Assembly: GCA_025359165.1 (NCBI GenBank)
Contig: JANYHG010000163.1
Span: forward strand, 1-45,399
Direction: 5' to 3'
Source of the DNA: Hyphomicrobiaceae bacterium
GTDB lineage: Bacteria; Pseudomonadota; Alphaproteobacteria; Rhizobiales; Hyphomicrobiaceae
Length of the DNA stretch: 45,399 nt
The notes under the pieces were generated by a model. That model worked only from the letters and a program-made list of their open reading frames with translations. It ran no database searches and was not told the origin of the DNA. Below are positions 1-45,399 of the stretch, piece after piece. Numbering within the stretch: the stretch's first letter is position 1; the number at the start of each line of letters is the position of its first letter. Position numbers and translations under genes: made by a program.

Positions 1-1
1 C

Positions 2-574
2 TACTACACCGGCCCGGTGTTCGAGGCGGAGCTGACGTTCGAGGTCAAGAACGACGATGGCCAGACCGTACGCTTCGGTTCGGTCGGCGGTGGTGGCCGC
101 TACGACGATCTCGTCGCCCGCTTCACCGGCGAGCGCGTGCCCGCCACCGGCTTCTCGATCGGCGTCTCTCGCCTGCTCGCAGCCCTTACGGCACTCGACC
201 AACAAGCAGCCAAAGCCAGCGGCCCCGTCGTCGTCCTCGTCATGGACAAGGATCAGGTGCCTGCCTACCAGAAGCTGACGCAGACGCTGCGCAAGGCAGG
301 CATCGCGGCCGAGATGTACCTGGGCACGTCGGGCATGAAGCCGCAGATGAAATACGCCGACCGTCGCAACGCGCCCTGCGTCATCATCCAGGGCTCCAAT
401 GAGCGCGACAAGGGCGAGGTCCAGATCAAGGATCTGATCGAGGGTGCCAAGGCCGCCGCAAACATCGCCGACAACAAAGCTTGGAAAGAAGCTCGCCCCG
501 CGCAGGTCACCGTATCGGAAGCCGACATGGTTGTCGAAGTGCGCAAGATTTTGGATCGGCAGTCGGCGGGCTGA
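2..574 (+). CDS. hisS: Histidyl-tRNA synthetase, C-terminal part (partial)
   Basis: This is the 3' end of the gene for histidine-tRNA ligase, the cytoplasmic enzyme that charges tRNA(His). The reading frame is already open at the window edge, so the start and the first part of the catalytic core lie outside. What is seen is class II motif 3 (the GGGGRYDDL stretch, then [10 protein letters not shown] with its ATP-contacting arginine). The anticodon-binding domain follows, from about GPVVVLVM to the end, including a GEVQIKDL segment typical of HisRS. It ends with TGA at 572-574. The next gene, aroQ, is on the opposite strand, so hisS is the last gene of its transcript here. Neither hisZ nor hisG follows it in this window. 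The identification is secure although the gene is incomplete. Confidence 0.93.
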
Positions 575-612
575 GAGGTCCGCCACAAAAACCGCGCTTC
601 AAATTTTGATTT

Positions 613-1101
613 TTAGCTCACTCCATCACGTAGCGGCTGCGGCAGCGCTGCGGGCGTGTTGCCGAGCATCTGGCTGGCCGCCTGCATGGCCAGCAGATAG
701 CCGTAAGGTCCCAAGCCGCAGATCACACCTTTTGCGACCCGCGACAGGATCGAGTGCCGATGCAGTTCGTCGCGCGCGTGAATGTTCGAGATATGCACTT
801 CAAGGATCGGACCTGCGAACGCTTTCAAGGCATCGAAAATCGCGATCGAGGTGAACGAGTAACCGGCGGGGTTGATGATGATGGCATCGGCAGAGTGCCG
901 TGCCTCGTGGATCAGGTCGACCAGCACACCCTCGTGGTTCGATTGGTGAAAGGTGACGCTGCAGCCAAGCTGCACGGCCAATGCGGTACAGCTTTGTTCG
1001 ATCGCCGAGAGTGTCGTGGTGCCGTAGATCTCAGGCTCGCGCACGCCGAGCAGGTTGAGGTTCGGGCCGTTCAAAATCATCAGCCGGCAGCTCATCTTCA
1101 A
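613..1101 (-). CDS. aroQ: Type II 3-dehydroquinate dehydratase, variant active site
   Basis: This protein of 162 residues has the type II dehydroquinase fold, which converts 3-dehydroquinate to 3-dehydroshikimate in the shikimate or quinate pathway. Visible are the NGPNLNLLG start motif, the flexible lid with REPEIYG (catalytic Tyr26, Arg21), Asn77, Asp90 and the EVHISNIHAR motif with catalytic His103. Two positions differ from the family as I know it. The His of the usual YSHTS is Phe83, and the Arg of the usual F-R-x-H-S is His114 (LHRHS). Both normally contact substrate, so activity or specificity may be altered. The gene stands alone, convergent with hisS and divergent from tolQ, and not beside accB/accC where aroQ often lies. 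Met3 is an alternative start. The family is certain; the exact reaction is less so. Confidence 0.88.
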   Translation of the reverse strand: MKMSCRLMILNGPNLNLLGVREPEIYGTTTLSAIEQSCTALAVQLGCSVTFHQSNHEGVLVDLIHEARHSADAIIINPAGYSFTSIAIFDALKAFAGPILEVHISNIHARDELHRHSILSRVAKGVICGLGPYGYLLAMQAASQMLGNTPAALPQPLRDGVS

Positions 1102-1389
1102 GTTCCTTGTCCACGGTGATTGGTCTGGGTGTACGACAGGGGCTTGCGGCCGCCAAAAACCACGCAGCCATCACGCCGCCAACGTCACTTGGCCGCAATT
1201 GAGCGAAAAAAGATCTTGGGTCCCCATCGCAGCGACACATCGTCTGGGTATAAGTCTCTCCGTGCCCTCCACGCGCGGCGGGTCCTCATTTTGTCACATT
1301 GGATCGGCTGGTAAAGTGTCTGCACAGACAATACACGCCGCACGCGACGAACGCAGATCAGCGGCACGCGAAGAGCAACGGACGGGGAC

Positions 1390-2109
1390 ATGAATCCGGC
1401 AGAGATTATGAAAACTCAGGTCACGATGGGCGCGCCGAACGGCGGCTTCTCGTTCCTGGAGATGTTTCTGACCGCGCACCCCGTCGTCAAGGTGGTGATG
1501 TTCGGCTTGCTGGTGGCCTCGGTGTGGTCATGGGCGATCATCGTCGAGAAGATTTTTGCGTTCCGCCGCGCCCGTCGCGAGGCCGATACGTTCGAGCAGT
1601 TGTTCTGGTCCGGCCAGTCGCTCGACGAGCTTTACGCCGGCCTCAGCCGTGGCCGCACGTTCTCCATGGCCAGCCTGTTCGTCGCCGCCATGCGCGAATG
1701 GAAGCGCTCGGTGGAAGGCAACATCCGCGCACTCGGCGGGATCCAGATGCGCGTCGAGAAAGTGATGGACGTCACCATCAGCCGCGAGATGGAGCAGCTC
1801 GATCGCCGGCTGTTGTTCCTGGCCACGGTCGGGTCCACCGCGCCGTTCGTCGGCTTGTTCGGAACCGTCTGGGGCATCATGTCGACGTTCTCGGCCATTG
1901 CCCAATCGAAGAACACCAGCCTCGCCGTCGTCGCGCCGGGCATTTCCGAAGCGCTGTTTGCGACCGCGCTCGGGTTGCTCGCCGCCATTCCGGCCGTGGT
2001 ATTCTACAACAAGTTCTCTGCCGATTCATCGCGTCTCGGACAGCGCCTCGAAGCCTTCGCCGACGAGTTCGCCGCCATCGTTTCACGCCAGATCGACGTG
2101 CGCACGTAG
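1390..2109 (+). CDS. tolQ: TolQ, proton-channel subunit of the Tol-Pal system
   Basis: This 239-residue inner-membrane protein belongs to the MotA/TolQ/ExbB proton-channel family. It forms the pentameric channel that, with TolR, uses proton-motive force to drive TolA during outer-membrane constriction at division. One membrane segment lies near residues 35-60. A long cytoplasmic loop follows, then two more segments in the C-terminal half with the conserved GSTAPFVGLFGTVWGIM signature. The context (tolR and tolA directly after it) separates it from ExbB. The ATG at 1390 follows a purine-rich stretch. The 288 bases before it hold no gene and presumably the operon promoter. The ybgC gene that often starts this operon is absent. 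Confidence 0.93.
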   Translation: MNPAEIMKTQVTMGAPNGGFSFLEMFLTAHPVVKVVMFGLLVASVWSWAIIVEKIFAFRRARREADTFEQLFWSGQSLDELYAGLSRGRTFSMASLFVAAMREWKRSVEGNIRALGGIQMRVEKVMDVTISREMEQLDRRLLFLATVGSTAPFVGLFGTVWGIMSTFSAIAQSKNTSLAVVAPGISEALFATALGLLAAIPAVVFYNKFSADSSRLGQRLEAFADEFAAIVSRQIDVRT

Positions 2110-2184
2110 TCCGCCGAACGCGACGATGGCTGCGGCCACGACGAGAGTTTTGGGACGCAAGTCCAGCATTCTGAGGAAGATCGC

Positions 2185-2652
2185 ATGGGTGCCAGTATCA
2201 AGACCGGAGGCGGCGGGGGGGGACGGCGCGGGCGTCGCGCCAAGCACGCACCGATGGCCGAAATCAACGTCACGCCGTTCGTCGACGTGATGCTGGTGTT
2301 GCTGATCATCTTCATGGTGACAGCGCCTATGATGGCGACCGGCATCCAGCTCGATCTGCCGAGTGCCGCCGCCAAACAGATCGAAACGCCGAAGAAGGAG
2401 CCATTGCTGGTCTCCGTCAGCAAGGATGGCAAGATTTATCTCGGCAGCCAGGACAAGGAATCGATCGCGCTCGGCGACTTGAAGATCAAGATGGAAGCCA
2501 TCGGTCAGCAGCGCGGGGGCAAGGACGATCCCGTTCAGATCAACGGCGACAAAGGCACCGAGTACGGCATCATTTCGAAAGTCATCGCCGAGATCAGTGC
2601 CGCCGGCTTCAAGAAGATGGCGCTCCGCACCGACCCGAACAGCGGAGGCTAA
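2185..2652 (+). CDS. tolR: TolR, ExbD/TolR family
   Basis: This 155-residue protein is a single-pass inner-membrane partner of TolQ. After a glycine/arginine-rich cytoplasmic start it shows the family signature AEINVTPFVDVMLVLLIIFMV. That stretch carries the membrane helix with its essential proton-conducting aspartate. A periplasmic domain of about 100 residues follows and ends in the usual dimer-forming motif (YGIISKVIAEISAAGFKKMAL). The gene lies 75 bases after tolQ and 6 bases before tolA, consistent with one transcript. Nothing is missing compared with family members. Confidence 0.93.
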   Translation: MGASIKTGGGGGGRRGRRAKHAPMAEINVTPFVDVMLVLLIIFMVTAPMMATGIQLDLPSAAAKQIETPKKEPLLVSVSKDGKIYLGSQDKESIALGDLKIKMEAIGQQRGGKDDPVQINGDKGTEYGIISKVIAEISAAGFKKMALRTDPNSGG

Positions 2653-2658
2653 CACGCC

Positions 2659-3756
2659 GTGCCTTACGGCCTCGTCGTCTCACTGCTTCTGCACATGGCG
2701 CTTCTCGGTTGGACATTGCTGTCCATCGAGAACACGCCCCCGCTTGCCGAACAGAAGCCCGAGCCGGTCGAGATCTCCATCGTTTCTCCAGATGATATCG
2801 TTCGGCTGAAGCAGGGCGAGCGCGAGAGCAAGAACATGGAAGCGGAAGGCAAGGACGGTCCAGTCAAGGAACCGCCGAAGAAAGAGCCGGTCAAGCCGAC
2901 GCCTCCGCCCCCACCGCCGCCGCCCGCTGCCGAGGCACCTCCGCCCCCGCCACCTCCTGAGCCGCCGAAGCCCGAGCCACTGAAGGTCGCCGAACCGCCG
3001 CCGCCCAAGCCCGCGCCCGGCCCGACGGCCGAGGATCAGAAGCTGCTCGACGACAAGCTCGCCGAAGAAGCCGACTTCGCTGCCAAGGCTGCGGCTGCGA
3101 AAGCGGCCGCCGACGCCAAAGCCGTGGCCGACGCGCAGGCCAAGGCCGAAGCCGAGCGCAAGAAGAAGCTGGCCGAAGAGCAGCGCAAGAAGGACCTCGA
3201 GAAGAAGCGTCTCGCCGACGCCAAGAAAGCTGCCGACAAGAAAATCGCCGACGCCAAGGCTGCACAGTCTTTGGACAGCATCGTCAACGCCGCGCTCGAC
3301 AAGGCCCCCGACCAGACCGCACCGCCCAAAGCCTTGCTCGACAAAGCACCGCCGAAGCCTGCCCAGGTGGCCGGTGCCAAGGCCGCACCCAATGCGCTGA
3401 AAGGCCCCGCAGCGGGTGCCAAGGAAGGTACCGACACGCGCCTCACCGCCGACAAGCTATCGATGATCGGCGTGCTGATGAAGCAGAACGTTACGCGCTG
3501 CTACAACATCAACGCCGGTATTCAGGGTGGCGTGAAATTGATTGTAAAGGCCGAGGTCAAACTCACTCAGGATGGCCGCCTCGACGGCGATCCGAAGATC
3601 ATTACGTCAGGCTCGGGACCGCAATTCGAGGATGCCGCCAACAGCGCCAAGCGCGCCCTCGTCATGTGCCAGCCCTACACCAACCTTCCGCCCGACCTCT
3701 ACGTCGGCGGCTGGGACTACATGGTCATCCCCTTCGACCCCAGCAAAATGTTTTGA
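2659..3756 (+). CDS. tolA: TolA, periplasm-spanning Tol-Pal protein
   Basis: This 365-residue protein starts at GTG 2659, six bases after tolR. It has an N-terminal membrane anchor (about residues 3-22, with the helix histidine as in TolA/TonB). A proline-rich region follows at about 75-115, then a long Ala/Lys/Glu-rich helical region at about 130-220 that spans the periplasm. The C-terminal domain of about 100 residues resembles alphaproteobacterial TolA, with an RCYN segment, a central strand pattern (DGRLDG), a second cysteine before QPY, and a final IPFDPSKMF. The order after tolQR and this C-terminus favour TolA over TonB. The usual next genes, tolB and pal, are not present; a repeat and an unrelated acyl-CoA synthetase gene follow. 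Confidence 0.9.
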   Translation: MPYGLVVSLLLHMALLGWTLLSIENTPPLAEQKPEPVEISIVSPDDIVRLKQGERESKNMEAEGKDGPVKEPPKKEPVKPTPPPPPPPPAAEAPPPPPPPEPPKPEPLKVAEPPPPKPAPGPTAEDQKLLDDKLAEEADFAAKAAAAKAAADAKAVADAQAKAEAERKKKLAEEQRKKDLEKKRLADAKKAADKKIADAKAAQSLDSIVNAALDKAPDQTAPPKALLDKAPPKPAQVAGAKAAPNALKGPAAGAKEGTDTRLTADKLSMIGVLMKQNVTRCYNINAGIQGGVKLIVKAEVKLTQDGRLDGDPKIITSGSGPQFEDAANSAKRALVMCQPYTNLPPDLYVGGWDYMVIPFDPSKMF

Positions 3757-3792
3757 GGCTGCAGATCTGACCGCCATTCTGCCCGCATCTTT

Positions 3793-3854
3793 GTAGGTTG
3801 GGTCATGCGTCGATGCGGAGCATCGCGAAGCAATCGAGCGCAACCCAACATTAC
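3793..3854. repeat. Dispersed intergenic hairpin repeat
   Basis: This imperfect palindrome lies in the 209-base gap after tolA. The outer arms are GTTGGGT (3797-3803) and ACCCAAC (3843-3849), extended by GTA/TAC. Inside is a perfect hairpin CGATGC (3811-3816) / GCATCG (3820-3825) with a 3-base loop. The sequence type, GGTTGGGT...ACCCAAC around a small GC hairpin, resembles REP-like repeats scattered in proteobacterial genomes. It could also help end the tolQRA transcript. Confidence 0.55.
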
Positions 3855-3965
3855 GCGTCATGCGTTTTGCACTACGGTTCGACGCTTTCTATCCACCGGC
3901 CTATTTTGATGTCACCTTGAGCTGAAGTGCAGGCGGGTAGATGAGGCCCGGCCTCAGGGGGTGAC

Positions 3966-6152
3966 ATGGCCAAAGCGAACGCATGCAAATTCGATATCGG
4001 TGCATTTCTATCGCCTAAATCAGTCGCCGTGATCGGGGCGGCACCGGTGGGCCAAGGTCTGCGCGGCCGCATCCTCGAAATCATGCTGTCGCATCCCTTC
4101 GCCGGTCGCATCTATCCCGTTAGTCGTGGTCTGACGGAAGTCCAGGGGCTGAGGGCCTATCCCACCATTGCCGCCGTGCCCGGCCCGGTCGATCTTGCCG
4201 TGCTCATCATTCCGGCCAAGTACGTTGCCGACGAACTCGAGCGGTGCGGCAGAGCCGGCGTCAAGGCGGTCACCATTTTGAGTTCCGGTTTCGCCGAAGA
4301 AGCAGGCGACGCCGGCCTCGTCATGCAGGCCCGCTTACCGGCGATCGCCGCGCGCTACGGCATGGCGGTCAACGGTCCCAACTCCGAAGGTTTCGCCAAC
4401 CTTGATCTGGCGCTCTGCCCCACCTTCAGTCCAGCCATGACCGCGACTGAAATCCCGCTGCTACCGACAGGCGATCGTCCCGGTCGCATTGCCGTCGTGG
4501 CGCAATCCGGCGGCATGGGATTTGCGTTCTACGATCGCGGACGCCCGAAAGAGCTGGCGTTCAGCCACATTGTCACGACCGGTAACGAAGCCTGCATGGA
4601 AGTCTTCGACGTCGTCGACTACCTGATCGACGAAGGCCGCGCAGACGTTTTCTGCCTGCTGCTCGAAGATATCAAAACGCCGGCCACCTTCCGGCGCGTC
4701 GCAGAAAAAGCGCTGCGCGCGGGCAAGCCGCTGATCGTCAACAAAATCGGCAAAAGCGATGCCGGTGCACGGGCGGCGGCGTCGCACACCGCAGCCCTCG
4801 CGGGGGCCTATTCGGCCTTCCAAGCGATGGCGCGCCACTACGGCCTGATCGAAGGTAACCACATCGAAGAAATGGTCGACATCGCGCAGGGCTTTCTCGC
4901 CTGGAAGGATCGTCTACCCGCCGGACGCCGCATCGGCATCTGTACGGCATCGGGTGGCGGTGGCGGCTGGGTCGCCGACGTCTGCCACGAGCACGGCCTC
5001 GACGTCCCGACGCTCGATGCCGAAACGCGCAAGGCGCTCGACGCGGTGCTGCCCTCCTACGGCACGTCGCAGAACCCCGTCGATGGCACCGCACAGGCCA
5101 TCCGCCAGATCGGTCACGCAGGCATGGCCGAACTGGTGCTACGCTCGCCGCTCATCGATGCCGGGCTGAACGTCATGAGCGGGCGCGCCATCGAGCATCT
5201 GGTGCACGAACGCGACAAGCTCGCCCGCCTCAAAGATGAAACAAAAAAACCCCTTGTTTTGTGGAGCTACACGCTGCCGGTGCCGGCGTCGGCGAAACTG
5301 CTGGCCGAGGCGGGGCTGCCTGTTATGACGAACATGCACAGCGCCGTCGCCACGCTTCGCCACATGGCTGATTGGCGCGCTCATCGCGAGCAGTTCCTCG
5401 CCGCATCGGAAACGTTACGCACGCCGCCTGCGGTGTTCGACACTGCCGCCGCAGCGCTGGCGAACGCACCCGCCGTGTTGTCCGAGGCGCGCGCCAAACC
5501 CATTCTCGCGGCCTATGACATCGGCAGCTCCGCACGCGAAAAGCTCGTCACGGCCAGAGCCGACGCCATCGCTGCGGCCCAAGCGATCGGTGGACCCGTC
5601 GCGCTGAAAGTTCAATCGCCCGATATCCTGCACAAGACCGAAGCCGGGGCCGTCGCCCTGAATATCTCTGGCGATGCCGCCGTCGGCGCCGCTTTCGACC
5701 GCCTGTCGGCCAGCGCGAAAGCCTATGCGCCGCACGCCTTTATCGAGGGGGTTCTCGTGCAGCCCATGGCAGTCCCTGGCGTCGAAGTTATTCTGGGCAT
5801 CACGAACGACGCGCATTTTGGCCCGCTGGTGATGCTTGGGCTCGGAGGTATCCACGTCGAGATACTCAAGGACGTCGCGTTCGCGCCCGTACCGCTCTCG
5901 GAGCCGCAAGCGCGTACACTGATTGCTCGCCTCAAAGGCGCGGCGTTGCTCGGCCAGGTACGTGGCCGCGCTGCCGCCGACACAGCAGCACTTGTCCACT
6001 TGATCGTTGCGCTCTCGCGCTTTGCTGCCGATCACGCGGACGACATCGCCGAAATCGATCTCAACCCCGTCATCGTCCATGCCGAAGGCCACGGCCTCAC
6101 CGTCGCCGACGCGTTGATCGTGAAGAGAGTTGCTCGTCGAGCGGAGCGATAA
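3966..6152 (+). CDS. ADP-forming acyl-CoA synthetase (acetate-CoA ligase family)
   Basis: This 728-residue fusion has the arrangement of NDP-forming acyl-CoA synthetases, which interconvert acyl-CoA plus ADP and phosphate with acid, CoA and ATP. Residues from about 10 to 130 form the CoA-binding Rossmann domain (SVAVIGA start). About 150-460 are the succinyl-CoA-ligase-like domains, with a VAQSGGMGF loop and the SHTAALAGAYSAF segment whose histidine is the expected phosphorylation site. About 500-720 are the ATP-grasp domain (GPVALKVQSPDILHKTEAG, EVILGITNDAHFGPLVMLGLGG, EIDLNPVIV). No acetyltransferase domain is attached, so it is not the Pat type. The ATG at 3966 follows a GGGGGTG ribosome-binding stretch. 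The substrate cannot be read from the sequence; aryl, short-chain and branched acids are all known in the family. Confidence 0.87.
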   Translation: MAKANACKFDIGAFLSPKSVAVIGAAPVGQGLRGRILEIMLSHPFAGRIYPVSRGLTEVQGLRAYPTIAAVPGPVDLAVLIIPAKYVADELERCGRAGVKAVTILSSGFAEEAGDAGLVMQARLPAIAARYGMAVNGPNSEGFANLDLALCPTFSPAMTATEIPLLPTGDRPGRIAVVAQSGGMGFAFYDRGRPKELAFSHIVTTGNEACMEVFDVVDYLIDEGRADVFCLLLEDIKTPATFRRVAEKALRAGKPLIVNKIGKSDAGARAAASHTAALAGAYSAFQAMARHYGLIEGNHIEEMVDIAQGFLAWKDRLPAGRRIGICTASGGGGGWVADVCHEHGLDVPTLDAETRKALDAVLPSYGTSQNPVDGTAQAIRQIGHAGMAELVLRSPLIDAGLNVMSGRAIEHLVHERDKLARLKDETKKPLVLWSYTLPVPASAKLLAEAGLPVMTNMHSAVATLRHMADWRAHREQFLAASETLRTPPAVFDTAAAALANAPAVLSEARAKPILAAYDIGSSAREKLVTARADAIAAAQAIGGPVALKVQSPDILHKTEAGAVALNISGDAAVGAAFDRLSASAKAYAPHAFIEGVLVQPMAVPGVEVILGITNDAHFGPLVMLGLGGIHVEILKDVAFAPVPLSEPQARTLIARLKGAALLGQVRGRAAADTAALVHLIVALSRFAADHADDIAEIDLNPVIVHAEGHGLTVADALIVKRVARRAER

Positions 6153-6172
6153 GGTCGAAGGGAGCGACGACA

Positions 6173-7129
6173 ATGCCAGTAACGCTACGCTTTATGTGTG
6201 TCTTGCTATTGAGCGTAGGCGTGTGGTGCACGGTGCCCGCGCTCGCCGATAACCGCAAGCAAGCGCCTGGCGCGCGCACATCGATGGAGCTGCCGACGGG
6301 TTTTGTGGCCGCCGATACGTTTTCGGGCTTCACGAATGAGACGCTCGGTGCCTCGCTCGTTGTCCTGGAAATGCCGGCTGTCGCGTTCGTACAAATTGGT
6401 TCAGGGCTGACAGCAGACGCTCTCGCGAGCAAAGGCATCACCGACATTCAATTTCGCAAGCTTCCCCGAGCAGATGACCATATTTTTCTTACTGGCGAGC
6501 AAGTCGCGCCCGGTGGGGAGGTGATTGCGAAATATATGCTCGTATTCCGCAACGAAGACGCGACTGTCTTGATCACCGCAAATCTGAAGAAGAAATCAAT
6601 CGCAGCCGATCCGCGCGCACCAGGACGGATTGAAGCAACGCTCGCCAGCGCCGTCATCGAGGAAAAGCCTGCGCCACAGAAAGACTTGTTCACGCTCACC
6701 TATGTCGGCGACTTCAAACGCTCCGAAGCGATGATGGGCCAAATGCGCAGTTTCATGCGATTGGATACGCCTTTTGGAACTCCGGCGGCGCGCGCTCATC
6801 CGCTGTTCATCGTCATACCTCCGCTCGATCGCCGCCCCGTCGACGACGTCGACCAGACCCTGCAACGACAGCTTTCTGCCATGACCAAGTACAGCAACGT
6901 CGAGATCGTCACATCGCAGGCGCTCGTGGTGGATGGCCTCCGTGGCCAAGCCGTCACTGCGACCGCCAAAGAAAGGGATGATGGTGCTGAGCGGTCGCTA
7001 TACGCCGTGATGTTGCCGGTGCCGGGCGGCGGCAGTTTCACGATGATTGGTACGACGCCCGCCGCTCTTCATCACGCAGACATGGCCGAATTCGCCAAGA
7101 TGGCTCTCGGGTTCAAACGTTCGAAATAG
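6173..7129 (+). CDS. Exported protein of unknown function, possible tandem PsbP/DcrB-like modules
   Basis: I do not recognise a specific function. The 318-residue product starts with a signal peptide (residues about 1-25, cleavage after PALA) and should be periplasmic. The mature part seems to contain two modules of similar layout, about 40-160 and 175-315. Each has an extended N-terminal strand, a glycine-turn region, then hydrophobic strands (YMLVFRNEDATVLITAN; LYAVMLPVPGGGSFTMIG) and a final amphipathic helix. This resembles the PsbP/DcrB-like alpha-beta fold, but that is an inference. The gene begins 20 bases after the acyl-CoA synthetase and may be co-transcribed. It ends 16 bases before the convergent ABC-transporter operon. 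Confidence 0.7.
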   Translation: MPVTLRFMCVLLLSVGVWCTVPALADNRKQAPGARTSMELPTGFVAADTFSGFTNETLGASLVVLEMPAVAFVQIGSGLTADALASKGITDIQFRKLPRADDHIFLTGEQVAPGGEVIAKYMLVFRNEDATVLITANLKKKSIAADPRAPGRIEATLASAVIEEKPAPQKDLFTLTYVGDFKRSEAMMGQMRSFMRLDTPFGTPAARAHPLFIVIPPLDRRPVDDVDQTLQRQLSAMTKYSNVEIVTSQALVVDGLRGQAVTATAKERDDGAERSLYAVMLPVPGGGSFTMIGTTPAALHHADMAEFAKMALGFKRSK

Positions 7130-7145
7130 GACCAGTCCTGACATT

Positions 7146-8120
7146 TCACGCATCATAAAGATGGCACGCGACGCCGTGGCCGGGGCTGACTTCGCGCGTC
7201 TTGGGCGCTTCGACTTTGCAGCGATCCATTACGCGCGGGCACCGCGTATGAAACGCACAGCCTGACGGCGGTTTGATCGGGCTAGGCACGTCGCCTTGCA
7301 GCACCTGCTTTTCGCGCTTGACGGTCGGATCGGCGATCGGCACCGCCGACAACAACGCCTGCGTATAGGGATGCCTGGGATCGGCGAACAGGGTGTGTTT
7401 GTCGGCGAACTCCACGATCTTGCCCAGATACATCACTGCGATGCGATGCGAGATGTGCTCCACCACCGCCAGATCGTGCGCGATGAACAGATACGACAAC
7501 CCGTTCTGTTTCTGCAGATCCATGAGAAGATTTATCACTTGCGCCTGGATCGACACGTCCAGCGCCGAAACCGGCTCGTCGCCGATGATCAGTTTCGGCC
7601 GGAGCGCCAGCGCCCGCGCGATGCACACGCGTTGCCGTTGCCCGCCAGAAAACTGGTGCGGAAAATTGGCCATTTGATCGGCGCGCAATCCCACCTGATC
7701 GAACAACTCCGCGATGCGTTCGCGGCGATCCTTGTTGGTCTTCATGCCGTGGATCTTGAGGATCTCGGCGACACTGTCACCGACGCGCATGCGCGGATTG
7801 AGTGCTGCGAACGGATCTTGAAAAATTATCTGCATCTGTCTGCGGTAGGGTCTGAGATCGGCCTTGCTCAGATGGGTGATGTCGCGGCCTTCGAGCTTGA
7901 TGCTGCCGCCGGTCGGCTCGATCAGGCGCATCACCGTGCGCGCGACGGTCGATTTTCCGCACCCGCTTTCGCCCACCAGACTGACGGTTTCGCCGTAGCC
8001 GACCGTGAAGCTCACGCCATCGACCGCCATCACCTTGCCGGCATTTCGCCCCAAGAAACCGCGTTTGATCGGGTAGTGTTTCTGCAGGTTCGAAACGTCG
8101 AGCAATGGCGGCTTGGTCAT
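7146..8120 (-). CDS. Oligopeptide/dipeptide ABC transporter ATPase (OppF/DppF type)
   Basis: This is the second ATPase of a peptide-type (or nickel-type) ABC importer, 324 residues if started at ATG 8120. That start overlaps the stop of the preceding ATPase gene by four bases (ATGA), which argues for translational coupling and against the longer frame from 8153. Present are Walker A (GESGCGKST), the Q-loop region ([12 protein letters not shown]), the signature FSGGQRQRV, Walker B ([12 protein letters not shown]), the H-loop (HDLAVVEH) and a C-terminal oligopeptide_HPY domain with two cysteines. The 12-15 kDa C-terminal extension separates this subfamily from polar amino-acid ATPases. It is the last gene of the five-gene operon. 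The substrate is not determined. Confidence 0.9.
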
Positions 8121-9157
8121 CGCGCGGCCTCCACCTGTCCCGCGTGCCAGCACGCCGCGAAATGTCCTGCCCGATGCTCGCTGTAGTCAGGCATCTGCTG
8201 GCGGCAGCGATCGTCGGCCAGCGCGCAGCGCGGCGCGAAGGCGCAACCCCTCGGCAAGTTGCTCAAGGCTGGCACCGTGCCGGCAATTTCCGTCAACCGC
8301 CGCTCGCCGGTTTCGATCCGTACACCCGGCACCGGCAACCGTGGGATGGATCCCATCAGCCCGCGCGTATAGGGATGCAGCGGCGTCGCGAACAGGTCGC
8401 CGACCGCTGCCTCTTCGACTTTGCGGCCAGCATACATCACGATGACCCGCTGCGCCGTCTCGGCCACGACGCCGAGATCGTGGGTGATCAACAGCACGGC
8501 GGTGCCGAGCTTCTTCTGGAGCTCGACGATCAACTTCAAAATCTGCGCCTGGATCGTCACGTCGAGCGCCGTCGTGGGCTCGTCGGCGATCAGCAGCTCG
8601 GGCTCGCAGGCCAATGCCATCGCGATCATCACGCGCTGCCGCATGCCGCCCGACATTTGGTGCGGATATTCTTTCGCGCGCCGCTCGGCTTCCGGAATCT
8701 GCACCAGCTTCAGCATCTCGATCGCACGCGCTTTCGCCTGCGCCTTCGACATGTCCTGATGCAAGCGAAGCGCTTCGCCGACCTGCCGCCCGATTGTCTG
8801 CACAGGATTAAGCGACGTCATCGGCTCCTGAAAAATCATCGAGATGCGATTGCCGCGCACCGCCCGCATTTTGTTGTCATCGAGTTGCAGCAGATCCTGG
8901 CCACCGAGCTTCACCGATCCGCTCGCGACGCGCCCCGGCGGATACGGCACCAGCCGCATGATCGACAGCGCCGTCACACTCTTGCCGCAGCCGGACTCGC
9001 CGACGATGGCCAGTGTTTCGCCGCCACGCACGTGCAGCGACACGCCGTCCACCGCTTTGACGAGCCCGCCGCGCGTGAAAAAGTACGTGCTGAGGCCATC
9101 GACTTCCAACACGTTTTGAGTTGTTTGCGATTCTTCTTGCACCGCGTCTGCCATCAT
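8117..9157 (-). CDS. Oligopeptide/dipeptide ABC transporter ATPase (OppD/DppD type)
   Basis: This is the first ATPase of the importer, 346 residues from the ATG at 9157, ten bases after the permease gene; a second ATG is at 9154. A longer frame from 9208 would overlap the permease by 41 bases and is less likely. Motifs seen are Walker A ([15 protein letters not shown]), [16 protein letters not shown], the signature MSGGMRQRV, Walker B ([12 protein letters not shown]), HDLGVVAE, and the C-terminal domain with the pattern GCAFAPRC...ADDRC. The two cysteines fit the Fe-S or disulfide site known in some family members. It should pair with the OppF-type protein as a heterodimer on the cytoplasmic side. 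Confidence 0.9.
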
Positions 9158-9167
9158 AGGTCTGCCA

Positions 9168-10076
9168 TCAGGTGCGCTGCCTCGGGTCGAGAATGTCGCG
9201 TAGCGCATCGCCCAGCAGGTTGGTGCCGAATACGATCAGACTGATCGCGAGGCCCGGGAAGATCACCAGCCATGGTGCCGTGCGCACATATTCCGCCGCC
9301 GACTCCGACAGCATCCGACCCCAAGAGGGATGCGGCTCGGGAATGCCGAGCCCCAGGAACGACAGCGACGCCTCCGTCAGGATCGCTGAACCGAACTGCG
9401 CCGTGGCCAGCACGATCAGCGGTGCCAGAGTGTTCGGCAGCACATGCCGCAACGCGATGCGCGTCTCGCTCATGCCGGCTGCCTTGGCGGCTTCGACGAA
9501 CGGTAACTCGCGCAGCGTCAGTGTATTGGCGCGGATCACGCGTGCCACCGTCGGCACCAGCGGAATGGCAATCGCCAGAATTGTATTCTGCAGCGATGGC
9601 CCGAGGGCGGCTGCCATAACCAATGCCAGCACCAGCAGGGGAAGCGCCTGCAGAATATCGACCAGCCTCTGAAACACCAGATCGACCCAGCCGCCAAGAT
9701 ATCCGGACGTCAGTCCGATGACGACGCCGAGCGACGATCCCAACAGCATCGAGCCGATGCCCACCGCCATCGATATCCGAGTGCCGTAGACGATGCGGCT
9801 GAATACGTCACGTCCGAAGCTATCCGCGCCCAGCCAATGCAGCGCGCCCGGTGCGGCCAACGCCTGCTTCGCGTTGACAGTCAGCGGATCAAACGGCGCG
9901 ATCCATTCGGCAAAAAGTGCCGTCAGGATGAACATGATCATGATCACCAGCCCGATCGTGCCGAGCAGATAGCGCCGCGCCAGAAAGCGCAGTTCGCCGA
10001 AGCGGCCCTTGGCGTGCGCGCCGGCCTTCTTCAGCTCCGCATCGATCTCGAGTTGTTTCATCGCCATCCCGATCAC
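9168..10076 (-). CDS. Peptide ABC transporter permease (OppC/DppC type)
   Basis: This 302-residue inner-membrane permease of the binding-protein-dependent transport family has an N-terminal cytoplasmic segment of about 30 residues. The first membrane helix follows ([15 protein letters not shown]) with the OppC-type DPL(T) and [15 protein letters not shown] motifs. It then has about five more helices with the EAA loop ([14 protein letters not shown]) that docks on the ATPases. GTG 10076 overlaps the stop of the upstream permease gene by four bases (GTGA); an ATG at 10067 is an alternative. It should form the heterodimeric channel with the product of 10073-11020. Confidence 0.9.
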
Positions 10077-11020
10077 GCCCCCAGCTTGATGCGTGGATCG
10101 AGGGCGGCGTAGAGCAGGTCGACGACGAAATTGACGACCACCACGACGACCGCGATGAACATCACCAGGTTCTGCACGATCGGATAATCGCGCCAGCGGA
10201 TGGCCTCCACTAGAAACCTCGCCACTCCCGGAATGTTGAAAACGGTTTCCGTCACGATCAGTCCGCCGATCAGAAACGCCGCCTCGACGCCGATAATGGT
10301 CACGATCGGCAGGATCGCATTTTTGAGCGCGTGGCTGTAGTTGATGCTGCGTTCCGAAGCACCTTTAGATCGCGCCGTGCGAATGTAATCCTGCCGCAGG
10401 ACTTCCAGCATCGAGGATCGCGTCAGTCGCATGATCAGCGCTGAGCTGCGTAACCCCACCGCCGCTGCCGGCACCGCATACATCACGAAACTGTCCCACA
10501 TCGATTTCGGCGCGGCGTTGTAGATCGGGATCGTGCCGAACAGCGCGACGGAGGCCATGAGGATCAGCAGTCCCAACCAGAACGCCGGGAGCGACAGCCC
10601 TGCCAAACTGACGACCCGAAGAAAATAATCCAGTCGCGTATTCTGCTTCACCGCGCTGACGACGCCGAGGGGCACACCCAGCGATACGGCGAACAGGAGT
10701 GCCAGCCCCGCGAGCCGCGCGGTGATCGGGATACGCGGTAGAATTTCCGCCAGCGCCGGTTTCTCGGACACATACGAAAACCCGAGATCGCCCCGCAGCA
10801 GCCCGCCGATCCACGTCGCGTATTGCACGACGATGGGTTGATCCAGCCCCAGATCCTTCTCGATCTTTATCTTCTCGGCGGGATCGACGAAGCCCGCCGC
10901 GTCGAACAATACGTCGACGATGTTACCGGGCACGATGCGCAGTAACGCGAAAATCACCAGCGAGATCCCGAACAGGGTCACCAGCATCAAGAACAAGCGT
11001 TGGACAAGGTAGGATAGCAA
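10073..11020 (-). CDS. Peptide ABC transporter permease (OppB/DppB type)
   Basis: This 315-residue permease begins with the typical OppB signature (YLVQRLFLMLVTLFGISLVIFALLRIVPG). It has six predicted membrane helices and the EAA loop (RQDYIRTARSKGASE). It is the first permease gene of the operon and is followed, with a four-base overlap, by the OppC-type gene. Before it lies a 177-base gap to the binding-protein gene that holds several stem-loops. The permease genes may therefore be expressed less than the binding protein from the same transcript, as is common in such operons. Confidence 0.9.
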   Translation of the reverse strand: MLSYLVQRLFLMLVTLFGISLVIFALLRIVPGNIVDVLFDAAGFVDPAEKIKIEKDLGLDQPIVVQYATWIGGLLRGDLGFSYVSEKPALAEILPRIPITARLAGLALLFAVSLGVPLGVVSAVKQNTRLDYFLRVVSLAGLSLPAFWLGLLILMASVALFGTIPIYNAAPKSMWDSFVMYAVPAAAVGLRSSALIMRLTRSSMLEVLRQDYIRTARSKGASERSINYSHALKNAILPIVTIIGVEAAFLIGGLIVTETVFNIPGVARFLVEAIRWRDYPIVQNLVMFIAVVVVVVNFVVDLLYAALDPRIKLGA

Positions 11021-11041
11021 GCGGTTGCTCCAGCGTCTTCG

Positions 11042-11080
11042 CTTCTCTCCGCGCGCAGGGAGAAGGTGTCACGAAGTGAC
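11042..11080. repeat. Dispersed repeat with two hairpins in the transporter operon
   Basis: Two adjacent stem-loops are seen. CTTCTC (11042-11047) pairs with GAGAAG (11060-11065) around a GC-rich loop. GTCAC (11068-11072) pairs with GTGAC (11076-11080) around GAA. The context, a CTCTCC...GGGAGAAGGTG core followed by CACGAAGTGACGGAT and a G-rich run, resembles an intergenic repeat family common in Hyphomicrobiales genomes. It lies between the binding-protein gene and the first permease gene, where it may stabilise or attenuate the transcript. Confidence 0.5.
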
Positions 11081-11122
11081 GGATAAGGGGTGGCGGAGAG
11101 GCCGGGTGCAGAAGCGCAAGAT

Positions 11123-11154
11123 ATTGCACCGCCTTGATCCGGGGCAGGTGCAAT
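11123..11154. repeat. Perfect 8-base inverted repeat after the binding-protein gene
   Basis: ATTGCACC (11123-11130) and GGTGCAAT (11147-11154) are perfect inverted copies with a 16-base spacer. It lies 44 bases beyond the stop of the substrate-binding-protein gene. In the minus-strand transcript it would form a hairpin without a following U-run, so mRNA end protection or attenuation is more likely than simple termination. The same GGTGCAAT core recurs in the operator-like array at 43844-43930. Confidence 0.45.
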
Positions 11155-11197
11155 TCGGCTTCGCCTGTTGCGCCCTCCGTTCGTCACTCAGACCCGC

Positions 11198-12808
11198 TCA
11201 CTGGTCCAGCCACACGTCTTCGTAACGATAGCCGTTGTAGGAGCTGTTCACCATCACGGTGACGCCTTTCACCTTCGGCTGCCAGCAGGTGCCAAGCCGG
11301 GAGTGATAAATTACCGGCCTCGCCACGTCGTCTTGAAGCTTCTTGTCGATCGCCCACGCCATGACTTTGCGCTTCGCAGGATCGGTTTCCTGCGACTGCA
11401 GATCGAATTCTTTCTCCAACTCTTTGTTGCAGTAGTTGGTGTAGTTGCGCTCCGACCCGCAGGCGAAATTTTCGTAGAACGACTGGTCGGGATCATCCAC
11501 CGCGTTGCCGGTGAGATTGAGCCCGATCATATAGTCTTTGCGCGCCACCTTAGAGAACCAGTTGGCGGTCTCCACGACGTCCAACTCGCCGTCGATGTAG
11601 ATATCTTTCAGCTGGTCGATCAAAATGACAGCGGGATCGCGATAGGTCGGAATGTTGCGCGTCGAAACTTTCACCTTCAAGCGCTTGTCGGCGCTATAGC
11701 CCGCCGCTTCTATCAGCTTGCGCGCCTCGTCGCGGTTTTTCTTCACGTCGGGTCCATATCCGGCCACTGTCTCTAATTGGTCCTTCGGCATGCCCCAGAT
11801 CCCAGCCGGTGGCGGCAGCAGCGCGCCTCCCTCGTCGGCCTGCCCCTCGAACAAGATGGAGATGAAAGACTTGCGGTCCATTGCCAGCGCCATGGCGCGG
11901 CGGATGTTGATGTTGTCGAAGGGCGGCGCGTCGCGGTTGACGATCAAGTTGGTGCTGACATTCGAAGGTTCGAATTTGCAGATCGCTTGCGGTGCCTGCC
12001 CTTTGATGTCCTTCAGCAAAGCGACCGTGACCTCGGTCGGAAACGTCATGTCGATCTGGCCGGCAATAAACCCGAGCATAGCCGTCGAGCGGTTGGCGAT
12101 GATCGGCAGATCGATGCCGTCGAGATAAGGACGCCCTGGTTTCCAGTAGTTGGGATTGCGCACCAGCTTTATCGATTCGTTCGCTTTGAATTCCACAAAC
12201 TTGAACGGCCCCGTGCCCACTGGCTTGGTACGCATGTCGGCCGCCGACATGTGGCACGGGTAGACCGGCGTGTACCCAGAGGCCAGCAGCGAGATGAGCG
12301 CAGGTTGCGGTCGTTTCAGATTGAAGGTCGCCTCCGTGTCGCCGTTGACCGTCACATCGGACACGTTGTCGTACCAGGATTTCCTGGGGTTCTTGCGAAA
12401 CTTGTTGGTACCCTTGCCCATCAGCATATCGAAGGTGCACTTGACGTCCGCCGACGTGAATGGCTTGCCGTCATGCCAGGTTACGCCCTCGCGCAGCTTG
12501 AAAACGAGTTTCGTCTTGTCGTCGCTCCAGGCCCAACTCGTGGCCAAATCGGGAACGATCGTCTCCACCGTGTTTTGCGGCGCGTCCTGTTTGAACACGA
12601 CAAGATTGTTGAAAATCGGCATGAATGGGACGTTATTGGAATACGTCGCCTCTTCGTGGATGGACGCGCTTGCCGGGCTGTCGCGTTGATAGAGTTTGAG
12701 CGTTCCGCCCTGTTTTTGAGCCAGAACAGGACTAGCTAAGCCCGCCGTTGCAGCCAACGCGACGGCGATCGAAATCGCTGCGCGTGTTCGCGCCTGTGAA
12801 CCCGACAT
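11198..12808 (-). CDS. Periplasmic peptide-binding protein, SBP family 5
   Basis: This is the substrate-binding protein of the ABC importer, 536 residues, exported to the periplasm. I start it at ATG 12808 because a strong GGGAGG ribosome-binding site lies six bases upstream; the longer frame to 12850 has none. Residues 1-31 form a signal peptide (cleavage after VLAQ or nearby). The mature protein has the family-5 layout: LREGVTWHDGKPFTSADVKCTFD, GTGPFKF, the LVRNPNYWKPGRPYLDGI segment, NINIRRAMALAMDR, and a C-terminal lobe with DPDQSFYENF. The family binds peptides, nickel complexes, opines and other solutes, so the substrate cannot be named. It heads the operon and is followed by stem-loops, suggesting higher expression than the permeases. 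Confidence 0.9.
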   Translation of the reverse strand: MSGSQARTRAAISIAVALAATAGLASPVLAQKQGGTLKLYQRDSPASASIHEEATYSNNVPFMPIFNNLVVFKQDAPQNTVETIVPDLATSWAWSDDKTKLVFKLREGVTWHDGKPFTSADVKCTFDMLMGKGTNKFRKNPRKSWYDNVSDVTVNGDTEATFNLKRPQPALISLLASGYTPVYPCHMSAADMRTKPVGTGPFKFVEFKANESIKLVRNPNYWKPGRPYLDGIDLPIIANRSTAMLGFIAGQIDMTFPTEVTVALLKDIKGQAPQAICKFEPSNVSTNLIVNRDAPPFDNINIRRAMALAMDRKSFISILFEGQADEGGALLPPPAGIWGMPKDQLETVAGYGPDVKKNRDEARKLIEAAGYSADKRLKVKVSTRNIPTYRDPAVILIDQLKDIYIDGELDVVETANWFSKVARKDYMIGLNLTGNAVDDPDQSFYENFACGSERNYTNYCNKELEKEFDLQSQETDPAKRKVMAWAIDKKLQDDVARPVIYHSRLGTCWQPKVKGVTVMVNSSYNGYRYEDVWLDQ

Positions 12809-12913
12809 CGAAACCTCCCTGGTCGTCTTTTGAGAGGCAGTAGGCCACAACTTGCTCTAGGTCGCTAGGCCCTAAAAACAATCGAAAAATGACATTCGTC
12901 CCCTAAGCGCACG

Positions 12914-12943
12914 CTCCCGGCTGGCTCTACAGCCGGCCGGGAG
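12914..12943 (-). terminator. Strong hairpin, likely terminator of the YciE-like gene
   Basis: CTCCCGGCTGGCT (12914-12926) pairs with AGCCGGCCGGGAG (12931-12943), a 13-base stem with a single wobble and a CTAC loop. It lies 29 bases after the stop of the YciE-like gene and before the transporter operon. The U-run is not directly adjacent, although a TTTTT lies about 20 bases further along the minus strand. Its activity is inferred. Confidence 0.55.
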
Positions 12944-12971
12944 ACATTCATTTGCGGAAGCGGGGCCGAAA

Positions 12972-13559
12972 TTACGCTTTCTTGCGCTTCCCGGGGGACA
13001 CCGATTTGGCGGAAGACGCATCTTCGTTGTCATCGTCGCTCTCGTCACCACTCTCGTCACCGCTGTCGTCGTCGTCGGCGGACGCGAGTTTATTGAGCTT
13101 CGTCACCGCGAGTTTGGAGAGGGCCTTGTCGGTGGCTTCCTCCTCCTCCAGGGTCTCCATCAAAATCGCAGATGCATCCTTCATTCCGAGTTCTTTCGAC
13201 CAGGACAGCAGCGTTCCATAACGCGCGATTTCATAGTGTTCGACCGCCTGAGCGGCCGCCGCCATCGCCGAATCGAGCCCTGGGCCGACGTCGTGTTCCT
13301 CCATCAACTCCGCCCCTTCCTCCAGAATGCCGTCGATAGCGGGGCACTTTTTGGCTTTGGCCGGCGTGTTCAGTAGTTCGAAAATCTTCTCCAGGCGTTC
13401 GATCTGCCCTTCGGTTTCCCCGCGATGTTTTTCGAAGGCTGCCCGCAGGTCCGGCGATGATGCCTTCTTTGTCATTTTCGGCAGCGTCTTGTAGATTTGT
13501 TTCTCGGCGTAATAGATGTCTTTAAGCTGATCGCTAAACAGTTCCTGTAACGCTGACAT
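12972..13559 (-). CDS. YciE/YciF-type ferritin-like protein (DUF892)
   Basis: This 195-residue protein has the DUF892 four-helix ferritin-like fold at residues 1-160: the start LQELFSDQLKDIYYAEKQIYKTLPKM, then KHRGETEGQIERLEKIFE, then AVEHYEIARYGTLLSW with the E-x-x-H type metal-ligand pattern, and ETLEEEEATD. Family members are linked to stress responses, and the diiron role is inferred from the fold. The last 35 residues are an added tail: a run of Asp, Glu and Ser followed by a Lys/Arg-rich end. The tail is encoded by a GTC/TCG-rich near-repeat and is likely disordered. The gene stands alone, with a strong hairpin after it. Confidence 0.85.
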   Translation of the reverse strand: MSALQELFSDQLKDIYYAEKQIYKTLPKMTKKASSPDLRAAFEKHRGETEGQIERLEKIFELLNTPAKAKKCPAIDGILEEGAELMEEHDVGPGLDSAMAAAAQAVEHYEIARYGTLLSWSKELGMKDASAILMETLEEEEATDKALSKLAVTKLNKLASADDDDSGDESGDESDDDNEDASSAKSVSPGKRKKA

Positions 13560-13837
13560 GGCGTGTTCCTATATTTGATGTGAAATTTACGCCCGGCCAC
13601 GATTTGCACCTTGCGACGGCGATTGCATTGCCCAAGCGAAGAAGCCGGAGAAATCCGCTTGTAGATGGCCTCGTGATGTCCGGCTGACAGCCGGGCGACG
13701 ACGGTCAAACAGCCACGATGTCCCCGGGTTCCAGGGCGCAACCAAGCATCTTTGTTTATGTTTTTGATCGAGTGTCTTCGCCGGTCAGGCGGACAGGTAC
13801 AGGTTCAGACCATCGCGGTCTGTCGCGCCACCCTGCC

Positions 13838-14458
13838 TCACGCAGGTCGGGGTACGGCGAACTGCAGCGCGAGGACGAGCATCGCGATGGCGGCGATCCA
13901 GGATCCAGCGATACGAACGCCGATGCGGACCCACTGCGGTCGCGATGTGTGGATAGCCGCCGACACGCCGGTGATGTAGAGGACCGCAGCTGTCGATGCG
14001 ATCAGTGTGCCGGCATAGGTCTGGACGACCAGCCACGGTCGTTCAGCCCCAAAACTTGAATCGATACCGATCACGACTGCGGCAGTCCCGACTAATCCAA
14101 GCCTGACCAATCGCGGCGATGTGAGCGCAAGTGCAAGTGCTGCTCCGAGTACCATAGCGGCGACCAGAAGGAAGTTCTGCAGTCGTGCCTCTGGTATGTC
14201 CCTGATGGACGCCGAAGCGCTCACTGCTATCAACCCGAAAAGACAGCCAGCGCAAAACGCGGCCGCCGTGTCGACGACGCTTCCGTAGCCCTGTCGGCCT
14301 GCGAAAAGTCCACTCGCCGCGATCACCATGATATGCGCCGGCACCAGCAGCGGGTGCAATGCGCCGTTGGCGAAATGGCCGAGCCCGGCAAAGCCCATGT
14401 GAGCTTCTGCCGGGACCGCCCATACGAGCGCTATGACGAGGGGCAAAAAACGCCGCAT
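13838..14458 (-). CDS. HupE/UreJ-like membrane protein lacking the family metal motifs
   Basis: This 206-residue protein has a signal peptide (cleavage after AEA, leaving a mature N-terminal His) and about six membrane helices. Its layout follows the HupE/UreJ family: AHMGFAG, then GALHPLLVPAHIMVIAASGLFAG. The neighbouring HupE has HPLLGWDH at the same place; here Gly-Trp-Asp is replaced by Val-Pro-Ala. The second histidine cluster seen in HupE (HGHAHGTE) is also missing. It is therefore either a diverged partner subunit or a paralogue that no longer carries metal. It starts three bases after the stop of the hupE gene, so both should be translated from one transcript that begins at the amine oxidase. 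Confidence 0.8.
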   Translation of the reverse strand: MRRFLPLVIALVWAVPAEAHMGFAGLGHFANGALHPLLVPAHIMVIAASGLFAGRQGYGSVVDTAAAFCAGCLFGLIAVSASASIRDIPEARLQNFLLVAAMVLGAALALALTSPRLVRLGLVGTAAVVIGIDSSFGAERPWLVVQTYAGTLIASTAAVLYITGVSAAIHTSRPQWVRIGVRIAGSWIAAIAMLVLALQFAVPRPA

Positions 14459-14461
14459 GGT

Positions 14462-15076
14462 TCAGACAACGTGGCTGAGAAAGGCCAAGCCGACGGCGGC
14501 GATCACCAGACCGCCCGCACGCACGACCCATTGCCCAGCGGGCCAGCGCGTCAGCAAGCCAAGCGCGATGCCGCTCAGATGCAAGAGACCGGTCGCGACG
14601 ACGAAACCAACGGCGTAGGCAATCGGGTTGGACGCGCCCGGGAGCTCGGTGCCATGGGCATGTCCGTGAAAGATCGCAAATGCTCCCACCACGATCGCAG
14701 CGAACCAGATCGGCGGGCGGCTCGCTGCGGCGACCAGCAGTCCCAGCACGACCGCCGACAGCGCGATGCCCGTTTCGACGAACGGCACCGGCACACCGAT
14801 GATCCCCAGCACGCCGCCGACCACCATCACGAGCGGAAATACTATCGGCAATATCCATATTGCGGGCGCGCCGAGAAAGGCCCCCCAAAGCCCCACAGCC
14901 ACCATGGCGACAATGTGGTCCCAGCCGAGCAACGGGTGCAAGAAACCGCTCATCAGCCCGCCGGCGACACCTGCTTCGTTGTGGGCGAAAGCGACGTCGG
15001 GCATCACCAGCAGCGCGGTCACGGCGAGGGCCTTTATCAGCAGATCAGAAGTCAGGCGGTTCTCGAAAACAGGCAT
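14462..15076 (-). CDS. hupE: HupE/UreJ family metal transporter coupled to the amine oxidase
   Basis: This 204-residue inner-membrane protein of the HupE/UreJ family, known for nickel or cobalt uptake for hydrogenase and urease, starts at ATG 15076. An AGGAG-type site overlaps the stop codon of the amine-oxidase gene ten bases upstream, a sign of translational coupling. A signal peptide ends after AFA, giving mature HNEAG. Motifs are GFLHPLLGWDHIVAMVAVG and FAIFHGHAHGTELP, both rich in potential metal ligands, within about six helices. No hydrogenase or urease gene is in the window, so the partner appears to be the copper amine oxidase. Copper transport is thus an inference from context; nickel or cobalt remains possible. 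Confidence 0.88.
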   Translation of the reverse strand: MPVFENRLTSDLLIKALAVTALLVMPDVAFAHNEAGVAGGLMSGFLHPLLGWDHIVAMVAVGLWGAFLGAPAIWILPIVFPLVMVVGGVLGIIGVPVPFVETGIALSAVVLGLLVAAASRPPIWFAAIVVGAFAIFHGHAHGTELPGASNPIAYAVGFVVATGLLHLSGIALGLLTRWPAGQWVVRAGGLVIAAVGLAFLSHVV

Positions 15077-15086
15077 GTGCGTGCTC

Positions 15087-17123
15087 CTATCGAGGATTGA
15101 CGTTCGGCGGTTTTGGTGGCGTGGCGAACTCGGTTCGTAAGTCGACGGCCGGATTGCGATCGAAGAAGTTGAAGGGGCGCAGCTTGAAGCTGTGCCACAC
15201 CGTCGGCATGACCGGGATGTCCTCCGCACGGGTGAGATGCTGCATGCCCATGTTCACCCAGACGACGAGATCGTGATTGCGGATCGGCCGATTTTTCTTG
15301 ATCCAGACCGGAAGTCCCTGAATGCTTTTCGACGCGAACACGTATTGGCCGGCGGCGTATTGTTCTGCCGGATCGTGGCGCGTGATCCAAACGTCACCTT
15401 GCAGGAATGCTGCGCGTTTCCCCGGCCAGTCGGTCAGGTCGACGAAAGCGCTGCCGTGCCCGACGTGTACGATCTCATAACCGACAGGATTGCCCACCGC
15501 GTTGGTGTGCGTTTCGTTGATCACACGCAGCTTGACCGGTCCTTTTGCCGTGTGGCTGTGTTCGCCGCCGAGCATGCTTTCCCGCTCCAGAACTTCGGGA
15601 ATGACCTGATAAAGTGATCGCCGTGGGCTGGATGCAGGCAGTGCGACCTGACGATAAACATCGCGCTGAAAACTATTGTCGGTACCGTCGACATCCAGAT
15701 CGAGGCGATAGTTGAAATGGTGATCGTGCTGGATCGCCGTCAGATTGGGTGCCACCAGCGTGCCCGTTCTGGTGTCGATCCTGGCGGTTGCGTCGCGCAT
15801 CGACTTCGTCGGCACCCCTTTCAGCGCGACGATCCCGGTGGCACCTACGCGCACCTCGATTTCGGCTGCATGATTGAAGACCCAGTCCATGATGTAGTCG
15901 TAGTTGCCGACCTGTGACGCCATACGCACGACCAGTTCGGTGCCGGGCCGGCCTTCGAAACTTCCATTGTTGACCTCGTGGTGCCGCCACGCTGGATCGC
16001 CGTTGTTGCGCTCGAAGATGCAGATGGCGTTGGGCTTTTCGACGGCCTCTCCCGAGTCGCCATTGGTGACCGCGTTCACGAAGCTTGCGCCCTCGGGGCA
16101 ATCGATGCCCGCAGTCAAGGGGGACGACAACTGTCCGACGCCGTATTCGCCCATGTCGAAATAGGTACGCGAATACCAGCCGTAGTCCGGGTCCATGTAC
16201 GGCACGTACATTTCCGACATATAGCCCTGGTAGAGCACCGATCGTTCGCGACCGGCATCCATCCATCGAGCCTGCGAAATGACGGTACCCTGTCGGCTCT
16301 CGAAGCGCAGGTGGAAACGCCAGTTGCCCCAAGTGACGGTCCCGCCTTCGATCGTGTAGTTCGCGCCGAGGGGCTGTGCGATCACCGTCGGGTTTTCAGC
16401 AGGCCGCAATGCACCGATGGCGCGTTCGGTAAAATTCATTTCCTGTGGCGATACCGGAACGATCCCGAGGTCGATGACTTGCGAGACCGTCATCGTGCGA
16501 AGATCAACGAGTGCGTAGAGACGCTCGATCGGCCAGCCGAAGATGTTGTTGGTGGCACGCGAAACATCGAAGCAGCCGACTTTGAGCAGCCGCTTCCCTT
16601 CGTGCGCCTTGATCGCGAAATATCCGGCGGCGAACGGCGCGCAATCGACGTGCTCCATGTCGACAAAGCCGCGTCGCTTCAAAGCCGCGAGCATCACAGG
16701 GTCGGTGCGTGCGGCCTCGACCGCCTCGCTCGACTCGTTCAACGTCAACGGCACTTCGACGCCGCGTGGTTCCACCAGGGAAGCGATGGTGCCGGCATCG
16801 AGATCCACGACGATTTCGAACACCCTCGATGCCTTGACCGCTGTCACGCGGGCGCGACGCAGCAAGGGTATGCCGAGGCGCCACGCAAGCACGGTATTCT
16901 TCGCCGGTTCGGCCAGGGTGATCAGCTGAAATCGTACACCGGCGGTGGCAGGAGCCGCGTTGACGATCGCCGTCGCGCGTTCGATCTCGGTCTTCGTCAG
17001 TGCATCGAGCGGGTGCGTCTGGGCGCGAGCCGGGCTCGCCCAAACTGCCCCACTTGCAACCGCGACCGCCACGCACCGAAACGCCGACCAAAACCTCGAT
17101 GACGGATTGAGCCGTTTTGGCAC
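15087..17123 (-). CDS. Periplasmic copper amine oxidase (topaquinone enzyme)
   Basis: This protein of 678 residues oxidises primary amines to aldehydes, ammonia and hydrogen peroxide, using copper and a self-made topaquinone. I choose GTG 17123: an AGGAAG site precedes it by six bases, and it gives a clean signal peptide ending at ARAQ. A longer frame to 17255 would run through an upstream terminator. The key residues are present: catalytic-base Asp323 in YFDMG, Tyr408 in VGNYDY (the topaquinone precursor), copper ligands His466 and His468 in QHDHH, and His644 in TVWHSFK. N-terminal D2/D3-type domains occupy about 40-260. Its stop overlaps the ribosome-binding site of hupE, so the oxidase heads a three-gene operon. 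Tyramine or phenylethylamine is a plausible substrate, not established. Confidence 0.93.
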   Translation of the reverse strand: MPKRLNPSSRFWSAFRCVAVAVASGAVWASPARAQTHPLDALTKTEIERATAIVNAAPATAGVRFQLITLAEPAKNTVLAWRLGIPLLRRARVTAVKASRVFEIVVDLDAGTIASLVEPRGVEVPLTLNESSEAVEAARTDPVMLAALKRRGFVDMEHVDCAPFAAGYFAIKAHEGKRLLKVGCFDVSRATNNIFGWPIERLYALVDLRTMTVSQVIDLGIVPVSPQEMNFTERAIGALRPAENPTVIAQPLGANYTIEGGTVTWGNWRFHLRFESRQGTVISQARWMDAGRERSVLYQGYMSEMYVPYMDPDYGWYSRTYFDMGEYGVGQLSSPLTAGIDCPEGASFVNAVTNGDSGEAVEKPNAICIFERNNGDPAWRHHEVNNGSFEGRPGTELVVRMASQVGNYDYIMDWVFNHAAEIEVRVGATGIVALKGVPTKSMRDATARIDTRTGTLVAPNLTAIQHDHHFNYRLDLDVDGTDNSFQRDVYRQVALPASSPRRSLYQVIPEVLERESMLGGEHSHTAKGPVKLRVINETHTNAVGNPVGYEIVHVGHGSAFVDLTDWPGKRAAFLQGDVWITRHDPAEQYAAGQYVFASKSIQGLPVWIKKNRPIRNHDLVVWVNMGMQHLTRAEDIPVMPTVWHSFKLRPFNFFDRNPAVDLRTEFATPPKPPNVNPR

Positions 17124-17206
17124 TCTGGGCTTCCTGTGAGATTTTTCTAGTGTGCGCCTAGGTTTCAGGGGGCGGGGCGCGATGCTGTCATCGCATAACA
17201 AAGCGC

Positions 17207-17238
17207 AAAAAAACGGGCCGCATTCGGAATACGGCCCG
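17207..17238 (-). terminator. Rho-independent terminator after the small secreted peptide gene
   Basis: On the minus strand CGGGCCGTATT and its partner around TGCGGCCCG form a GC-rich stem followed directly by seven T (A run at 17207-17213 on the plus strand; arms at 17214-17220 and 17232-17238). It lies 43 bases after the stop of the 59-residue gene and 84 bases before the amine-oxidase start, so the two are separate transcripts. Confidence 0.85.
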
Positions 17239-17280
17239 CCGAGACGATGGGTCACTGGATCATAAAAAGAGCCGAACAGC

Positions 17281-17460
17281 TCACTTCATGACGCAACCCT
17301 TGTCCTTCTTGCTGTAGTATTTGCCCATGCCGCATTTGCCGGGTTTGCCCTTGGTCACGTGCGCCTTGGCTTCGGCTGCGCCGGACGAACCGATCGAGGT
17401 CGCGACGAGTGTCGTTGTTGCAAGGAACGCCATGGCCATTGCGAGTGTCAGGAAGCGCAT
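17281..17460 (-). CDS. Small secreted cysteine-containing peptide (59 residues)
   Basis: This short gene runs from ATG 17460 with a GGAGAG ribosome-binding site about eight bases upstream to TGA, and is followed by a textbook terminator, so it is very likely real. The product has a clear signal peptide (MRFLTLAMAMAFLATTTLVA..., cleavage near GAAEA) and a mature part of about 30 residues. The mature part is rich in Lys and Gly, with two cysteines in the pattern GKCGMGKYYSKKDKGC. The cysteines may form a disulfide. I recognise similar tiny KPGKC-type exported proteins in Hyphomicrobiales, but none with a function I can name. Its position between the amine oxidase and a HupE-type gene makes a link to metal or amine metabolism possible. 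Confidence 0.75.
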   Translation of the reverse strand: MRFLTLAMAMAFLATTTLVATSIGSSGAAEAKAHVTKGKPGKCGMGKYYSKKDKGCVMK

Positions 17461-17519
17461 CTGTCTCTCTCCGTGATCCCTGTTGATACCCACGCCAGGC
17501 TGGATCATCGTCCGGGCGG

Positions 17520-17564
17520 CCACGTTGCTTGGGAACTGCAACGATACAGTTACGAGCAACGTGG
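17520..17564. promoter_or_regulatory. Nested inverted repeats upstream of the small peptide gene
   Basis: CCACGTTGCT (17520-17529) and AGCAACGTGG (17555-17564) are perfect 10-base inverted copies. Inside them AACTG (17534-17538) pairs with CAGTT (17547-17551). The element lies 60-104 bases upstream of the peptide start and 91 bases past the end of the third HupE-type gene. It could be an operator, a terminator of the upstream gene without a U-run, or an RNA leader structure. Confidence 0.45.
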
Positions 17565-17654
17565 ACGATAGTTTCACAAAACACGGCGGATGGAAGCAAC
17601 TTTTATCGTTGTGCACCGCATCAGTTGTCCGAATACCACGTGTCCCGTGTTGCT

Positions 17655-18848
17655 TTACACAAACCAAATTCGTTGCACCGTCCAAAACATGCCAATAAGG
17701 GCGATCGCCGCCGATACTGGCCAGACCACGCGCGCGCGATACCACGGCTCCCGGCCGAACCAGTACGCCGTCGTCATCCAGGCAATGGCGATGATGGCCA
17801 ACTGGCCGAATTCGACGCCGATATTGAAGGCGATCAAACCGAGCACGAATTGCTCGCGTGGCAGGCCGAGTTCCAGCAACACGCCGGCAAAACCAAGGCC
17901 ATGCAACAGGCCGAAGGCAAATACGACGACCGGTCGCCAAAAGCTCAATTGCGACGTCATCAGATTTTCGACGGCGACGAACACGATCGATAGGGCGATC
18001 AACGGTTCGACGATGGCGGGCGACACCTGAACGACGCCGTAGAGGCCGAGCGCGAGTGTGATCGAGTGCGCGATCGTGAAGGCCGTGACCTGCACCAACA
18101 AGGGACGCATCTGTGTGCTCAACAGGAACAAGCCGAGTACGAACAGGATATGATCCACTCCGATTGGTACGATGTGGGAAAATCCGAGCGCGATATAGTC
18201 GGCAAAAACGAGTAGTTGGCTTCGGAGTGTGCCGGCGACCAGCGGGACGTCCGCACTGGGCGCGCCATTTTTGAGCCAGCTCGTTTCCAACTCCGTCGAC
18301 CCACCGCGCTTGACCCTGAGAACGCTGCTGCCGAACGCCGCTGGGTAGGTCCATCGGAAGGCCTTGGCGTGTGCCGGAATCGTGCCGGCTAACCGAAGCG
18401 TCGAGATCCGCGCCAGCGCCGGATCGACACCCGCTGGCGTCGTCACCGATACGATATTCGCCGGCGACGGCTGCCCGTCGAACGCGATACCGATGTCGCG
18501 AAGATATTGCGGCGCGAACTGATCGAACTTGGCTCGCAGTTCGTCGGCCGAAACGGTCCTCAACTGATTGTATTGCAATGCCTGTGGCGCGTCGTTGCTG
18601 TCCTTGTGTTCCGAGCCTATCCCGACCAATAGTGCTTCGAGATTAGCTGTGATGACGATCGTGTAGCTTCCCGGCGTCGACAGATCGACCGAGACGATGG
18701 CGGGACGAATCTCATGGGCTTGCAGAGGGGCCGCACCCCACCCGTTACTCGCCAGATTTACGACCGCGCAGACGAACAGAGTTAGGAGCGACCGGATGGA
18801 TTGCAATGGACGGCGGTTCAAGTCAGTCATCGGACAAACAATGCACAT
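17655..18848 (-). CDS. HupE/UreJ family 2 protein with large periplasmic domain
   Basis: This protein of about 397 residues belongs to the second HupE/UreJ type. A signal peptide ends after PLQA, leaving mature HEIRPAIV. A periplasmic beta-rich domain of about 180 residues follows. Then comes a membrane part with GFSHIVPIGVDHILFVLGLFLL, HSITLALGLYG, FAFGLLHGLGFAGVL and FNIGVEFGQL, the histidine and glycine motifs of the family. I place the start at ATG 18848 (GGACGG upstream); ATG 18830 is also possible. The gene is divergent from the DUF4198 gene about 100 bases away, so the two may share regulation. Family knowledge suggests metal transport. Nickel or cobalt is the textbook assignment; copper is an inference from the neighbouring amine oxidase. 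Confidence 0.85.
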   Translation of the reverse strand: MCIVCPMTDLNRRPLQSIRSLLTLFVCAVVNLASNGWGAAPLQAHEIRPAIVSVDLSTPGSYTIVITANLEALLVGIGSEHKDSNDAPQALQYNQLRTVSADELRAKFDQFAPQYLRDIGIAFDGQPSPANIVSVTTPAGVDPALARISTLRLAGTIPAHAKAFRWTYPAAFGSSVLRVKRGGSTELETSWLKNGAPSADVPLVAGTLRSQLLVFADYIALGFSHIVPIGVDHILFVLGLFLLSTQMRPLLVQVTAFTIAHSITLALGLYGVVQVSPAIVEPLIALSIVFVAVENLMTSQLSFWRPVVVFAFGLLHGLGFAGVLLELGLPREQFVLGLIAFNIGVEFGQLAIIAIAWMTTAYWFGREPWYRARVVWPVSAAIALIGMFWTVQRIWFV

Positions 18849-18946
18849 TTTTCGCCGTCCATGTTGCAACTTTGCGGGACGCGTCACGTAGCTATCAAGG
18901 CAAGATAATCGATATACGTACGAAATCACCTGACGGAGATGATCGC

Positions 18947-19750
18947 TTGAAGTTTATTTGCTCCAAGGTCCGAATTGCCTTGCTGGCTCTGATCTGCGTG
19001 CTGCCGAAACTTGCGTCGGCCCATGAGTTTTGGCTCGATCCGGTCGATTTCGCTCCGAAGGTCGGGGCCGAGGTGCCGATTGTGCAGCGGACCGGGATCA
19101 ACTTTCTCGGCGACAGTTTTCCTCACGTCCAAGAGATGTCGAAGCGGTTTTCGGTCGTCGACGCACGCGGCGAGAGGCCGATCAAAGCGGTGGAGGGTGA
19201 CGATCCCGCAGGCGATGCCAAGTTCCCGAATGCCGGATTGGCCATCGTTGTCTACGAACGCGCTCCCGACATCGTCACGCATCCGACAGTCGACCGGTTC
19301 GCCGAGATCGTTGCGATCGAAGGACTTGAAGACATCTCGCGTCAGCATCGCGAACAGGGGCTGCCGCCAACGGATATCAAAGAGACGTATGCCCGCTTCG
19401 CCAAATCTCTGATCAAGGTCGGCAAGAGTTCCGGTCTCGATCGTGCGGTGGGCTTGACCTTCGAACTGGTCGTCGAGACCGACGTCTATAAGCTGTCTGC
19501 GAATGCCGATGTCCCGGTGCGAGTTCTGTTATCAGGAAAACCGGTCGAAAACGTTCTCGTCAAGGCTTTCAATCTTGCCGACACCTCGTCGCCACGGACG
19601 GCGCGTTCAGATGCCGATGGGCGCGTCACGCTCGCCGGGGTGCCGTCGGGCGAAGTGCTCGTCAGCGCCGTGACGATGTTCCGCGCCGAGCCTGCCACTG
19701 GCGCGCTTTGGACCAGCTTGTGGGCGTCGACCACCTTCAAGCGACCATGA
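18947..19750 (+). CDS. DUF4198 periplasmic protein, possible metal-binding
   Basis: The product of 267 residues carries a signal peptide ending at LASA, followed by mature HEFWLDPVDF, the hallmark start of DUF4198 proteins. An Ig-like or carboxypeptidase-regulatory-like C-terminal domain follows (PVRVLLSGKPVENVLVKAFN...SDADGRVTLAGVPSGEVLVSAV). I start it at TTG 18947 with an ACGGAG site nine bases upstream; the open frame extends upstream to 18806 but would overlap the divergent gene and bury the signal peptide. DUF4198 is related to the NikK-like periplasmic component of nickel transporters. The N-terminal histidine could ligate metal as in histidine-brace proteins, which is an inference. 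It stands divergent to the HupE-type gene, likely as its partner. Confidence 0.82.
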   Translation: MKFICSKVRIALLALICVLPKLASAHEFWLDPVDFAPKVGAEVPIVQRTGINFLGDSFPHVQEMSKRFSVVDARGERPIKAVEGDDPAGDAKFPNAGLAIVVYERAPDIVTHPTVDRFAEIVAIEGLEDISRQHREQGLPPTDIKETYARFAKSLIKVGKSSGLDRAVGLTFELVVETDVYKLSANADVPVRVLLSGKPVENVLVKAFNLADTSSPRTARSDADGRVTLAGVPSGEVLVSAVTMFRAEPATGALWTSLWASTTFKRP

Positions 19751-19929
19751 GGCGCGAGCAGGTCACGGATCGAGTTGGCGCCGGTCGGAAAATCAACCGG
19801 GTTGCACACCCCGGCGGTAGTAGCTAAACAACCCCGGCGTTATCAGGGGTCGCTCTGGGTCGACGCGACGGTAGTCTGAATGCCGTCCCTTTATCAGCAT
19901 TCCCAGGGGGCGCTCGTAGCGATCTGCCG

Positions 19930-21192
19930 ATGGCTCTGATCGTGATGAAGTTCGGCGGCACCAGCGTTGCCACTGTCGAACGAATCAAGAATGTCGCCCG
20001 CCATATCAAGCGCGAAATCGATGCCGGCAATCAGGTTGCCGCCGTCGTGTCCGCGATGTCAGGCGTCACCAATCAGCTCGTTGCCTACGTGCGCGAAGCG
20101 TCGCTGTTGCACGATGCACGCGAGTACGACGCCGTCGTCGCGTCCGGCGAGCAGGTGACGGCCGGTATCCTTGCCATCTGCCTGCAGGCGATCGGCGTGC
20201 AGGCACGCTCCTGGCAAGGCTGGCAGGTTCCGATCCTCACCGACAATGCGCATGGTGCGGCCCGTATCAAGGATATCGACGGCACCAGGCTGCGGGAACG
20301 CTTGCTCGGCGGCGAAGTGGCTGTCGTGACCGGGTTCCAGGGCATCGAACCCGGGCGTCAGCGGTTGGCGACGCTCGGTCGCGGTGGCTCGGACACCAGC
20401 GCGGTGGCGTTGGCGATCGCGCTCAAAGCCGATCTCTGCGACATCTACACCGACGTCGACGGCATCTACACGACGGACCCGCGCATCGTCCCGAAGGCGC
20501 GGCGGCTGAGCAAGGTTTCGTACGAAGAAATGCTCGAGATGGCCTCGCTCGGCTCGAAGGTGTTACAGACCCGTTCGGTCGAGCTGGCTATGGTCTACAA
20601 AATGCGCACGCGGGTGCTGTCGAGCTTCACAGCGCCCGATGCCATGAAGCCGACCACGCCGGAAACTTGGGACGAAGTCGGTACGATCGTTTGCAGCGAG
20701 GATGAGATCGTGGAACAGCAGGTTGTCAGCGGCATCGCCTTCGCCAAGGACGAGGCCAAGGTCACGCTCCTGAAAATCGCCGACAAACCCGGCGTGGCTG
20801 CCGCAGTCTTCGGCCCACTCGCCGAGGCCAATGTCAACGTCGACATGATCGTGCAGAACCTGTCGTCGGACGGCAAGCACACCGATATGACGTTTACGGT
20901 GCAAGGCACCGAGTTGCCGCGAGCGTTGGAACTGCTGAAAGGCGTACAAAAAGAGATCGGATATTTCGCCGTCAACAGCTCGGCCGACGTGGTCAAGGTG
21001 TCGGTAATCGGCGTCGGTATGCGCAGTCACGCGGGCGTTGCGGCCATGATGTTCAAGGCGTTAGCCGCCAAAGGTATCAATATTCTGGCGATCACGACCA
21101 GCGAGATCAAAATTAGCGTTTTGATCGACGCGGCCTATTCCGAGCTTGCCGTGCGGACGCTGCATTCGCTCTATGGGTTGGACAAGGAATAG
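19930..21192 (+). CDS. lysC: Aspartate kinase
   Basis: Aspartokinase of 420 residues catalyses the first step of the aspartate pathway to lysine, threonine and methionine. The kinase domain (about 1-245) shows KFGGTSVA at the start, the GRGGSDTSAVALA segment, and the YTDVDGIYTTDPRIVPKARRL motif. Two ACT domains follow (about 265-340 and 345-415), with KPGVAAAVFGPLAEANVNVDMIVQN and GVGMRSHAGVAAMMFKALAAKGINI typical of feedback-regulated enzymes. The gene precedes ptsP with a gap of about 160 bases, a pairing common in Hyphomicrobiales. There is no sign of truncation. Confidence 0.96.
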   Translation: MALIVMKFGGTSVATVERIKNVARHIKREIDAGNQVAAVVSAMSGVTNQLVAYVREASLLHDAREYDAVVASGEQVTAGILAICLQAIGVQARSWQGWQVPILTDNAHGAARIKDIDGTRLRERLLGGEVAVVTGFQGIEPGRQRLATLGRGGSDTSAVALAIALKADLCDIYTDVDGIYTTDPRIVPKARRLSKVSYEEMLEMASLGSKVLQTRSVELAMVYKMRTRVLSSFTAPDAMKPTTPETWDEVGTIVCSEDEIVEQQVVSGIAFAKDEAKVTLLKIADKPGVAAAVFGPLAEANVNVDMIVQNLSSDGKHTDMTFTVQGTELPRALELLKGVQKEIGYFAVNSSADVVKVSVIGVGMRSHAGVAAMMFKALAAKGINILAITTSEIKISVLIDAAYSELAVRTLHSLYGLDKE

Positions 21193-21353
21193 TTGTTTTT
21201 CGACGACGATTGGCGCTGCCAGGAGCGGCACGGTTCCACGCAGCTGCTGCAAATTTAAGCAGCCATTGTCCTATTGGTTTGTGTTACAATCACTCCACAT
21301 CTTTATGGTACGAGCACGCCCAAGGGCAGGCGAGATCAAACCAGCAGGCAAGC

Positions 21354-23651
21354 ATGCAAAATCCGCGTGGTACCGACCCGCGTATTGCCGGCTCTGAAAA
21401 GGCTCTGCGCATCTTCATGCGCCGGCTTCGCGAAATCATGGCTGGGCCCAGCGACGGTCAGGCTCGTCTCGATACGATCGTCCGCCAGGTTGCCGGGCAC
21501 ATGGTCGCCGACGTCTGCTCAATCTATCTGCAGCGCAATGACGGCAGCCTCGAACTGTTCGCCACCGAGGGTCTGAACCCGGAGGCCAAGCACAACACGT
21601 TCATGATGCGTGGCGAGGGGCTGGTGGGGCGCTGTGCGCACTTGGCCCAGCCGGTCAACGAGTCCGACGCCCAGAACCATCCCTCTTTCTCGTACAGGCC
21701 CGAGACGGGTGAAGAGATCTATCATTCGCTGCTGGCGGTGCCGATCTCGCGCGGGGGTAGCGTCGTCCTCGGCGTGCTCGTCGTGCAAAACCGCACCGAA
21801 CGCATCTACAGCGACGATGACGTGGAGGTCCTGGAGACCACCGCGATGGTGCTCGCCGAGCATCTGGTGTCCGGCGACGTGGCAGGCGTCAATTCGGCGC
21901 CGGAGTTTTCGCCGACCCGATCGCATGTGGTGCGCGGGCAACCGATCGCTGATGGGCTGGCGCTGGGCCATGTGGTGATCCACGAGAGCCGCATCGTGGT
22001 CAAGGACCTGACCAGCGACAATCCGGCGCTCGAGGTCGAACGCCTCGAAACCGCGGTCGGCGACCTCAAGGCGACGCTCGACGAATTGCTCGAACAGAAC
22101 GAGATGGCTGCACCCGGCGAACATCGCGACGTCATCGAAACGCATCGTATGTTCGCCAACGATCGCGGCTGGCTGCGACGCATGAAGGAGGGCATTCAGC
22201 AAGGTCGGCTGACGGCCGAAGCGGCGGTCGCACGCGAACAGAATGCCATGCGCGCCCGCATGAACGCGCTGAGCGATCCCTATCTGCGCGACCGCGCCAA
22301 GGATCTTGATGAACTTTCCGACCGGCTGCTGCGGGTGCTCGCCGGGCGCAAGATCGGGCAACTGGCTCCTGTCGCCTTGCCGACCGATACGATCCTGGTG
22401 GCGCGCACGATGGGTACCGCCGATCTGATGGACTACGACCGCTCGCGTATCAAAGGGTTGGTCATCGAGGATAGCGGCGGACAGAGCCATATCGCGATCA
22501 TCGCCAAGGCCATGGGTATCGCGGCCGTGGCGCAGGCGCGCGGCGTAATGGAACGCGTGTTCAGCGGCGACCCGATCATCGTCGATGCCGAGGCAGGCGA
22601 CGTCCATATCCGGCCGACGTCCGAGATCATCGCGGCCTATGCAGACAAAGCCCGTTTCCGTGCCCGCAAGCGGCGCAAGTACAAAGGCTTGAAGGCGGTG
22701 CCGGCCGTCACGCGCGATGGGGTGCGGATCGGGCTCAGCATCAACGCCGGGCTGCAAATGGAGTTGACCCAGATCGCGGCGTCGGGTGCCGATGGCGTCG
22801 GGCTGTTTCGGACGGAATTAGAATTCCAGGTGGCACCGACGCTGCCACGCATGGAGCGGCAGACGCAGTTCTACCGTGAAGTGCTCGATGCCGCCGGCGA
22901 CCGTCCCGTGGTGTTTCGCACGCTCGACGTCGGGGGCGATAAAACGCTGCCGTACTTGCGGCACCCGCACGAAGAAAATCCGGCGCTCGGCTGGCGTGCG
23001 ATCCGCATGGCACTCGACCGTCCCGGATTGCTGCGTACGCAGGTGCGCGCGTTGCTGCGCGGTGCCGGTGCGCGCGAGTTGCGCGTGATGCTACCGCTGA
23101 TCACAAGTGTCGGTGAAATCGATCTGGCGCGAGCGCTGATCAAACGCGAAATCGAATTACTCGAACGGCGTGGCGGGCCGGTGCCGAAAAAGGTGCACAT
23201 CGGCATCATGTTTGAAGTGCCGTCGCTGCTGTATCAACTCGACGCCGTCATGCCGCGCGTCGACTTCGTTTCGGTGGGCAGCAACGATCTGCTGCAGTAC
23301 CTGTTCGCCGCAGATCGCAACAACGAGCGGGTGTCCAACCGTTACGACCGCCTGTCGGTCCCGGCATTGCGCGCCTTGAAAAGCGTTTCCGATGCCGCCG
23401 CACGCCACAATACGCCGGTGTCTCTCTGCGGGGAAATGGCGGGTTCGCCTGTCGATGCCATGGCGTTGATCGGAATCGGCTATCGCAGTCTGTCGATGGC
23501 GCCCTCCAATATCGGCCCGGTGAAAACGATGGTGCTCGGGTTGGACGCCACGAAGGTCACCCGGCACGTCACCGCGCTCATGCAGAGCTACGAAGGCAGC
23601 CTGCGCGAACCGCTTACCGCCTATGCCGAAGCTCAAGGCTTGGAGGTTTGA
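21354..23651 (+). CDS. ptsP: PTS(Ntr) enzyme I, phosphoenolpyruvate-protein phosphotransferase
   Basis: This 765-residue cytoplasmic enzyme takes phosphate from phosphoenolpyruvate to start the regulatory nitrogen PTS (to NPr and EIIA-Ntr, neither in this window). Domains in order: an N-terminal GAF sensor (about 20-170), the PEP-utilising N domain (about 185-310), the phosphohistidine swivel domain with GGQSHIAIIAKAMG (His379 expected to be phosphorylated), and the PEP-binding barrel (about 425-750) with GADGVGLFRTELEF, MFEVPSLL, SVGSNDLLQYLFAADR and LCGEMAG. In enzyme I proteins the residue two before the active His is usually Thr; here it is Gln. I start at ATG 21354, which gives the usual length; the frame is open back to 21210 but the extra 48 residues look non-coding. 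Confidence 0.94.
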   Translation: MQNPRGTDPRIAGSEKALRIFMRRLREIMAGPSDGQARLDTIVRQVAGHMVADVCSIYLQRNDGSLELFATEGLNPEAKHNTFMMRGEGLVGRCAHLAQPVNESDAQNHPSFSYRPETGEEIYHSLLAVPISRGGSVVLGVLVVQNRTERIYSDDDVEVLETTAMVLAEHLVSGDVAGVNSAPEFSPTRSHVVRGQPIADGLALGHVVIHESRIVVKDLTSDNPALEVERLETAVGDLKATLDELLEQNEMAAPGEHRDVIETHRMFANDRGWLRRMKEGIQQGRLTAEAAVAREQNAMRARMNALSDPYLRDRAKDLDELSDRLLRVLAGRKIGQLAPVALPTDTILVARTMGTADLMDYDRSRIKGLVIEDSGGQSHIAIIAKAMGIAAVAQARGVMERVFSGDPIIVDAEAGDVHIRPTSEIIAAYADKARFRARKRRKYKGLKAVPAVTRDGVRIGLSINAGLQMELTQIAASGADGVGLFRTELEFQVAPTLPRMERQTQFYREVLDAAGDRPVVFRTLDVGGDKTLPYLRHPHEENPALGWRAIRMALDRPGLLRTQVRALLRGAGARELRVMLPLITSVGEIDLARALIKREIELLERRGGPVPKKVHIGIMFEVPSLLYQLDAVMPRVDFVSVGSNDLLQYLFAADRNNERVSNRYDRLSVPALRALKSVSDAAARHNTPVSLCGEMAGSPVDAMALIGIGYRSLSMAPSNIGPVKTMVLGLDATKVTRHVTALMQSYEGSLREPLTAYAEAQGLEV

Positions 23652-23688
23652 TCGCGGGGCGCGAGCAGCGTGCCGGTTCGACGATCGA

Positions 23689-24507
23689 TTACTCTTTGTA
23701 CCAAACGGTCTGCACGCCTGAGGCGAGTAGCACGCCGTCGGCGCTCCACAGCTCCATCGACTGGTCGTGAAAGTTCGCGTTGAAACGTTTGGCGTCGGCG
23801 ATCCCGAGCAGGTGTCGGGTACCGTGTGCCGCGAGTTCGTCGGGCGTCGCGTGAAAATAGCTGGTCATCGACACCGTGCTCATCGGCACCATCGTGCCCC
23901 GAATCTGCAGCAAACGCAGGATGAAGCAATCGCACAACGCCGACAGCGCCACATAGTCAAGCGGGCGATCCGGCGCGTCTTTGAGCCAGAGCGCGGTGCG
24001 CGCGCTGCCGAGGTCATCGGTCGGGCGCGGTTTCCCACCGAAACCCGGCGCACCCTCGATAAACCGGAAATCGTAGCGCGCAAGCCAGGCCAGCGGCCCG
24101 GTGGTAGATTGCGCAGGAACGTTGGCCGGTGGCGGCACGATTGGTCGCGCGGTGCTTTCGTGCGCGAACGTCTCGCGCCGGTTTGCGCAAACGATCGACG
24201 CGGTCGCAGCCACGACGTCACCCTGGCGCAACTCAAGCGACCAGTGTTGGGTCGCCTTGCCAGAACGCTGGAGCACCACGATAATGTCGAACGCGCCCTT
24301 GCTGATCGGCGCACAGAAATTGACCGTCTGGGCGACCGGCGGTCCAAGTCGGCGTGGATCGTCCATGATCGCCTTCATCAACAGTGCCGCAGTGTATCCT
24401 CCGAACGGTCCCGCGAAGTTCCAGTAGGCATCATTCGTGAGGCCGGTGAGCCGACCCTCGGCAGCCGGTTGCAAAAACATGGCGACGTCGAGCGGATGCG
24501 GGGTCAT
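23689..24507 (-). CDS. TesB-type acyl-CoA thioesterase (double hotdog)
   Basis: This 272-residue protein has the layout of acyl-CoA thioesterase II-like enzymes, which hydrolyse acyl-CoA to acid and CoA. The first hotdog domain (about 15-115) has NFAGPFGGYTAALLMKAI and a C-terminal strand with VVAATASIVCA. The second (about 140-272) has LDYVALSALCDCF, TVSMTSYFHA and GVLLASGVQTVWYKE. Subfamily members act on branched, hydroxylated or aromatic acyl-CoAs, and no specificity is visible here. It is convergent with ptsP (gap 37 bases) and lies 44 bases downstream of the oligopeptidase gene on the same strand, so co-transcription is possible. Confidence 0.83.
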   Translation of the reverse strand: MTPHPLDVAMFLQPAAEGRLTGLTNDAYWNFAGPFGGYTAALLMKAIMDDPRRLGPPVAQTVNFCAPISKGAFDIIVVLQRSGKATQHWSLELRQGDVVAATASIVCANRRETFAHESTARPIVPPPANVPAQSTTGPLAWLARYDFRFIEGAPGFGGKPRPTDDLGSARTALWLKDAPDRPLDYVALSALCDCFILRLLQIRGTMVPMSTVSMTSYFHATPDELAAHGTRHLLGIADAKRFNANFHDQSMELWSADGVLLASGVQTVWYKE

Positions 24508-24551
24508 GGGCGACTTTCGAGTGTGTCGGCTGCGGACTGGGACGGTTTAAT

Positions 24552-26366
24552 TTACATCTTCTCCAACTCGTCGATCATGCCTTCGAGCACCGAAAGTCCT
24601 TTGCCCCAGAACTTTGGATCGCGTGCATCGAGGCCGAACGGCGCCAGCAATTCCGAATGGTGCTTGGAGCCGCCGGCTTTGAGCATGTCGAAATATTTCT
24701 GCACGAAGCCGGGGTGGGCTTCCTGATATAAACCGTACAGCGAATTGACCAGGCAATCGCCAAACGCGTAGGCGTAGACATAGAACGGCGAATGGATGAA
24801 GTGCGGGATGTAAGCCCAGTAATTTTCATAGCCCGATTTAAAATCGATCGCCGGGCCGAGGCTCTGGCGCTGCACGTCCATCCAGATGTCGCCGAGTTGT
24901 TCCGACGTCAGTTCTCCCGCCCGCCGTGCTTCGTGCACGCGCCGCTCGAAGGTGTAGAATGCGATCTGCCGGACAACGGTATTGATCATGTCCTCGACCT
25001 TGCCGGCCATCAAAGCTTTGCGTTCGCGGGGATCGGTGGCCTCGGCGAGTAGCGCCTTGAACGTCAGCATTTCCCCGAACACCGACGCCGTTTCGGCCAA
25101 GGTCAGCGGCGTCGGCGCGAGTAACGGACCCTGGGGTGCTGCCAGCACCTGATGCACGCCGTGACCCAGTTCATGCGCCAACGTCATGACGTCGCGCGCC
25201 TTGCCCTGATAGTTGAGCAGGATATACGGATGCGCCGACGGCACCGTCGGATGCGAGAATGCGCCCGGCTGTTTGCCTTCGCGCAACGGTGCGTCGATCC
25301 ACCCGCTATCGAAAAATTTCTTGGCAATGGAACTCATCTCGGGGGCAAACCCGGCGTAGGCCGACAGCACCGTGCGTTCGGCATCTTTCCAGGTCATAAT
25401 GCGTTCCGGCTTTTCCGGCAGCGGCGCGTTGCGATCCCAATAGGCGAGCTTGTCCATGCCCAGCCACTTGGCTTTCAGCGCGTAGTAGCGATGCGCAGTG
25501 CGCGGATAGGCATCGTGCACCGCGGCCACCAACGCATCCACCACTTCGCGCTCGACGCGGTTGGCGAGATGGCGACTGTCAGCCACGTCTTTGAAGCCGC
25601 GCCAGCGATCGGAGATCTCCTTGTCCTTGGCGAGCGTGTTGGTGATCAGCGAGAACAGGCGATTGTTTTCTTTCAGAACTTTCGCGACAGCTTCGGCGGC
25701 GGCTTTGCGGCGTGCACCATCCGGGTTCGACAGCAGGTTCAGCGTCGGCTCGAGCGCCAGCGGCCCCGGCTCGCCCTCGACGTCGAAGCGCAGCGCGGTC
25801 ATCGTTTCGTTGAACAAACGGTTCCAGGAGGCACGCGACGTCGTCGATTTCTCATGGAAGACCTGCTCGAGTTTCTCTTCGAGCTGGTAAGGCTTCTCCT
25901 TGGTCAGATCGTCGAACCAGGGTTTGTAGGGTGCGAGCACCGGATGCGTTAGCGCCTTGGCCAGCACCTCGGGTGCGATCTGGTTAAGTTCCAACTCGAA
26001 AAACACCAGATCGGTGGTGATCGCAGTGATATTTTCCTGCACGTCGCCATAGAACTTGGCGCGTGCCGAGTCGGCGGTGTTGGCGGCGTAGAGCAAGCCT
26101 GCATACGACCCGAGCTTACCGATCAGATCCGACAGCGCTTCGTAGGCTTTGATGGCCTTGACGAGTTGGCCGCCGTCAGCCGCCAGCAGAAGGAGTTTGC
26201 CTTGGTAGGTCGATTTGATGTGCGCGGCATCCGTGCGCGCCTTTGCGATGTCGGCTGCGACCTCAGGGGCATCCTGGCCGGCATAAAGGGCGCTCAGATC
26301 CCATTCCGGCATGGCACCAAGGTCGACGTCTTTCTTGTCCGAGGGACGGGCGTCGGCAGCGATCAT
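24552..26366 (-). CDS. pepF: M3 family oligoendopeptidase F
   Basis: This 604-residue zinc oligopeptidase of clan MA, family M3 (PepF/oligoendopeptidase F) cleaves short peptides in the cytoplasm. The zinc motif HELGH is at about residues 398-402 within LAHELGHGVHQVLA, and the downstream glutamate ligand lies in LTLAETASVFGEML. The N-terminal region is helical (MPEWDLSALYAG...), and the C-terminal helices (YAFGDCLVNSLYGLY, FVQKYFDMLKAGGSKHHSELLAPFG) are typical of the PepF clade. Length matches the family. There is no signal peptide. It may help degrade peptides brought in by the transporter encoded at 7146-12808. Confidence 0.92.
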   Translation of the reverse strand: MIAADARPSDKKDVDLGAMPEWDLSALYAGQDAPEVAADIAKARTDAAHIKSTYQGKLLLLAADGGQLVKAIKAYEALSDLIGKLGSYAGLLYAANTADSARAKFYGDVQENITAITTDLVFFELELNQIAPEVLAKALTHPVLAPYKPWFDDLTKEKPYQLEEKLEQVFHEKSTTSRASWNRLFNETMTALRFDVEGEPGPLALEPTLNLLSNPDGARRKAAAEAVAKVLKENNRLFSLITNTLAKDKEISDRWRGFKDVADSRHLANRVEREVVDALVAAVHDAYPRTAHRYYALKAKWLGMDKLAYWDRNAPLPEKPERIMTWKDAERTVLSAYAGFAPEMSSIAKKFFDSGWIDAPLREGKQPGAFSHPTVPSAHPYILLNYQGKARDVMTLAHELGHGVHQVLAAPQGPLLAPTPLTLAETASVFGEMLTFKALLAEATDPRERKALMAGKVEDMINTVVRQIAFYTFERRVHEARRAGELTSEQLGDIWMDVQRQSLGPAIDFKSGYENYWAYIPHFIHSPFYVYAYAFGDCLVNSLYGLYQEAHPGFVQKYFDMLKAGGSKHHSELLAPFGLDARDPKFWGKGLSVLEGMIDELEKM

Positions 26367-26626
26367 GATGGTCTCCGATAGGGACAGCCAGGGTTAACAG
26401 GAGCTAAATCTGATTTTAACGACAGCGTCAAAACGGCATGAGGCTGCAGGCGGTTTCGTCACGGGGTGTCTAAAAAAGACCCATCGCGGAGCGGTTCTCA
26501 ACTCAGTGTTCACACTTGTCCTGCAGTGTAACGGGACTGGGGCTGGGCGGTTGACCTCCCCGAGCGTTTAGCGCGGCACTTGTCTGGTTCCGCTTGTTGC
26601 GTCCTGTTGAGTAGAGTTCGTGTCCC

Positions 26627-28153
26627 ATGGCAAAACGTGTCCTGATCGTCGATGACGATCCGATCCAGCGCCGCATCCTGGAAGAGCATATCAAGCGCCT
26701 TGGTTACGATACCAAGACCGCGCAGGGTGGCGAACAGGCCCTCCAAATCCTCGAAAGCGCCGATCACGGTTCGATCTCGCTGGTTTTTCTCGATCTCGTC
26801 ATGCCGGGTGTCGACGGACTCGCCGTGCTCGATCGCATCGGCTCCAAGCCGGGTATGCCTCCCATCATCGTGCAGACGGCGCAAGGCTCCATCGATGCGG
26901 CGATTTCCGCCATGCGCGCAGGCGCCGTCGATTTCATCGTCAAGCCGGCGAGCCCCGAGCGACTCGACATCTCGATGAAGAGCGCGCTCAAGATCGAAGC
27001 TCTGCAGGGCGAAATCACGCGCATCAAGAAAAAGGCTGAGGGTACTTTGACCTTCGGCGATCTGGTCATGCGCGGAGACGCGATGGCGCGGGTCATCTCG
27101 CTCGGCCGTCGCGCTGCAGCGTCGAACATCCCTGTTCTGATCGAGGGTGAATCGGGCGTCGGCAAGGAACTGATCGCGCGCGCTATCCAGGGCGAGAGCG
27201 AACGCGCCTCGAAGCCGTTCATCGTGGTCAACTGCGGTGCGATCCCCGAAAACCTGGTCGAGAGTATCCTGTTCGGCCACGAGAAAGGTGCTTTCACCGG
27301 TGCCGTCGACAGGCGCATCGGCAAGTTCCAGGAAGCGGACGGCGGCACGCTGTTTCTCGACGAGGTCGGCGAGTTGCCACTTGACGTGCAGGTCAAGCTG
27401 CTGCGCGCGTTGCAGGAAGGCGAGATCGATCCGGTCGGTTCGAAAAAGCCCGTCAAGGTCAACTTCCGCCTCATCTCTGCAACCAATCGCGATATGATCC
27501 AGCAGGTCCGTGACGGCAAGTTCCGTGAGGATCTTTACTATCGCCTCAACGTGTTCCCGATCTGGGTGCCGCCCCTGCGCGAGCGCCTCGGCGACGTGCC
27601 GGAGCTCGCGCGGTATTTCCTCGCACGTTTCGCCGCCGAGGAGGGCAAGCGCTGCGCCGCCATTACCGAACAGGCGATGAGACTGCTTACCGCCTACAGC
27701 TGGCCGGGCAACGTGCGGCAGCTCGAGAACACCGTGTTCCGGGCCGTCGTGTTATCGGATGGTGCCGATCTCGGCGTCGATGAATTCCCGCAGATCGCGA
27801 CGCACGTCGACGGCTTCAAGGCGACCGTTCCCTCGGCTCCGGGCAATGTCGCCAAGATGCCGGTCATGACCGGTCCGGCCATGCTGGGTGCCGATCATCT
27901 AACGCCGCAAACCATGAGTTTGCCGGCTGGCGGCGCGTCGACAGGCAAGAGCGCGCTGGGTATTCCGGCGGTCGACGATGCCGGCGATATCCGCTCGCTC
28001 GAGGCCGTAGAAGCCGACATGATCCGCTTGGCGCTGGGTCGCTATCGCGGGCATATGACGGAGGTGGCGAAGCGGCTGAACATCGGACGCTCGACCCTCT
28101 ACCGGAAGATGCGCGACTATGGTCTCGAAGAGCGCGCGGCCGAGCACGTCTGA
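26627..28153 (+). CDS. Sigma-54-dependent response regulator (NtrC type), orphan
   Basis: This 508-residue regulator has three domains. The receiver (about 3-118) has phosphoacceptor Asp56 in VFLDLVMPG and acidic DDDP at residues 7-10. The AAA+ sigma-54 activator domain (about 150-385) has Walker A GESGVGKE, GAFTGA at 221-226, Walker B TLFLDEVGELP and an arginine-finger region FREDLYYRLNVFPI. The C-terminal Fis-type HTH has AKRLNIGRSTLYRKM. GAFTGA is intact, so it should open sigma-54 promoters. No histidine kinase gene is adjacent, and I found no sigma-54 promoter consensus in the neighbouring gaps. Three exported, likely cell-wall genes follow on the same strand, which suggests but does not prove that they are targets. 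Confidence 0.93.
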   Translation: MAKRVLIVDDDPIQRRILEEHIKRLGYDTKTAQGGEQALQILESADHGSISLVFLDLVMPGVDGLAVLDRIGSKPGMPPIIVQTAQGSIDAAISAMRAGAVDFIVKPASPERLDISMKSALKIEALQGEITRIKKKAEGTLTFGDLVMRGDAMARVISLGRRAAASNIPVLIEGESGVGKELIARAIQGESERASKPFIVVNCGAIPENLVESILFGHEKGAFTGAVDRRIGKFQEADGGTLFLDEVGELPLDVQVKLLRALQEGEIDPVGSKKPVKVNFRLISATNRDMIQQVRDGKFREDLYYRLNVFPIWVPPLRERLGDVPELARYFLARFAAEEGKRCAAITEQAMRLLTAYSWPGNVRQLENTVFRAVVLSDGADLGVDEFPQIATHVDGFKATVPSAPGNVAKMPVMTGPAMLGADHLTPQTMSLPAGGASTGKSALGIPAVDDAGDIRSLEAVEADMIRLALGRYRGHMTEVAKRLNIGRSTLYRKMRDYGLEERAAEHV

Positions 28154-28228
28154 CGTCTGCAACCCCGAAATGGGCAGCAGGTCCAGAAATATGTGCAGCG
28201 CGCTCGGTTCGCAGTGCTGCCTCGGTCC

Positions 28229-28259
28229 ACAACATGTGGCGTTAAAAAGCCACGGTTGT
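28229..28259. terminator. Interrupted hairpin between the regulator and transpeptidase genes
   Basis: ACAAC-AT-GTGGC (28229-28240) pairs with GCCAC-G-GTTGT (28249-28259) around an A-rich loop. It lies 76 bases past the regulator stop. It has no T-run, so termination is only tentative. The whole 231-base gap (28154-28384) shows no gene. Confidence 0.35.
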
Positions 28260-28384
28260 CGGCCAAGTTTTCGGCAGGCGGTTCGATGACTGCCGATTGA
28301 TCTAGGCATTACCTGTGTTGCGGACTAGTTTCGCGGCGAGGACGCTGCGTCGTGCACGGCGCGGACACGTGTTGGAGTAGTGTG

Positions 28385-30340
28385 ATGTTACGTTCAAGCC
28401 GTTCGCGTGTCAGTGTTTTGGCGCTCGTTTCAGTAGCGACTTCATTGGCATCAGTCGTAACGTCAGGAAGTCTCTGGGCACAAGACAAGCCCCTGATGAT
28501 GCCGCCGCCGGTCAACCAAACCGTCGCGCAAGCTAACGCGGCACTGCAGACCGCGCCAACAGAGGCGGGGACGGCATTGAATACAGAGGTGAATTTGCCA
28601 GTGCCGGCCGCATCGCCCGCAACTTCGGCTGCAAGCATCGCGGTGCCGGCGATAGACGGTATCGTTGGTTCTCCGTCCAGGGATCTGCAGCCGCCGGTGA
28701 CGACTGCAAACCAAGCACCACCGAGCGCACCCGCGCCCGTCGCGGAACCGGCCAAACCGGATACTGCGGTCGTCAATGCCGTACCGCTTCCGAGCAGCCC
28801 GGCCGGCGAGGCGGTCAAGGTGGCCGTGCCGGAGCCGGCGTTCGCTCTGGCCGTCGAACTCAGCGAGCGCATCAAACGTGAAAAGGCAGGGGCGGTGGCT
28901 CGCGACGATCGCGATGCAGCGTTGAAATTCTATGACGCTCGCAAGGGCGAGCCGATCTGGGTAACGGAAGCCGGCGGCCTGACGGTTGCGGCGCGGTCGC
29001 TGCTCGGCGAACTCGACAAGGCCGGCGATTATGGTTTGGACTCGGAAGCGTTCAAGGTGCAGGCCTCGATCTCGGCTGCAGCTCCGCGTGCCGACCTGGC
29101 AGATGTCGAGGCATCGCTGACGCTGGCCGCGCTCAAGTATGCGCGGCATGCACGCGGCGGTCGCATGGATCCGGGTGCGCTGAGCGCAGCGATCGACCGA
29201 AAGGCACAGCTGCTGGCACCCGCTAAAGTGTTGGAGCAGCTCGCCGCGTCGAGCGCGCCGGATGCCACATTGCGCAAGTTCAATCCGCAGAACCCACAGT
29301 TCGAGAAGCTGCGGCTCAAATATGTGGCGCTCAAGGCTGGCACCTCCATTGTCGACACGCAGCCGGTCGCGTCGGCACCCGAGACGGGAAAGTCGAAGAA
29401 GGTCGGCGGTACGCCTGTCAATCGGTCGCTGACGCCGGCGGCGCTGGAACGTAAGCTGCTGGCGAACATGGAGATGTGGCGATGGATGCCCGAAATGGGT
29501 AATACCTACATTCAGCCGAATATTCCCGAGTTCACCGTCAGCGTCGTTCGCGACGGCAAACTGGTGCACAAGGAACGCATTGTCACCGGCAAGACCGTGA
29601 CAATGACGCCGATGTTTTCAGACAGTATGCGCCTGGTCGTGTTCAAGCCGTTCTGGAACGTGCCGGAGAGCATTAAATTCAAGGAATTGCAGCCGGGGCT
29701 GCTGCGCAGTGGCGGCTCGCTGGAAAAGGCCGGGTTGCGGGCGGAGATCAATGGTCGAGCGATCGACCCGCGCGCGGTCGACTGGGCTGAGATCGATATG
29801 CGGCAGGTGCATATTTTCCAGCCACCGGGCGAAGCGAACGCGCTCGGCCGAGTGAAGTTTCTGTTCCCCAACAAGCATGACGTCTATCTGCACGATACGC
29901 CGTCGAAGAGCCTGTTCAACGAGCAGGTGCGGGCGTTCAGCCATGGCTGTATGCGCGTTCGCGACCCGCTGAAGTTGGCCGAAGTTATTCTGAGCAGCGA
30001 CAAGGGATGGACGCGGGCGCAGGTCGACAAACAGGCGACGTCCGGACCCGACAACACCGAAGTCAAACTGACCACGCCGATCCCCGTGCACATCACGTAT
30101 TTCACGACGTGGGTGGACGACGAGGGCAAGCTCCATACCGTGAATGACATCTACGGTCACGAGCAACGGATCCAGTTGGGCCTCGAGGGCAAAACGCATT
30201 TGATCGCCCAGCAGCGTGAAGAAAAGTTCGTGCCGCCGAGCGCCGAAGAACGTCGCCGTTTCGCCGACCAGCGTCGGCAACGGCAGCAGGCGCAGTCCGA
30301 TCCCGTCGGTAACTGGGTCAAGAGCGTGTTCAATTTCTGA
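28385..30340 (+). CDS. L,D-transpeptidase, YcbB/LdtD type
   Basis: This protein of 651 residues is exported to the periplasm and should form 3-3 cross-links in peptidoglycan. ATG 28385 has a GGAG site seven bases upstream and opens a signal peptide (to about SLWAQ). A long Pro/Ala-rich, low-complexity linker follows (about 40-150), then the scaffold domain (from about FYDARKGEPIWVTEAGG). The YkuD catalytic domain (about 360-530) contains MWRWMPEMGNTYIQPNIPEF, FKPFWNVPESIKFKEL and VYLHDTPSKSLF. The active-site motif SHGCMRV has Cys522. Total length is at the long end for the family because of the linker. It precedes two more exported proteins on the same strand. Confidence 0.9.
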   Translation: MLRSSRSRVSVLALVSVATSLASVVTSGSLWAQDKPLMMPPPVNQTVAQANAALQTAPTEAGTALNTEVNLPVPAASPATSAASIAVPAIDGIVGSPSRDLQPPVTTANQAPPSAPAPVAEPAKPDTAVVNAVPLPSSPAGEAVKVAVPEPAFALAVELSERIKREKAGAVARDDRDAALKFYDARKGEPIWVTEAGGLTVAARSLLGELDKAGDYGLDSEAFKVQASISAAAPRADLADVEASLTLAALKYARHARGGRMDPGALSAAIDRKAQLLAPAKVLEQLAASSAPDATLRKFNPQNPQFEKLRLKYVALKAGTSIVDTQPVASAPETGKSKKVGGTPVNRSLTPAALERKLLANMEMWRWMPEMGNTYIQPNIPEFTVSVVRDGKLVHKERIVTGKTVTMTPMFSDSMRLVVFKPFWNVPESIKFKELQPGLLRSGGSLEKAGLRAEINGRAIDPRAVDWAEIDMRQVHIFQPPGEANALGRVKFLFPNKHDVYLHDTPSKSLFNEQVRAFSHGCMRVRDPLKLAEVILSSDKGWTRAQVDKQATSGPDNTEVKLTTPIPVHITYFTTWVDDEGKLHTVNDIYGHEQRIQLGLEGKTHLIAQQREEKFVPPSAEERRRFADQRRQRQQAQSDPVGNWVKSVFNF

Positions 30341-30441
30341 GCCGAAACCTTGTCGCGTCCTGATTTAACGCCCTACCTCACTGGGCGCTGCGCACAGTTA
30401 AGCTGACCAAGCGGCTAAGCGATCAAACGGTGAAGCAGTCC

Positions 30442-31617
30442 ATGGCAGCGCGCCCCAGCCGTTCGCGTTGTTTGATCTCAAAGCCACGCAGACCATTTGC
30501 TCATCAATTTGTTGCATTGGGTTTTTTGTTGGCGGGGCCGGTGCTTGTCCTGCAACCAATTGCGGCGCACGCAGAGGTCCGCCCGAAGCGGGAAGCGGCG
30601 ATCGCACCGGATTCACAAGCGCGCCGCGTCGTGCTGAGTAAAGTGCGCAGTTGGGCTTACCAATTGCGTATCAACGACCTGGCCCCCTTGATCGAGGTGG
30701 ATGCGGATCTGATCGTCGTCGATCACGGCTTTGCCGCCCGGCATCAGGGCAAGACCATGTTCGACGCGACCGACGTCGCGAAACTCAAGATTAAGCCCGA
30801 TGGCAGTCGCCGGATCGTGCTCGCGTACATGTCGATCGGCGAGGCGGAACAGTATCGCTTCTATTGGCAGGCTGCGTGGTGTTCGCGCGCGACCGCACCG
30901 AGCTGGGTCGGTGCGGTCAATCCGAGTTGGCCGGGCAATTATCCAGCGCGGTTCTGGGACCAAGAGTGGCAGCACCTGATCGTCGGCGCTCCCGACGGGT
31001 ATCTTGCGCGGATACAGGCGCAGGGCTTCGACGGCGTTTATCTCGACCGCACCGACGTCTATGCCGAGTGGCTCAAGGAGCGGCCGAAGGCGGAACAGGA
31101 CATGATCGCATTTCTTGCGCGCATCGCCGGCGCAGCGCGTGATCGCGATCCAGGCTTTCTCGTCGTGCTGCAGAACGCCGAGGAACTGTTGACGCATCGC
31201 GCCGTGCGCCAACTGCTCGATGGTGTGGCGAAGGAGGATCTGCTGTACGGCGAGGCCTTCTCGGACACGCCGAACGAGGCCGACGCCATAGCCAATGCGC
31301 GGAAAAATCTGCAACGGGCGCGGGCGGATCAAATGCCTGTGTTCGCGGTCGAGTATCTTGCCGATGCAGACAAAATCGCCGGCGCGCGTGAGAAATTGCT
31401 TCAGTTCGGATTCGTGCCCTACTTCGCGCCACGCTTGCTGGACCGGCTCGTGCCGCAGCCGGGTGCCGTGCAAACGCCGCCGGGCGCGCAGGTTTTGCCA
31501 TCGCCCCTAACGACCCCGTCAGCCGCAGCGCGGGGACCGACGACGACGCCTCCTTCGGTAACGGCCATGCCCGGGCCGTCCTGGGCCGAGGGTGGACCTA
31601 CGTGTCTGCTCGACTGA
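30442..31617 (+). CDS. Exported GH114-like (TM1410/MJ1477 family) protein
   Basis: This protein of about 391 residues resembles the TM1410/MJ1477 family related to glycoside hydrolase family 114 (endo-alpha-1,4-polygalactosaminidase-like). A hydrophobic export segment lies at about 20-45 (FVALGFLLAGPVLVLQPIAAHA). The barrel domain shows SWAYQLRINDL, IVVDHGF, RRIVLAYMSIGEAEQYRFYW, RFWDQEW, GFDGVYLDRTDVY and VFAVEYLADADKI, with acidic residues at the positions where catalysis is expected. The last 60 residues are a Pro/Thr-rich tail. I choose ATG 30442 (GGTGA eight bases upstream); GTG 30430 is an alternative. Cleavage of an exopolysaccharide or cell-surface glycan is likely, but the substrate is unknown. 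Confidence 0.78.
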   Translation: MAARPSRSRCLISKPRRPFAHQFVALGFLLAGPVLVLQPIAAHAEVRPKREAAIAPDSQARRVVLSKVRSWAYQLRINDLAPLIEVDADLIVVDHGFAARHQGKTMFDATDVAKLKIKPDGSRRIVLAYMSIGEAEQYRFYWQAAWCSRATAPSWVGAVNPSWPGNYPARFWDQEWQHLIVGAPDGYLARIQAQGFDGVYLDRTDVYAEWLKERPKAEQDMIAFLARIAGAARDRDPGFLVVLQNAEELLTHRAVRQLLDGVAKEDLLYGEAFSDTPNEADAIANARKNLQRARADQMPVFAVEYLADADKIAGAREKLLQFGFVPYFAPRLLDRLVPQPGAVQTPPGAQVLPSPLTTPSAAARGPTTTPPSVTAMPGPSWAEGGPTCLLD

Positions 31618-31807
31618 TCCGTCGTGCCCTCCTCAAACGCGCCGAACTTCATAAACGATGCGAGCCGTGGTCACACAACTGCCGCAACGATGCCCTGATA
31701 CGGGCACACGCCGGATGTTACCGTCCGTTAACTTTCATTGCTTAACAGGTGTTTGAACCGTTCCAGCCCTGGGCCGGAACAACGGGCGCACCCCGGGGGA
31801 TATCGCG

Positions 31808-33280
31808 TTGAGTTCGACGAAATCGGACAATCGGACAGGTCGTGCAAAACGCCTGCTGAGCGGGGCTGTCGTTGCCCTGTTGGCGCTCGGCATTTTTGCG
31901 ATGGCTGAGTTGAGGGCGGCGGGCGAAGTGCGCTCGCTGACGTTCTTCAATATCCACAACAACGAAACCACGACGATCGAGTTCAAGCGCGACGGGCAGT
32001 TCGTTCCGGGTGCCCTCGACAAGTTCAATTGGACTTTCCGCGATTGGCGGCGCAACGAGCCGACCAAAATGGACCCGGCGCTGATCGATCTGCTGTGGGA
32101 AATTCATACCGAACTCGGGTCCAAGCAACCGATCCATATCATTTCCGGGTTCCGCTCACGTGGCACCAACGAGATGCTGCGATCGTCGGTCGGCGGGCAG
32201 GCCAGCGAGAGCCGGCACATTCTCGGCAAGGCCGCGGACGTGCATTTCCCCGATGTGCCGCTGAAGGCGCTGCGCTATTCGGCGCTCGTTCGTGAGCGCG
32301 GTGGCGTCGGGTATTATCCGACGTCGGCGATCCAGTTCGTCCATGTCGATACCGACCGCGTGCGGCATTGGCCACGTTTGCCGCATCACGAACTTGCGCT
32401 GTTGTTTCCCAACGGGCAGACCAAACATCAATCCTCGGATGGTCGCTCGATCACACCCGCCGACGTGCGCGCTGCCAAAAGCGATCATCGCGATCTGGCC
32501 AATCAGATCACTGCTTTCTACGACAGTCGCGCGGGGCGGCGACCGCCGGTGGCGATCGCTGGGCTCGATAGTTCGAGTGCAGCACACGGCAGCGTTCAGA
32601 CTGCCGGTCTGACAACGCGAGCGCCCGTCAATGTGCAGATGGCCTCGCTGCAGCCGCCGCAACTCGTCGAAGCGCCCCAAATCATCGATCGACCATCGCG
32701 ATTTGCGTTGCCGTCGTCGACGGAGCAGGCACGCATGACGGATCTGGTGCAGCGCGCGTCGTTCGCTCCGAAAAAAGCCGAAACGAAAGTTGCGGCACCG
32801 CAACTTCTGGGCGCTCCGATGCTGGTCAGCCGCCCCAAAGTGCCGACATCGGACACGGCAGTTGCCGCCTACATTCCCGAATTGCCGCCGCTGGCGACGG
32901 GATTTGCGGGTCCAGTTGCTAGTCCTTTGGCGTCGCGGACAAGTGAACCCTCGTTCGTCACCGCACCCGACTTCGACGAAGATCATCCCGACGAGTTGTC
33001 TTATCGACCGTTTCCGATCGCACCCTTGATGACGGCTACCGCATCTGTCGATGATCCCGCGCTCATAACGCTGGTACATCCAGACTTCGCGCGCACGTTC
33101 GACCTGCTGGATCAGGCCGGGTCGATGCTGCCGATGCACCTCCGGCCGTCGTTGCAGGTTGCGGAAACGATGTGGACGCAGCAGTTCACTGGTGATGCAG
33201 TCAATTTCGCAGCCTTGCAGCCGCCGCCGCGCGATGCTGTAACCGCGGCGCTGGCGAGCCGGAAAGTAAAAACGCAATAA
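31808..33280 (+). CDS. DUF882 / M15-type periplasmic peptidase (YcbK-like)
   Basis: This 490-residue exported protein starts at TTG 31808, preceded by a GGGGGA site. Residues 1-40 are a membrane-targeting segment. The DUF882 (peptidase M15_2) domain covers about 45-205 with zinc-ligand candidates His137 (SRHILGK), Asp144 (AADVHF) and His179 (FVHVDTD), plus ISGFRSRGTNEML. Family members related to YcbK/MepK are murein endopeptidases that can cut 3-3 cross-links. The remaining 280 residues form a long Pro/Ser/Ala-rich tail without a recognised domain, probably disordered. Upstream are an L,D-transpeptidase that makes such links and a glycoside-hydrolase-like gene, making a wall-remodelling group likely. 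Confidence 0.85.
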   Translation: MSSTKSDNRTGRAKRLLSGAVVALLALGIFAMAELRAAGEVRSLTFFNIHNNETTTIEFKRDGQFVPGALDKFNWTFRDWRRNEPTKMDPALIDLLWEIHTELGSKQPIHIISGFRSRGTNEMLRSSVGGQASESRHILGKAADVHFPDVPLKALRYSALVRERGGVGYYPTSAIQFVHVDTDRVRHWPRLPHHELALLFPNGQTKHQSSDGRSITPADVRAAKSDHRDLANQITAFYDSRAGRRPPVAIAGLDSSSAAHGSVQTAGLTTRAPVNVQMASLQPPQLVEAPQIIDRPSRFALPSSTEQARMTDLVQRASFAPKKAETKVAAPQLLGAPMLVSRPKVPTSDTAVAAYIPELPPLATGFAGPVASPLASRTSEPSFVTAPDFDEDHPDELSYRPFPIAPLMTATASVDDPALITLVHPDFARTFDLLDQAGSMLPMHLRPSLQVAETMWTQQFTGDAVNFAALQPPPRDAVTAALASRKVKTQ

Positions 33281-33530
33281 TGTTTTTTCTCTGGAGAGGT
33301 AAAAGCCTCTATAAGTCAGTTTATCTGTTTCTGTCTGATACCATTGCCACCGAACGCTTGCGGACATATTGAGACCGTGCACGGCGTGTTGTCATCGAGT
33401 CGCGACTGAGAGTCGCGATCGGCGATAACTTTTTTGCTAGAGATGCTCGCTGTGCAAGGGTTCTTGGCGCGGTTGCGCCTTGGGCGGGGCAGTAACGCTG
33501 CCGAGCGGCGTTCGAGAGGGGATAAACATT

Positions 33531-33944
33531 ATGAGCATGCTACAGGAATTCAAAGAATTTGCGATGCGCGGCAATGTCGTTGACCTTGCGGTCGGCGTCA
33601 TCATGGGCGCGGCGTTCGCTCCGATCGTCAGCACGCTTGTCGACAAGATCATCATGCCGCCAATCGGCCTTGCCCTCGGTGGCGCGGATTTTTCGTCGTA
33701 CAAGGCTGTTTTGAAAGCTGGTGATGCCGCCAACAAGGTTCCGGAAGTCGCCATCAGCTATGGCCTTTTCATCAACGCGCTGATCAATTTCGCCTTTACG
33801 GCGTTCGCCATTTTCATACTGGTCAAAGCGATCAACGAAATGAAAAAGCGTTTTGATAAAGCCAAAGCGGCAGAACCCGCACCGCCGCCTGCCGCGTCTG
33901 AAATCTACCTCAAGGAAATCCGCGACGCTCTGGTCAAGCGCTGA
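33531..33944 (+). CDS. mscL: Large-conductance mechanosensitive channel MscL
   Basis: MscL of 137 residues releases solutes on osmotic downshift. The start is ATG 33531, after GAGAGGGGAT; the frame is open upstream to 33480, but the protein begins as usual with MLQEFKEFAMRGNVVDLAVGVIMGAAF. TM1 is at about 15-45, a short periplasmic loop (SSYKAVLKAGDAANKV) follows, TM2 is at about 75-100 (INALINFAFTAFAIFILVKAI) and a cytoplasmic helix EIYLKEIRDAL ends the protein. A strong hairpin lies 34 bases after the stop. The 250 bases before the gene hold no other gene and probably its promoter. Confidence 0.97.
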   Translation: MSMLQEFKEFAMRGNVVDLAVGVIMGAAFAPIVSTLVDKIIMPPIGLALGGADFSSYKAVLKAGDAANKVPEVAISYGLFINALINFAFTAFAIFILVKAINEMKKRFDKAKAAEPAPPPAASEIYLKEIRDALVKR

Positions 33945-33977
33945 ATTCATAAGCGTCGTGATTGTGTATGTTGCAGC

Positions 33978-34004
33978 GCCGTCGAAACCCTGGGGTTCGG
34001 CGGC
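33978..34004 (+). terminator. Hairpin after mscL, likely terminator
   Basis: GCCGTCGAAACC (33978-33989) pairs with GGTTCGGCGGC plus one base (33993-34004), a 12-base stem with one wobble and one mismatch and a 3-base loop. Only a weak T-rich stretch follows. A second stem, CCCGGCGT (34039-34046) with ACGCCGGG (34058-34065), lies further on. Together they probably separate mscL from hpf. Confidence 0.55.
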
Positions 34005-34175
34005 GTTGCTGTATCTGGTGCGCTCGTGTCGTGTCTCACCCGGCGTTATCACGTCTCACGCCGGGGCGAGAACGTTCCGGACGCAACGCGTAATTTGCAC
34101 GTTCACAAGCCGGTGCGACCGTGATCTATTGGTAATGGCCGCGCCGCTGCGGCTGTTCGATCAAGGATGGCACTG

Positions 34176-34562
34176 ATGACGGTTCCACTCGAGATTCACT
34201 TCAATGGCCTTGATAAAAGCGATGCGATGGAAACGCGAGTCAGGGAGAAATTCGCAAAACTCGAGCGGCATTTCGATCGTATGAACGGGTGCCGGGTCGT
34301 CCTCGAAGCGCCGCACCGCAATCCTGCCAAAGCCAAAGTGTTTCAGGTCAAGGTCGAAATCTCGGTCAAGGGCGGCAAACCGATCATCATAAACCACGAG
34401 CGCGAAGGTGCGCACGCCAACGAAGATCTGGCGTTGACGATCCGCGATGCGTTCGAGATCGCCCTGCGGCAAGTCGACGAAATGGCCGCGCAGATCTCGG
34501 GGCGTGGCCGCACTGAACAGGCCCGTCGCCGTCCGCATCCGGAACCGACGCTCGACGAGTGA
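34176..34562 (+). CDS. hpf: Ribosome hibernation-promoting factor, short form
   Basis: This 128-residue protein of the HPF/RaiA (sigma-54 modulation) family binds the 30S decoding region and silences ribosomes in stationary phase. The beta-alpha-beta-beta-beta-alpha domain is seen at residues 1-105 (EIHFNGLDKSDAMETRVREKFAKLERHF; RVVLEAPHRNPAKAKVFQVKVEISVKGG; HANEDLALTIRDAFEIALRQVD). A short basic tail follows. The C-terminal dimerisation domain of long HPF, usual in Alphaproteobacteria, is lacking. I start at ATG 34176 because AAGGA lies eight bases upstream; ATG 34167 is possible. It is not next to rpoN or ptsN, where hpf often lies, so it may be a second paralogue. Confidence 0.88.
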   Translation: MTVPLEIHFNGLDKSDAMETRVREKFAKLERHFDRMNGCRVVLEAPHRNPAKAKVFQVKVEISVKGGKPIIINHEREGAHANEDLALTIRDAFEIALRQVDEMAAQISGRGRTEQARRRPHPEPTLDE

Positions 34563-34580
34563 GGAATTGAGAACCAGCCG

Positions 34581-35669
34581 TTACTTGGGGTTTTCTCCCG
34601 ATAGTGCGGTGAGGAAGCGGCGCATCTGATTTTCCCGATCGGGTGCGACGCCGAGTGCACGGCGCTCTGCCCGCGATTGCGCTTCCGATTTAGTGCCGGT
34701 AGCAATGATCGACACTTGCGCTTCGTCCAACGCCGAGCCGACTGGACGGTAATCGAGTTCGGCGTCATCGTTCGGATCGATCCATTTGACCGCTGTTGTT
34801 CGCGTCGTTCTTGGTGGTCTCGGCCTGATGTCCTGCATGCCGTTGGTCAGCGGCAGCGGCGGCAACCGCGCGTCGAGCAGTTGTTTCTTCGGCTGCCGTA
34901 TGACGATCTCGACATCAGCCTCCCGGATGCCGGCGGCTTCTGTTTGAAAGATGGTATCGGTCGGATCGACACTTGTCGGGACCAGCCGTGCCAGCAAATC
35001 GCCAGTTGGTTCTGACGCCACGGAATTCGGCTGGCGCAAAATTTCAGGCTCAGGGGATGGCGGTGCCGACAACGCTAGTCGGTCGTTGGTACCGAGGGCT
35101 GCCAATGGCTTCTCCTGTCCTTTTCTTTCGTGCGCCTGCAGCGTCGGAATGCGGGTCGCGAGAACATGGCCGACGGCGAGTTCGCTGAGCGGGGCTCGGC
35201 GGCTGGCTGCGGTCTGCATTTGCCTGGACAAGTCGACATCAGGCGAACTCTTGACGGTTGGTTCCGGCTCGACCGTGAAAAATGCAGCGTCGATCACCGG
35301 AGATGACCGAGAGGCCTTGGCATCGCCCGCGGCGTGCTGTGCTGCCTCGAGGCAGGCGCGGGCAGCGTCGACGAACTGCCAAGCCATAAAAGCAGGTTGC
35401 GCCGCGAGCGCAGACGTCAGATGAACCCGCAGTACGTCGCTTTCGATGACGTCGATCCACTCGCCAGCTTTTTCGCGCGCAAGCAACTGTTGCAGCGCAC
35501 GCCAGTTTTCGTCCATCACTAGCAGCGTTTCAAGACTGCTCTGGGCATCGAGGACGGCCTGTAGGGATGGTCCCGTTCGGGACAGCTCAACGCTGCAGGT
35601 ATCCACCTTCAGCTGAATGTCACTTGCCGGCATTTCTGGTGGGGTGGATTGCTCGTAAGAGTGCAGCAC
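34581..35669 (-). CDS. Protein of unknown function, Pro/Ser-rich, cytoplasmic
   Basis: I do not recognise this protein. It is about 362 residues from GTG 35669 (GGAG seven bases upstream); TTG 35702 and ATG 35633 are alternatives. There is no signal peptide or membrane helix. The N-terminal 100 residues look helical and folded (SLQAVLDAQSSLETLLVMDENWRALQQLLAREK). From about 110 to the end the composition is rich in Pro, Ser, Arg and Glu, suggesting disorder. An exception is a short basic-acidic segment near the C-terminus (QSRAERRALGV...ENQMRRFLTAL). It is convergent with hpf (18 bases) and divergent from the YihY gene. Codon usage looks like its neighbours', so it is probably a true gene rather than an artefact. 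Confidence 0.6.
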   Translation of the reverse strand: MLHSYEQSTPPEMPASDIQLKVDTCSVELSRTGPSLQAVLDAQSSLETLLVMDENWRALQQLLAREKAGEWIDVIESDVLRVHLTSALAAQPAFMAWQFVDAARACLEAAQHAAGDAKASRSSPVIDAAFFTVEPEPTVKSSPDVDLSRQMQTAASRRAPLSELAVGHVLATRIPTLQAHERKGQEKPLAALGTNDRLALSAPPSPEPEILRQPNSVASEPTGDLLARLVPTSVDPTDTIFQTEAAGIREADVEIVIRQPKKQLLDARLPPLPLTNGMQDIRPRPPRTTRTTAVKWIDPNDDAELDYRPVGSALDEAQVSIIATGTKSEAQSRAERRALGVAPDRENQMRRFLTALSGENPK

Positions 35670-35876
35670 GGGGATGCTCCGACGACTTGGTGACGGGCCC
35701 AAACCGAATTGATACGCGCCGATCCCACATCTGGGCCGCCCTTCCGGCCATCGCTCTGTAGCGAGATGATAGAAAATCGAAACGGTTTATGCAACGTGGG
35801 CCCTTGACCCGGCCCGTGCCCTCGGCAATGCAGGGGCTGTGCCGGTCGAAGGCGCGCGCGTTGGGACAGATCAAAA

Positions 35877-36758
35877 ATGCGTCAGGTGCACGCTGTTTGG
35901 AAAGCATTGTACGAGCTCTTCGCCGACAGTGGATTTTCCATGGCCGGTGCGGTTGCATTTTCATTCGTATTGTCTTTGTTCCCGTTTTGTATTTTCCTTG
36001 GGGCGTTCGCCGGTTATTTCGGCGGTGCCGGTCTCGCGCGGTCGGCCGTCGGTGAGCTGTTTCACACGCTACCGGGACCGGTCGCGTCGGCGATCGAACC
36101 AGAGGTCATGGCGGTCATGGGCCAGAGCCGTTTCGGCCTTCTGACGGTCGGTGCTTTGATAGCGCTGTTTTTTGCGACCAGCGCCATCGAGAGCTTGCGC
36201 GCCGCACTCAATATCGCCTACCGGGTCAAAGAGACCAAAAGCTATCCGGCGTGTCTGATGCAGAGCGGATTTCTGGTGCTGCTGAGCGCGCTGGGGTTGT
36301 TGGTAATGGCTTGGGGGATCGTCGTCGGCCCGCAGTTGGCGGAGCGGTTCAAACCGTCGTGGCTGCTGTGGATGACGGATCGCGGCTGGATCAACTTCAT
36401 CATACGCTACGTGATCGTGGCCATCGCGATCGGCGCGCAATTGCTGGCCTATCATCTTTATCTCGCCGCCGGCCGCCGCCGCGTCGCCGACGTCATGCCG
36501 GGCGTGGTGCTCAGCATCACGCTGTGGATACTGGAGGCCAATCTATTCACGTCCTGGCTGAAGGTCAGCGATTACTCGCGCTTCTACGCGGGATTGACGC
36601 AGGTAATGAGTGCGCTGGTGTTTTTCCAAATGGCGGCGATGATCGTCATTCTCGGCGCGGAGGTGAACCGCGCCTTCGCAGAGCTGAGATCGCGTAACAT
36701 CGAGAGCCTGGACGATTTCATGTCAGGCAGCACGTCAGGCCGCGACAAGCCCGCGTGA
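35877..36758 (+). CDS. YihY/BrkB family inner-membrane protein
   Basis: This 293-residue polytopic membrane protein of the YihY/UPF0761 family shows about six helices. The N-terminal SMAGAVAFSFVLSLFPFCIFLGAFAG is the classic segment. RFGLLTVGALIALFFATSAIESLRAALNIAYRVKETKSY follows, then further helices to ILGAEVNRAFAELR. The family was once called ribonuclease BN by mistake, and its real transport role is unknown. The gene overlaps the end of the convergent amidohydrolase gene by 24 bases. The 207-base gap before it shows no gene and probably holds divergent promoters. Confidence 0.9.
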   Translation: MRQVHAVWKALYELFADSGFSMAGAVAFSFVLSLFPFCIFLGAFAGYFGGAGLARSAVGELFHTLPGPVASAIEPEVMAVMGQSRFGLLTVGALIALFFATSAIESLRAALNIAYRVKETKSYPACLMQSGFLVLLSALGLLVMAWGIVVGPQLAERFKPSWLLWMTDRGWINFIIRYVIVAIAIGAQLLAYHLYLAAGRRRVADVMPGVVLSITLWILEANLFTSWLKVSDYSRFYAGLTQVMSALVFFQMAAMIVILGAEVNRAFAELRSRNIESLDDFMSGSTSGRDKPA

Positions 36759-38087
36759 GAGGCGGCGATGGCGGACGATGGCCGCCTGCAGGTCTATCGT
36801 CGTCAGCCGGTAGTCGCTCACCACTTGCCGGCCGTTGACGACCACGGTTTTCGCCTTGACTGGACCGCAGAACAGCAGCGCCGCAAGCGGATCCCAATCG
36901 CTGCCGGCCAATTCGATCTGGTTCAAGTCGTAAACCGCGAGATCAGCGCTCATGCCGGGGGCCAAATGGCCGATGTCGGTGCGGCCGAGCACGCGAGCGC
37001 CACCGCGCGTCGCGAGGTCAAGGGCCTGCCGCGCGGTCATCGCACCTGCACCTTTGTGTACGCGTTGCAGCAGCATCGCCTGGCGCGCTTCGTTGAGCAG
37101 GTGGCCACTGTCGTTCGATGCAGAACCGTCGACGCCGAGTCCGACCGGCACGCCCGCATGCAGCAGCGCGCCAAGCGGGGCGATGCCGCTGCCGAGACGC
37201 ATGTTCGAGCACGGACAATGGGCAATTCCGGTGCCGGTGCGTGCGAACAATGCGATTTCCTTCGCATCGAGTTGCACGCAGTGCGCATGCCAGACATCTG
37301 CGCCGACCCAGCCGAGTTGTTCGACATAGTCGCCTGGGCGCACGCCGAACTGCGCCAGCGAGTAGTCGATATCTTCGACGTTTTCGGCGAGGTGCGTATG
37401 CAGTCGCACACCTTTTTCGCGGGCTAGAATAGCCGTGTCGCGCATCAACTCGCGACTGACCGAGAACGGCGAACAGGGTGCCAGCGCAATCTGCAGCATG
37501 GCGTGACGGCTGCGATCGTGGAACGCTCCGATGACGCGCTCGCTGTCGGCCAAAATCGACGGCTCGGTTTCAGTGAGGATATCGGGCGGCAGGCCACCCT
37601 TGCTCTCGCCTATGCTCATCGATCCCCGCGTCGCGGTGAAGCGGATGCCGATCTCGGTCGCCGCCTGGATCTCGTCGTCGAGGCGGCTGCCGTTGGGGTA
37701 GAGATAGAGGTGGTCGGACGACGTGGTGCAGCCGCTGAGCAACAGTTCGGCCAAGCCCACGGTGACGGCGGCGTGCACGTGATCCGGTGTCAGCCGGGCC
37801 CAGATCGGATAGAGCGACTGCAGCCAGCCAAACAGCGGCGCGTCCTGCGCTGCAGGTACGGCCCGCGTCATGGTCTGCACAAGATGGTGATGGGTATTGA
37901 CGAGGCCGGGCAGGACCACTTGGTCCGTTGCATCGATGATCGCGTCAGCCACTTTGGGTAAGTCGGCAGTCAAGCCAATCTGTTCGATGACGCCGTCACG
38001 CACGAATACGGCGCCGTCGGCGATCTCCCGCCGCGCGTCGTCCATGGTTGCGAGGATGCCAGCATTTCTGATCAACAGCGTGGGCAT
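36735..38087 (-). CDS. Amidohydrolase, 8-oxoguanine-deaminase-like
   Basis: This protein of 450 residues belongs to the TrzN/AtzB/8-oxoguanine deaminase branch of the amidohydrolase superfamily. It should remove an amino group from a purine-, triazine- or pterin-type ring. Metal ligands are visible: HxH in GLVNTHHHLVQTM, His in RLHTHLAENVEDIDY, His in DVWHAHCVQLD and the catalytic Asp in VGLGVDGSASNDSG. The overall pattern is closest to 8-oxoguanine deaminase, including HCPCSNMRLGSGIAPL. I use ATG 38087 (GGAA nine bases upstream). It is the last gene of a four-gene minus-strand run; its 3' end overlaps yihY by 24 bases. Substrate choice is uncertain. Confidence 0.85.
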   Translation of the reverse strand: MPTLLIRNAGILATMDDARREIADGAVFVRDGVIEQIGLTADLPKVADAIIDATDQVVLPGLVNTHHHLVQTMTRAVPAAQDAPLFGWLQSLYPIWARLTPDHVHAAVTVGLAELLLSGCTTSSDHLYLYPNGSRLDDEIQAATEIGIRFTATRGSMSIGESKGGLPPDILTETEPSILADSERVIGAFHDRSRHAMLQIALAPCSPFSVSRELMRDTAILAREKGVRLHTHLAENVEDIDYSLAQFGVRPGDYVEQLGWVGADVWHAHCVQLDAKEIALFARTGTGIAHCPCSNMRLGSGIAPLGALLHAGVPVGLGVDGSASNDSGHLLNEARQAMLLQRVHKGAGAMTARQALDLATRGGARVLGRTDIGHLAPGMSADLAVYDLNQIELAGSDWDPLAALLFCGPVKAKTVVVNGRQVVSDYRLTTIDLQAAIVRHRRLSRGLVAA

Positions 38088-38168
38088 GAGCAGTTCCAAT
38101 CACGGCTGATCGACATGAAACAAGTTGGCATCGAGCAAATGTCTCTACCATCGCACAACATAGGATCG

Positions 38169-39059
38169 CTAGCGCACGAACTGCTTGAAAAACGTCCAGA
38201 TCTCGTCGGCGGCTTCGATGTCGTGATTGCGACGGCCGAGGATCGTTTCGGCGGCAAAGTCGTTGTGTCGCGACGGCATCTGGTGGCCACCTTCGGCGAC
38301 GCGGTAAAGCACAACGGGGTGCGCGGACGGGCATGCGTACGTGATGCGCTCGACTTTCGAGCCGTCGGTGGGATCGAGATCGGGCAACCATGTGCTTTGC
38401 GTGCTGTCCGCGCAGCGATTGTTCGAAGCCCAGAAAGCAGCTGTTCGGGTGGCGCTGAGAATTCGGCCTGGCTTGCCATCATAGGGCGTGAGTCTATCGG
38501 CTGACCCGTTCATGATCAAAAATGGTATCGGGCGGCTCGGCTTGCATCGATCGTGCAAGGTTGTCGATAAATTGGCGATAACCGCTGCACCGGCCGTAAA
38601 CAGGTCCGCGCGTTCACACAACAGCCGATACGTCATCATTCCGCCGTTGGAAATGCCGGTTACGAAGATGTGGCGTTTGTCGGCGGTGCCATCGGCGATC
38701 AGCCGCTCGACCAGTTCCACCAGGAAACGCACATCGTCTATGCCCTCCTGCGGCTTACGCAACAGCATCGTTTCGCGTGGACGACCGTCGTTCCACGCAT
38801 GATTGGTACCGTCCGGCAGAACCACGGCGAACCCCTGCGCGTTCGCTGTCGCCGGCCAGTGACCGTACTTGGCGAACTGCGTGCCACTGCCTGAGTTGCC
38901 GTGCAGGGCGAGCACGAGCGGGCGGGGTGTGCCGGCGTTCGCGCCAAACAGCAGATAAGTCCGCTGCGCGCCGTCGACCGTTAGCACCTGGGGCGTCTGC
39001 GCGAACGCCGGCGCAAGCATCAAGGAACACCAGAGGACGACCGCACCGAAAAATCGCAC
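38169..39059 (-). CDS. Exported polyhydroxybutyrate-depolymerase-like esterase (LpqC type)
   Basis: This 296-residue alpha/beta hydrolase has a signal peptide (cleavage after PAFA). The oxyanion region is PLVLALHGNSGSG, the nucleophile elbow is GISNGG (catalytic Ser), Asp is in NGSADRLTPY, and His is in AEGGHQMPS. The set of three and the LPDGTNHAWNDGR segment match the PHB depolymerase/feruloyl-esterase-like (LpqC) family. Members hydrolyse polyester or phenolic esters outside the cytoplasm. It lies 21 bases after the reductase-like gene and 81 before the amidohydrolase gene, so all may share a transcript. Confidence 0.85.
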   Translation of the reverse strand: MRFFGAVVLWCSLMLAPAFAQTPQVLTVDGAQRTYLLFGANAGTPRPLVLALHGNSGSGTQFAKYGHWPATANAQGFAVVLPDGTNHAWNDGRPRETMLLRKPQEGIDDVRFLVELVERLIADGTADKRHIFVTGISNGGMMTYRLLCERADLFTAGAAVIANLSTTLHDRCKPSRPIPFLIMNGSADRLTPYDGKPGRILSATRTAAFWASNNRCADSTQSTWLPDLDPTDGSKVERITYACPSAHPVVLYRVAEGGHQMPSRHNDFAAETILGRRNHDIEAADEIWTFFKQFVR

Positions 39060-39080
39060 GATAATCCCCTGTCATGTTGT

Positions 39081-40160
39081 TTACGCTTTGGCGGCGGCGG
39101 CTTTGCGGTTGGCGTCGATGCGCGCGTCGACGAGGGCTACGCCAGCATCAATGGCCGGATGGCTAAGGCCTTTCTGCTTGGCGATCAACTGTACGAGTTT
39201 GTCGGCGCGTTCGATGTTGGGGACGCCGTTCTGCAGTGCGCGAGCGGCAGACGCTGGCCGTGACAAGCTCTGGGCGGCGGCTGCATACTTCTCGAATGGC
39301 ACGAGATCGGCGGGATTGGCGCCGAGCGTGACGCAGAGATCGTTGACGAAATTATAGACCGAGCGCGACGTGTCGATGTCGGTATGCACGGCTTCCTGAG
39401 CGGTGCGCATACCGTCCTTCGTCACGCAGCGATAGTTTCCGGCCAGCAGCATCGCCCATTTGGCGAGCGGCACGAACAGGCTGTCGTGCACGCGCAGCTT
39501 GACGGGCAACTCGATCTTGCCCTCCGGCGCGTCGAAACGCACGGCGTCGATGCCCTTTTCGAGGTCGCGCAGGATTGCGGTGGATGCTTCGGATTCGAAA
39601 CGGGCGACCTTGAAGTTGGTGGGTAGCGTCACTTGCAGAACGTTGACCTTTTCTTCAGGTGGACGGATTGCCTGGGGGTCGGGGCTACATAAGGTCAGCG
39701 TGCCGGGATCGAAGCTTTGCCATACGCTGGCGTCGGTGTAGGCAGGTTCGAGCGCCTTGTAGTCGAGACCGGGAATGCGCATCACGTAGGGCAGCGGTGG
39801 CATGTTCATGATCGACATGCACGGGACCCTCGATTTGGCCACCGCGTCGAGCAGTTCGCGCACGCCCGGCGACCGATATTGCGGCTCCTGCATGGCCAAA
39901 CCGATGAGATCATAGTCGGCGGGGTTGACGTCGGCGGGGCCAGCGGCGCGGACTTTGCCCGGAAGTTTGCGCGTGTCGATTTCGATCTGATCTTTGCGCC
40001 CCTTGACCGGCATGCGCACACGGAAGCCTTCTGCGTTGATCAGATCGACCTCGGCTGGAAGGCAGACGTGCGTCACGTTGTGGCCGCCAAACAAAAATTT
40101 CGATCCCAGCAGCGAGCCGTAGGACGCGCCCAAGATCAGAATATTGTACTGTTTCGACAT
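39081..40160 (-). CDS. Ketopantoate-reductase-like oxidoreductase
   Basis: This 359-residue protein starts with a Rossmann-type segment (YNILILGASYGSLLGSKFLFGGHNVTHVCLP), as in the N-terminal domain of ApbA/PanE ketopantoate reductases. The nucleotide motif reads GASYGS rather than the usual GxGxxG. A helical C-terminal part contains CVTKDGMRTAQEAVH and a Lys-containing LFVPLAKWAMLLAGNYRC. It is longer than PanE (about 300), so I do not assign the pantothenate step. Neighbours (MaoC, esterase, acyl-CoA ligase) point to catabolism of an organic acid. It is confidently a dehydrogenase-like fold; the reaction is unknown. Confidence 0.75.
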   Translation of the reverse strand: MSKQYNILILGASYGSLLGSKFLFGGHNVTHVCLPAEVDLINAEGFRVRMPVKGRKDQIEIDTRKLPGKVRAAGPADVNPADYDLIGLAMQEPQYRSPGVRELLDAVAKSRVPCMSIMNMPPLPYVMRIPGLDYKALEPAYTDASVWQSFDPGTLTLCSPDPQAIRPPEEKVNVLQVTLPTNFKVARFESEASTAILRDLEKGIDAVRFDAPEGKIELPVKLRVHDSLFVPLAKWAMLLAGNYRCVTKDGMRTAQEAVHTDIDTSRSVYNFVNDLCVTLGANPADLVPFEKYAAAAQSLSRPASAARALQNGVPNIERADKLVQLIAKQKGLSHPAIDAGVALVDARIDANRKAAAAKA

Positions 40161-40230
40161 CGTTCCCGTCCCATTTTTGTGGTGTTGTTTCGTTCTCCTT
40201 TTTAGGCTGAGAAAGCGATCTGCGCCAACG

Positions 40231-40671
40231 CTAATTGCGGCGCTTCATCATGAGTGTCATCTCACCCAATTGCACTGAGGTGCCGGAGTGGTTGATCACG
40301 TCGAGCCGCAATACGACGATACCGCGCGAGGGATCTTTGGTCGGTCGCTTGCTGACCATCGACACCTTGGCGTGGATGGTGTCGCCGATTTTGACCGGCG
40401 CGGAAAACGACCAGTTCAGACCGAGCAGGCCCGTGGTGGTATCGTCGATCAGGTTCTGCTGGCTCATCAGCCCGATGGCCATCGATAGAGTCAGCGGGCC
40501 ATGCGCGATGCGGCCTTTGTAGGGAGTGCCCGAACAATAGTCGGCGTCGACGTGTAGCGGGTTAAAATCGCCCACCAGGCCTGCAAACAAAGTGATGTCC
40601 CCTTCACCAACTGTGCGCCCGCGTGTGATCCAGACCTTATCCGCCTCGAAATCTTCGAAGAATAGCCCCAT
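40231..40671 (-). CDS. MaoC family dehydratase (hotdog hydratase)
   Basis: This single hotdog-domain protein of 146 residues has the R-hydratase motif: GDFNPLHVDADYCSGTPYKGRIAHGPL holds the Asp and His pair that hydrates enoyl-CoA. Length and layout match MaoC dehydratases. It heads the minus-strand group and is divergent from the acyl-CoA ligase at 40737 across about 65 bases, so ligase and hydratase are likely co-regulated in the breakdown of an acyl substrate. Confidence 0.88.
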   Translation of the reverse strand: MGLFFEDFEADKVWITRGRTVGEGDITLFAGLVGDFNPLHVDADYCSGTPYKGRIAHGPLTLSMAIGLMSQQNLIDDTTTGLLGLNWSFSAPVKIGDTIHAKVSMVSKRPTKDPSRGIVVLRLDVINHSGTSVQLGEMTLMMKRRN

Positions 40672-40736
40672 CTGTTTCTCTCCATCGGTGTGTTGATGCT
40701 ATCGTGCGCGTCGGCAGACGAGGAAATGGACGTGCC

Positions 40737-42344
40737 ATGCAAGACTATCCGCTGCAACAGCGCAGCATCGGACATCTGCTCGCGGCGAAGGCTGCCGAGT
40801 GCGGCGGCAGCGTCTGCCTGACATGGGGGCAACAGCGGTTCACCTATGCAGACGCGCACGCCCAGACCAATCGTGCCGCTAATGGTTTTGCAGCACTCGG
40901 TATCCGCAAGGGCGATCATGTCGCCTTGATGTTCGGCAATCATCCGGAGTTTCTCTGGATCGCATGGGGGCTCGGTAAAATCGGTGCCGTCGCCGTACCG
41001 CTCAATACCGCTGCGAGAGGCGACTTGCTGCACTATTTCCTCGCACAATCCGATGCGGCATGGATCGTCGTCGATGCCGAGTTCGCGCAACGGTTGGTCG
41101 AGGTCCTGCCACAGTTGCCGCACGTGAAGGGCATTATCTGCCGCGGTGCCAGCGATGCTTTCGCGTCGTGCGTGGTGCCGGTGATCGCGTGCGCGACGCT
41201 GTTTGCAGCCGATGATCGAACGCCGCCGCTCGACGCCGTCGCATTCTCCGATCCCGCCTTCATAATCTACACTTCGGGCACGACAGGACCGTCGAAGGGC
41301 GTCGTCAGTCCGCACGCGCAAGGCATCAACGTCGGCCGCTATTGTGCCGAGCAATACGGTTATGGCTCAGACGATGTGCTGTACGTGTGTCTGCCGCTGT
41401 TTCACGTCAACGCGCTCTGGTACTCGTGCAACGCAGCTTTGTGGGCGGGTGCCACCATCGCGCTCGCACCGCGCTTTTCAGCCAGCCAGTTCTGGGCCGA
41501 TATCGTCCGCACGGGTGCCACACAATTCAATGCCCTCGGCGTCATGGCGAGCGTACTTTTAAAGCTGCCCGTGAGTGAGGCCGAACGCCGGCATCGCGTG
41601 CGGCAGAGCATGGTGGTGCCGCTGTCGAAGCAGACCTTTCGCGAATTCTCGGACCGATTCGGTTTGCAGGTGACATCGCTGTTCGCGGCAACGGAAACGT
41701 TTGCGGTGACGATCTATCGCGCCGATGAGCCGCCAGACAAAGCGGCGTCGGCCGGACATTCGCATGGGCTCTCCGATCTCGCGATCGTCGACGACGACGA
41801 TCAGCCGTTGCCGTCCGGTTCGGTCGGCGAAATCCTGGTCAGGCCGCAGCAGCCGTGGATTTCCATGCTCGGGTACTACAAGATGCCTGAGGCGACTTTA
41901 GCCGCGCATCGAAATCTGTGGTTTCACACGGGCGATCGCGGGTATCTCGACGCGGACGGGTATCTCTGGTTCGTCGATCGCAAGAAGGAATCGATCCGAC
42001 GCCGCGGCGAGAATATCTCGGCCTATGAAGTCGAGATGCTGATTGCAAAGCATGCCGATGTGCTCGAGGTTGCTGCCATTGCGGTGCCGGCCGAAGGTGG
42101 CGAAGACGACGTCATGGTTTACGTCGTGTGCAAGCCTCATGCGACACCAAGCGAAGCGGAGCTGATCGCGTTTTGCGCCGACAACATGAGTTACTTCATG
42201 GTGCCGCGTTATGTGGCGTTCATCGACGAACTTCCAAAAACGGCCAGCGAGAAGATCGAAAAATACAAACTCAAGCAGATGGCGGTACGTGATCTCACGG
42301 CACTGTGGGACCGCGAGCGCGCCGGCATAAAAATCGTGCGGTGA
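40737..42344 (+). CDS. AMP-forming acyl-CoA ligase
   Basis: This adenylate-forming ligase of 535 residues activates a carboxylic acid with ATP and CoA. Motifs are the P-loop IIYTSGTTGPSKGVV, the A5-type FAATETF, HTGDRGYLDADGYLWFVDRKKESIRRRGENISAYEVE and the C-terminal lysine in PKTASEKIEKYKL. The profile resembles carnitine/crotonobetaine or aryl-acid ligases more than long-chain FadD, but the substrate is not determined. I use ATG 40737; GTG 40704 is an upstream alternative. It is divergent from the MaoC gene and 59 bases before the dipeptidase gene. Confidence 0.88.
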   Translation: MQDYPLQQRSIGHLLAAKAAECGGSVCLTWGQQRFTYADAHAQTNRAANGFAALGIRKGDHVALMFGNHPEFLWIAWGLGKIGAVAVPLNTAARGDLLHYFLAQSDAAWIVVDAEFAQRLVEVLPQLPHVKGIICRGASDAFASCVVPVIACATLFAADDRTPPLDAVAFSDPAFIIYTSGTTGPSKGVVSPHAQGINVGRYCAEQYGYGSDDVLYVCLPLFHVNALWYSCNAALWAGATIALAPRFSASQFWADIVRTGATQFNALGVMASVLLKLPVSEAERRHRVRQSMVVPLSKQTFREFSDRFGLQVTSLFAATETFAVTIYRADEPPDKAASAGHSHGLSDLAIVDDDDQPLPSGSVGEILVRPQQPWISMLGYYKMPEATLAAHRNLWFHTGDRGYLDADGYLWFVDRKKESIRRRGENISAYEVEMLIAKHADVLEVAAIAVPAEGGEDDVMVYVVCKPHATPSEAELIAFCADNMSYFMVPRYVAFIDELPKTASEKIEKYKLKQMAVRDLTALWDRERAGIKIVR

Positions 42345-42403
42345 TGTGCGGACTGAATGCGAAAATCACGCTCGGGCGACTTCGAACATAATGGATACGC
42401 AGC

Positions 42404-43570
42404 ATGACGAAATCTAACACCGAGGGCGATGCTCCAACCATGGTGCGTCCACGCGACCAAGCCTACCATCATGCCGTCGCACTGATGACGGCGCATCCCT
42501 TCATAGATGCGCACAATGATCTGCCCTGGACCGTGCGTGCCAAGGGTGGTTCTGATCTCGAGCGGTACGACCTCACGAAACTGCACCCGGAAACGGACAC
42601 GGATATTCCACGACTGCGGGCGGGCAAAGTCGGCACTCAGGTCCTCGCGGCGTTTTTGCCGACGGCCATCGCGCATCCGGCGACCGTGACGCTCGAACAG
42701 ATCGATCTCATTTTGCGCATCGAGGACAAGCACGCCGACGTGTTTCATCCGGTGCGCGCGCCAGCCGACGTCGCAATTGCGCATGCGCTTGGAAAAATCG
42801 GTTCGCTGCCGTCGGTCGAAGGCACTGTCGGGCTCGAGGGATCGCTGGCCCCGCTGCGTCTGTGGCAACGTCTGGGCGTGCGGCTCGTCACTCTTTGTCA
42901 TAACGAAACGCTGCCCTGGATCGATAGTGCCACCGACAAGCCCGATGGCACGCATGATGGGCTATCCGAGTTCGGCCGCGCGGTCATCGCCGAGATGAAC
43001 AGGCTCGGGCTGATCGTCGATCTGGCGCATGTCGCGCCGCACGCCATGCACAAAGTGCTCGATGTCGCGCGCGCGCCGCTGTTCCTCTCGCACACCTGTG
43101 CCGCAGCCCTCTGTCCGCATCGGCGCAACACGCCCGACGATGTGCTGAAACGGTTGCCTGAGAACGGCGGGATGGTCATGGTGACCTTCGTTCCGGCGTT
43201 TCTCAATCGTGCCTCGCTGGCGAATGTGCAGCCCTTCCAGGATGCGTGGGGTAAGACCCGTGCGGGATTGACAGCCGCCGATTTCGAACGGGCGCGAGAG
43301 GCGTGTCTGGCAGGCTGGAACCAGGACGGCATCAACTACGTCTGCGATCACCTCGCTCATTTTCGGGATGTCGTCGGCGATGATCATATCGGCATCGGCT
43401 CAGACTTTTATGGCGGCCCCAATCCGGCCGGGCTCGAGGACGCCAGCAAATTTCCCGATCTGTTTGCCGAACTGATCCGACGCGGCTGGAGCGACGCAGC
43501 CCTCGTTAAGCTGATGGGCGGTAATTTCCTGCGTGTCTGGAACGACGTGCTGGCACGGGCGAGCGTTTGA
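42404..43570 (+). CDS. M19 (renal) dipeptidase
   Basis: This 388-residue zinc dipeptidase of family M19 has the N-terminal zinc motif IDAHNDLPW, the bridging Glu in SVEGTVGLEG, LVTLCHNETLPW, the LFLSHTCAAALCPHRRNTPDD segment with further histidines, and HIGIGSDFYGG. There is no signal peptide, so it is cytoplasmic. Family members cut dipeptides, including those with D-residues. It follows the acyl-CoA ligase by 59 bases and ends 28 bases before the convergent DUF1127 gene. Confidence 0.92.
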   Translation: MTKSNTEGDAPTMVRPRDQAYHHAVALMTAHPFIDAHNDLPWTVRAKGGSDLERYDLTKLHPETDTDIPRLRAGKVGTQVLAAFLPTAIAHPATVTLEQIDLILRIEDKHADVFHPVRAPADVAIAHALGKIGSLPSVEGTVGLEGSLAPLRLWQRLGVRLVTLCHNETLPWIDSATDKPDGTHDGLSEFGRAVIAEMNRLGLIVDLAHVAPHAMHKVLDVARAPLFLSHTCAAALCPHRRNTPDDVLKRLPENGGMVMVTFVPAFLNRASLANVQPFQDAWGKTRAGLTAADFERAREACLAGWNQDGINYVCDHLAHFRDVVGDDHIGIGSDFYGGPNPAGLEDASKFPDLFAELIRRGWSDAALVKLMGGNFLRVWNDVLARASV

Positions 43571-43598
43571 TCGCGGCGTGCAGGCGTAGCATGAGCGA

Positions 43599-43835
43599 TC
43601 ATGCTCGCCAGAACGGCTTGCACACTTCGTGCCGCACAATGTCGGCGTCGAGCCCGCAATCATCAAGTTGGTGTCGGTCGAGTTGCGCCAATTCCCGACG
43701 CATCTGCGAGCGGTAAAGCCAAAGCGCGAGACCGCGCTTGGACGCGGCCGGTGCCGACGGCGTGGCTTTTAGGCTGTCGCCGACCGATCCTGCCCGGCGT
43801 CCGGTCACATCACAAGTCAGTAAAGCGAGGGTCAT
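43599..43835 (-). CDS. DUF1127 small protein
   Basis: This 78-residue basic protein has the DUF1127 domain at about residues 38-75: LWLYRSQMRRELAQLDRHQLDDCGLD. Such Arg-rich proteins are common in Alphaproteobacteria, and some act in RNA turnover and phosphate or carbon metabolism. The start ATG 43835 has a GAGGA site five bases upstream. The first 35 residues form an unusual Ala/Ser/Thr-rich extension. The gene is divergent from the MocR regulator and shares its operator region, so it is the best candidate for the regulator's target in this window. Confidence 0.85.
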   Translation of the reverse strand: MTLALLTCDVTGRRAGSVGDSLKATPSAPAASKRGLALWLYRSQMRRELAQLDRHQLDDCGLDADIVRHEVCKPFWRA

Positions 43836-43843
43836 GAGTGTCC

Positions 43844-43930
43844 TCGGTGCAATTAAATTCTATTATCGACCATTGCACCGATGAAACAAAAAATGTACTG
43901 ATGCAATCAATACATTGCTCTCGGTGCAAT
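43844..43930. promoter_or_regulatory. Operator-like array of TCGGTGCAAT boxes
   Basis: The 105-base gap between the divergent DUF1127 and MocR genes holds three exact 10-base boxes. They are TCGGTGCAAT at 43844-43853 (plus), its inverse ATTGCACCGA at 43872-43881, and TCGGTGCAAT at 43921-43930. A degenerate copy TGATGCAAT lies at 43899-43907. The last box ends 10 bases before the MocR start codon and abuts its ribosome-binding site, which suits autorepression. Direct and inverted boxes are expected for dimeric MocR regulators. Confidence 0.7.
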
Positions 43931-43940
43931 TGGTGATTCC

Positions 43941-45314
43941 ATGAAATTGATGCGGCACTCCCAGGCTCAGCCGGCAACAGCCGATTTTGCGAAAATTGCC
44001 GATTCGGTGGCAGCCAAGATAGCCAGTGGCACGTTGGCGGCCGGCGAGCGTTTGCCGCCGCAACGCACCTTCGCTTTCGAACACGGTATCGCGGCGTCGA
44101 CCGCCGGACGCGTCTATGGAGAATTGCTGAGGCGCGGCCTGGTGGTCGGCGAGGTCGGACGCGGGACCTTCGTTTCCGGTCGCAAAGCTGAAACACGCCT
44201 CGGAGGTGAACTCGAACGGCACGAAACGCGCATCGATCTCGATTTCAATTTCCCGATTTTGCCGGACCAAGCGACACAGATTTCTGCAAGTCTAGCCAAC
44301 CTGCACGCGCACGGTATGGATCAGGCCTTGCGTCCGCCGACGGCATCGATGCTCGCGCACGCGCGCCAGATTACAGCCGCACATCTGGCACGTGGAAATT
44401 TTGTGCCGTCACCCGCCAACATCGCTTTCACGGCTGGTGGGCGGCAGGCGATCGCGGCTGCGGTGTCCACTCTTGTTCCGACCGGCGGGCGTTTGGCAGT
44501 TGAGGCAGTCACCTATCCGATGGTCAAAGGCATTGCGCAGAGGTTGGGCGTCGTGCTGGTTCCGATACCGATCGATGCAGAAGGGCTCGACGTCGCAGCG
44601 TTGGTGAAGTCGCATCAGCAGCACCCGCTCAGCGCGGTTTATGTGCAACCCGCGTTGCACAATCCGCTCGGCATGAGTTTGTCGAACAAGCGCCGTGCGG
44701 CACTCGCAGCCTTTGCCAAAACTGCTGACGTGCCGCTCATCGAAGATCACGTTTACGGGTTCCTTGGCGATGCAGAGCCTCTGGCTGTGCTGGCACCGAA
44801 GCATTGCTTCGTGATCGATAGTTTGTCGAAGCGGATCGCGCCTGGATTGCCGTTGGGTTTTATCCTTGCGCCCGCAGACACGAGCGCCAAGCTGCTGTCC
44901 GTAGTGCGCGGTGGTGGGTGGTCCGCGTCAGGCTATGGTATCGCTGCCGGAAGCTGCGTCATGGCCGACGGTACAGCGGCGGGCATCGAAAGTAACAAGC
45001 GTTCCGACGCGGCCGTTCGTCAACGACATACCAAAGAAATTCTGGCAGACTTCGACGTACGAGGTGATCAGCGGACATACCATGTGTGGCTGGTATTGCC
45101 GCCGGAGTGGCGCGCAGATGTTTTTACGTCGATTGCGGCGCGCCATGGCGTTGCTGTCACGCCATCGTCGGCGTTTACCGTGGTGCCGGGCCATACACCA
45201 AATGCCATTCGGCTCGCTCTCGGTGCCCCCACCGTCGACGGTCTAATCGAAGCGCTGCATCGTTTGCGGCGCTTGTTGGTTTCGGTACCGGAAGCTTTTG
45301 CGGTCAGCGAGTAA
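43941..45314 (+). CDS. MocR-type regulator (GntR HTH plus aminotransferase domain)
   Basis: This 457-residue transcription factor has an N-terminal winged HTH (about 8-75: DSVAAKIASGTLAAGERLPPQRTFAFEHGIAASTAGRVYGEL) and a fold-type I aminotransferase domain (about 95-450). The latter has VYVQPALHNPLG, the cofactor Asp in IEDHVYGFLG and the PLP lysine in DSLSKRIAPGLPLGFI. Regulators of this class (GabR, PdxR, TauR, EhuR) sense amines or vitamin B6 through PLP. The effector is not evident here. ATG 43941 follows GGTGAT. It is divergent from DUF1127 across a box array and probably controls itself and that gene. Confidence 0.93.
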   Translation: MKLMRHSQAQPATADFAKIADSVAAKIASGTLAAGERLPPQRTFAFEHGIAASTAGRVYGELLRRGLVVGEVGRGTFVSGRKAETRLGGELERHETRIDLDFNFPILPDQATQISASLANLHAHGMDQALRPPTASMLAHARQITAAHLARGNFVPSPANIAFTAGGRQAIAAAVSTLVPTGGRLAVEAVTYPMVKGIAQRLGVVLVPIPIDAEGLDVAALVKSHQQHPLSAVYVQPALHNPLGMSLSNKRRAALAAFAKTADVPLIEDHVYGFLGDAEPLAVLAPKHCFVIDSLSKRIAPGLPLGFILAPADTSAKLLSVVRGGGWSASGYGIAAGSCVMADGTAAGIESNKRSDAAVRQRHTKEILADFDVRGDQRTYHVWLVLPPEWRADVFTSIAARHGVAVTPSSAFTVVPGHTPNAIRLALGAPTVDGLIEALHRLRRLLVSVPEAFAVSE

Positions 45315-45355
45315 GGCGCGATTTCGCAATGTCTTCACTCGCGCTATAAGATGTC

Positions 45356-45399
45356 ATGACACGTAAACTCATAAACGACTGTTTCATTCACGACCGTGA
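45356..45399 (+). CDS. Start of a possible molybdopterin molybdotransferase (partial)
   Basis: An ATG at 45356 opens a frame that runs to the window edge (14 full codons, MTRKLINDCFIHDR). The segment resembles the start of MoeA/Glp-type proteins of Hyphomicrobiales, where a DCF-x-HD motif precedes the conserved body, but this is too short to be sure. It lies 41 bases after the MocR gene. Confidence 0.35.
   Translation, partial: MTRKLINDCFIHDR

Follow-up and report, generated by a model that had tools for sequence, protein, structure and literature searches.

HupE/UreJ permeases (PF04955) carry an HPXXGXDH signature, which PMC7689651 describes as that of nickel/cobalt transporters. In the anglerases, a HupE/UreJ-2 permease (PF13795) bears an N-terminal Ang-1 domain. 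The crystal structure of Ang-1 (9GCE) is that of a copper binder, with a Kd of 74 nM for copper and 220 nM for nickel; its Asn41 is not highly conserved, and DUF4198 genes are prevalent anglerase neighbors (PMC12537917). IsDUF4198, a member of that neighboring family, prefers nickel, and copper gives it no stabilization. Another membrane protein, PpoB2 of Marinomonas, is reported in PMC2855505 to be a copper chaperone that transfers copper specifically to a tyrosinase.

The window, by which we mean the whole 45,399-nucleotide stretch from a Hyphomicrobiaceae bacterium (contig JANYHG010000163.1, positions 1 to 45,399), places a gene for a copper amine oxidase (CuAO) among several genes of this kind (Table 1). 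In the open-licence PubMed Central literature, which excludes subscription papers, we found no description of a link between CuAO and HupE or anglerase, nor any paper combining two of DUF2182, DUF1326 and amine oxidase. The term 'amine oxidase' is absent from the main text of PMC12537917, and PMC3899966 lists HupE and an amine oxidase as separate entries in one gene table.

Table 1. Features of the oxidase locus, in window coordinates
Feature	Position	Strand	Basis
DUF4198 secreted protein	about 18968..19750	plus	PF10670, 91.1 bits
Ang-1 + HupE_UreJ_2 'anglerase' permease	17655..18929, likely ATG 18830	minus	PF13795, 163.2 bits
59-aa secreted peptide, ...KAHVTKGKPGKCGMGKYYSKKDKGCVMK	17281..17460	minus	69% identical copy in G073
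Intrinsic terminator, 13-pair stem and T run	17212..17240	minus	-23.8 kcal/mol, z -3.1, 61-base stretch
CuAO, predicted secreted topaquinone enzyme, 678 aa	15087..17123	minus	GTG 17123 to TAG 15087
TAGGAG, ribosome-binding-like site of hupE-1 containing the CuAO stop	15084..15089	minus	sequence
hupE-1, classic HupE/UreJ membrane protein, 204 aa	14462..15076	minus	ATG 15076; PF04955, 201.5 bits
hupE-2, degenerate HupE-like membrane protein, 206 aa	13838..14458	minus	ATG 14458; PF04955, 46.3 bits

The oxidase and the HupE pair

As judged from its sequence, the oxidase is an intact topaquinone copper amine oxidase, and its activity is predicted. It matches E. coli amine oxidase (1d6u) with 402 bits and comprises the Pfam domains PF02727, PF02728 and PF01179, the last of which, the catalytic domain, is found at an E-value of 6.9e-126 (420.9 bits against a cut-off of 27). 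The NYD tyrosine, three histidines, an aspartate and the VPY tyrosine are all present, both in the alignment with the E. coli enzyme and in an alignment of 92 rows, in agreement with the sequence-only reading that the catalytic residues are intact. We take the NYD tyrosine to be the topaquinone residue, the histidines to be the copper ligands and the aspartate to be catalytic, and count the VPY tyrosine among the functional residues. The protein shares with the TynA/PRK11504 kind of oxidase the N2, N3 and catalytic domains and the full set of catalytic and copper residues, but it differs in being secreted, with a signal peptide that ends in SPARA before a Q (judged by eye), in scoring 577.6 bits with PRK11504, below the cut-off of 651, and in that we recognized no aldehyde dehydrogenase gene close by.

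The two downstream HupE-like genes follow after exactly 10 and 3 bases, and the oxidase stop codon lies within the TAGGAG site, so that the tight spacing reported from the sequence alone holds. Both proteins exceed the PF04955 cut-off of 23 bits. HupE-1 matches the nickel-cobalt permeases in domain and in signature (HPLLGWDH), also carries the motif FHGHAHGTE, and may transport these metals. By contrast with those permeases, however, the pair lies outside any hydrogenase or urease cluster and HupE-2 departs from the signature: in the alignment it reads HPLLVPAH at this position and lacks the FHGxAHGxE motif, while retaining the histidine after the signal peptide.

The anglerase gene and its neighbors

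A third HupE-family gene, of the PF13795 type, lies upstream of the oxidase. The sequence-only reading covered a range that omits this gene together with those for the 59-aa peptide and DUF4198. Residues 72-234 of its product match 9GCE from residue 1 of the structure (E 2.6e-13), and a profile comparison of the N-terminal domain with 9GCE gives an E-value of 1.7e-20. Cleavage between QA and HEIRP, predicted by eye, would expose an N-terminal histidine, and the equivalent of Asn41 is kept as well (KDSND aligned to EDTND), so that both copper ligands of 9GCE are present. The histidine is conserved in the aligned anglerases; the Asn41 equivalent is a serine in the anglerase of G109 and an aspartate in that of Leisingera. 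The window protein resembles the described Ang-1 HupE/UreJ-2 anglerases in its PF13795 permease, its N-terminal Ang-1 domain, both ligands and a DUF4198 neighbor, and it differs from them in its tie to a copper amine oxidase. We infer that its Ang-1 domain is probably a copper binder.

The DUF4198 gene is divergent from the anglerase gene; we set its start at 18968, the longest open reading frame beginning at 18806. Its mature product would begin with HEFW, and this N-terminal histidine is invariant across 24 aligned sequences, among which there is no second invariant histidine. The second ligand of IsDUF4198, His18, is absent, as no histidine stands at mature residue 18 (counted by eye). The DUF4198 profile matches NikK (9GCB) at an E-value of 2.1e-4 over the C-terminal third only; the single sequence gives no match at E 1. 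No Pfam family was found for the 59-aa peptide.

Upstream of the oxidase gene, the anglerase gene starts at a distance of about 0.5 kb and the DUF4198 gene at about 1.8 kb. Between the 59-aa peptide gene and the oxidase lies a predicted terminator, which separates the anglerase and peptide genes from the CuAO-hupE-hupE unit. The scan as a whole gave 9 terminator-like sites, where shuffled sequence gave 7.0 on average, so the case for this one lies in its strength alone. A single transcript of anglerase and oxidase is, on account of this terminator, unlikely in the window.

Recurrence across genomes

We surveyed 133 distinct CuAO loci for neighbors within 4 kb; in 27 of them a contig end falls within that distance. 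The sequence-only reading had named in advance a lack of conserved CuAO/HupE adjacency as evidence against its proposal of joint function, and a PF04955 gene was found near CuAO in the window alone (1/133). We therefore rejected the two as a conserved pair. The HupE-1 profile cross-matches PF13795 genes, and the HupE-1 label at L018, L162 and L167, each with one HupE-like gene, denotes an anglerase.

An anglerase gene accompanies CuAO at four of the 133 loci: the window, G073, G109 and a plasmid of Leisingera caerulea (NZ_CP081071.1 type). G073, a congener, has the same gene set near CuAO in rearranged order; G109, which belongs to another family of the class and is that family's only genome in the collection, has the anglerase directly upstream of CuAO; and the Leisingera plasmid has the order anglerase-CuAO-peptide-DUF4198. 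Together, these loci span at least two genera and very probably three. The broader proposal of a HupE-family metal handler linked to the oxidase gains support from the anglerase, not from the PF04955 pair originally named. DUF1326 lies near nine related oxidases (9/133), eight of them with PpoB2 as well. The gap between CuAO and DUF1326 is 21-942 bases in eight loci and 3.2 kb in L345.

None of the 133 loci has both an anglerase and DUF1326 or PpoB2 within 4 kb of CuAO. Among seven genomes or records checked, a match to PF09948 (PpoB2) was found in G109 only, and the window genome has none. As G109 carries PpoB2 elsewhere in its genome and G874 an anglerase elsewhere, neither system shuts out the other at the genome level. 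The arrangement recalls Marinomonas PpoB1/PpoB2, where a copper oxidase gene likewise adjoins one for membrane copper handling, whereas the window has HupE_UreJ_2 and DUF4198 instead of PpoB2.

The anglerase/DUF4198 pair itself mostly lives without CuAO. DUF4198 is a neighbor at 24 of 28 other anglerase loci, and no CuAO was found at 20 such loci examined with wider flanks, where no neighbor recurs except DUF4198 and sets common to 3 to 6 loci. G012 and G071, of the same family as the window genome, both carry an anglerase; CuAO gives no match in the former, and the sole CuAO of the latter is a distant one, located on a different contig. In a scan of genome contigs for CuAO, 28 loci (Methylobacterium, Acidobacteria) showed no HupE-family match in the available flank; CuAO matches occur in 91 plasmid records, and we inspected the surroundings in six.

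In the oxidase tree, the linked enzymes fall in two places. A single origin of the link is not rejected by the AU test, with p 0.48 on 92 rows and 0.093 on 71 rows (39 new loci and 32 of the 92 earlier ones, a selection that favored the closer half of the initial tree), for a group in which G074 was included as a possibly linked locus. The linkage label is only modestly clustered, 32 of 500 shuffles being as low. Assuming independent loci, 4000 genes and six neighboring places, the rough chance of two independent anglerase-CuAO neighborhoods is 1.5e-4, or 0.017 if each genome has one anglerase, although with one origin not rejected, the two events may be one.

Discussion

Our best reading is that the oxidase belongs to a CuAO subfamily paired with membrane copper-handling partners, and that its core partner here is the metal-capture unit of anglerase and divergent DUF4198, not the directly downstream HupE pair. 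We put this at slightly below even odds (about 0.45). What we observe are the genes present, their close spacing, the conservation of metal ligands and the return of the arrangement at four loci; the identity of the metal as copper, its delivery to the oxidase and the direction of transport would follow from these by inference. The oxidase would take up copper in the periplasm and then form topaquinone by self-processing. Ang-1, tethered to the inner membrane by the permease domain, would bind periplasmic Cu(II) through its N-terminal histidine and asparagine and either pass it to the apo-oxidase or maintain a local copper pool, surplus copper leaving via the permease domain. DUF4198 may act as a second N-terminal-histidine metal binder, and HupE-1/HupE-2 would be a window-specific addition translated together with the oxidase. 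Several observations stand against a donor role: a permease that works as an importer would carry copper in the direction opposite to that needed by an enzyme in the periplasm, just 4/133 CuAO loci are linked to an anglerase, the terminator lies between the anglerase side and CuAO, and IsDUF4198 prefers nickel, with His18 lacking in the window subgroup.

The main rival concerns the HupE pair, which could be independent nickel or cobalt permeases that a local rearrangement brought onto the oxidase transcript and that serve urease or other nickel/cobalt enzymes, a tentative yet serious possibility. Beside the signature of HupE-1 and the single occurrence near CuAO among 133 loci, this is suggested by nine further genomes of the family, in which the pair is present and CuAO gives no match at E 1e-30, and by the pair's occurrence without the oxidase on stretches of D. 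shibae pDSHI02 and the La 6 plasmid. Furthermore, the window genome has a urease alpha gene and no PF04955 matches besides these two, and the single PF04955 gene of G073 lies among urease genes (beta and gamma identified by eye). However, the window urease gene is broken by an in-frame stop in the assembly and its contig is cut, so that a working urease is not assured; HupE-1 is only 46% identical to the G073 protein over 167 residues, and HupE-2 is without the signature. The 10- and 3-base spacing to CuAO, and a third HupE-family gene with DUF4198 within the same 6 kb, also speak against this rival.

It is rather improbable that the oxidase and metal-capture genes merely share a copper- or redox-responsive regulon, with no transfer between their products. 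In G109 and Leisingera, an ECF sigma gene does precede the anglerase-CuAO genes (63% mutual identity), another, 33-37% identical, lies beside CuAO in G074, and the window oxidase, judged by the terminator, has its own transcript. Yet no such gene was seen by eye adjoining the window genes, and anglerase and CuAO follow each other directly in G109 and Leisingera. A role of the membrane proteins in handling what amine oxidation yields (ammonia, aldehyde or peroxide), instead of a metal, we regard as very improbable: adjacency itself speaks for it and nothing further, whereas the anglerase N-terminal histidine is conserved and its nearest PDB relative binds copper. An aldehyde dehydrogenase gene adjoins CuAO at three other loci, but none was recognized by eye near the window oxidase and none is annotated around that of Leisingera.

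To return to the anglerase/DUF4198 unit as copper partner, a wider version, in which a secreted CuAO subfamily depends on dedicated membrane copper donors, the two unrelated systems PpoB2/DUF1326 and anglerase/DUF4198 filling this role in different lineages, is less likely than not. To our knowledge, no dedicated copper donor has been established for bacterial copper amine oxidases, and the window and its relatives offer two candidate systems. They may also supply a client enzyme for the anglerases, whose role has so far been deduced from metal binding and gene neighborhoods. If the wider version is true, anglerases would be enzyme-specific copper chaperones, beyond uptake permeases.

The oxidase and its neighboring genes

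The copper amine oxidase (CuAO) of the window, which is presumably alphaproteobacterial DNA, is followed by two genes of the HupE/UreJ family PF04955, hupE-1 and hupE-2. The sequence-only reading had described these genes as a tightly spaced series, and the gaps of 10 bases between CuAO and hupE-1 and of 3 bases between hupE-1 and hupE-2 are indeed present, with all three genes confirmed by Pfam. Its statement that the catalytic residues are intact holds as well: in our alignments, the CuAO retains the topaquinone tyrosine, the three copper-binding histidines, the catalytic aspartate and the VPY tyrosine. It aligns with the E. coli amine oxidase over the length of the oxidase (402 bits) and scores 577.6 bits against the NCBIfam model of ordinary primary-amine oxidases, under the cut-off of 651. 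By eye, a signal peptide is apparent at its N-terminus, and none is seen in the second CuAO of the same genome (G000:C155). HupE-1 carries HPXXGXDH, the signature motif of HupE (PMC7689651), which is absent from HupE-2 in the alignment. Three further genes, for a secreted peptide, a PF13795 protein and a DUF4198 protein, did not figure in the earlier account.

Features of the CuAO region in the window
Feature	Position	Strand or orientation	Basis
hupE-2	13838-14458	minus	Pfam
hupE-1	14462-15076	minus	Pfam
CuAO, 678 aa	15087-17123	minus	Pfam
59-aa secreted peptide gene	17281-17460	upstream of CuAO	no Pfam family
Third HupE-family gene, PF13795	17655-18929	upstream of CuAO	Pfam
DUF4198 gene	about 18968-19750	divergent from PF13795 gene	Pfam

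The N-terminal domain of the PF13795 protein, hereafter anglerase, matches the crystal structure of a copper-loaded anglerase domain, Ang-1 (9GCE), from chain residue 1 (E 2.6e-13), and Asn41, the second copper ligand in 9GCE, is aligned to an asparagine. Ang-1 binds copper with a Kd of 74 nM and nickel with one of 220 nM, and a DUF4198 protein binds nickel via His1 and His18 (PMC12537917). The DUF4198 protein of the window retains the N-terminal histidine, which is invariant across 24 aligned sequences, and does not keep His18 in the alignment. The structure of that nickel-binding DUF4198 protein (9GCB, NikK in the PDB) is a weak match to the profile of the aligned DUF4198 sequences (E 2.1e-4) and is not matched by the window protein as a single-sequence query. 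The secreted peptide ends KAHVTKGKPGKCGMGKYYSKKDKGCVMK; its counterpart in G073, a genome of the same genus, lies at L018:8111-8293 and is 69% identical.

Conservation of the neighborhood

CuAO searches matched 12 of 103 genomes in the family of the window (E 1e-30) and 25 of 385 in its class (E 1e-50), and profile searches matched 22 of 398 in the phylum (E 1e-60) and 43 of 397 in the order (E 1e-180). Flanks were fetched for all these matches, for 6 of 91 plasmid records and for 28 loci from a scan of genome contigs, giving 133 distinct CuAO loci, 106 of them with at least 4 kb on each side. The CuAO/PF04955 adjacency is not conserved: the window is the only one of the 133 loci with a true PF04955 neighbor within 4 kb. 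An anglerase neighbors CuAO in four: in the window; in G073, where anglerase, peptide and DUF4198 are convergent to a 67%-identical CuAO; in G109, from a different family, where CuAO lies directly downstream of the anglerase and the contig ends soon after; and on a Leisingera caerulea plasmid, where 4.7 kb hold anglerase, CuAO, a different peptide gene and DUF4198. For G074 (CuAO 64% identical), linkage is not readable, since contig ends separate the genes concerned. In two of the four anglerase-linked loci, CuAO is followed by a convergent gene for a secreted peptide containing AKAHDQGVADG (L162:8929-9198 and L167:2-274); their CuAOs (L162:6926-8842 and L167:427-2508) have AHYDY, and asparagine precedes the topaquinone tyrosine in 89 of 92 rows.

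In a tree of 71 CuAO rows, the linked oxidases occupy two positions, one for window/G073/G074 and one for Leisingera/G109, to which the unlinked G947 is sister (97). The starred branches force three label changes, and 32 of 500 label shuffles were as low as observed. Holding these five rows, including G074, together is not rejected (p 0.093 with 71 rows, p 0.48 with 92), so the trees fit two gains as well as a single gain followed by losses. In the anglerase tree, the unlinked G012 is the nearest row to the window.

Away from CuAO, an anglerase profile search matched 33 of 385 genomes of the class (E 1e-55). DUF4198 is present in 24 of 28 anglerase loci, excluding those of the window and G109, and always divergent from the anglerase; none of the 20 fetched with wider flanks contains CuAO. 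In L134 (G074:C615), an ORF that by eye resembles a phage-type integrase adjoins the anglerase gene, hinting at an island. On a Mesorhizobium onobrychidis plasmid (L240), a 1562-aa GMC oxidoreductase and a weak DUF4331 match adjoin DUF4198 and a PF13795-type gene. On a Rhodobacteraceae SC52 plasmid (L241), two HupE/UreJ-annotated genes, a peptidyl-prolyl isomerase and a HupE-like ORF adjoin DUF3604, two GTP-binding proteins and DUF1826; this set resembles zinc-starvation loci, which suggests a different metal for that cassette.

A second copper partner

In nine of the 133 loci, all from the order of the window (L318, L319, L320, L321, L322, L323, L324, L336 and L345), DUF1326 lies within 4 kb of CuAO; the gap measures 3.2 kb in L345 and between 21 and 942 bases in the other eight. 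PpoB2 (PF09948, 'Copper chaperone' in Pfam) adjoins it in all except L322, a short contig; three of the nine were assigned by Pfam, the remainder by profiles built from those. For PpoB2 of Marinomonas, specific delivery of copper to the tyrosinase of that organism has been reported (PMC2855505). In the open-licence PubMed Central literature, we found no paper that mentions more than one of the terms DUF2182, DUF1326 and amine oxidase. Anglerase and DUF1326/PpoB2 occur together in none of the 133 loci. Across whole genomes, the separation is incomplete: at 1e-20, an anglerase is absent from eight of the nine DUF1326-linked genomes and present in G874, and among seven genomes or records searched for PF09948 (Leisingera by its plasmid only), G109 alone matched, the window genome giving no match.

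Which metal, and for which protein?

The sequence-only reading had suggested that hupE-1 and hupE-2 supply copper or another metal to the oxidase or handle its products. We find this interpretation partly supported: these are the wrong genes, and the simplest reading is that they serve nickel. The window genome holds a urease alpha gene, hupE-1 and hupE-2 are its only PF04955 matches, and the sole PF04955 gene of G073 sits among urease genes. Against this, the assembly shows the urease alpha gene (L359, G000:C85) interrupted by an in-frame stop and lying on a cut contig. It is therefore possible both that the urease is dead and that ureJ was lost. The urease finding leaves the odds of a nickel role unchanged, because the latter rests mainly on the non-conserved adjacency. 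The HupE-1/HupE-2 pair also occurs on two plasmids and in family genomes with no CuAO match (G002, G021, G023, G043, G046, G048, G057, G080 and G082).

The idea of metal handling may nevertheless be right for the anglerase. It is established for the CuAO family that a secreted enzyme must receive periplasmic copper, after which it makes its topaquinone unaided. Three points weigh most against an anglerase as copper donor: the link is rare, a terminator (13-pair stem, -23.8 kcal/mol) sets CuAO-hupE-hupE apart as a separate transcript, and HupE proteins are assumed to work in uptake. We infer copper as the metal and CuAO as its destination; it is plausible that the membrane-tethered Ang-1 domain, with its N-terminal-histidine copper site, would act as a copper donor or local store for the oxidase.
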